In this document: positions 1 through 33,731 of the stretch, piece after piece | Layout: the number at the start of each line of letters is the position of its first letter | How positions within the stretch are numbered: position 1 is the first letter of the stretch | NCBI GenBank assembly: GCA_017428945.1 | Contig: JAFRPW010000011.1 | Coordinates: 1 to 33,731 of the forward strand | Length of the DNA: 33,731 nt | Origin: Bacteroidales bacterium | Lineage (GTDB): Bacteria > Bacteroidota > Bacteroidia > Bacteroidales > UBA932 | Reading direction: 5' to 3' | Notes under the pieces: generated by a model | The model's database searches: none | Told to the model about the DNA's origin: nothing | What the model saw: the letters and a program-made list of their open reading frames with translations, nothing else | Translations under genes and position numbers: made by a program

Positions 1-1164
1 GATGACCCGCTGTACTCGCACCGCTTCAATCCCATCCACCCGCGCTACCTGCAGGACCCCATCGATGCTACGGAAATCGCTGAGGTAATCATGAAGAACG
101 CCAACCGCGAGAACGCGAAAGGGGACGACTTTTTCTCCCTGTCGGCCAGGTGCTACGTGGATATGCTCATCTGGTTCCTGCGAATCTATGAGGGCGGCCG
201 CTACTGTACGTTCCCGCATCTGATTGAGCTGATGGGGCAGAACTACAAGCACGTCCTCTTGCTGATGGAGAAATACCAGGAACTGGATATCAAGCGGAAT
301 ACCTTCCAGGACGCCATTACCGACAAGGCCTTCGAACAGCTGCAGGGCCAGATTGCATCGGCCCGTGTCCCGCTCAACCGCTTTGCATCCGAGACGCTGT
401 ACTGGACGCTCTCCGGGGACGATTTCGACCTTCAGATTAATGACCCCGAGCATCCGAAGATAGTCTGCGTGGGGAACAATCCCACCCGGCAGCAGGTCTA
501 TGGAACCACGCTGGCAATGCTAATGTCCCAGCTCTTCAAGATTATCAACCGTCCCGGGAAGCGGCGCTGCGGTGTGCTTATCGACGAGCTGCCAACCATC
601 TACCTGAAGGGGCTTGACCATCTGATCAACACCGCCCGCAGCAACCATGTGGCCGTGGTCATCGGCGCCCAGGACAAGAGCCAGCTGGTAAAGGACTACG
701 ACAAAAAGGAATCCGACGTTATCTTCAACACGGTGGGGAATGTCTTTGCCGGAGCCGTCAAAGGGGACACGGCCGAGAGTCTCTCCAAGTCCTTCGGTAA
801 AACGGAGCGGGAGACGCGTTCCTACCAAGAAAGCGACACATCGGAGCACATCACTGTCTCTTTCCAGCAGCGGGATGTCCTTCCGGCCAGCCGTATCGAG
901 GCGCTGTCCCAGGGCTCATTCTGCGGCTATGTGGCCGATGAATTCCGGCAAAAGATAAACCCGAAGGTGTTCTGCGGGGAGATTCAGGCAGGAAAAGAAA
1001 CGACCCACAAGGAGGAAGTCCCGCAGGTCGTTGATTCTACGAAAGAGATAATCCAGGAACAGGTCCGGCTGAATTATGAGCGCATCCGCACAGAGGTTTA
1101 CAACATGCTGTACACGGAATTGAACGCTCCGAAGGAGGGTACTAGTCCTGAGCCTTCTTTTTAA
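1..1164 (+). CDS. mobC: Conjugative coupling protein, MobC/TraG type (C-terminal part)
   Basis: The reading frame is open from the first base, so the N-terminus lies outside the window; an internal Met at 91 is not the start. About 387 residues remain, with a Walker-B-like CGVLIDELPT near 573-605, preceded by PKIVCVGNNPTRQQVY and followed by HLINTARSNHVAVVIGAQD. This layout matches the ATPase half of the Bacteroides MobC/TraG type IV coupling proteins, which sit in the inner membrane and feed the relaxase-DNA complex into the conjugation channel. The Walker A loop must be upstream. The tail after residue ~320 is charged and variable. The 3' end overlaps the convergent HTH gene by 23 bp. Family assignment is strong; whether the missing half is intact cannot be seen. 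Confidence 0.88.
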   Translation, partial: DDPLYSHRFNPIHPRYLQDPIDATEIAEVIMKNANRENAKGDDFFSLSARCYVDMLIWFLRIYEGGRYCTFPHLIELMGQNYKHVLLLMEKYQELDIKRNTFQDAITDKAFEQLQGQIASARVPLNRFASETLYWTLSGDDFDLQINDPEHPKIVCVGNNPTRQQVYGTTLAMLMSQLFKIINRPGKRRCGVLIDELPTIYLKGLDHLINTARSNHVAVVIGAQDKSQLVKDYDKKESDVIFNTVGNVFAGAVKGDTAESLSKSFGKTERETRSYQESDTSEHITVSFQQRDVLPASRIEALSQGSFCGYVADEFRQKINPKVFCGEIQAGKETTHKEEVPQVVDSTKEIIQEQVRLNYERIRTEVYNMLYTELNAPKEGTSPEPSF

Positions 1165-1450
1165 AGGACCAGACGAACTCGTAGCCGAGAGCCTCGGCCA
1201 TCTTCTCCATGTCGGACATTTTGCAGTCATCCACGGCGAAGCGGGTGCTCATACTCTGGCGGGAGATACCGACTCGGCGGCCAAGCTCTGATAGGGAAAC
1301 GTTTTCGTCCATCAGGTAGTCAAAAACGGGGCGCAGGCGGTAGCCCTTCTTCGCTCCGGGAGAAAAAGGCAATCTGGACCTTGAATTCTGGGGTTCAGCA
1401 GCCTCGGCGGCACTTTTTACCGCTCCATTTTTCACTTGGTTTTCCATCAC
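1142..1450 (-). CDS. Small XRE-like helix-turn-helix regulator
   Basis: 102 residues. The first ~35 are polar and probably disordered. Residues ~40-95 form a compact helical domain with the pattern SLSELGRRVGISRQSMSTRF, a canonical helix-turn-helix, followed by a helix and FVWSFKKK. It probably binds DNA and regulates the mobile element. It is divergent from the primase-like gene at 1592, and their promoters overlap in 1527-1571, so repression of both itself and the primase gene is plausible (inference). It runs convergently into the end of mobC with a 23-bp overlap. Start chosen at the first Met of the frame, just after the promoter region. Confidence 0.72.
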   Translation of the reverse strand: MMENQVKNGAVKSAAEAAEPQNSRSRLPFSPGAKKGYRLRPVFDYLMDENVSLSELGRRVGISRQSMSTRFAVDDCKMSDMEKMAEALGYEFVWSFKKKAQD

Positions 1451-1526
1451 TTTTCCTTTTCAAATTTGCGAATCTGACGTGTATCCTTTTCCTTTGCATT
1501 GTCAGCCAAAAGGCGAAGTTGTCAGA

Positions 1527-1571
1527 TTTGACTTGACAAAGGTAGGCAGAATCTTTGGTTTTGCAAGCAAA
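1527..1571. promoter_or_regulatory. Overlapping divergent promoters between HTH gene and primase gene
   Basis: Plus strand: TTTG at 1527-1530, 19 nt, then AATCTTTG at 1550-1557, one base from the Bacteroidota -7 consensus TAnnTTTG. It reads toward the gene at 1592. Minus strand: a perfect TACCTTTG at 1544-1537, with CTTG at 1567-1564 as a weak -33 at 19 nt. It reads toward the HTH gene. The two -7 boxes are only a few bases apart, so the promoters probably compete. Confidence 0.55.
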
Positions 1572-1591
1572 AAAGTAAAAAAAATACAGGC

Positions 1592-2497
1592 ATGTTTGAA
1601 AACCCGCTATACAACATTCCGCTGGACAGGGTACTGGAGGCGCTCGGCTCAAGGCCGGGGAAGGAGAAGAATATGTGGACCTCTCCGATGAGGGATGAGC
1701 ACAAGGCCTCGCTTCATATTGATCCGGCGAAGAACGTCTGGTACGACTTCGGCATTACCCGCGGCGGAACCAACGTTGACCTCGTGATGATGGTCAGGCG
1801 CTGCACCCAGCAGGAGGCTTACCGTTTTCTGGCAAAACTGGCTCCTGAACTTCTCAAGGCAGGGGCAACCATACAGAAGCCGGAAGAGCAGAAGCCATCC
1901 ACCTATATCAAGGCTGCCCGGGAAATCCAGAACAAATATCTCCTGCAGTACCTGGAGAGCCGGAAGATTCCTCTGGAGCTGGCCAGGCGTTATCTTAAAG
2001 AAATCGTCATCTTTGATCCGTCGAAGAACGTCCATTATACGCTGCTCGGGATTCCCAACAATGCCGGTGCCTATGCCCTGCGAGGGCCGAACGGATTCAA
2101 GGGCACAAACAAGGCAGGTATCACTACTATTAATAAGGAAGGGAAGTTTTCCGCCAAGCCGTCCACAAGCAAGGTGGCCGTATTTGAAGGAATGTTCGAT
2201 TTCCTCAGCTGGCGGGTGATGCAATCCAGTGAACTGCCGTCCTGCGACGTGGTTATCCTGAACTCTGTGAACAATCTCCAGAGGGCTGCCGACTATATCC
2301 GGCAGCACGACAGCGCCACCTGCTTCATGGACAACGATGCTGCCGGAGAGCGTTGCTATCAGGGTATCCGGGATATGATGGACGGGAAGGACGTCACGGA
2401 TATGTCCGACCTCTATGGCGATTTCAAAGACATCAGTGAAATGCTGGAAGCCTCCCGGGGTTATTCGGCGAATATGACATTAAGCCCAAGTATGTGA
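1592..2497 (+). CDS. CHC2-like/Toprim primase-type protein of a mobile element
   Basis: 301 residues. Residues ~25-68 match the CHC2 zinc-finger fold of DnaG-type primases (SPMRDEHKASLHI then VWYDFGITRGGTNVDLV), but every zinc-binding Cys/His position is replaced. Residues ~194-260 are a Toprim domain: VAVFEGMFDFLSW carries the catalytic Glu (E199) and CFMDNDAAGERC the DxD pair (D247, D249). Such proteins are common in Bacteroides conjugative transposons and are thought to prime or process element DNA during transfer. No helicase domain follows. It is the first gene of a two-gene unit; its stop lies 4 nt before the next start. It has its own promoter (1527-1557). Confidence 0.8.
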   Translation: MFENPLYNIPLDRVLEALGSRPGKEKNMWTSPMRDEHKASLHIDPAKNVWYDFGITRGGTNVDLVMMVRRCTQQEAYRFLAKLAPELLKAGATIQKPEEQKPSTYIKAAREIQNKYLLQYLESRKIPLELARRYLKEIVIFDPSKNVHYTLLGIPNNAGAYALRGPNGFKGTNKAGITTINKEGKFSAKPSTSKVAVFEGMFDFLSWRVMQSSELPSCDVVILNSVNNLQRAADYIRQHDSATCFMDNDAAGERCYQGIRDMMDGKDVTDMSDLYGDFKDISEMLEASRGYSANMTLSPSM

Positions 2498-2501
2498 AGG
2501 T

Positions 2502-2783
2502 ATGGAGAGCGTGAAAACAATCATGAATGAACTGGAGCTTTGCTCCAATCTGATTGCGGATGCCATCATCCGCAAAACATCCCCGCACGAAGATGATATC
2601 TCAGAGCGTCAGGCGAAAGACGCGTATGGAGACAAATGGATCCGGAAGATGAAAAGCCTCGGGCTTGCCAAATATACAAAGATAGGCGGCCGTAATGTCT
2701 ACAGCCGCCATCAACTGGATTGCCTCCGTCAGGCCGAACGCGAGAACGCCAAACTGATATTCAGAAAGATAGAAAAACCGTAA
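2502..2783 (+). CDS. Small putative DNA-binding protein of the mobile element
   Basis: 93 residues, not firmly recognised. The middle (residues ~35-70) reads SERQAKDAYGDKWIRKMKSL followed by GLAKYTKIGGRNVYSRHQL, which resembles the winged or MerR-like helix-turn-helix of excisionase-type and DUF3853-type accessory proteins in Bacteroides elements. The C-terminal ~20 residues are a charged helix. It follows the primase gene after 4 nt and so is co-transcribed; an internal Met at 2523 is an alternative start. Its place between primase and integrase suits an excision or regulatory factor, which is inference. Confidence 0.6.
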   Translation: MESVKTIMNELELCSNLIADAIIRKTSPHEDDISERQAKDAYGDKWIRKMKSLGLAKYTKIGGRNVYSRHQLDCLRQAERENAKLIFRKIEKP

Positions 2784-2821
2784 GCGCCGCCAATTGTGGT
2801 GTCTTGCGTCCTAAACAAGTG

Positions 2822-4168
2822 TTAAGCAGTGCCCTGTAAACGCCGTGAGGCGGAGAAGGCAGGGCGGGAGAGGATGATTTGCTTAGAGGTCATCCTCTTT
2901 TTCTTTTGCTTAGCCACAGGCGCTGTATTCTCTTCCGTGCCCCACTTGAAGGATTTGAGTACTTTGGAATTTGCTTCCCATAGAAGTGACCAGTCCTTAT
3001 TGATATAGATGTCCGTTACCTTCATGTCCCTGTCTACATGGCAAAGGCCGTCGTTAATCAGACTCTTTTCAACGCCCACTTCATAGGCAATGCTTGCCCA
3101 GCTGTGCCTGGCCCAATACAAAGTAATCTTATCTGGGTATTTCACCCGCTTGCAGAATTTGTCAAGGCCCTTATTCACATTGGTTCCGAAGACCAGATAC
3201 GAAGAATAATGGCTTTGGAACTTGAAAGCATGAACCCCGTCAGTCCCTTTGTATTCCTCGAACAGCTCCATTACCAGCGGATCCATCTTGACGAACATCT
3301 CTGCATTGTCGTCACGACGGTCCCGGGTTTTGGTCCTGCAGTAGTGCAAGATGCCATTCTGTGGGGCAGCGCAGGCGAAAATGTCCGGGCTGTTCATGCC
3401 CATCAGGGCAAAACTGATGAGGAACACATCAACGCCCATACGCTCTCTTCCGGTTAGCGATTTGCGCATATCAATCATCTTCTGGATGATGGCCGTATCC
3501 ACATCACGATGTCGTGAAGGCTTCTGCCGCGGTGGTTTGTAGAATTGGAAGGGATTACGGATGCGTATATTGCCGAACTCTTCGTCATTGTACTTCAGCC
3601 GGGCCTGTCCGTGAATGAATGCGATGCAGGCGGTATATGCACTGATGGCTCTTGCGCCCTTACCGTGCTTGGATACCAGGGTGGCCTCCCAGGAGCGCAT
3701 CAGGGAAGAGGTGAGCTCCGAGATGTCCATCGAATCCTTGCCGACAAAAGCCTTGAAGGCATTGAGTGCGGTTCGGTAGGTCTTTTGTGACTGTCCTGTC
3801 TTGGCTCCTATCACTTCCTCGGCGAAGGAGAAGAAGTCCAGCATAAACTGACCATCTTCTTCTGAGCCCGCACTTCTCTGGAGGAAGGCTACAATCTGGT
3901 CGATAGTCAGGTTCTGCAGAGAATAGGTATCCAGTTTGGCAAGTGTCTTCTCAGTGGCCCTGACCAGATCTTCCGACTTGCAACGTATGTCTTGGTTCTT
4001 GATTTTGCCGGTTTTGCCGATATCTTCCCGGTGCAGGAGGATATTCGTCTTGATGAAGCGGCTATCCCGTTTGAAAGTGATTCTCAGGCGGCCAAAAGTG
4101 GTCCCATTTTGCTTCCACCAGCTCTCCCGAATCACGAAGGAGACGGTAACATTGTCCAATGCATTCAT
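2822..4168 (-). CDS. Tyrosine recombinase (integrase) of the conjugative element
   Basis: 448 residues from the ATG at 4168; the frame stays open to a GTG at 4216, but that extension (LYKCCTKC...) crosses a repeat and is unlikely. The N-terminus carries an arm-binding segment, residues ~90-190 the SAM-like core-binding domain, and residues ~225-400 the catalytic domain. Visible catalytic residues: Lys280, Arg354 in YWARHSW, His377 in GLCH and nucleophile Tyr388 in DIYIN. The usual first Arg is Asn259 (LMGMNSPDIF), and the HxxR His is Tyr351. Loss of Arg-I is known for the CTnDOT-type integrase, so this is probably active. It lies beside the 3' end of tRNA-Ala, the likely attachment gene, and converges with the 2502 gene. 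Confidence 0.9.
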   Translation of the reverse strand: MNALDNVTVSFVIRESWWKQNGTTFGRLRITFKRDSRFIKTNILLHREDIGKTGKIKNQDIRCKSEDLVRATEKTLAKLDTYSLQNLTIDQIVAFLQRSAGSEEDGQFMLDFFSFAEEVIGAKTGQSQKTYRTALNAFKAFVGKDSMDISELTSSLMRSWEATLVSKHGKGARAISAYTACIAFIHGQARLKYNDEEFGNIRIRNPFQFYKPPRQKPSRHRDVDTAIIQKMIDMRKSLTGRERMGVDVFLISFALMGMNSPDIFACAAPQNGILHYCRTKTRDRRDDNAEMFVKMDPLVMELFEEYKGTDGVHAFKFQSHYSSYLVFGTNVNKGLDKFCKRVKYPDKITLYWARHSWASIAYEVGVEKSLINDGLCHVDRDMKVTDIYINKDWSLLWEANSKVLKSFKWGTEENTAPVAKQKKKRMTSKQIILSRPAFSASRRLQGTA

Positions 4169-4194
4169 AATCAGCGCATTTACGGTTAAACATT

Positions 4195-4213
4195 TTGTAC
4201 AACATTTGTACAA
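4195..4213. repeat. Two TTGTACAA palindromes 11 bp apart upstream of the integrase
   Basis: TTGTACAA occurs at 4195-4202 and again at 4206-4213, each a perfect 8-bp palindrome, spaced one DNA helical turn. They sit 27-45 bp upstream of the integrase ATG. The spacing suits side-by-side binding of a dimeric repressor or an integrase/excisionase site; which protein binds is not known. Confidence 0.5.
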
Positions 4214-4264
4214 CACTGGCCGTAAAGCGCCCTCAGAAAGCGATGACTTTTGCCCTAAACAAAC

Positions 4265-4296
4265 GAAAAAGTCTCTAAGTTTTGTTGCTTAGAGAC
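4265..4296 (-). terminator. Rho-independent terminator after tRNA-Ala
   Basis: A 9-bp perfect stem (4271-4279 with 4288-4296) with an 8-nt loop is followed on the minus strand by TTTTT (4270-4266). It lies 36 nt past the tRNA 3' end and should end the tRNA transcript before the integrase gene. Confidence 0.75.
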
Positions 4297-4331
4297 CTTG
4301 TAAAGTGTTGATAATCAAGCGATTAACCTTG

Positions 4332-4404
4332 TGGAGCATAGGAGAATCGAACTCCTGACCTTTTGAATGCCATTCAAACGCTCTACCAACTGAGCTAATA
4401 CCCC
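4332..4404 (-). tRNA. tRNA-Ala (anticodon GGC)
   Basis: A complete 73-nt cloverleaf reads on the minus strand: acceptor GGGGTAT pairing with ATGCTCC, a D-arm with AGCTCAGTTGGTAGAGC, an anticodon stem TTTGA/TCAAA around a loop with GGC at positions 34-36, and a T-arm with GTTCGATTC. The acceptor contains the G3-U70 wobble that specifies alanine. Discriminator is A73; CCA is not encoded. The 3' end faces the integrase, the usual arrangement when an integrative element uses a tRNA gene as attB. Confidence 0.95.
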
Positions 4405-4424
4405 GTTTTCCCTTTTTGGGATTA

Positions 4425-4432
4425 CAAAGGTA
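4425..4432 (-). promoter_or_regulatory. -7 element of the tRNA-Ala promoter
   Basis: A perfect TACCTTTG on the minus strand, about 20 bp upstream of the mature tRNA 5' end. The -33 candidate CTTG (4455-4452) is one base off TTTG at 19 nt. Confidence 0.5.
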
Positions 4433-4460
4433 GTGCTTTTTTCGGAAACTGCAAGAAAAT

Positions 4461-4491
4461 TTTGCAAGAATTTAATAATTACATAACTTTG
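4461..4491 (+). promoter_or_regulatory. Promoter of ssrA
   Basis: TTTG at 4461-4464, exactly 19 nt, then TAACTTTG at 4484-4491: a full match to the Bacteroidota housekeeping promoter. The expected start near 4498 lies a few bases before the tmRNA 5' end at 4507. Confidence 0.8.
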
Positions 4492-4506
4492 CAAAACGTT
4501 TTGCAT

Positions 4507-4902
4507 GGGGGTGTTTTGGTTTTGACAGCGTTGATGCAGGACGGTAAGCATGCCGGGCGTGGAGGCCTTGCCCGTAAATCTCAGACCTCGAAAAATCAGT
4601 TGCCAACAACAACTACGCACTCGCTGCTTAATTCGCCCAAGGCAATTAGCTTAATCCGCGCGGCCAAGGCTGCCGCGCCGACGAGTATCCCTCGGACATT
4701 CCGCCCTGTATTGTCCGGCCCAGGGGTATCATCCAGACAGGGACGCTCCGGCGGACGCCTCTAAAGCCGGCTAAGACTTAAAGGCTAAGGACGGGTTTGC
4801 CCGCCATCCGGCTGGCCCGTCACAAAAACCAAAGGACGGATAAGCATGTAGAAAGCCGCCAGGTACGGCGTTTGGACAGCGGTTCGAGTCCGCTCACCTC
4901 CA
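4507..4902 (+). ncRNA. ssrA: Transfer-messenger RNA (tmRNA)
   Basis: 396 nt. The tRNA-like domain closes with GGGGGTG (4507-4513) pairing perfectly with CACCTCC (4895-4901), including the G3-U70 pair needed for alanine charging; A73 is at 4902 and CCA is not encoded. The T-arm AGCGGTTCGAGTCCGCT lies at 4878-4894. The tag frame starts at 4602 and reads ANNNYALAA followed by TAA at 4629-4631, matching the YALAA end that targets stalled-ribosome products for proteolysis. The remainder holds GC-rich pseudoknot material. It is flanked by its own promoter and terminator. Confidence 0.95.
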
Positions 4903-4908
4903 CAAAAT

Positions 4909-4944
4909 TGAGGCTGACTCAAAAGTGAGAAAGCCTCATTTTTT
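4909..4944 (+). terminator. Terminator of ssrA
   Basis: Outer arms TGAGGCT and AGCCTCA enclose an inner CTCA/TGAG stem, and the hairpin (4909-4938) is followed by a T-run at 4939-4944. It begins 7 nt after the tmRNA 3' end. Confidence 0.8.
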
Positions 4945-4984
4945 CTGGACATCGGTTAGGGAATGTCGCGTGAAATGCTTTTTT

Positions 4985-5926
4985 TTATAATCTTGATGAA
5001 TCTGCTTGAAGCCTGGTAATGATAGCATTAGCATCTTGAGCTTCCATAAGGGACACCGCGAACCATTTCTTGCCAAGATCCTTAATTGATGCACCAACAT
5101 GATATACCAGATCATCAATGATGAGGAATCTGTCATGGGACATCTTGAAGATCCAGACCGGAATAGGAGGATACTGTGCATCGTGCTTAGCAATGTCAAG
5201 TTTGAACTGGTCACCCGCTTTTTGAGTGTAGATGGTTGCATTTACGCCAGACTCCCGCTTGTCCAGCATTGTAAGAACTGTATAATCTACATAGTTATCG
5301 ACGACGACAACACGCATGGTGGAGCTTTTTATCAGATTACAAATAAACTCATAAGCATCGTATACCTGTCCATCAAAGAAGATGCACTGCTTATTGTCTT
5401 CGGTTCCTTCTTCAAGCTGGGCAAATACCTGCTCAATCTTGTGATCTGTTTCCAATTGGCGAATCTCAAGTCTGTCCAAGCGTTGAAAGACCTGGGCATT
5501 TGATATTAAGAAATGGCGCATGGCAACAAATGCACGCATTATGTCGATGCTGATTTTTCTTGCTTTTGCACTTTTTAACACGGTGGCTAACATAGCTACG
5601 CCATGTTCAGTGAAAGCATACATTTCAGACCCGCCGGTATTGTAACCAGGGGGTATCACAGATTGTGACACCCCTTTGGCTATCAGTTTGTTAGCCTCAT
5701 CATTTGTGAGTCGGAACATGAAATCGTCCGGGAAACTGTCAATATTTCTCCTGACAGTCTGTCTTAGAGAACGGTTTTCAACTCCATATATGGCAGCCAG
5801 GTCCAGGTCAATCATAATTTGGATGTCCCGGACAATATAAATCCTTCTCTCAATTGGTACAATGCCTAATTGGTTGCTATTTGCAACCGGTTCATTAGGC
5901 TTCACAATTGTTTCTTTCTTTGCCAT
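4985..5926 (-). CDS. ORF6N-domain protein with PLD-like C-terminal domain
   Basis: 313 residues from the ATG at 5926; a TTG nine codons upstream lies in the preceding terminator and is less likely. Residues ~20-110 are an ORF6N domain (IVPIERRIYIVRDIQIMID, DLAAIYGVENRSLRQTVRRN, then YAFTEHGVAMLATVL), a KilA-N-related DNA-binding module common in phages and mobile elements. After a coiled-coil-like helix (~135-165) the C-terminal part ends with HDRFLIIDDLVYHVGASIKD and LGKKWFAV, resembling the HxK/D motif of phospholipase-D-like folds with Lys replaced. Function is unknown; it is an accessory gene between ssrA and the fimbrial operon. Confidence 0.8.
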   Translation of the reverse strand: MAKKETIVKPNEPVANSNQLGIVPIERRIYIVRDIQIMIDLDLAAIYGVENRSLRQTVRRNIDSFPDDFMFRLTNDEANKLIAKGVSQSVIPPGYNTGGSEMYAFTEHGVAMLATVLKSAKARKISIDIMRAFVAMRHFLISNAQVFQRLDRLEIRQLETDHKIEQVFAQLEEGTEDNKQCIFFDGQVYDAYEFICNLIKSSTMRVVVVDNYVDYTVLTMLDKRESGVNATIYTQKAGDQFKLDIAKHDAQYPPIPVWIFKMSHDRFLIIDDLVYHVGASIKDLGKKWFAVSLMEAQDANAIITRLQADSSRL

Positions 5927-5940
5927 AGGTCTCAAATTAC

Positions 5941-5969
5941 AAAGGGCCTGCAATCACTGCGGGCCCTTT
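5941..5969 (-). terminator. Terminator at the end of the fimbrial operon
   Basis: A 12-bp stem with one G-T pair (5941-5952 with 5958-5969) and a 5-nt loop lies 42 nt past the stop of the large lipoprotein gene. On the minus strand it is followed by a T-rich stretch (TGTAATTTG), so the U-run is imperfect. It also separates the fimbrial operon from the ORF6N gene. Confidence 0.65.
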
Positions 5970-6010
5970 TCAGATTAATGAAAAACGCTTTGTAAAAAGC
6001 TATTGGTCTG

Positions 6011-9000
6011 TCAGTAACCCCTGGTGTAGTAGCTCCGGCGGGATGCCGGCAGGGCGTTGAACTCAGTGATGTTCTTCGGGGCGTCGGCGTCCCTGCCGCT
6101 GAGGGTGGAGGCGTTGTAAAGGTCCTTCTCCCTCTCGGACGAGTCACCGCTTCCCCATGGAGCCTCCCCGGGGTAGTAGGGGTACATGCCGGCGCGCTTG
6201 GTGTCACCGGGGGAGTCAGGGAAAAAGTACATTCCCACACTGTTGAAAAGCAGAGGTATGCCGTCCGGGTAGACATCTGGGTCCCACCAGCCGTTGGCGA
6301 GGGTGAGTTTGAAATCGGCCCCCACTATGGCGATGATCTCCGCACCGGGATTGGTCCTGGCGCTCAGCTTCACGGCCTCGACGGCGACGCTTCCCGCCTT
6401 CCCCTCCCAGAAGGGATGCAGGTAGACGTAGCCGTTGCCCGAAGGATCGGCGGGCGTCCCCACTTCTAGTACGTTGTAGTTTCCTTCCGAGACTTTCGTC
6501 ACCGTGACGCCACCATAGGTTCCCGTGCGGACCCTGAAGGCCGGGGCGTTACGGGCGATGATGGTCCTCCAGTTGGGTGCGTTGACGATGCTGTAGTCGA
6601 GCCCTCCGGAGGCTGAGCCCTCGAGGCCCACCATGTGGTAGGTCTGCCCAGAGCCCTTGTTCCAGCCGACGGTGTATGTGAAGTCTGTCTCGGATGAGGA
6701 CTCCTCCCACCAGTAGTTCTCCGTGAAACTGTTTCCGGAGGAGGATGCAATGTGGTTGACCCTTTCATGTGCAAAGTTCACATGCTCTGGGATGATTTTC
6801 TCTATCGCTACGTTCTGGTAGTTTCCCATGCAGTTCCATTTCCATGAAGCGTCGATGACCGTGACGGCGGCATCACCGAGGCTTGTCCAGGCGGTAATTG
6901 CGGCGAGAACTCCTCCAGGCGCTGTGATGCCCAGGGTGGCTGCAGTGCCCATGAGGGCGAGGTATGTCGAATAGAAAGCCAGCGCCCTCTTGGCTAGTGT
7001 AACCCCCGTCTGGTTGTACTTCCAGGACTCGATGTCGTCGAGGCCGTCGGCCTGCGTGCCGGAGAAGGTGTCGGACATGATGCTCTCGCGGATGACGTTC
7101 TTGTCCTCGCGGGCATCGAACGTGGCGAAGGCGTTGTAGTGAGTGTAAACCCTGACGATGGAGTGGGGAACGGTGATGGTCTCGTTACTTATGGAATGCG
7201 TGAGATTGAACCCCACGGTAACCTTGCCGCAGCCCTGGTCCATGGCGTCCGAATTGGTGAAAGAACTCTCCCTGATGACAAGACTGCTCCCGGAGAGTGT
7301 GGCCGCCGGAGCTTTCACCTCGTCCCTGTCGAAGGACCTGGACATGCCCGTCGGGACGGTGACGGTACCCCCGCGTGTGAGGTCCACCGTGAGAAGGCGC
7401 CTCGGCCACTGCCTGAGGTAGTCCACGTGGTAGACGTGCGAATCTGACGAGTCCTCATTGCTGACAGAGACATAACTGTTCTGTGCGGTCCTTCCTTTGT
7501 GCACCTCGTACTCGTACGGGGTGGAGGGAACGGGCTTCCCGTACATGGGGTTCTCTATGTGGTAGTCCGGGTCGATGGAGAGGACGTAGCCGTGGGGATA
7601 GCGGATGCCGATGCTCCAGCGTGCCTGGTTGGCCTGGGACTCGCTCCAGCGGGGGTCGAAGTCGAGGCCCCTGAAGGAAGTTGTATAAAGGTCCACGGTG
7701 AAGTAGTTGCCCGGATGTGCGAGTGCGTCCCTGAGGGAATAGGAGTTCGCCGAGGTGTCGTCACAGGAGGCGAGAAGGTCGTGCTCCTCCTGGAGGTCGG
7801 GATTGCTGTAGAAGGTGCAGCCTTCGGGGAAGGAGGAGGGCGTCGCAGAGGCGGATGACCCCGGGTAGGTGAGCTTGATGTCGTAGCTGGATCGGGAACC
7901 CGTTGCGGTTAGGTAGATATCCTGCGTGGGAGTCGCCGGGCCGTAGTGGGTGTCGTAGATCATGATGCCGGGGGTCTTGACCGTGACCGCTGGCGAGGAG
8001 ATGAAGACGTTGTCGTCCATCGCATCGGGAGTGCCGATGACCTGGGTGAACCCGTTTGCCCCGGGCCACCAGGGGAGCATCGACGCCCTGAGCCTCCAGC
8101 GCTTGGCAACGCTTGAAGGAAGGGAAGTGACCTCCTCCCTGGTGAGAGTCACGGGTGAGCCGTGTGAGGCCGAGGTAGGGGTGCAGACGGAATGCGAGAT
8201 GATGTAGTCGGCGGAGTTGGAGGTGAAGAGCTCGGAGCTGGTCCACTCGATGGTCTGGGTCTCGGGATAGTAGTCCTTGCTCTTGGAGACGGTATTCCAG
8301 GAGTAGTCGAAGTCCGTCATCACCAGGACGTTGGCCTTCTCGTAGAGCTCGGCCTGTCCGCCCTCGACGGAGACTATCGTCCCTTCGTCCGCGCCGTCGC
8401 GGGCCTTGAAGGAGACGGTGCCGTAGTAGATGTATGAGGTGCGCCTCTGTCCTGTTCCCGTGCCCTCCTCGCGTGAGAGGTTGCCGGTGTACCAGCTGAC
8501 GGCCACCACGGCGAGGTCCGTTGTGGATGACCCTCCTTCCGTTACCGAGAAGGAGGTCTCGAACTGCTGCAGGGAAGTCTCGAAGGGTATGGTGATGGTC
8601 TCCCCGGGGGCTACGCGTAGCATGGCGGTGTTGGTCCACTGGAAGCCGTCGGTGGGAGCGTCCAGGGTGATGCTTATCTTCCGCTGTCGGTTGCGGATGA
8701 TGTCGAAGTTGGATTTCATGTCGGCGTTCTGCCCGGGGTAGAGACGGTAGCGGAAGGCCCTCTCCCCGAATCCGGGCCTGGAGGCCGTGACGGAGAACTC
8801 GATGTACGAGCAGAGCGTCACCTCGTCCGCGAGCTCCGTTCCCACATTGCTCCACTTGGAAGCCGTTCCGGATGGGTCTCCCTGGCAGTTCTCAAGGAAG
8901 TAGAGCGTAGCTGCGGCTGTGCTCTTGTTATCCCCGTCCAGGGTGTTGACGGCCGCGAGGTCGTCGCCCGTGGCGTAGTCCACCACGCTGAGCTTGGAGG

Positions 9001-9706
9001 CATCCGTCTGGCGGAAGCCAGGACCGCTTCCCGTGTAGAAGAAGGGGACCTCGGTGTTGCTTCTGGAGGCCAGGATGCCCACGGCGGAGACGCTCCATCC
9101 GGAGGCTGCGAAGCGCGAGGTGTTGATCTTGAGGTCATAGCGGGCGTAGAGGCGCCTGAGGGTGAAGACCAGGGGATCGGACGCGCTCCCAAGGACCACG
9201 CCCTCCATGGCCCCGGACATGGGCATGCCGACGGTCTCCATGGAGAGCATGGCTGCAGCGCTTCCGCATGTGTAGGTGAGGGAGAGGAGGTCGTCCTTTG
9301 TGAGGCCGATGTTTGTGAGGAAGCCGTTGAGGACGGCCCCGGTGTCATCCCCGGGGTTGACCACCACCAGGATGTCCATCTCCACGCCCAGGGGGAGTGT
9401 CCACTCGAAGGACTTGGAGGCTGTGTACGCCGCTACGGGACGGTCCTCGCCGTCCAGATATATGTTCCCGTCGGGGTCGAAGGCGAAGAGCCATGCGCTC
9501 CTGAAGCCCTCCACGTCGGTGGAGACCACGGACTTGGTGGAGTCGGCCCCGTCCTCCTTCTCCCCGGTCAGGGAGACCGGGATGGAGGCGAAGCGGAGGG
9601 CAGGAGGGGGAGTCTCCTGTGGAGCCTTGTCTTCTTCAGTTTGTGAGCAGCCTGCCCAAAGGAGGAGGGCGAGGGCTGTCATTACAAGAATCGGTATTCG
9701 TTTCAT
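6011..9706 (-). CDS. Giant fimbrial lipoprotein, probable tip adhesin (DUF4906-like)
   Basis: 1231 residues. The signal peptide ends in a lipobox (LLLWAGC, Cys at ~19), so it is exported and lipid-modified. Residues ~35-350 resemble the N-terminal domain of fimbrillin-type and DUF4906 proteins (VEGFRSAWLFAFDPDGNIYL, FTLRRLYARYDLKI, IIRNRQRKISITLD). The rest is mostly beta-rich and aromatic, as expected of a stalk/tip protein. Around residues 905-950 a hydrophobic Ala/Gly/Leu-rich stretch (FYSTYLALMGTAATLGITAP) interrupts it, followed by a WWEESSSETDFTYTVGWNKG region not recognised. It is the last gene of the operon, 20 nt after the accessory fimbrillin. The tip role is inferred from size and position; the DUF4906 label is moderate. 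Confidence 0.72.
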   Translation of the reverse strand: MKRIPILVMTALALLLWAGCSQTEEDKAPQETPPPALRFASIPVSLTGEKEDGADSTKSVVSTDVEGFRSAWLFAFDPDGNIYLDGEDRPVAAYTASKSFEWTLPLGVEMDILVVVNPGDDTGAVLNGFLTNIGLTKDDLLSLTYTCGSAAAMLSMETVGMPMSGAMEGVVLGSASDPLVFTLRRLYARYDLKINTSRFAASGWSVSAVGILASRSNTEVPFFYTGSGPGFRQTDASKLSVVDYATGDDLAAVNTLDGDNKSTAAATLYFLENCQGDPSGTASKWSNVGTELADEVTLCSYIEFSVTASRPGFGERAFRYRLYPGQNADMKSNFDIIRNRQRKISITLDAPTDGFQWTNTAMLRVAPGETITIPFETSLQQFETSFSVTEGGSSTTDLAVVAVSWYTGNLSREEGTGTGQRRTSYIYYGTVSFKARDGADEGTIVSVEGGQAELYEKANVLVMTDFDYSWNTVSKSKDYYPETQTIEWTSSELFTSNSADYIISHSVCTPTSASHGSPVTLTREEVTSLPSSVAKRWRLRASMLPWWPGANGFTQVIGTPDAMDDNVFISSPAVTVKTPGIMIYDTHYGPATPTQDIYLTATGSRSSYDIKLTYPGSSASATPSSFPEGCTFYSNPDLQEEHDLLASCDDTSANSYSLRDALAHPGNYFTVDLYTTSFRGLDFDPRWSESQANQARWSIGIRYPHGYVLSIDPDYHIENPMYGKPVPSTPYEYEVHKGRTAQNSYVSVSNEDSSDSHVYHVDYLRQWPRRLLTVDLTRGGTVTVPTGMSRSFDRDEVKAPAATLSGSSLVIRESSFTNSDAMDQGCGKVTVGFNLTHSISNETITVPHSIVRVYTHYNAFATFDAREDKNVIRESIMSDTFSGTQADGLDDIESWKYNQTGVTLAKRALAFYSTYLALMGTAATLGITAPGGVLAAITAWTSLGDAAVTVIDASWKWNCMGNYQNVAIEKIIPEHVNFAHERVNHIASSSGNSFTENYWWEESSSETDFTYTVGWNKGSGQTYHMVGLEGSASGGLDYSIVNAPNWRTIIARNAPAFRVRTGTYGGVTVTKVSEGNYNVLEVGTPADPSGNGYVYLHPFWEGKAGSVAVEAVKLSARTNPGAEIIAIVGADFKLTLANGWWDPDVYPDGIPLLFNSVGMYFFPDSPGDTKRAGMYPYYPGEAPWGSGDSSEREKDLYNASTLSGRDADAPKNITEFNALPASRRSYYTRGY

Positions 9707-9726
9707 GGGTAGTAGGTTTATAGCAG

Positions 9727-10845
9727 TTAAAGGTCTATCTCGGGGTCGTCGGGGTTGTCCCAGCCGTCGTTCCAGTCGGTGTCCGTGACGTTGACGTCTA
9801 TCTCCGTGGTCTCGGCCTCGGGGTCGGTGGACCCGCGCCCGTGGATGGTGACGGAGGCGGCGGTGTAGATGCGGTTGCGCACCATAGAGGGGACGGTGAT
9901 GCCCCAGTAGAGGGTCTCGTCACCGAGGGTAGCCTCGATCACGAGGCGGGTGCAGCGGACGCTCCAGGCGGCCGTCTCGCGGTCGTCGTCGGAGGCCTCC
10001 GTGGGGTTGGGGAAGGCGTAGAAGGAATGCGCCGTGGCGTAGGGTGACGAAGGCGTTATGACGGCATTGATGCCGCGGTCACCAAGAAGGGCGTCGAACC
10101 CGCTTTCCCCGGCCTCTCCGCGATGCCAGCCTCCGGTGTTGTACCAGGCCAGGCGGCTTCCGGAGAGTTCTGCAGGGAAGAGGTCCATGCCGTAATGCGT
10201 TGTTCTGTAAGTGTTTGTGACGTAGATGCCCTTCAGGGTGAAGGTCTTGGCCTGGAGGGCGGGCTTTCCGCTGAAGTCAACGGCCACCCCGGTGATGTCT
10301 ATTCTGGAGACGAGCCTAGTCACGGTGATGTTCCTGTTCTCGCTCACTGCCGAAGAGGGGTCTGCGGGGTCATAGAAAGTGGCCGAGGGCGTGAAGGTCA
10401 CCGACCCAAACATGAGTAAGCTCCCGACCGCGTTGTCGGAGAGGTACGCTACCTTCCCCGTGAGGTCGGAGGGGGAGTGTACCGTCGAGGGATCGAATGC
10501 CCCGGTCCCCGAGGTCGGGTAATTGACCATGGCGTAGCAGGTGTAGGTGCGTCCTGCACGTAGGACCATCGGGATGGGAGCACCCACGGCGGACGTCTCG
10601 TGGGTGTACCACCCGGAGGCGCCGTCGAAGGCGAAGACCGCCCAGCGCCCGATGGCCGTCTCGCCGGAGGAGGTGATGCCCGTGGCCTTGGTGCCATTGG
10701 GTCCAGTGGCGGAGAAGACCACGCTCACCATGGGCTCGTCCCCGGCGGGAGAAGGCTCCTCCGGGAGGACTGGGGGCCTCGCGCAGGATATGGCCGCAAG
10801 GAGGGCCGCGGCAAGAAGCCCGGATTTACTGATGATTGTTCTCAT
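9727..10845 (-). CDS. Accessory fimbrillin lipoprotein (FimA/Mfa1-like)
   Basis: 372 residues with a lipoprotein signal (LLAAAIL-type hydrophobic core ending LAAISC, Cys ~21). The pattern fits Bacteroidales fimbrillins: N-terminal VVFSATGPNGTKAT, WAVFAFDGASGWYTH, a VTRLVSRIDITGVAVDFSG strand and a CTRLVIEATLGDETLYWGIT strand near residue 300, then SMVRNRIYTAASVTIHGRG. Such subunits are matured by removing the N-terminal strand and polymerise by donor-strand exchange. The acidic C-terminus (WNDGWDNPDDPEIDL) differs from those of the two preceding genes. It lies 13 nt after the anchor-like gene, so is co-transcribed. Probably a minor or distal subunit. Confidence 0.75.
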   Translation of the reverse strand: MRTIISKSGLLAAALLAAISCARPPVLPEEPSPAGDEPMVSVVFSATGPNGTKATGITSSGETAIGRWAVFAFDGASGWYTHETSAVGAPIPMVLRAGRTYTCYAMVNYPTSGTGAFDPSTVHSPSDLTGKVAYLSDNAVGSLLMFGSVTFTPSATFYDPADPSSAVSENRNITVTRLVSRIDITGVAVDFSGKPALQAKTFTLKGIYVTNTYRTTHYGMDLFPAELSGSRLAWYNTGGWHRGEAGESGFDALLGDRGINAVITPSSPYATAHSFYAFPNPTEASDDDRETAAWSVRCTRLVIEATLGDETLYWGITVPSMVRNRIYTAASVTIHGRGSTDPEAETTEIDVNVTDTDWNDGWDNPDDPEIDL

Positions 10846-10858
10846 ATTGCGTAGCTTT

Positions 10859-11704
10859 TTAGAATTCGTAGTCGAGGTCCACCGTGCCCCAGGGGCTCAC
10901 GCTCACTGAGACCGTGGTCTGCTGGTAGTCGACCTCTATGTAGACATCCGGGAGGTTCTTCTCCTCCCAGGTGATCCCTCCGAGGCGGAGGAGTATGTCG
11001 TGGAGGTCGTAGGCGTTCTCGAAGCCCGTCCGGGGATAGACGCTTTCGCGCCCGTAGAGCTCCAGGGTGAGGCTCCTGTCCCCCTGGCGGGGGAGGGTGA
11101 ACTCGTAGCGGCCGATGGTGCCCTCCTTGGGCGTGAACTCGAAAGGGCCCTTTACGGGAATCCCCGTCTGCGGGTCGATGCCGGAGGTCCCGGAGCGGAC
11201 CACCACGTCGAAGGGGAAGCGTCCCCCGGCCCCGGTGAAGGTCTCGAAACCAACGAACTGGAGGGTCACCTTCGCGTGCTCCTTGACGAGCTCGACGGGA
11301 ACGGTGAATGACTCCTCGGCGACGGGAGCGGTGAAGGCGAAACGGTAGAGGGGTGGATATTCATCACCGATGGGGACCGTCCAGGCGTTCCCCTCCCGAG
11401 AGAGTCCCTTCCAGCCCACGAGGCCCCAGCCGCGGACAGCCTCCGTACCCCTGACCACCATGTAGAATCGCCCGTCCAGGATGTCCCCTATGGTGGTGGT
11501 CCCTCCGGCTATCTCAGCACCCTTTGGGTGGCTGCAGACCGCGGTGAGGAGGCTGTCGTATCGCGGGAAGAGGCTCCCGTTGATGAGCTCGTAGTAGAGG
11601 AAGCTGGGGCACCAGGAGCGGTCCTCCAGCACCAGGGACCGGCAGGAGAGAAGGGCCCCGAGCGATGCCCCGGCCACGAGCAAGAGTCGTATAATCTGCT
11701 TCAT
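10859..11704 (-). CDS. FimB/Mfa2-family fimbrial anchor lipoprotein
   Basis: 281 residues, signal peptide ending LGALLSC (Cys ~21) followed by the family hallmark of a short acidic segment and WCPSFLYYEL. FimB/Mfa2 proteins are outer-membrane lipoproteins that anchor the fimbria and limit its length. The rest is beta-sandwich-like, with YRFAFTAPVAEESFTVPVEL and an FEFTPKEGTIGRYEFTLPRQ strand pair. The C-terminus SVSPWGTVDLDYEF closely resembles that of the major fimbrillin (DPWTGTTNLSYEF), hinting at a shared terminal strand. It follows the major fimbrillin gene after 83 nt that hold a strong hairpin, suggesting lower expression than the subunit. Confidence 0.82.
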   Translation of the reverse strand: MKQIIRLLLVAGASLGALLSCRSLVLEDRSWCPSFLYYELINGSLFPRYDSLLTAVCSHPKGAEIAGGTTTIGDILDGRFYMVVRGTEAVRGWGLVGWKGLSREGNAWTVPIGDEYPPLYRFAFTAPVAEESFTVPVELVKEHAKVTLQFVGFETFTGAGGRFPFDVVVRSGTSGIDPQTGIPVKGPFEFTPKEGTIGRYEFTLPRQGDRSLTLELYGRESVYPRTGFENAYDLHDILLRLGGITWEEKNLPDVYIEVDYQQTTVSVSVSPWGTVDLDYEF

Positions 11705-11723
11705 TCGTTTGCGTTTTTTTACT

Positions 11724-11777
11724 TGGAAGGGGGCCCGGGGGTCGAACCCGGAGAGGCCTTCTTTTCCTGCCCCCTTG
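11724..11777 (-). other. Strong intercistronic hairpin with a tRNA T-arm-like inner stem
   Basis: On the minus strand an outer 8-bp stem AAGGGGGC/GCCCCCTT encloses a 17-nt spacer and an inner CCGGG-TTCGACC-CCCGG stem-loop. The inner part matches the tRNA T-arm consensus, and the outer stem is followed by CCA. No D-arm or anticodon arm exists, so it is not a tRNA. It sits between the major fimbrillin and the anchor gene. A plausible role is mRNA stabilisation or partial termination that sets subunit-to-anchor ratio (inference). Confidence 0.6.
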
Positions 11778-11787
11778 TGCAGATATT

Positions 11788-12915
11788 CTAGAACTCGTAG
11801 GAGAGATTTGTGGTGCCGGTCCAGGGGTCCACGGTGATGGTGGGTGTGATGCGTCCGGCCTGGAGGTTATCGTCCTTGTTGTCATCGGACTTACCAAGCA
11901 TGGTAATCTTGAAGTCGGTAATCTTGTATATGTTGTTGGCTACCAGGACAGGAAGGTCAAGTACGTAATAGGTGTCATCGTCCACGGGATCCTTTTTCAC
12001 ATGTGCCTTTATGACAAGACGAGTGTGACGGGGGCCGAAAGATTCGGCATGGGAGTCGGCGTTTGTCTTGTTTGGATAAGCGAAGAGAACCCTGCCTAGT
12101 GCGGTGGAACTGCCTGCAACGCTTGTGGCTGCTATGGAAGTGTTGTCGTAGATGACGGCGGGACATCCGGTCTCGTAGGTGTTTTTGTTGTACCAGTTGG
12201 CAGTAGTATTGTGATCACCGTCTCCGAGAACTATGGGCAGTATGCCGGAATTTGAGGTTGCAGTGAGCCCTTGTACTCCCAGAGGGGCCTTTCCAACTAC
12301 GTTTTTAAGGTAAATCTGGGATATGCTGAATGTGCCGCCTTCCAGCTCGGTACCGGTGAAATCCACGGTCACTTTGTCTACCAGAATCTGGGAAGCCAGG
12401 CGCTTGACGTAAATGTTCAACGTCTGGGGAACTGCCGCTGCATTCTTGTTCTTGTCGTACTCGGTCACGGTGATTTCGTTCTTGCCGGACATCACCAGGT
12501 TGGTGGCTGAGTTGTCTGAAAGGTCGCTGAGCATTGCTTCCAGATTGGACAGGGTGCCCCCTTTAGGTCTCAAGGCGATGCGGTCATGGTTAAGGATGGC
12601 ATAGACGGTCTTGGCACCGGTGAATGTTGCCAACGTCACGTTGTAGTTGGTGGTGGCAACAGGAGAGAGACTCTCGAAGTAATCGGTTTCAAGCTTTTCG
12701 GCAGAGTCAAAGACGAAGACCTGGATCTTGTTGATCTGATAGTCCTTCATCTCGCTTGCTGCGGACTTTGTGAACTGGTCATCGGGGATTCCGATGTTGA
12801 TGTTGATGGCACCGGAGGCGGCACCGTCGTGAAGGACTGCGTCCGCGGGCTTGTTGCAGGAGATGGCAGCGGCAATGAGCGCTGCGCCCGTCAGGAAGAA
12901 TAGAGTGTTTTTCAT
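11788..12915 (-). CDS. Major fimbrillin subunit (FimA/Mfa1-like lipoprotein)
   Basis: 375 residues, signal peptide MKNTLFFLTGAALIAAAISC with the lipobox Cys at 20. Family features: N-terminal strand ININIGIPDDQFTKSA, INKIQVFVFDSAEKLETDYF, LNIYVKRLASQILVDKVTVD near residue 175, HTRLVIKAHVKKDP near 300, LPVLVANNIYKITDFKITML, and a C-terminal strand ITVDPWTGTTNLSYEF. Subunits are exported as lipoproteins, trimmed and assembled by donor-strand exchange into the fimbrial shaft. It is the first structural gene after the outer-membrane genes and lies just upstream of the intercistronic hairpin, consistent with being the most abundant subunit. Its GC content is lower than that of the two genes after it. 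Confidence 0.82.
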   Translation of the reverse strand: MKNTLFFLTGAALIAAAISCNKPADAVLHDGAASGAININIGIPDDQFTKSAASEMKDYQINKIQVFVFDSAEKLETDYFESLSPVATTNYNVTLATFTGAKTVYAILNHDRIALRPKGGTLSNLEAMLSDLSDNSATNLVMSGKNEITVTEYDKNKNAAAVPQTLNIYVKRLASQILVDKVTVDFTGTELEGGTFSISQIYLKNVVGKAPLGVQGLTATSNSGILPIVLGDGDHNTTANWYNKNTYETGCPAVIYDNTSIAATSVAGSSTALGRVLFAYPNKTNADSHAESFGPRHTRLVIKAHVKKDPVDDDTYYVLDLPVLVANNIYKITDFKITMLGKSDDNKDDNLQAGRITPTITVDPWTGTTNLSYEF

Positions 12916-12951
12916 AGATGAAAAGATATTAAGTGGTTGAAAATGATATGT

Positions 12952-14940
12952 TTAGTTATCACTGTTAAGCCCATATCGCTGGATGAGCACGTAGATTTCA
13001 GGATCAAGGTTCCCTCTGAAGACCAGAGAGTGGTCAGCCTTGCAGGCGTCCAGATAGTATTGAACAGCTTTCTGGTCGTCACCGCGCCGGGCATGAATGA
13101 GAGCCATCATATAATCGGTCTGCGGTGAGCGGGGGAGCCCGTCCAGGATGGCCTTCGCCGAGGCGTTGTAATCAAGTGAGAGGTAGGCCACGGCGGTGTT
13201 GTAGTCGCGGTAGTCCTTGAGGATCCCGAGGGCCTTCTCGTACTCGCGGTCGCGGATGAGCTGCACGCCCCTCATGTAGGCGGTGTCCAGCTCCGTGGTG
13301 TGGACTGTGTCCTTGAGCATGCCGCGGCGGTGGAGGTGGAAGTCAAACCGGACGGTCCTTAGGCGCGGATAGAGGTTCTCCCTGAGGTGGAGGTAGAAGG
13401 GCTCATCCTGGAGGAGGAGCTCCCTCTCGTCGAGGTCCGCCACTTCCATCGCCCTGGCGAAGGCTTTCTTATCGGAACCTGTGAGGGTCTTGTCCTCGTC
13501 CACGAGGACCTGCAGGTAAGGCCAGTTCTCACCGCTGGAGCGGGAACGGAACCGTATGGGCGGAAGGTCCGCCTTGCGGGCTTTGACCCTCGTCGTCCTT
13601 TCCCTTCCGTTCTCGTCCACGGTGATGGCGAAGGACCCTGCCGCTTCCCGGTCAAGGGCCCTCTGGACGGAGTCCCGGTAGTGCTTTATGTAATCCTCAT
13701 AGTAGTCTGCCACGGACGCTGCGCGCCGCGCAGACAGGGCTTCGTTCTGCTTCCTGCCGCCCTCCGGGCTTGCCGAGGCTACAATCACGATGGAGTCCAT
13801 CTCGAAGGTATCGCTCGCAAGGAGTTCCAGGATGTTGCCCTTTATGCGGCCCATCTCGTCGCGGTTGTGGCCAAGGGAGAGGTCGATGTCGGAGCTTCCC
13901 TTCGCGAAGTCCACGTAGCATGCCGTGTGGGCCTCGGCCCGGCGCTCGATGACCCGGGTGAGGTAGCGGTCGGTTCCGTCTACCATGGAGGACAGGGAAC
14001 TTATGTAGAAGGTAAGGGGTTTGCTTTTGGGCATGCTGTAGAGGCGTTTATCTTCCTCGTAAATCTCCCCGGAGAGGACGATATCTGCCTTTCTCAGACG
14101 CGGCCTTGTCTTCAGGGACTGCGTGTACTGGTAGACGAAGTTGCCCTCGCTGTCACGGAGCACCGTGTCCAGGCGCACGCCTTCGGTCTGGATGGGCGCC
14201 TTCACCAGCTGCTTGAACTTGCGTCCCCTCAGAAGCCACTTTGCCTCGTGACGGCGCCTGCGGGACCACCAGGTGTAATGGCGTATCGCATCGGCCTCGG
14301 TGGGGCCGAAGAGCGAATGGAATTCCTCCGGGTCTACCCACGAGGTGTCGCTGCGGTACTTCCACAGGTCCACCATGTTACGGGAAATCCATATTTCCAG
14401 GCTGCGGCGGTCTATGAAGGCCGTGGTGTCCGTGATGATGGACGACAGGTATTTATCGTAGAGCTGGTACCCACGGAGCTGGGCCTTCCTGTAGTCCGCT
14501 CCTGTAATGTGGACGCTCTCCAGCCTCACGCTGTCTTCAAGGACAAACATGTCGGGGTAGAAGCGGAGCTGCCAGCGGGAGTCTATCATCTGTTGCGGGA
14601 CTATGACCTCGAAGCGCAGGTCAACTTTCCCGTGCCTCTCGGCTACGTTTCTGAAACGGGATGTTATCACTGCAGCGTCCAAAGTTTCAGTTGCTACCAT
14701 CTCGCCGCTTTCATCGTCACGTATCGCCTTCATTATCAGGATGGTATTTCCGTCATCATCTTTAACGGACAGAGTATCTCTCCTGGAAGCGATTACTTTG
14801 CGCTCTTCCTCTATCTCCCCGCGTGAAAGGGCAAGCGTAGCGGCTATCTCGCCGCTGCGGACCCTGTCAATCTTTGTCTGGGATCCGCAGCCGGCAAGAA
14901 CTGATGCCGTTGCAATGAGATATAGTACTCCTTTTCCCAT
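12952..14940 (-). CDS. DUF3868/OmpA-like outer-membrane lipoprotein with TPR tail
   Basis: 662 residues from the ATG at 14940, whose product begins MGKGVLYLIATASVLAGC, a clear lipoprotein signal (Cys 18); the frame is open further upstream but that part overlaps the previous gene. Residues ~50-330 match the DUF3868 type found in fimbrial loci (LRFEVIVPQQMIDSRWQLRF). Residues ~340-420 are OmpA-like (YVDFAKGSSDIDLSLGHNRD, VIVASASPEGGRKQNEALSA), a fold that binds peptidoglycan. Residues ~565-650 form TPR-like helices (YMRGVQLIRDREYEKALGIL). It may link the fimbrial machinery to the cell wall. It starts 4 nt after the DUF3575-like gene. Confidence 0.75.
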   Translation of the reverse strand: MGKGVLYLIATASVLAGCGSQTKIDRVRSGEIAATLALSRGEIEEERKVIASRRDTLSVKDDDGNTILIMKAIRDDESGEMVATETLDAAVITSRFRNVAERHGKVDLRFEVIVPQQMIDSRWQLRFYPDMFVLEDSVRLESVHITGADYRKAQLRGYQLYDKYLSSIITDTTAFIDRRSLEIWISRNMVDLWKYRSDTSWVDPEEFHSLFGPTEADAIRHYTWWSRRRRHEAKWLLRGRKFKQLVKAPIQTEGVRLDTVLRDSEGNFVYQYTQSLKTRPRLRKADIVLSGEIYEEDKRLYSMPKSKPLTFYISSLSSMVDGTDRYLTRVIERRAEAHTACYVDFAKGSSDIDLSLGHNRDEMGRIKGNILELLASDTFEMDSIVIVASASPEGGRKQNEALSARRAASVADYYEDYIKHYRDSVQRALDREAAGSFAITVDENGRERTTRVKARKADLPPIRFRSRSSGENWPYLQVLVDEDKTLTGSDKKAFARAMEVADLDERELLLQDEPFYLHLRENLYPRLRTVRFDFHLHRRGMLKDTVHTTELDTAYMRGVQLIRDREYEKALGILKDYRDYNTAVAYLSLDYNASAKAILDGLPRSPQTDYMMALIHARRGDDQKAVQYYLDACKADHSLVFRGNLDPEIYVLIQRYGLNSDN

Positions 14941-14944
14941 CGTT

Positions 14945-15493
14945 TCAGAAAATGAGCTGTATTGCAACATGGGCGTCAGGAAGCAGGAAGGCTTTGCTGC
15001 CGCTTTCCGTCTTTGCCCCGCAAACGGGACAGGCATAGACGGTGTATATCTTTCCGCCGCCCCAGAGTCCTGCGCCCAGGTCCAGGTTCCAGCGGTCGGA
15101 AAGCATCAGGGCATATCCGCCGTAAAGGCCTCCGCCCCAGGCATCGCCTTCCTCCGTCTCACGGCTTTGAATGCCTCCCAGGTTGTATACGGAGTATCTG
15201 GCATCGGCGCCCATCCACCATCCGGAGTATATGTGCCAGGGCCACCACCGTGCACCTGCCCTGACAGTGCCCTGGCGCATCTGGAACTGCGTCTCGGGGT
15301 CACCCGCACGGTAGGACCACGGATTCAGCCCTGCTCCCAGATGGATAGAGAAGGATCTGTTTATGGCGGCCGACGCCTCCATGTTCATCGTGCCCAGGCC
15401 AAGCCAGTGGATTGCGTCGGTCCCGACGGAAAACCGCTGGGCGCCGGCGTCCAGGCACGCCAGGAGCATCATAGCGAGCAAGGTCCTTTTCAT
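14945..15493 (-). CDS. DUF3575-like outer-membrane beta-barrel protein
   Basis: 182 residues from the ATG at 15493. A Sec signal peptide (MKRTLLAMMLLACLDAGAQ) is followed by alternating beta strands rich in Trp, Tyr and Gly (FSVGTDAIHWLGLGTMNMEA, WWPWHIYSGWWMGADARY, LYGGYALMLSDRWNLDLG) and ends in IQLIF, a terminal aromatic strand typical of outer-membrane barrels. DUF3575 proteins accompany DUF3868 proteins in Bacteroidales fimbrial operons. Two Cys in a CPVC motif near residue 157 could bind metal or form a disulphide. It begins 1 nt after the SSB-like stop and ends 4 nt before the next gene, so is translationally linked to both. Confidence 0.75.
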   Translation of the reverse strand: MKRTLLAMMLLACLDAGAQRFSVGTDAIHWLGLGTMNMEASAAINRSFSIHLGAGLNPWSYRAGDPETQFQMRQGTVRAGARWWPWHIYSGWWMGADARYSVYNLGGIQSRETEEGDAWGGGLYGGYALMLSDRWNLDLGAGLWGGGKIYTVYACPVCGAKTESGSKAFLLPDAHVAIQLIF

Positions 15494-15494
15494 A

Positions 15495-15860
15495 CTAGAA
15501 ATCTCTTTGCGGCTGCATTGAGCTATCGTCTCTCTTGAGCACCTTGATGTTCCTTGCAAGTACGTCCAGGGCAGTGCGCTCCACATTGTCTATGGCAATG
15601 TACTTGCGTACGCGCAGGCGTCCCGTCACCTCTACCCATGCTCCCTTGATGATCTTGTCTATCTCCGGATTCATTTCGCCGCCGCTGGTTTCCCAGATGG
15701 AGGCATTGAACCAGGTTGGCTCAACGGCCGAGTTGCCTTCACGGTCCCTGGATGCGTATTCGGTGACTACTGAGAAATTGCATACGCGGTTGCCATTGTA
15801 CGATCCTATGTCCGATCTGCCGACAACCCCGCGCAACTGGATTATGTTCATGAATTCCAT
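15495..15860 (-). CDS. Single-stranded DNA-binding protein paralogue at head of fimbrial operon
   Basis: 121 residues with an SSB OB-fold: MNIIQLRGVVGRSDIGSYNG, VCNFSVVTEYAS, WFNASIWETSG, KGAWVEVTGRLRVRKY and VLARNIKVLKR. SSB proteins coat single-stranded DNA in replication and repair. This one ends SSMQPQRDF and lacks the acidic DDIPF-like tail by which typical bacterial SSBs recruit partners, so it is probably a secondary SSB. The start may instead be the Met three codons later. It is the first gene of the leftward operon, with only 1 nt before the DUF3575-like gene, an unexpected partner for surface fimbriae. Confidence 0.82.
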   Translation of the reverse strand: MEFMNIIQLRGVVGRSDIGSYNGNRVCNFSVVTEYASRDREGNSAVEPTWFNASIWETSGGEMNPEIDKIIKGAWVEVTGRLRVRKYIAIDNVERTALDVLARNIKVLKRDDSSMQPQRDF

Positions 15861-15930
15861 CTTACATTTACTTTAAGGTTTCACTTGGTTGGCTCCCGCC
15901 GGGCGCGCTTCCGGAGCAGGCTGCCGGATG

Positions 15931-15938
15931 CAAAGTAA
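15931..15938 (-). promoter_or_regulatory. Possible -7 element for the SSB-fimbrial operon
   Basis: TTACTTTG on the minus strand, one base from TAnnTTTG, about 70 nt upstream of the SSB-like start. No good TTTG -33 is present at 19-21 nt. The leader between it and the gene is GC-rich and contains a GCTCC/GGAGC inverted repeat. Confidence 0.3.
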
Positions 15939-15953
15939 ATGGATGGTATAATG

Positions 15954-15974
15954 AAAAAACGCCACGGAGGGCGT
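15954..15974 (-). terminator. Weak minus-strand terminator-like hairpin
   Basis: A 5-bp ACGCC/GGCGT stem with a 6-nt loop is followed on the minus strand by TTTTT (15958-15954). It lies upstream of the fimbrial operon promoter region and could insulate it from leftward read-through of the MFS gene. The stem is short. Confidence 0.35.
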
Positions 15975-15994
15975 CAGAAGGGCAGATTTATACG

Positions 15995-16023
15995 ATTCTG
16001 AATGTTTTTGCGTGATTCAGAAT
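15995..16023. repeat. 9-bp inverted repeat in the SSB/zinc-ribbon intergenic region
   Basis: ATTCTGAAT at 15995-16003 and ATTCAGAAT at 16015-16023, separated by 11 nt; ACGAT and ATCGT nearby extend the symmetry. No U-run follows on either strand, so it is more likely a protein-binding site than a terminator. It lies between the divergent genes at 15860 and 16175; the rest of that gap shows nothing else. Confidence 0.4.
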
Positions 16024-16174
16024 GAAAATCGTTGGAAAAATATGGGACATTGCGAATAATTCCACCGATTCACTTTTCGTGCGGTATTACGGATTTGTAT
16101 AAAAAGTGGGGATTTTTTCTTAATATGCTTGGAATAGTGAATGGGCTTTGGCATATTTGCCGAAAAAGGAAAGG

Positions 16175-16573
16175 ATGAGCCCGAAGTACAAAACAGACGA
16201 TAATCCCAGGTGCCTGAACTGCGGTGCGCCCATTACCCGCGCGACGGGAAGGCCGGACCGCAAGTTCTGCTGCCGTGACTGCAAGAATGCCTTCCATAAT
16301 GCAAACCGCAAGATATCGGTACAGCATTATCACGACAGGGTATTCCGTCTCCTGGAGAACAATTACGGCATCCTGAAGCATCTTCTGGCCATGGGTGTCA
16401 CCTCCATAGACCGCAGGACGCTCCGGGAACTGAATTTCAATAATGAATTCTCTACATCATACTGCAAGATAGGGCACAGGCATCACTACACCTGTTTCGA
16501 GATCCATTACGACATCACTCCCACACGTGCAATCAATATAGAAAACATCCTGGATAACCAGCCAGGACAATGA
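16175..16573 (+). CDS. Small zinc-ribbon protein, function unknown
   Basis: 132 residues from the ATG at 16175, preceded by AAAGGAAAGG; a TTG nine codons earlier is less likely. Residues ~10-45 form a four-Cys zinc ribbon (CLNCGAPI then KFCCRDCKNAFHNANRK), followed by helices (YHDRVFRLLENNYGILKHLL) and a C-terminal basic, His-rich region (CKIGHRHHYTCFEI). Such domains bind zinc and often nucleic acid; I do not recognise a specific function. A possible promoter is TTGG at 16129-16132, 19 nt, CATATTTG at 16152-16159. The stop is separated from the stop of the convergent MFS gene by a single base. Confidence 0.7.
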   Translation: MSPKYKTDDNPRCLNCGAPITRATGRPDRKFCCRDCKNAFHNANRKISVQHYHDRVFRLLENNYGILKHLLAMGVTSIDRRTLRELNFNNEFSTSYCKIGHRHHYTCFEIHYDITPTRAINIENILDNQPGQ

Positions 16574-16574
16574 T

Positions 16575-17858
16575 TTATGCCTTGGCTTTCTTTCTTGGAT
16601 CCTTGAACAGAATCATGAAAAGAACTCCCACGACAGCGGCATAGGCGGCGAAAATGTACCAGGCGTCCGGCCAGTTGGAAGGAGTGTTGAACACGTCGCA
16701 GGCTTCTACCACCGCTCCGGCGGCAAGGGTGCCGATGGTGGCGCCGAAGCCGTTGGTCATCATCATGAACAGGCCCTGGGCGCTGGAGCGGATGTCTGCT
16801 GCGGCATTCTGCTCTACGTAAAGGGAACCGGAGATGTTGAAGAAGTCAAATGCAAAACCGTACACGATGCAGCTGAGGACAAACAGCAGCACGCCGGGCA
16901 TTGCGGGGTTGCCAAGGCCGAAGAAGGCGAAGCGGCCCACCCAGGCAAACATTGCTATGAGCATGACGTTCTTGATGCCGAATTTCTTCATGCAGAACGG
17001 GATGAGCAGTATGCAGAGGGTTTCCGAAGCCTGAGAAATTGCAATCAGGGCATTGGAGTTCTTCACGGCAAACGAGTCTGCGAAGGCGGGATCTGCCGCA
17101 AAGCTGCCAAGGAAGGTGTTTGCATAGCCGTTTGTAATCTGGAGCGATGCCCCAAGCAGCATGGAGAAAATGAAGAAAATGGCAAACTGGCCGTCCTTGA
17201 AAAGGGTGAAGGCCTTGAGGCCGAGGGCATCTGCAAGAGACTGTTTTTCCCCGCTTCTGTCAACCGGGCAGTGAGGCATGGTAAGGGAGAATGCGCACAT
17301 TGCCAGGGAAAGTATACCGGAGGAGAACAGCTGGAAGAAGGTTTCCTGCATGCGTGCTCCGCCTATCGAAAGGAAGTTTGTGAGCAGCATGCTGCAGATG
17401 AAGCCGATGGTTCCGAATACGCGGATGGGCGGATAATCCTTCACGGGATCCATGCCCTCCTTGCCCAGGGCGTTATATGCCACGGAGTTCACCAGGGCGA
17501 TTGTGGGCATGAAGAACGCCACGCTGAGGCTGTAGAGGACAAACAGGGGAGCGAATGCTACGGACGCTCCTGCCGTCATGCAATATATGCCTGCGCCAAG
17601 CATGAACAAACCGGCGAAGGCATGGCACATGGCCAGCACTTTCTGGGCCTCCATCTTGCGGTCTGCAAGGATGCCCATGAGTGTGGGCATGAAGATGGAA
17701 ACTATACCCTGCATGGCAAAGAACCACTTGATCTGTGGGCCAAGGCCGATGTTTCCGAGATAGCGTCCAAGAGAGGTGAGGTAAGCGCCCCATACGGCGA
17801 ACTCGATGAAGTTCAGGAGGGCAAGCTTTACCGAAATAGGTTTAATGTTCAGTTTCAT
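16575..17858 (-). CDS. MFS nucleoside:H+ symporter-type transporter (NupG/XapB family)
   Basis: 427 residues with about twelve hydrophobic segments. The start MKLNIKPISVKLALLNFIEF followed by AVWGAYLTSLGRYLG, the loop GILADRKM between helices 2 and 3, and the KDYPPIRVFGTIGFI motif are characteristic of the nucleoside:proton symporters (NupG/XapB). These import nucleosides across the inner membrane using the proton gradient. The C-terminus is a short basic tail (FKDPRKKAKA). It is a single gene, divergent from tgt, whose product also works on nucleobases in tRNA; a functional link is only suggestive. Confidence 0.88.
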   Translation of the reverse strand: MKLNIKPISVKLALLNFIEFAVWGAYLTSLGRYLGNIGLGPQIKWFFAMQGIVSIFMPTLMGILADRKMEAQKVLAMCHAFAGLFMLGAGIYCMTAGASVAFAPLFVLYSLSVAFFMPTIALVNSVAYNALGKEGMDPVKDYPPIRVFGTIGFICSMLLTNFLSIGGARMQETFFQLFSSGILSLAMCAFSLTMPHCPVDRSGEKQSLADALGLKAFTLFKDGQFAIFFIFSMLLGASLQITNGYANTFLGSFAADPAFADSFAVKNSNALIAISQASETLCILLIPFCMKKFGIKNVMLIAMFAWVGRFAFFGLGNPAMPGVLLFVLSCIVYGFAFDFFNISGSLYVEQNAAADIRSSAQGLFMMMTNGFGATIGTLAAGAVVEACDVFNTPSNWPDAWYIFAAYAAVVGVLFMILFKDPRKKAKA

Positions 17859-17885
17859 ATTTGAAGGATGTTTTTTTCCTATTCA

Positions 17886-17913
17886 CAAATGTACAAAATT
17901 TTCAGTAACTTTG
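17886..17913. promoter_or_regulatory. Divergent -7 elements for the MFS gene and tgt operon
   Basis: Plus strand: TAACTTTG at 17906-17913, about 20 nt before the tgt ATG. Minus strand: TACATTTG at 17893-17886, 28 nt before the transporter ATG. Both match TAnnTTTG; neither has a clean TTTG at -33. Confidence 0.5.
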
Positions 17914-17933
17914 CGTATTCAAAAGGAAAGAAG

Positions 17934-19076
17934 ATGTTCAAATTTGTCCTTGAGTCCCAGGATGCCTGTTCCGGCGCACGCGCCGGAGTTATCACTACGG
18001 ACCACGGAACCATCCATACCCCGATCTTTATGCCCGTGGGTACCGTCGGCTCCGTGAAGGGTGTCTATCACAGGGATTTGAAGGACGATATCGGCGCAGA
18101 AATAATCCTGGGAAACACCTACCACCTGTACCTGAGACCAGGACTTGACACCCTCCGCAAAGCCGGCGGCCTCCACAGGTTCGAGCACTGGGACCGCCCC
18201 ATCCTAACGGACAGCGGCGGCTTCCAGGTTTTCTCCCTTGCCCCTATCCGCAAGCTCACCCCCGAGGGCTGCAAGTTCTCATCGCACATAGACGGCAGCA
18301 AGCACATCTTCACCCCGGAGAACAACGTGGACACCCAGCGCATAATAGGGGCCGATATAATAATGGCACTGGACGAGTGCTGTCCCGGAGACGCAGACCA
18401 GCGTTACGCCGCCAAGTCCCTGAAACTTACCCAGGGCTGGCTGGAGCGTTTTGCTAAGCATTTCGATGAAACGGAACCATTGTACGGATACTCCCAGACA
18501 ATGTTTCCGATTATCCAGGGCTGCGTGTATCCGGAGCTGCGCAGACAGGCCGTAGAGCACGCCCTGAGCCTGGACAACGGGAACCGTGGCGGCTATGCCA
18601 TCGGCGGTCTGGCAGTAGGGGAACCTACGGAGAAGATGTACCAGATGCTGGAAGTCACCTGTCCGCTCCTTCCCAAAGACAAGCCCCGTTACCTGATGGG
18701 TGTGGGCACACCTGCAAACATCCTGGAAGGCATCGAAAGGGGAATTGACATGTTCGACTGCGTCATGCCCACCAGAAACGGCCGCAATGGCATGCTTTTT
18801 ACATGGAACGGAGTCATGAACATGAGAAACTCCAAGTGGACCGACGACTTCTCTCCTCTGGACCCTGCAGGTACGTCCATGGTAGACTCCTTCTATACTA
18901 AGGCATATATCCATCACCTTTTCATAGCAAAGGAGATGTTTGCCGCCATGGTGGCGTCGGAGCACAATCTGGCGTTCTACCTTGACCTTGTAAAAACGGC
19001 CCGTGAGCATATCCTCTCCGGTGATTATTCAACCTGGAAGGCATCGGTCCTTCCCCAACTGAGCCACCGCCTATGA
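17934..19076 (+). CDS. tgt: tRNA-guanine transglycosylase without the zinc cysteines
   Basis: 380 residues from the ATG at 17934 (preceded by AAAGGAAAGAAG); a longer frame to 17868 overlaps the promoter. The enzyme exchanges guanine 34 for a queuine precursor in GUN-anticodon tRNAs. Catalytic acid/base Asp93 lies in LTDSGGFQVFS and nucleophile Asp275 in DMFDCVMPTRNGRNG; GGLAVGE is intact. The usual CxCxxC zinc motif is absent: the three positions read Gly313, Ser315 and Asp318 (DPAGTSMVDSFYTKAYIHHL), while the fourth ligand His344 remains. I believe some Bacteroidota homologues share this, from memory. First gene of a four-gene overlapping operon. Confidence 0.95.
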   Translation: MFKFVLESQDACSGARAGVITTDHGTIHTPIFMPVGTVGSVKGVYHRDLKDDIGAEIILGNTYHLYLRPGLDTLRKAGGLHRFEHWDRPILTDSGGFQVFSLAPIRKLTPEGCKFSSHIDGSKHIFTPENNVDTQRIIGADIIMALDECCPGDADQRYAAKSLKLTQGWLERFAKHFDETEPLYGYSQTMFPIIQGCVYPELRRQAVEHALSLDNGNRGGYAIGGLAVGEPTEKMYQMLEVTCPLLPKDKPRYLMGVGTPANILEGIERGIDMFDCVMPTRNGRNGMLFTWNGVMNMRNSKWTDDFSPLDPAGTSMVDSFYTKAYIHHLFIAKEMFAAMVASEHNLAFYLDLVKTAREHILSGDYSTWKASVLPQLSHRL

Positions 19077-20161
19077 TGGGACTCAAGAAACTGGACTGGT
19101 ACATAATAAAGAAGTTCCTCACGACCTTCTTTATCTCTATCCTGTTCCTCTCCGTCATCGTCATCATCTTCGACGTCAGTGAGAAGATCGACGATTTTGT
19201 GAGGAGGGAAGCCCCGCTTCTCGCTATCGTCTTTGACTATTACCTAAACTGGATACCGTATTTCATGAACATGTACGCACCTATGTTCGTGTTCCTGACC
19301 GTAATCTTCTTCACCTCCAAGATGACGGGAGACTCGGAGGTTATAGCCATCCTTTCCAGCGGTATCAGTTTCCACCGTATGGTGGTTCCTTACATAGTAT
19401 CGTCCGTGGTCATTGCAATGCTGTCCCTTGGCCTCAGTCTATGGGTGATACCGCACGCGAACGGCACCAGGGTGGACTTTGAGCAGAAGTATATCCCAAG
19501 GACCAGGGTCAAGATAGGCCACGACCTTCACTACAAGCTGGAAGACGACCGCTATGTCTACCTGGAGTCTTTCAGTGCCTATAACAATACAGCTTACAAT
19601 TTCACTCTGGAAGACCTTTCCGGCGGTCACCTCAAGTCCAAGATTACGGCGGAAAGTGCCCAGTACGATACCCTTACGGGCAAGTGGAAGCTCCGCAACT
19701 ACTTCATCCGCGAATACGGAGAGGGCATGACGGACCACATCCGCAGCGGCCGTCAGATGGACACGGTGCTTAGTCTCACCCGTGAAGACTTCTTCCGTAA
19801 CAAGTTCACGATACAGCGTCTTAACGAGCCTGAACTGGAGGCCCTTATCGCCACGCAGAAGGAGCGCGGCGACGCCTCCGTGAAGCATGCGCTCATTGAG
19901 AAGAATCAGAGGTTATCGCTGCCGATATCGGCCATAATCCTCACGATAATAGGCGTTTCTCTGTCTACGAAGAAGAGAAGGGGAGGTATGGGCCTTAACC
20001 TGGCGGCAGGTACGGCGCTTGGTTTTTCCTACATCCTGTTCATGCAGTTCAGTGAGATGTTCGTGGCCACCGACACCCTTCCCGCATCCATTGCAATATG
20101 GCTTCCCAATATCCTCTATGCCATTATTGCGGCCGTTTTGTACATAAAAGCACCCAAATAA
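19073..20161 (+). CDS. LptF/LptG-family lipopolysaccharide export permease
   Basis: 362 residues with the YjgP/YjgQ layout: a first transmembrane helix ([20 protein letters not shown]), a second and third near residues 58-80 and 100-125, a long periplasmic beta-jellyroll (~130-270) and three C-terminal helices ([20 protein letters not shown] near 280-300). The Lpt complex moves lipopolysaccharide from the inner membrane to the cell surface. The helix-1 sequence [11 protein letters not shown] matches the family. The start overlaps the tgt stop by 4 nt (ATGA), and its own stop shares one base with the dut start. I cannot separate LptF from LptG by eye; LptG-like is more likely. Confidence 0.85.
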
Positions 20162-20592
20162 TGAAGGTACGCATCGTAAACACTTCTCCGTTCGACACCC
20201 CGGCATATGCCACCGAGCAGTCTGCCGGAGTGGATTTAAAGGCCAATATTACGGAGCCGGTAGAACTTGGCTCTCTTGAGAGGAAACTAATCCCTACCGG
20301 CCTTCGCATCGCCCTTCCAAAGGGGTACGAGGCCCAGGTCCGCCCCCGCAGCGGCTTTGCCCTGAAGCACGGGATAACCGTTCTCAACACCCCCGGAACC
20401 ATCGATGCCGATTACCGCGGAGAGATAGGTGTAATCCTTGTGAACCTCTCCAAGGATACATTTACCATCAATCCCGGGGAGCGTATAGCCCAGATGGTGA
20501 TTGCCCGTCACGAAACCGTGGAGTGGGAAGAAGTTGATTCTTTGGACGATACCGCCCGCGGCGAAGGCGGCTTTGGAAGCACCGGAAAATGA
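20161..20592 (+). CDS. dut: dUTP diphosphatase (dUTPase)
   Basis: 143 residues from the ATG at 20161. All five trimeric-dUTPase motifs are present: SAGVDLKAN (I), [11 protein letters not shown] (II), [20 protein letters not shown] (III, with catalytic Asp), [12 protein letters not shown] (IV) and the flexible [11 protein letters not shown] (V), which closes the active site. It hydrolyses dUTP to dUMP, keeping uracil out of DNA and feeding thymidylate synthesis. It overlaps the upstream permease stop by 1 nt and the murF start by 4 nt, so all four genes are probably translated from one message. Confidence 0.97.
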
Positions 20593-21845
20593 AAGACTTA
20601 TACAAGATATTCCTAAAGTGCGGCAGTGTCTGCACTGATACCCGCGCCCTTAAGCCGGGCCAGCTTTTCGTAGCCCTGAAAGGGGAGAATTTTGACGGCA
20701 ACGCCTTTGTTGAGAAAGCCCTCGAGGCAGGCGCCGCGGCAGCCATAGCCAGCGCCCCTTTTGCCGATGAAAGGGTAATCACCGTCCCGGACACCCTGGA
20801 AGCCCTTCAGAGGCTGGCCGCCTATCACAGGCAGCAGTTCAGGATCCCGGTAATCGGCCTCACTGGGACCAACGGAAAAACCACTACCAAGGAGCTCATC
20901 AAGGCAGTCCTTGGGGCTAAATACAAGGTTACGGCCACGGAGGGCAACCTCAACAACGACATTGGTGTTCCGCTGAGCGTGCTCAAGATTAACGCCGATA
21001 CCCAGATAGCCATCATTGAGATGGGCGCAAGCCATCCGGAAGACCTCAAACCGCTTCTTTCAGTTGCCCAGCCCACTCATGGCCTTATCACCAACGTCGG
21101 GAAGGCCCACCTCCTTGGCTTTGGAAGCTTCGAAGGCGTAAAACATGCCAAGGGGCTGCTCTACGACTGGCTCAAGGCCCACGACGGCATCGCCTTTGCC
21201 AATGCCGACGACCCCGTTCTCCAGGAGATGCTCTGGGACCGGGAGATGTCCCGCATCCCTTATGGAATGGAAGGAGTGGAACTTCTTCCCACATCGGCCT
21301 CGCAGCCTTTTGTCCAGCTCCGTTTTGCCGACGGCTATGTCCTCAAAACCCATCTTGTAGGTGCCTACAATGCAAATAATATGCTGGCGGCCCTCAAGAT
21401 CGGCTGGCTCTTTGACGTGCCTGAAAAGGATGCGCGCGCGGCCATAGAAGCATACATTCCTTCGAATAACCGTTCCCAGCTGGAAAAGACCGCAAAGAAC
21501 ACCCTCATAGTAGACGCATACAACGCAAATCCTTCATCGATGGCCGTTGCTTTGGACAACCTTGCCCTCTGCGAAGGCCGCAAGGCCGCACTTCTTGGCG
21601 ACATGCGCGAGCTTGGCGCCGAATCTGCCGCGGAGCACGCACGCATTGCCGCCACCCTGGACCGCTTTGACATCGTCTACCTGGTAGGGGAGGAGTTCAC
21701 CAAAGCCGCCGCCGGCCGCTATAAGTGCTTTGCAACCTCCCAGGAGCTGGCGGAATACCTCAAGGCCAACCCCATAGAGGGCTGCACAGTGCTTGTAAAG
21801 GGTTCCAGGGGAATAAAGATGGAGAATGTTATAGCTTCGCTTTAA
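20589..21845 (+). CDS. murF: UDP-N-acetylmuramoyl-tripeptide--D-alanyl-D-alanine ligase
   Basis: 418 residues. The N-terminal UDP-binding domain ([20 protein letters not shown]) precedes the ATP-binding loop [14 protein letters not shown] at residues 91-104 and the central Mur ligase domain ([36 protein letters not shown]). The C-terminal domain contains [11 protein letters not shown] and the [10 protein letters not shown] motif. It adds D-Ala-D-Ala to the UDP-MurNAc-tripeptide in cytoplasmic peptidoglycan synthesis. It starts inside the end of dut (ATGA overlap) and closes the operon. Its last 17 nt overlap the convergent PAP2 gene. Confidence 0.97.
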
Positions 21846-22404
21846 CTATAATAAAGCGGGCCAGGCCGGCGATTGCGGCTCCCAGCACAAGGCCGAATAC
21901 CGCTCCCACAAGTATGTCGCCAACAAAGTGAGCTGCCAGCATTACGCGGCTAAGGCTCACCAGCACCGCCCATATCATAATGCACCAGCCGTAGGCGGTG
22001 TAAGTGTGCTTTGTGTCGTTCCTGAAGCCTATGAGCGAGGCAATTGCAAAGCCGAAGGTATTTGCGGCATGGCTGGAGAAGAATCCGTACAGATGCCCGG
22101 GTTTAATGGGGTGCCTCACTCCGTGCTCCAGCATCCATGGATCAAAACATGGCCTAAGGCGCTGGAAGCTTGCCTTCACCAGCCCGGACAGCTGGTCCGT
22201 GGCAATTACAGCCAGAAACAGCGACGCCACCACGATGAGCCCCTTCTTCCAACCAAGCCGGTAAATGATGAACCCCATTATGAGCCCATACATGGGATAC
22301 CATACGCGGGCGTTGGAAAGGAACTTCCAGAAAGGGTCAAGCGCCTCAGGGCCAAGCGAATTCAGCCAGAGGGTTACGGACTGGTCAAGCTCTACGATAC
22401 TCAT
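21829..22404 (-). CDS. PAP2-family membrane phosphatase
   Basis: 191 residues with about five transmembrane helices. The three acid-phosphatase motifs are visible: KASFQRLRP (KxxxxxxRP), SSHAANTFG (a PSGH variant beginning with Ser) and [12 protein letters not shown] (SRxxxxxHxxxD), with the catalytic His pair intact. Homologues dephosphorylate undecaprenyl pyrophosphate or other lipid phosphates at the membrane, which would fit the neighbouring cell-wall gene murF, but substrate cannot be read from sequence. Its start overlaps the obg stop by 4 nt, so the two are co-translated. Confidence 0.85.
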
Positions 22405-23393
22405 TTGTTGAGGGCTTTCCAGAGCTCTTCCTTGAGCTCGTTAAGGCCTGTCTGGGCCACTGAAGAAATAAACACATGAGGGATATCCTTGGGAAGCTTC
22501 TTGGCTATCTTGGCCTGATCCTTCTCGTCCACGAGGTCGGTTTTGGTAATGGCCAGGACTCGGTCTTTTACCAGAAGTTCCGGATTGTATTCCTGGAGCT
22601 CGTTCAAAAGCACTTTGTATGCCCCGGGAATGTCCGCCTCATCGGCCGCAACCATGAAAAGGAGCACGGAGTTGCGCTCTATGTGGCGAAGGAAGCGCAT
22701 TCCAATTCCGCGGCCCTCGTGCGCGCCCTCGATGATGCCGGGGATATCGGCCATGACAAAAGAGCGGTCGTCATAGTACCGGACGATGCCCAGATTTGGC
22801 TCCAGGGTGGTGAAGGCGTAGTTGGCGATTTTGGGTTTGGCCGATGTTATGGCCGCCAGGAGGGTGCTCTTTCCGGCGTTGGGGAAGCCTACCAGGCCGA
22901 CATCGGCAAGGACCTTGAGCTCCAGGACGAACCAGCCTTCCACGCCGTCCTCTCCGGGCTGGGCGTACCTGGGGGTCTGGTTGGTGGCGCTTTTGAAGTG
23001 ATCGTTGCCCCAGCCTCCGCGGCCGCCCGGGCACAGGATGTACTCCTGGTCCTTCTCCACCAGCTCCGTTATCACCTCTTCCGTCTCGGCGTCTTTTACA
23101 ACAACGCCTTGAGGTACTTCAAGGACTATGTCGGCCCCGTTCTTACCCCTCTTGAGGGCTTCCTGGCCGTTGCCGCCGTTTTCCGCGCGGACTACCTTGC
23201 GGTACCTGAGGTGGATGAGCGTCCAAAGCTGCGGGTTCACCTTGAGGATAATGTGCCCGCCGCGGCCTCCGTCTCCGCCGTCCGGCCCGCCCTTAGGCAC
23301 ATACTTAGCCCTGTGCAAATGCGCACTCCCAGCCCCTCCATGCCCGCTTGCACAGAAGATTCTAACGTAGTCTATGAAATTACTCTCTGCCAT
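22401..23393 (-). CDS. obg: GTPase Obg/CgtA
   Basis: 330 residues. The glycine-rich Obg fold occupies residues 1-158 ([42 protein letters not shown]). The G domain follows: G1 GFPNAGKST at 169-177, switch region [10 protein letters not shown]3 DIPG at 215-218, and the G4 position reads TKTD. The protein ends at ~330, so it lacks the variable OCT C-terminal domain of longer Obg proteins. It acts in large-subunit ribosome maturation and the stringent response. First gene of a two-gene operon with the PAP2 phosphatase. Confidence 0.96.
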
Positions 23394-23400
23394 AACCTTG

Positions 23401-23408
23401 CAAAGTTA
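23401..23408 (-). promoter_or_regulatory. -7 element upstream of obg
   Basis: A perfect TAACTTTG on the minus strand, only 8 nt before the obg ATG. A start about 7 nt downstream would give a nearly leaderless mRNA, unless a further promoter lies in the tandem repeat region. No good TTTG -33 is present. Confidence 0.4.
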
Positions 23409-23432
23409 CTTATTTTCTCTCTCTTTTCCGCA

Positions 23433-23579
23433 TTTGTCCACGGAAATGCCGTATTTTGGTGGACAAGTTGCCGTTTTGCCGGGTTTGTCCACGGAAATGG
23501 GGTGTTTTGGTGGACAAGTTAACGATTTGCCGGGTTTGTCCACGGAAATGCCGTGTTTTGGTGGATAAGTTGCCGTTTT
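23433..23579. repeat. 51-bp tandem repeat, three copies, each with an internal palindrome
   Basis: Copies begin at 23433, 23484 and 23535 with an exact 51-bp period; the third stops near 23579. Each contains TTGTCCAC and, 17 nt later, its reverse complement GTGGACAA (23434-23441/23459-23466; 23485-23492/23510-23517; 23536-23543/23561-23568). In copy 3 the right arm is GTGGATAA. The array fills the divergent gap between obg and the nitroreductase gene. The period is a multiple of three and one frame stays open, but there is no coding support. Confidence 0.9.
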
Positions 23580-23584
23580 ATAAC

Positions 23585-23592
23585 TATATTTG
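23585..23592 (+). promoter_or_regulatory. -7 element of the nitroreductase gene
   Basis: TATATTTG, a full TAnnTTTG match, directly after the third 51-bp repeat. A TTTG at 23557-23560 is 24 nt upstream, longer than ideal. The expected start near 23599 favours the ATG at 23613 over that at 23601. Confidence 0.45.
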
Positions 23593-23612
23593 TCTATCTA
23601 ATGAACTTCAAT

Positions 23613-24122
23613 ATGGCAAACGCATTCCTCACCCTCGCCGCCGCCCGCTACTCCTGCAGGGCATTTACCGCAGAACCCGTTTCAGAAAGTGACATCCAGT
23701 GCATCCTGGAGGCTGCACGCCTTGCGCCTACGGCCGTGAACCGCCAGCCCGTTCATATCTGGGTGGTGCAGGATCCGGAGCTGCGGGAAAAGATGAAGGT
23801 GGCCTCGCGCTATACCTTTGACGCCCCCGTCATATTTGTGGTAGCGTGCCGTCCGGAGGATGCCTGGGTCCGTGCCGTGGACGGCAAGAATGGGGCCGAG
23901 GTTGACGCCGCCATCGTGGGCACCCACCTTATGATGGAAGTGGCCGACCTTGGCCTTGGAAGCACCTGGGTGGGTTCCTTCGACCCCGCCAAACTCTCCC
24001 AAATCCTCCCTCTGGAAGGTTGGACCCCCATCGCCCTTTTCCCCGTAGGCCACATCGCCGGCCAACCCTCTCCCCGCCACGCCGAGCGAAAGAACCTGGA
24101 GGAGCTTGTTACCCGGCTATAG
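23613..24122 (+). CDS. Nitroreductase-family flavoprotein
   Basis: 169 residues from 23613 (ANAFLTLAAARYSCRAF); an ATG at 23601 is the alternative. The ARYSCRAF motif binds FMN phosphate, and ILEAARLAPTAVNRQPVHIW is the FMN-contacting helix-loop, with the usual PSxxNxQPW pattern altered to PTAVNRQPVH. A mid-protein gap then VDAAIVGTHLMMEVADLGLG and STWVGSFDP complete the fold, and a GHIAGQPSPRHAERKNLEEL tail is typical. These enzymes use FMN and NAD(P)H to reduce nitro or quinone-type compounds as dimers; the physiological substrate is unknown. It stands alone downstream of the repeat array. Confidence 0.9.
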   Translation: MANAFLTLAAARYSCRAFTAEPVSESDIQCILEAARLAPTAVNRQPVHIWVVQDPELREKMKVASRYTFDAPVIFVVACRPEDAWVRAVDGKNGAEVDAAIVGTHLMMEVADLGLGSTWVGSFDPAKLSQILPLEGWTPIALFPVGHIAGQPSPRHAERKNLEELVTRL

Positions 24123-24156
24123 CCGCTTAATCCTTGCTTTTTTGACCCGAAAAGCA

Positions 24157-24164
24157 TAAATTTG
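24157..24164 (+). promoter_or_regulatory. -7 element of the BACON lipoprotein gene
   Basis: TAAATTTG matches TAnnTTTG 25 nt before the ATG at 24189. The following bases TCTAGCTAA resemble those after the nitroreductase -7 box (TCTATCTAA). The -33 is weak. Confidence 0.45.
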
Positions 24165-24188
24165 TCTAGCTAAAAACTAACCAGAGCT

Positions 24189-25505
24189 ATGAGAAAGATC
24201 CTTTCTGTAATATCGTTGGCTGCAATCCTCTGTGTATCAGCTTGTGACGAGATTGAAATCCCTGCCACCCCGGAAACTATTGCCTCGCTGGAGGTCCTCC
24301 AGGAGAGTCTGGAATACTTCAACAGCGGCATCAGCTTCACTGCAACTGCGGCAGAGGGTACGCTTACCGTGAAAGTCGGGTTTACATCGTCCCTTAATTG
24401 GAGCGCGTCCATAGCGGATGCCGGAGGGAATGCCGTTTCCTGGCTGACGGTGAGTCCTACATCGGGTCAGGCCGGTCCCGCGGAGATTACGGTCACTGCC
24501 CAGGACAACAGAAGCGAGCAGTCCCGCAGCGCAAAGCTTACGCTCACATGTGAAAGCATCACTAAGACGGTCAATATCACTCAGGCCGGGTATGTTCCGC
24601 CGCGCGTGGAAGTGACGGAGGTCATACTCAGCAAATGGTTGCTGGAACTTGATCCAGGGCAGTCAGAGCAGATTGAGGTCATCGTACATCCGGATAATGC
24701 TACGGATAAAACCGTTACCTGGAGCAGTTCAGACACGTCCGTTGCTACCGTGGCGGACGGCAATATCACCGGAGTAGCTCCGGGCGAGGCCATCGTCACC
24801 GCACAGGCCGGAAATGTAAAGGACGAATGCAAGGTAATCGTCATCGACCCTGCTTCTATTAGGGCTGTGGATTTGGGCCTGAACGTCAAATGGGCAAACA
24901 TGAACCTTGGTGCAACCGCTCCGGAAGAATACGGAGACTACTATGCCTGGGGTGAGATTGAGCCCTACTATTCCAGCCAGGATCCGCTCACGTGGAAGGA
25001 CGATAAGCCCAACGGCTACGCCTGGGAGTCTTACAAGTGGTGCAATGACGGTGACTATAGGAAACTCACCAAGTACTGCCCGGCCAATAAGACGGATTAT
25101 TGGGACGGAGACGGAAGCCCGGACGACAAGTCCAGCCCTGATCCTGAGGACGATGCCGCCTCCGTCCAGCTTGGCGGCAAATGGCGCATGCCCACTGATT
25201 ATGATTGGACCAAGCTCAGGAACAATTGTACCTGGAAATGGACGGACGATTACAACGGTACCGGCGTTGCAGGTATGACCATAACCAGCAACAAGACCGG
25301 TAATAGCATCTTCCTTCCCGCCGCCGGCTACCGCTGGAGCACCAAGGAGGATGTCTACAAAGCGGGTTCCCAAGGCCTCTACTGGTCCACCATTGATCCT
25401 GACTACCCTAATAGCGCATACTACCGTTACTTCAGCTCCGCCATCGATTACCGTCGCAGTGAACAACGTTACGAAGGCCTGTCTGTACGTCCTGTTTTGG
25501 ATTGA
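24189..25505 (+). CDS. Surface lipoprotein with BACON, Ig-like (BIG2) and paralogous-repeat-type C-terminal domain
   Basis: 438 residues; signal peptide MRKILSVISLAAILCVSAC with the lipobox Cys at 19. Residues ~45-135 are a BACON domain (LNWSASIADAGGNAVSWLTV, SPTSGQAGPAEITVTAQDN, KTVNITQAGY), ~140-220 a BIG2 Ig-like domain (KTVTWSSSDTSVATVADGNI, TGVAPGEAIVTAQAG). Residues ~225-438 start AVDLGLNVKWANMNLGATAP and contain YAWGEIEP and GGKWRMPTDYDW, the pattern of the Fibrobacter succinogenes major paralogous domain widespread in Bacteroidales surface proteins. BACON domains often target glycans or mucin. It is monocistronic and ends 16 nt before a strong terminator. Ligand unknown. Confidence 0.88.
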   Translation: MRKILSVISLAAILCVSACDEIEIPATPETIASLEVLQESLEYFNSGISFTATAAEGTLTVKVGFTSSLNWSASIADAGGNAVSWLTVSPTSGQAGPAEITVTAQDNRSEQSRSAKLTLTCESITKTVNITQAGYVPPRVEVTEVILSKWLLELDPGQSEQIEVIVHPDNATDKTVTWSSSDTSVATVADGNITGVAPGEAIVTAQAGNVKDECKVIVIDPASIRAVDLGLNVKWANMNLGATAPEEYGDYYAWGEIEPYYSSQDPLTWKDDKPNGYAWESYKWCNDGDYRKLTKYCPANKTDYWDGDGSPDDKSSPDPEDDAASVQLGGKWRMPTDYDWTKLRNNCTWKWTDDYNGTGVAGMTITSNKTGNSIFLPAAGYRWSTKEDVYKAGSQGLYWSTIDPDYPNSAYYRYFSSAIDYRRSEQRYEGLSVRPVLD

Positions 25506-25521
25506 TGACAGTTCATAATAA

Positions 25522-25557
25522 CCAAAGCCCGGCCGTCACTGCACGGCCGGGCTTTGG
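25522..25557. terminator. Strong bidirectional terminator hairpin
   Basis: A perfect 15-bp GC-rich stem (25522-25536 with 25543-25557) with a 6-nt loop closes the lipoprotein gene. The U-run is short, but the stem is very stable. Its core AAAGCCCG...CGGGCTTT recurs in the terminator at 26525. Confidence 0.75.
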
Positions 25558-25588
25558 CATAAAAGAGTAAGAAGAAAGGTAAAGTTTT

Positions 25589-25619
25589 TTTGCTTGTACT
25601 AGTTTTTTTAATACCTTTG
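25589..25619 (+). promoter_or_regulatory. Promoter of the 52-aa/GNAT gene pair
   Basis: TTTG at 25589-25592, exactly 19 nt, TACCTTTG at 25612-25619: complete Bacteroidota consensus. The expected start near 25626 gives a leader of about 8 nt to the ATG at 25634. Confidence 0.75.
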
Positions 25620-25633
25620 CAAATAATGGAATT

Positions 25634-25792
25634 ATGGCTGTTGAAATGAAAGCTATACCAACGCTGAAAGGCAGAGTTGCCACACGGCTTGTTGAGTCTG
25701 CAGAGAACAATCTCCGCAGACGGGCAAGTGTTGACTTCTCGAAGGAAGCAGCATATTCTTATTCTATTCTTAAGAAATCGGCCAGTAGGTAG
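25634..25792 (+). CDS. 52-residue protein, putative partner/antitoxin of the GNAT protein
   Basis: A short gene directly after a perfect promoter: ATG at 25634, TAG at 25790-25792. The product begins MAVEMKAIPTLKGRVATRLV, is basic and helix-prone (SAENNLRRRASVDFSKEAAY) and ends in LKKSASR. I do not recognise a named family. Size, basic amphipathic character and position 21 nt upstream of a GNAT gene resemble the antitoxins of GNAT-type toxin-antitoxin pairs, but no ribbon-helix-helix motif is obvious. The downstream gene has its own strong Shine-Dalgarno, so both are read from one message. Antitoxin function is inference. Confidence 0.6.
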   Translation: MAVEMKAIPTLKGRVATRLVESAENNLRRRASVDFSKEAAYSYSILKKSASR

Positions 25793-25813
25793 TAGGTAAA
25801 GGAGGAGGTTTTT

Positions 25814-26512
25814 GTGGGGTTTCTGGAGAATTGCCATTACGGCAAGTTATCAAGTGAGATAATATGTAAGTGCCAGCCATTCTCCAGTGAGAATGACGAG
25901 GGAATTTCTTCTTTTTTTCATGATGGTAATCCGGATAACTATGCAGATTATCAACACGAATTGATGGCAATCTCTCATTGTTTTTATACGAAAGAAGAAC
26001 GCCCAAGAATGGTGTGTGCTTTTTCTCTATCAAATACTGCATTACGCGTAGATGTCCTTCCAAGAAGCTATCGCAATAGGTTCAATAGAAAACAAAACAT
26101 TCCCAATAATAAAAGACGGGCACAGTACCCTGCTATATTAATAGGTCAGCTCTGCATTTTTGATGGATTTGGCCGTAATGCTTTGAGAAATGAGGATGTT
26201 GGCAAAGAGTTGATGAATCTTATTAAGGCGATTGCTATTGATCCAGAGAATAGTGTTGCGGCAAGGTACTTAGTTGTTGATGCAACTAATAATGAGCAGG
26301 TATTGAATTACTATAAGCGAAATGGATTCACCTTCCTTTTTTCTGATGAATCAGAGGAGTATGAGAATCTGTATGACAGGAGAATTGGATACGTTATTCC
26401 ACCTTGTGTTCAGAGGCTTTTTATCAAGAAACGGTTAAACGAAGATAATCGTCTTAAAACACGTCTTATGCTTTTTGATCTAATTGTGCTTAACCCAGGA
26501 AAGCCCGCGTAA
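25814..26512 (+). CDS. GNAT-family N-acetyltransferase
   Basis: 232 residues from a GTG at 25814, chosen because AAGGAGGAGG at 25799-25808 is an excellent Shine-Dalgarno and the frame is closed just upstream. Residues ~105-185 carry the GNAT core: AILIGQLCIFDGFGRNALRN, then VGKELMNLIKAIAIDPENSV in place of a clean RxxGxG/A acetyl-CoA loop, then ARYLVVDATNNEQVLNYYKR and NGFTFLF, the usual motif B. The N-terminal ~80 residues (LSSEIICKCQPFSSENDEGI) fit the short extension of TacT-like toxins. The substrate is unknown: it may acetylate aminoacyl-tRNA (toxin) or a small molecule. Composition is AT-richer than the core genome, suggesting transfer. Confidence 0.75.
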   Translation: MGFLENCHYGKLSSEIICKCQPFSSENDEGISSFFHDGNPDNYADYQHELMAISHCFYTKEERPRMVCAFSLSNTALRVDVLPRSYRNRFNRKQNIPNNKRRAQYPAILIGQLCIFDGFGRNALRNEDVGKELMNLIKAIAIDPENSVAARYLVVDATNNEQVLNYYKRNGFTFLFSDESEEYENLYDRRIGYVIPPCVQRLFIKKRLNEDNRLKTRLMLFDLIVLNPGKPA

Positions 26513-26524
26513 TAGATTGACCAC

Positions 26525-26557
26525 CAAAGCCCGACCGTCACGCGGCCGGGCTTTTTT
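26525..26557. terminator. Bidirectional terminator between GNAT gene and hicB
   Basis: AAAGCCCG pairs with CGGGCTTT, and after one mismatch CCG pairs with CGG around a short loop. It is followed by a T-run on the plus strand (26552-26557). It serves the GNAT gene and faces the end of hicB. The core is shared with the terminator at 25522. Confidence 0.75.
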
Positions 26558-26559
26558 GT

Positions 26560-26964
26560 CTACAATGTCACTGCTATTAGCTCGTTTCCTAATCTGTGCA
26601 GGGCAGTTTCTATTTTGTGTACTTGGGTCTTTCTGGGCTTGGATATGCCGTTGGCATAGTGCCATAGTTGCTTTTGATTGATGCCGGTTATTCTTTCCAG
26701 CCCGGCCTTGGTAAAGATTCCGCTATATATGGCCAGAAGGCTCTGGACATCCATCTTGAATTCAATGGAGAACTCTCCGGAGAGTTCTTCAGGTACTTCG
26801 CAGCCTACTTGATTACAGGTCTCGATAAAGACTTGTATTGCTTCCAAAAGATTAGCCTTAATCTCTGAAATAGAATTGCCGGTAGCAACAACCCCATCGA
26901 TTCCTTCAATGTAGGCCGAATAGTTGTGCTCAGTGCTCTCAATAATAGCTTTCAGTGTATTCAT
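26560..26964 (-). CDS. hicB: HicB-type antitoxin with C-terminal HTH
   Basis: 134 residues. Residues 1-75 match the partial RNase H-like HicB domain (MNTLKAIIESTEHNYSAYIE, GIDGVVATGNSISEIKANLL); residues ~85-130 form a helix-turn-helix (SGIFTKAGLERITGINQKQL, WHYANGISKPRKTQVHKIET) used to bind the operon operator. HicB neutralises HicA by capping its RNA-binding face and represses transcription with it. The start overlaps the hicA stop by 4 nt, giving the usual toxin-first order. A palindrome in the promoter (27190-27234) is the probable operator. Confidence 0.92.
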   Translation of the reverse strand: MNTLKAIIESTEHNYSAYIEGIDGVVATGNSISEIKANLLEAIQVFIETCNQVGCEVPEELSGEFSIEFKMDVQSLLAIYSGIFTKAGLERITGINQKQLWHYANGISKPRKTQVHKIETALHRLGNELIAVTL

Positions 26965-27167
26965 GATTCAGTAGTTTGTTTAAGTCCGGCTTCCCGTAAA
27001 ATGGATTGCAGAGTCCCTTGTGCCAAGTCATCATTCGCTTTACCCGGTACAATTATTGGCCTTCTTGCTCCCTCCTTGTAGTATTTGTGATGGTCTCCCC
27101 GTGTTCCTATATAATGCCAGCCATTTGACTCCAGGATACTAATTACTTCTTTTACCGTTTTCTTCAT
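26961..27167 (-). CDS. hicA: HicA-type mRNA interferase toxin
   Basis: 68 residues: MKKTVKEVISILESNGWHYI then GTRGDHHKYYKEGARRPIIV and PGKANDDLAQGTLQSILREA. This is the complete double-stranded RNA-binding-like HicA fold, with catalytic His in GDHHKY (residues 26-27). HicA is a ribosome-independent RNase that arrests growth when HicB is lost. It is preceded by a Shine-Dalgarno AGGAGGG and a consensus promoter. Toxin-first order and the 4-nt overlap with hicB are standard for hic loci. The pair appears intact. Confidence 0.93.
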   Translation of the reverse strand: MKKTVKEVISILESNGWHYIGTRGDHHKYYKEGARRPIIVPGKANDDLAQGTLQSILREAGLKQTTES

Positions 27168-27183
27168 ATCAAACCCTCCTTTG

Positions 27184-27234
27184 CAAAGATAACTATATTT
27201 CTATTATTTGCAAATAAAAATAGTAAAATAGTTA
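27184..27234 (-). promoter_or_regulatory. Promoter and palindromic operator of hicAB
   Basis: On the minus strand TTTG at 27214-27211, exactly 19 nt, then TATCTTTG at 27191-27184. Over the same stretch lies an imperfect palindrome: TAACTAT at 27190-27196 mirrored by ATAGTTA at 27228-27234, with ATTTGCAAAT at the centre (27206-27215). A HicB dimer bound there would cover both promoter boxes. Confidence 0.7.
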
Positions 27235-27266
27235 CGAATACGCCCATAAACTGGGCGTATTCGTAA
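27232..27266 (-). terminator. Terminator of the small gene at 27301-27636
   Basis: A perfect 14-bp stem (27232-27245 with 27253-27266) with a 7-nt loop lies 34 nt past the stop of that gene. The following minus-strand bases are T-rich (CTATTTTACTATTTTTA). It overlaps the outer edge of the hicAB operator. Confidence 0.65.
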
Positions 27267-27300
27267 TCGCTTCTTATCATCTTTTCCATTACTGAATTCT

Positions 27301-27636
27301 CTATTCGGTTGTATCCTCTGGTTCCAGCGGCTCGATTTCCATTATTATCTTTTGATCTATTTTTGTAATCTTTGATATATAAGCAGCATCATGATGAAAC
27401 CATTTCATTCTTTGGGCTATTTGGATACCACCGCCTATATATCCTACAAAATATCCAGTAATATAGCCTCCGATATTCTCAATTATATCCTCATCAGATA
27501 TTTTTTCCTCAAGCATTTCATTTGTTTTCTCAAGTATCAGCTTTGATAGATCTCTGATAATGTGCTTTATGTGTCCGAAATGCACTTGTTCTATATATGG
27601 CATAAGATGCTTAGCGTCATCGTATTCTTTGCTCAT
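27301..27636 (-). CDS. Small helical protein of unknown function
   Basis: 111 residues from the ATG at 27636; a frame extension to 27663 (FNPLMIKT) is possible. I do not recognise a family. The sequence is mostly helical and acidic at both ends (SKLILEKTNEMLEEKISDED, EIEPLEPEDTTE), with a central glycine-rich hydrophobic stretch (ENIGGYITGYFVGYIGGGIQ) that could pack against a membrane or form a helical hairpin. It has its own terminator and lies between hicAB and the integrase remnant. It could be an immunity protein for the nuclease at 28141-28671, but it is not adjacent, so this is a guess. Confidence 0.5.
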   Translation of the reverse strand: MSKEYDDAKHLMPYIEQVHFGHIKHIIRDLSKLILEKTNEMLEEKISDEDIIENIGGYITGYFVGYIGGGIQIAQRMKWFHHDAAYISKITKIDQKIIMEIEPLEPEDTTE

Positions 27637-27734
27637 GGTTTTTATCATTAATGGGTTAAACAATAATAGTAGTGCCGAGTTAACAAACCCGGCTTAACGG
27701 TATGAGGTAAAGAATCATGGTGGCATGACTCCCA

Positions 27735-27793
27735 GGGCTTAACGTATAACACTTTACGCACTGTGGGATTTCCACAGTGGTGTTACGTTACCC
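27735..27793. repeat. Large bulged palindrome with a perfect 8-5-8 core
   Basis: The core CACTGTGG-GATTT-CCACAGTG lies at 27759-27779. Outside it AACAC/GTGTT, TAACGT/ACGTTA and GGG/CCC continue the symmetry with small bulges to 27735 and 27793. No U-run follows. GGCTTAACG in the left arm (27736-27744) is a direct repeat of 27691-27699. The layout resembles a tyrosine-recombinase site; the right edge abuts the start of the integrase remnant. The remainder of the gap 27664-27800 shows nothing else. Confidence 0.55.
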
Positions 27794-27800
27794 TTGAAGC

Positions 27801-28064
27801 AGCTCGGGAACAGGCATTATGCCCCGGACATACCGGGACTATTTCTACCGCCTTCTAAAGAAGCTCGGGCTGCCCAAGACGCGCTTCCACGCCCTACGAC
27901 ACAGTTTTGCCACGCGATGCATTGAGAGCAAGTGCGACTACAAGACCGTCTCCGCCATCCTTGGCCACTCTTCCATCGCCACAACTCTGAACCTCTATGT
28001 CCACCCAGGTCTTTCCCAGAAGCGAAAATGCATCGAGCGTCTCGCCAAGTTCCTTCGTATTTAG
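27801..28064 (+). pseudogene. C-terminal remnant of a tyrosine recombinase
   Basis: About 87 codons remain, from just after a TGA at 27795-27797; an ATG at 27819 could give an 81-residue product. The sequence MPRTYRDYFYRLLKKLGLPK followed by RFHALRHSFATRC (HxxR), ILGHSSIATTLNLYVHP (His and nucleophile Tyr) is the end of a phage-type integrase resembling those of Firmicutes and Bacteroides elements. The core-binding domain and the first catalytic Arg/Lys are missing, so it cannot recombine alone. The break coincides with the palindrome ending at 27793. The coding residue preceding MPRTY (SGTGI) still looks homologous, placing the truncation upstream of 27801. Confidence 0.75.
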
Positions 28065-28082
28065 ATGACAATGCTTAGACTT

Positions 28083-28113
28083 TTTGTTTTTTCAATAAAA
28101 GTGGCTATATTTG
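28083..28113 (+). promoter_or_regulatory. Promoter of candidate small RNA
   Basis: TTTG at 28083-28086, exactly 19 nt, TATATTTG at 28106-28113, a complete consensus. No gene starts downstream on this strand before a terminator at 28159-28188. Confidence 0.65.
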
Positions 28114-28119
28114 CATCAG

Positions 28120-28188
28120 CTTGATAAAAGTTAGCATGCACTACGGTGCGTTGCCTCGCAGGGAGGAGTTTTCCTCCCTGTTGTTTTT
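28120..28188 (+). ncRNA. Candidate small RNA, antisense to the nuclease gene 3' end
   Basis: A consensus promoter predicts a start near 28120. The ~70-nt transcript holds GCAC-TACG-GTGC (a cUACGg tetraloop hairpin) and then a terminator: 9-bp stem CAGGGAGGA (28159-28167)/TCCTCCCTG (28172-28180) plus TTGTTTTT. No start codon is followed by a useful frame. From 28141 on it is complementary to the last ~48 nt of the nuclease gene. Alternatively it is only the far end of a longer unit. Confidence 0.5.
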
Positions 28189-28671
28189 ATATATGGGCCT
28201 TATTGTCCCTTTTTCGTATATCCAAACCTCTTCTATAGGAGCATTGAGGTTTAGGCGGGCTTGTATGAGTTTCCTTATATGTCTATCGATGGCACCTTTA
28301 TTATTGTCAATTATAATGAAGGAAGACTGACGTAAGCCATTTGATATCATACGTTGGATTTTCTTTTTATTCCAAGGACGATTATAGCTTTCATATTCAT
28401 AGAATGTGGCATCAACCAGTAAGTCGGGGCACTTTCTATAGTATCTTGTACCAATAAGATCTCCAAATACAATATGATATACGGGGTCTTTATAATGCAC
28501 GGATGTCAAGACCCGAACGTTCTTGCCGAGTTTGGCGAAACAATCGGCAATAACGATCAGGTCTTTATAATCAGGTTTTAATTTGTCCAATCCTTTCATC
28601 AAAAGCACCTGCCCTCCATTCTCGTACTTCCTGTACAAAGCGAATAAATCTTCATTCACACACATTCCCAT
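28141..28671 (-). CDS. Stand-alone CdiA-CT-like (tRNase/PD-(D/E)xK-type) nuclease domain protein
   Basis: 176 residues from the ATG at 28671 (an alternative at 28665). After an N-terminal helix (NEDLFALYRKYENGGQVLLM) the pattern ADCFAKLGKNVRVLTS, then CPDLLVDATFYEYESYNRPW, then a Lys-rich helix NKKKIQRMISNGLRQ, SSFIIIDNNKG and HIRKLIQARLNLNAPIEEVW resembles the C-terminal tRNase domains of contact-dependent inhibition toxins and related phage-borne proteins, with Asp, Glu and Lys in the order of a PD-(D/E)xK-type site. No export domain is attached and no immunity gene is adjacent. A structured RNA with promoter and terminator lies just upstream. Identification is moderate. Confidence 0.62.
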   Translation of the reverse strand: MGMCVNEDLFALYRKYENGGQVLLMKGLDKLKPDYKDLIVIADCFAKLGKNVRVLTSVHYKDPVYHIVFGDLIGTRYYRKCPDLLVDATFYEYESYNRPWNKKKIQRMISNGLRQSSFIIIDNNKGAIDRHIRKLIQARLNLNAPIEEVWIYEKGTIRPIYKNNREENSSLRGNAP

Positions 28672-28695
28672 CGAAGCCAATAATTATTAACTATG

Positions 28696-28880
28696 AATAA
28701 AAACGATTTCGGGATTTCCGAAAGCGAGTTACGCGCCCATAGTGCAGACACCAACGGGGTAGTTGCGTCAGGGAAGACGCCTCCTTGCAATAAGATGGAT
28801 GCATTCTGCAAGGCTTACTTGTTTAGACTGGGCCCCCGTAACAAAGGGTTTACGAATCACCGGCCCCGTCGCACGTCTGC
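28696..28880 (-). ncRNA. Structured RNA of ~185 nt (6S-like architecture or leader of the nuclease gene)
   Basis: Minus-strand read: outer stem GCAGAC (28880-28875)/GTCTGC (28749-28744), then ACGGGG (28869-28864)/CCCCGT (28759-28754), internal hairpin CGTAA/TTACG (28854-28850/28841-28837), a long hairpin CCTTGCA/TGCAAGG (28813-28807/28789-28783) and GCGTC/GACGC (28780-28776/28769-28765). A terminator ends it: 6-bp stem TTTCGG/CCGAAA (28723-28707) then TTTTT. The -7 box at 28892-28885 places the start at 28878-28880. A closing stem, an open middle and a terminal hairpin at this length recall 6S RNA, but no 6S sequence signature was recognised. Confidence 0.55.
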
Positions 28881-28884
28881 TATG

Positions 28885-28892
28885 CAAATATA
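28885..28892 (-). promoter_or_regulatory. -7 element of the structured RNA
   Basis: TATATTTG on the minus strand, full TAnnTTTG. The expected start about 6 nt downstream coincides with the first base of the closing stem at 28880. The -33 position has no clear TTTG. Confidence 0.5.
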
Positions 28893-28934
28893 GCAAGATT
28901 CTTCATCATATTTCCGCTTGTCAATGAAATTTTA

Positions 28935-28942
28935 TATCTTTG
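28935..28942 (+). promoter_or_regulatory. -7 element upstream of the methyltransferase leader
   Basis: TATCTTTG, full TAnnTTTG, reading toward the methyltransferase gene at 29207. The predicted leader would be about 255 nt long and contains the hairpin switch at 29059-29143. The -33 is weak (CTTG at 28917-28920). Confidence 0.4.
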
Positions 28943-29058
28943 CCTTTGCATTGTTCAGATAGAACATTGTAGACATATTTTCAGATAGCGTTTGCTATTT
29001 ATTCGGAACACTCAAAACTTGGCAGTTTTATAAATCAACTCCGGATAAGTCAGTGAAC

Positions 29059-29143
29059 GTCCGCGCTTTGCGTGGATGTGACTTTTCCGTTGATAGGTAC
29101 GCCAAGACCTTGAGTGTGGATTATGAACATCCACGCTTTTTTT
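29059..29143 (+). promoter_or_regulatory. Attenuator-like leader with mutually exclusive hairpins
   Basis: Four segments: 1 GTCCGCGC (29059-29066), 2 GCGTGGATGT (29070-29079), 3 GTGTGGAT (29114-29121), 4 ACATCCACGC (29127-29136), followed by seven T (29137-29143). 1 pairs with 2; 3 pairs with 4 to make an intrinsic terminator; 2 pairs perfectly with 4 over 10 bp, which would block the terminator. CCAAGAC/GTCTTGG (29102-29108/29145-29151) flanks segments 3-4. It lies 64 nt before the methyltransferase ATG. No leader peptide is visible. Confidence 0.55.
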
Positions 29144-29206
29144 GTGTCTTGGTGGACCTCCGCGTAAGTCGCTTTCGCTGTTGAAAAACAAACGAGAGCG
29201 CAGCTT

Positions 29207-30289
29207 ATGGCCAACAACAGCAATCTTGGCGCCGCTAAGGCTGCCAAGAATGATGAGTTCTATACTCAGTACGCCGACATCCAGAAGGAGATCAATGCCT
29301 ATCTGGAGTACAATCCTGACACTTTCCGTGACAAGACGGTCCTTCTTCCGTGCGATGATCCGGAGTGGAGTAACTTCACCCGTTTCTTTGCCCAGAACTT
29401 TGAGCGGCTGGGTCTTAAGCGGCTCATAAGCACTTCCTACGCCGTTGAGAGCAAGAAGTACAAGGACTATGAGCCCACGCTCTTCGAGACCGAGAGTCCG
29501 CTGTTTGATGCCGATAAAACACGCATCAAGGGCAAGATCTTCGAACTCACAGCCGACACTAACGGCAGCGGTCGCATCGACATTGACGATCTGGAATGGC
29601 ACTACCTAGACGGCGACGGCGACTTCCGCAGCCCCGAAGTCTGCGCGCTCAGGGATCAGGCCGATGTTATTGTGACGAATCCGCCGTTTTCGCTATTTAG
29701 GGAGTTTCTAGCATGGTGTACTGGAGGGAATAAGCAGTTTCTCATCATTGGAAATATGAATGCGCTGACATATAGAGAGGTATTTCCTTTGGTTAAAGCA
29801 AATCGTCTTTGGTATGGGCCTTCAATTAGTAGTGGAGACAGAGAGTTTATGGTGCCTGATTCTTATCCTATTGAGGCATCTGGATGGCGTATAGACGATA
29901 AAGGGAAGAAGTATATAAGGGTTAAGGGAGTGCGTTGGTTTACTAATCTCGAGCATGGCCGCCGCCATCAGCATTTGCAATTGATGTCTATGAAAGACAA
30001 TCTGAGATTCAGTAAGCATAAGGACCTATTGAAGGATGGATACATGAAGTTTGATAATTATGATTGTATCAATGTCCCTTATACTGATTCAATTCCATCT
30101 GACTATACCGGATTTATGGGAGTCCCAATCAGTTTCATGGACAAGTACTGCCCAGAGCAATTTGAAATAGTTGGTCTTATTGCTGGTAATATCAAGGGGC
30201 TGTCTGGGTTGGTTAGTTCTACGGGTAAAGATGGCCCTTATATCAATGGGGTATTGACATACGGAAGAATAATAATCAAGAGTATATGA
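29207..30289 (+). CDS. EcoRI-type adenine-specific DNA methyltransferase
   Basis: 360 residues. The N-terminal [20 protein letters not shown] is the hallmark of the M.EcoRI-like family; the catalytic motif IV is [13 protein letters not shown] (NPPF at 158-161). [20 protein letters not shown] (~117-136) is the acidic insert of this family, and [14 protein letters not shown] follows. It transfers a methyl group from S-adenosylmethionine to the N6 of adenine in its site. It ends with a 4-nt overlap into the DUF262-HNH gene, so the two are a unit, probably modification and restriction. The first ~450 bp are clearly GC-richer than the rest. A hairpin leader precedes the gene. Confidence 0.9.
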
Positions 30290-31458
30290 TAGCAACACTC
30301 GTAACCACCTGGACCATAGGTGACATCTGCAAAGGATTCCAGTACAACGAATATGAAGGCAAAGGGCTCTATGGCCTGTCCGGAAAGCTGACTATCCAGC
30401 CGGAATTCCAGAGGCATTACCTATATGCGGAGAATGGCGGAAAGAAGGAAGTGGACGTGATACAGTCGGTACGCAATGGCTATCCGCTGGGGCTAATCTA
30501 CTTCTCCAAAGTGGGTGAAGACCGCTACGAGGTGCTGGACGGGCAGCAGCGCATTACGTCTTTGGGACGGTTCATCACGGAGAAGTTTGCGTGGATTGAT
30601 GGGGATGGAAGGCCGTGGTATTTTTCGGCCCTGAATGCGGATGAGCAAGAGAAGTTTCTGGATACCAAGCTCCTAATCTACGTATGCGAGGGTACGGAGA
30701 AGGAGATTAAGGATTGGTTCAGGACCATTAATATTGTGGGTATTCCGCTGAACGCTCAGGAGACGCTGAATGCGGTGTATTCGGGGCCTTTCGTGACCAG
30801 AGCGAAGGAAGAGTTTTCCAATTCCAACAATACCAATATCAACAAGTGGTGTCATTTCATTCCGGGTACGGCCAAGCGGCAGGATTACCTTGCCGCAGCG
30901 CTGGAGTGGGGGAGTAAAGGGCATGTGGAGGAGTATATGTCGGCGCACCGGTACGATGAGGACATTACTGAGATCAAGGCATATTTCACCTCTGTGATCG
31001 ACTGGATTACATCGGTGTTTGACTTTGCCCCTGAGAAGGAGATGTGCGGCTTAAAGTGGGGAGAACTATATGAACGATTCCATAAGACCGCATACAATCC
31101 GGAGGAGGTCGCTGCAAAGGTGAAAGAGTTGTACGAGAGCTTCTATGTGAAGGAGAAGAAGGGAATATATGAGTACATCCTGGACGGATGTCAGAACACT
31201 AAGCTTTTGAATGTGAGAGTGTTCGATGAACCCACCAAGAAGGCCGTGTACGCCTTCCAAACAGCCTCCGCGCGCGAACAAGGCATCTCCAACTGCCCCC
31301 TCTGCGCCATTGGCCATGACGCCAACCACACCAAAATCTGGGACCTCAAAGACATGGACGCCGACCACGTCACCGCCTGGTCCAAAGGCGGCTCCACCGA
31401 TATAGAGAATTGCCAAATGCTCTGCAAAACTCATAACAGAGCAAAAGGCAATAGGTAA
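30286..31458 (+). CDS. DUF262-HNH endonuclease, partner of the methyltransferase
   Basis: 390 residues. Residues ~10-150 are a DUF262 (ParB/Srx-like) domain: [13 protein letters not shown] at 35-47, [12 protein letters not shown], and the NTPase signature [14 protein letters not shown] at 83-96. A helical middle follows. The C-terminal ~57 residues are an HNH nuclease with a zinc pair (CPLC), the catalytic [20 protein letters not shown] and [15 protein letters not shown]262 plus a nuclease occurs in GmrSD-type modification-dependent and related restriction enzymes. Coupling to a methyltransferase suggests a restriction-modification or methylation-guided defence role (inference). The last ~220 bp are GC-richer than the middle. 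Confidence 0.85.
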
Positions 31459-31477
31459 TCATTCATCTATGATGTTC

Positions 31478-31505
31478 AGGCGGGCTCACTAGTCCCGCCT
31501 TTTTT
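31478..31505 (+). terminator. Terminator of the methyltransferase/nuclease operon
   Basis: Stem AGGCGGG (31478-31484)/CCCGCCT (31494-31500), 9-nt loop, then TTTTT. It lies 20 nt after the stop of the HNH gene. Confidence 0.85.
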
Positions 31506-31510
31506 GTTCT

Positions 31511-31596
31511 GCCCTTATCTTCAAACTAAGGGCAAGGCTGCGACTTATAGATAAAGATAAGGTGCGCATCTTCTAACAAATCAAGTTACAAAGATA
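31511..31596. other. Intergenic stretch with competing inverted repeats
   Basis: GCCCTTA (31512-31518) can pair with TAAGGGC (31528-31534), and CCTTATCTT with AAGATAAGG near 31554-31562; the arms overlap, so they are alternatives. On the minus strand TATCTTTG at 31596-31589 is a possible -7 box with no clear -33. The rest of the gap to the hipA stop at 31641 shows nothing. Confidence 0.3.
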
Positions 31597-31640
31597 CGCA
31601 ATCCATATGTCAAAAGCAACAGGAGTCGAATAAAAAAACC

Positions 31641-32930
31641 TTACATTCCCTTAAACTCAGCGTGTTTTTCGTTCAATTCTTTCACGACCATTTTGATAGC
31701 TGAATCATTCACTCCGGCATCCTTCAAGTAGTAATCCACCCGGGAAACAGTGTCCATTACCTGCTCGATAATTCTTTCCGGACGGTTGATACTATATATT
31801 CTGGCTACGGACAGAACGTCTTCCAAGGTTATGCCTTGTTTCTTCCCTCCAATGCTCATGAACTGACCTTTTTGCACGTATAACGAGTTTGGATCTATGC
31901 TGAAGACCACATCATATGCCGGCGCAAGTGACCACTTGCCACCTTTGTCCATAAGGAATGATATGTTCTTGTCGTGGTCGTCAATGTTGCCCGAGACAAC
32001 GTTGAAGACCATCCTCCTGAATAGTTGTTCCCGGTCTGAATAATATAGTCTCAGCTTCTGCATGACATCAAAGGCTTCTTCGTAGGAAGTGGCTTCGCCG
32101 CACATTGCCCGCAGGGACTGCATATGAACCTTGTCCCCGCCAATCCGGTCAAAACGCTTGGTGAGGAAGTGAGTAGCCTTGTCAAACCGCTTGAGTTCTG
32201 TGTCCGGAACTATGATTCCGGCATCCTTGCACATTTGGGAATAAGCATATTCCATTCTGGCATAAGGATAAAGATCATCCTCGCCGTCATATTTGAGAAC
32301 ATAGTACTCGTATCCGGGAGGAAGAAGCACCTGGCCGGATTTGACAGTATGGTCCTCCTTGTTAATGGCAATCAGCGCCTTGGGGCGTTTGCCGCCCGCT
32401 GAAGTTCCTAGTTTGATCAAGTCCCGCCACAGGAGTTCCCTGTTGCTGGAAAACCTTACATCGTCCCGCTGTTCAAGAACGCTTTTGGCGAATTCATACA
32501 AGCGGGTCACGTCTACGTCGAAAGACTCATCTTCCCCCTCAATGGCGGCTGGCAGATATTCAAGAGCTCCCATTCCTCTTTTTCCGATAAAAGACAGGTA
32601 GTCAACGGAAGAGACGTCTTTCATATTAACCTTATGCTCTTTTGCCCACGAACGGAACAAGGAGTTACCCCAGTGATCCGGAAGTGAATCTGCAAAGACG
32701 GGGAGGAGCCCCTTGAATGCGCCTTTTGGACTGCCACCGCGAATGTCCAGCCCTCTGATAACTGCTGGGGAAGAGAGAGGAAGCTGAAGTGGAGAAATAT
32801 CCCACCCCAGAGTCAGGAAGTCTTTGTCAAACTGAAAAACGGAACTCTCTGTTCTCCAATTGCTTTTATCCCAGGATAAATAACCCACGGTCTTTCCCCA
32901 TAGGGAAACCTTTACGACATTTCCGTTCAT
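31641..32930 (-). CDS. hipA: HipA-type serine/threonine kinase toxin
   Basis: 429 residues, full length. The N-terminal HipA subdomain (KVSLWGKTVGYLSWDKSNWR, RGGSPKGAFKGLLPVFADSLPD) is followed by the kinase core: the Gly/Ser loop GTSAGGKRPKA at 176-185 (equivalent to the loop carrying the autophosphorylated Ser in E. coli HipA), Lys213 in VLKYDG, the HFLTKRFDR segment at 254-262, catalytic NIDDHDKN at 315-322 (Asp317) and the metal-binding APAYD at 336-340 (Asp340). E. coli HipA phosphorylates glutamyl-tRNA synthetase and causes persistence. Its start overlaps hipB by 4 nt. All key residues are present, so it should be active. Confidence 0.93.
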   Translation of the reverse strand: MNGNVVKVSLWGKTVGYLSWDKSNWRTESSVFQFDKDFLTLGWDISPLQLPLSSPAVIRGLDIRGGSPKGAFKGLLPVFADSLPDHWGNSLFRSWAKEHKVNMKDVSSVDYLSFIGKRGMGALEYLPAAIEGEDESFDVDVTRLYEFAKSVLEQRDDVRFSSNRELLWRDLIKLGTSAGGKRPKALIAINKEDHTVKSGQVLLPPGYEYYVLKYDGEDDLYPYARMEYAYSQMCKDAGIIVPDTELKRFDKATHFLTKRFDRIGGDKVHMQSLRAMCGEATSYEEAFDVMQKLRLYYSDREQLFRRMVFNVVSGNIDDHDKNISFLMDKGGKWSLAPAYDVVFSIDPNSLYVQKGQFMSIGGKKQGITLEDVLSVARIYSINRPERIIEQVMDTVSRVDYYLKDAGVNDSAIKMVVKELNEKHAEFKGM

Positions 32931-33220
32931 TTGTTACCTCCTTTGTTCTGTTGTTCCCATATTTTGGCGAGATTACTCCTGTGCGCTTCCGGAATCAGGG
33001 CGGACACGTCAATGTCCAGATTTAAAACCTCCATCATCAAGCTGAAATGGCTTAGTGACAATCCCTGACCTTTGCCGTTCTCAAACAAGCTGATTGTAGA
33101 CATGGCCACGCCGCTCTTGACGTGTACCTCACGCTGGGATATGCCCAACGCTTTTCTGTATTGTTTGTAGCGAAGTCCCAGCGAGACTATTTTGTCATAA
33201 GTGGTTTCAACTTCTTGCAT
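32927..33220 (-). CDS. hipB: HipB-type antitoxin, XRE-family repressor
   Basis: 97 residues from the ATG at 33220 (MQEVETTYDKIVSLGLRYKQ); the frame is open further upstream but crosses the promoter. The helix-turn-helix LGISQREVHVKSGVAMSTIS followed by LFENGKGQGLSL is a typical XRE fold, and the end (AKIWEQQNKGGNK) is basic. It binds HipA and the operator. Order hipB-hipA with an ATGA overlap is standard. Two direct repeats in the promoter region (33229-33239, 33270-33280) are candidate operators. Confidence 0.9.
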   Translation of the reverse strand: MQEVETTYDKIVSLGLRYKQYRKALGISQREVHVKSGVAMSTISLFENGKGQGLSLSHFSLMMEVLNLDIDVSALIPEAHRSNLAKIWEQQNKGGNK

Positions 33221-33228
33221 AATATGAT

Positions 33229-33281
33229 ATATCAAATATTTCATGGCAAAAATAGTCATTTTATTTGAAATATCAAATATA
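33229..33281 (-). promoter_or_regulatory. Promoter and direct-repeat operator of hipBA
   Basis: ATATCAAATAT occurs at 33229-33239 and 33270-33280, 41 bp apart (about four helical turns), each partly palindromic. The right copy contains a minus-strand TATATTTG -7 box (33281-33274). The -33 is unclear. Bound HipB on both copies would cover the promoter. Confidence 0.55.
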
Positions 33282-33325
33282 TTAGAATAATAAAAGTGTG
33301 TTAGGCAGTTCAATATATGATAAGA

Positions 33326-33392
33326 GGCAGCGGCAAAGGGCGTCCGGCGGCGTCGTCCTTTTCCTAGCCGCCGGACGCCCTTTGCCGCTGCC
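33326..33392. repeat. Perfect 26-bp GC-rich inverted repeat
   Basis: The left arm 33326-33351 and right arm 33367-33392 are exact reverse complements; the loop is 15 nt (33352-33366). No T-run follows on either side, so it is not an ordinary intrinsic terminator. It lies in an AT-rich gap upstream of hipBA. Its GC content differs sharply from the surroundings. Confidence 0.9.
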
Positions 33393-33434
33393 GACAGATA
33401 TTGCCAGTAAATAAAACCTCGTTCGGTTTTTTAG

Positions 33435-33506
33435 AAAAAAAGAGTGCTACAAAATGCAGCACTCTTAGTTAATTGCCCTTTCTCAAGGGGCCCCATTCAT
33501 TGTTCG
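33435..33506 (-). ncRNA. Candidate small RNA, ~72 nt
   Basis: The promoter at 33543-33513 predicts a start near 33506. The transcript contains a GCCCCTT/AAAGGGC hairpin (about 33491-33475) and ends in a 9-bp terminator AAGAGTGCT/AGCACTCTT (33466-33440) followed by a T-run. A five-codon frame (MNGAP) near the 5' end is the only reading frame, so it is probably non-coding. A weaker AAAACC/GGTTTT hairpin at 33413-33430 lies just beyond. Confidence 0.5.
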
Positions 33507-33512
33507 TGAGTG

Positions 33513-33543
33513 CAAATATACACAAGTTTTTCATTATAACAAA
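33513..33543 (-). promoter_or_regulatory. Promoter of the candidate small RNA
   Basis: Minus strand TTTG at 33543-33540, exactly 19 nt, TATATTTG at 33520-33513: full consensus with no gene of normal length downstream before the terminator. Confidence 0.65.
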
Positions 33544-33629
33544 AAACAATTCAAAGAACTTTCGGGGTGCAAGATAAGAAGACTTATCCGGTAAGCGTCT
33601 CCGCGTTGCCGTAGACCGGGTATAAAGAA

Positions 33630-33650
33630 AGCAGGGTCAGACGCCCTGCT
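33630..33650 (-). terminator. Terminator overlapping the end of the right-edge gene
   Basis: Stem AGCAGGG (33630-33636)/CCCTGCT (33644-33650) with a 7-nt loop that contains the stop codon of the leftward gene; TTTCTTTAT follows on the minus strand. Confidence 0.55.
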
Positions 33651-33731
33651 CTTTATTTGCCCACTTGTCTGGGAGGAGGTTCCGGAAGGCTTCCGGCGGC
33701 GCTCCGTTCTGCATTCCGGCTACCATGTTGA
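33637..33731 (-). CDS. C-terminal end of an unidentified leftward gene
   Basis: The minus-strand frame enters from the right edge and ends at TGA 33639-33637. The visible ~30 residues read MVAGMQNGAPPEAFRNLLPD then KWANKEQGV. The composition and the terminator immediately after it support a real gene. Too little is present to name a family. Confidence 0.5.
   Translation of the reverse strand, partial: NMVAGMQNGAPPEAFRNLLPDKWANKEQGV

Follow-up and report, generated by a model that had tools for sequence, protein, structure and literature searches.

On the minus strand of the analysed window (the whole stretch of 33,731 nucleotides) we identified a probable structured 5′ leader RNA of about 209 nt that appears to have its own promoter and to be transcribed into the gene of a CdiA_C-like protein, and for which cis-regulation is the likeliest role, a reading in which we place roughly even confidence. 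That the leader belongs to a sequence family is certain, and its fold is probable. At the level of sequence comparison, its conserved blocks, its position and the presence of different genes behind the same leader are established.

Location and extent of the leader

The features of the locus are as follows (all on the minus strand):

28885..28892, −7 box TATATTTG, which we take to be that of a Bacteroidota-type promoter
28672..28880, predicted 5′ leader RNA, with its start placed at 28880 and its 3′ limit at the base preceding the ATG at 28671
28875..28880, 5′ arm of the closing stem P1, GCAGAC
28823..28851, near-invariant block AAACCCUUUGUUACGGGGGCCCRGUCUAA
28783..28813, hairpin P3 (CCUUGCAG/UUGCAAGG), a helix placed by hand
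28765..28780, hairpin P4 (GCGUC/GACGC)
28744..28749, 3′ arm of P1, GUCUGC
28728..28733, CGUAAC element, complementary to GUUACG in the near-invariant block (possible pseudoknot)
28707..28723, hairpin P5 with the loop AAAUC, terminator-like, followed by a U-run at 28699-28703
28141..28680, gene of the CdiA_C-like protein, 179 aa from the TTG

The first-pass annotation had proposed a −7 box that sets the 5′ end at the first base of the closing stem, and TATATTTG was indeed found at 28885-28892, with four bases between it and GCAGAC, the outer arm of the stem. It had also called the RNA unannotated and suggested a covariance search; a search of the annotated segment against Rfam 15 gave nothing at E ≤ 10. 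The nuclease gene, said to begin 25 nt past the terminator, does lie directly downstream, but the spacing after the U-run is 18 nt if translation starts at the TTG (28680) or 27 nt if it starts at the ATG (28671), which is the likelier start codon. A 66-aa ORF on the opposite strand is unlikely to be protein-coding, because the equivalent frame contains one, one and three stops in the relatives from genomes G170, G711 and G075 (described below), respectively; in G711 the only stop falls at codon three of the frame, and a different frame is open.

Fold of the window copy

In the predicted fold of the window copy, the conserved loop region, P3 and P4 lie inside the closing stem, and the CGUAAC element and P5 lie 3′ of it. 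The closing duplex, formed by GCAGACG..CGACGGGG with CCCCGUUG.UGUCUGC, comprises 15 pairs and in isolation was matched by 12 of 500 shuffled sequences. The minimum free energy of the closed domain (28744-28880) corresponded to a z-score of −2.2, with 6 of 200 shuffles equal or better. For the whole 186 nt the z-score was only −1.5 (17 of 200 shuffles) and −1.3 in a repeat run (21 of 200), and therefore energy alone is no proof of structure; the case for a structured RNA is carried by the relatives.

The first-pass annotation had announced several hairpins; P3, P4 and P5 are drawn here, and the predicted hairpin UUCGUAA/UUACGGG was not supported, being mostly broken in G170. The intrinsic terminator named in that annotation came out weak: its stem has six pairs, three of them G-C, and is followed by TCGTTTTTAT, and the relatives have a hairpin at this place without the adjoining U-run. 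Within 28050-29250, three terminator-like sites were observed, compared with 1.3 ± 1.2 in shuffled sequences.

Relatives of the leader and conservation of its stems

A model built from the window copy alone and run over 400 same-genus genomes gave, besides the window copy, a single match, located in G170 (37.1 bits; E = 3.1e-4 per genome, with about 0.1 such matches expected over the whole search). At this place we found a promoter box, the same 29-nt block, the closing stem, CGUAAC, a P3 of different sequence, P4 with the same stem and another loop, and a hairpin whose loop is likewise AAAUC. When 390 same-genus genomes were searched with a pattern of the block, allowing at most three mismatches, the 26-nt block core was present in four of them, namely the window's own, G170, G711 and G075; the mismatches numbered 0, 0, 0 and 3. 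Pairwise blastn comparison with the window copy gave E-values of 2.7e-13 for G170, 1.4e-11 for G711 and 3.1e-7 for G075. The leader family thus has four full copies, three of them relatives of the window copy among about 400 same-genus genomes. A TAnnTTTG box occupies the equivalent position in G170 and G711, so that a conserved RNA stands between promoter and gene in these two and in the window copy; the G075 copy has neither a clean box nor a gene. Phages, plasmids and viral contigs showed no likeness to the leader at the sensitivity used; three plasmid matches covered 8% of it at E = 1. Four blastn matches of the annotated segment in relatives were, by eye, promoter or gene sequence and were discarded as homologues.

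As stem arms are misplaced in the MAFFT alignment, the helices were positioned manually. P3 can be drawn in all four copies, with four of its seven positions changed on both sides and with five pairs in G711. P1 is identical in G170, is wholly replaced in G711 and still pairs there (GAUAGC/GCUGUC), and is unclear in G075. Although the sequence of P5 varies, its arms still pair in the window, in G170 and G075 and in a truncated copy described below; in G711 the helix is interrupted. A check for compensatory changes had been suggested with the initial description of the locus; arms that differ in sequence and still pair were found in P3, in P5, and in P1 of G711 as compared with the window copy and G170. 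Tested singly, P3 was matched by 21 of 500 shuffles in the window copy, 37 in G075, 214 in G170 and 437 in G711, and the P1 duplex of G711 by 120 of 500. RNAalifold applied to the MAFFT alignment recovered P5 and the possible pseudoknot, and neither P1 nor P3. The stems can be regarded as supported, on few sequences.

The complementarity between GUUACG of the invariant loop and CGUAAC is present in all four copies, and 15-46% of shuffled blocks match as well, so that the pseudoknot is possible but not significant by itself. The U-run adjoining P5 in the window copy is absent from the three relatives, whose tails are U-rich and contain UAUUGUU; in G711, six U are located about ten bases further on from the last hairpin.

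Genes behind the leader

Three of the four full copies stand directly before genes: the window copy precedes the gene of the CdiA_C-like protein, and those of G170 and G711 precede PDDEXK_2 genes. In G075, the frame read contains no ORF of more than 25 codons, and a convergent promoter box follows. On contig C126 of this genome, a leader of a second family (see below) precedes a KilA-N gene; the leader of the window family comes after it in the same orientation.

The G711 leader, used as a query against the window's genome at E 0.01, matched two places, the leader described here and a shorter copy:

27765..27816, minus strand, a 5′-truncated further member of this leader family (identical to the G711 leader at 87% of positions; genome-wide E = 6.8e-10)

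The truncated copy lies ahead of a small gene (27301-27663) and adjoins a fragment of an integrase, the C-terminal part of a tyrosine recombinase, at 27819-28064. Further along the same region, at 26560-27167 (minus strand), a HicA toxin gene has as its neighbour a gene whose match to UPF0150 is weak and does not reach the cut-off, perhaps a HicB-type partner.

The CdiA_C-like protein matched PF18451 below the cut-off (E = 0.0053) and phrog_19194 with E = 3.7e-46, and it has the conserved residues R-K-C-P-D..E-Y-E. Its AlphaFold2 model has a pLDDT of 87, but the PDB gave nothing below E 0.05, so the nuclease fold is not confirmed. The nuclease label is thus putative, resting on the sub-threshold CdiA_C match and the conserved residues. 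None of the ToxN-type families of Pfam matched the gene.

A second leader family in the genus

A search with the protein found it in 17 of 250 genomes of the genus, and the DNA upstream of 16 of the 19 matches was read, that of the window included. In seven of the 15 other genus loci, the CdiA_C-like gene is preceded at the same position by a different conserved leader; two of the remaining eight (L047 and L049) lie inside long fused frames. At L048, where the nuclease-like gene is broken into two frames, a third leader was seen upstream of it; this leader is larger and, by eye, has a long closing stem. At L040, repeats of about 25 nt (CTGCTGACCGCGGC...ATGTAAACC) lie on both sides of the gene, an arrangement that looks cassette-like by eye.

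A model of the second family (R2) gave matches in 57 of 400 genomes of the genus, and some contigs carry several copies in tandem. The consensus is GGUCG..CGGCC..GGAG..CUCCCUUCACAA (loci L035, L037, L042-L046, L054-L093 and L100). A TAnnTTTG box is located 9-20 nt upstream in 43 of 46 distinct copies and in none of 46 shuffled ones. For the fourteen pairs of the predicted fold, pairing is kept in 96.4% of cells. Two-sided changes were seen at five pairs, all of them in one hairpin, and the other two helices hardly vary; five such pairs were reached by 14 of 500 shuffles, whereas the 21 two-sided cells, compared with 6.8 expected, were reached by none of 500. These shuffles are generous, because the copies are related. 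The family has no match in Rfam, and its core pattern was found neither in viral contigs nor in 393 genomes sampled over the order, almost all of which belong to other genera.

The first ORFs behind second-family leaders (30 loci and 10 stretches) numbered 51, with 44 distinct sequences, a few being one gene at two lengths, and fell into seven clusters of 16, 10, 10, 4, 2, 1 and 1. Cluster representatives matched ORF6N/RhuM, RelB, Abi_2, Gp49 and DUF3800 and, below the cut-off, LPD3 and CdiA_C. In both Abi_2 cases, a promoter box in reverse orientation sits between leader and gene. L069 and L073 contain leaders without a following ORF, and in L045 and L073 the first leader copy is not followed by a gene. 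By eye, the copies in L087 and L088 resemble each other from a point ahead of the promoter as far as the 3′ end of the leader and no further.

We considered the second family as a direct homologue of the leader in the window and rejected this, as the R2 model gave no match there even at E 10 and the local alignment had a p of 0.35. Since, in addition, an end-free alignment reached p 0.02 only post hoc, the two are treated as separate families.

A predicted convergent small RNA opposite the 3′ end of the gene

Outside the leader, another candidate RNA faces the gene:

28118..28190, plus strand, predicted convergent small-RNA gene, with its promoter box at 28106-28113; it overlaps the nuclease-like gene at the 3′ end of the latter

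In the window it has a C(UACG)G hairpin, a terminator overlapping the gene end and a promoter box of its own. At all 19 nuclease loci examined, a TAnnTTTG box faces the gene no more than 140 nt from where the protein match ends. Of these loci, 16 belong to the genus (that of the window included), L006 comes from a Prevotellaceae MAG, and L032 and L033 come from viral contigs; 180-nt segments taken at random from these loci contained such a box in 12.5% of cases. At L039, the convergent box is 79 nt out. The predicted RNA usually has the C(UACG)G hairpin, of which variants occur, and a terminator near the end of the gene. As an RNA partner of this protein family, it may be more general than the leader.

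Two other structured features of the window were noted. At 28999-29177 (plus strand), a second strongly structured leader (minimum free energy z-score −4.8, 0 of 200 shuffles) lies ahead of an EcoRI-type methylase gene; the sequence CGCGTAAsTCGCTTTCG near its end is common to the end of the leader of the CdiA_C-like gene (inverted repeat I7). At 33326-33392 there is a perfect 26-nt inverted repeat with a 15-nt spacer.

Comparison with 6S RNA

The first-pass annotation had compared the layout with that of 6S RNA. A divergent or second 6S RNA here is hardly credible: length and closing stem are similar, but no 6S family scores at the leader, the genome's own 6S-type RNA lies on another contig, and the relatives of the leader stand before genes. 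The Rfam families RF00013 and RF01693 had no match anywhere in the genome, and RF01685 had none at E ≤ 1. Bacteroidales-1 RNA (RF01693), which carries the Rfam label '6S-Bacteroidales RNA suggested', is present in the genus, with matches scoring below the cut-off in 16 of 36 same-genus genomes; matches of RF01685 (6S-Flavo) overlap some of these places. A genus-specific 6S-type model (R1), built from 13 of the 16 with G003, G014 and G032 left out, located the copy of this genome at C35:66892-67049 with 111 bits, and over 27000-30000 of the window it gave nothing above 4.7 bits.

Discussion

The leader family would be defined by three features: a closing stem that begins at the 5′ end, a loop region with hardly any variation, and a final hairpin just upstream of the start codon. 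We favour a cis-acting leader because of its position at the presumed start of the message, its conserved blocks and the exchange of the genes behind it. Of the initial suggestion of a riboregulatory leader for a toxic gene, the leader itself is supported, by the position, by the relatives before nuclease-family genes and by the second leader family before relatives of the gene; regulation and toxicity are presumed. The hairpin and U-rich tail before the start codon suggest attenuation or translational control. The leader would fold during its synthesis, and the last hairpin with the U-rich tail would lower read-through or translation; some signal might then refold the leader and lift this block. 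The pairing of GUUACG of the invariant loop with CGUAAC beside the last hairpin could be the switch. As the terminator is weak and the U-run is not kept in place, attenuation may not occur.

The order of promoter, structured RNA, terminator-like hairpin and nuclease-like gene is also that of RCd22-AbiF and ToxIN. By analogy, and as the main alternative, the leader could be an RNA antitoxin that is released at P5 and binds the nuclease-like protein, with read-through yielding the toxin, and the existence of gene-less leaders would agree with this. We nevertheless consider it rather unlikely. One RNA family precedes both CdiA_C-like and PDDEXK_2 genes and the second precedes seven clusters, whereas type III antitoxins are reported to be conserved with their toxin groups; such swapping makes an antitoxin less likely. 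In addition, the leader lacks tandem repeats (none at score 30 in 28100-29250), and the toxicity of the gene is only presumed. In PMC12373285, abiF RNA (RF03085) is described upstream of a toxic Abi_2 gene, mainly made in a short gene-less form; RCd22-AbiF of C. difficile has its own promoter and a terminator before the gene, with riboswitch-like premature termination proposed, and its RNA works both in cis and by binding the toxin. Further sources are PMC5086642, PMC7366714, PMC2864571 and PMC8040213.

Improbable, in our estimate, is that promoter and leader are mainly the shared end of a recombining cassette, conserved through DNA exchange. The tandem second-family leaders with different genes on one contig, the likeness that ends at the 3′ end of the leader in L087 and L088 and the integrase fragment at 27819-28064 would fit such a cassette, but the changed pairs of the second family and the near-fixed distance of its promoter box point to an RNA, and neither a recombination site nor a dedicated recombinase was identified within the window. 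The leaders without genes (G075 and the first copy in L045 and L073) fit an independent RNA or a decayed cassette just as well as a leader. It is quite improbable that the RNA stops at the terminator and acts in trans as an independent small RNA, with a separate promoter for the nuclease-like gene: the window copy does have a U-run after P5, but this run is not kept in place in the relatives, and three of the four full copies directly precede genes.

The presence of the same leader before unrelated genes in a large genus suggests shared control of mobile defence genes. A bolder, and tentative, extension of the cis-acting leader is that at least two distinct leader RNAs of one genus, both highly conserved, serve as interchangeable riboregulatory 'sockets', behind which genes of toxin, antitoxin, abortive-infection and nuclease type are swapped. 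If so, one signal read by an RNA would control a changing defence arsenal. With two RNA families that have no match in Rfam 15, their signal can now be sought. To our knowledge, the RNA leaders of defence genes, such as ToxI and abiF RNA, each serve one protein family. A literature search, of a kind that would miss mentions deep in papers or supplements, named no earlier report of such leaders or cassettes.

Among known systems, Bacteroidales-1/6S RNA (RF01693) resembles the leader in length but differs in that the copy of the genome lies elsewhere and the family has no score here. A group of DUF3800-associated RNAs was reportedly described by Weinberg in 2017. The DUF3800-I RNAs (RF02969) are named for nearby DUF3800 genes, and one second-family leader precedes a DUF3800 gene; however, the match in question is sub-threshold (19.5 versus 44.2 bits) and is to the convergent RNA instead of the leader. 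The type III toxin-antitoxin systems (ToxIN, CptIN and TenpIN) share the order of RNA, terminator-like hairpin and nuclease-type gene, but the leader has no tandem repeats and the gene behind it has no ToxN-type Pfam match. The abiF RNA (RF03085) is likewise a structured RNA made from its own promoter before a toxin or defence gene, with a terminator between them; there is no RF03085 match here and no Abi_2 gene behind the window leader, and, unlike abiF RNA, the RNA family described here precedes different proteins.
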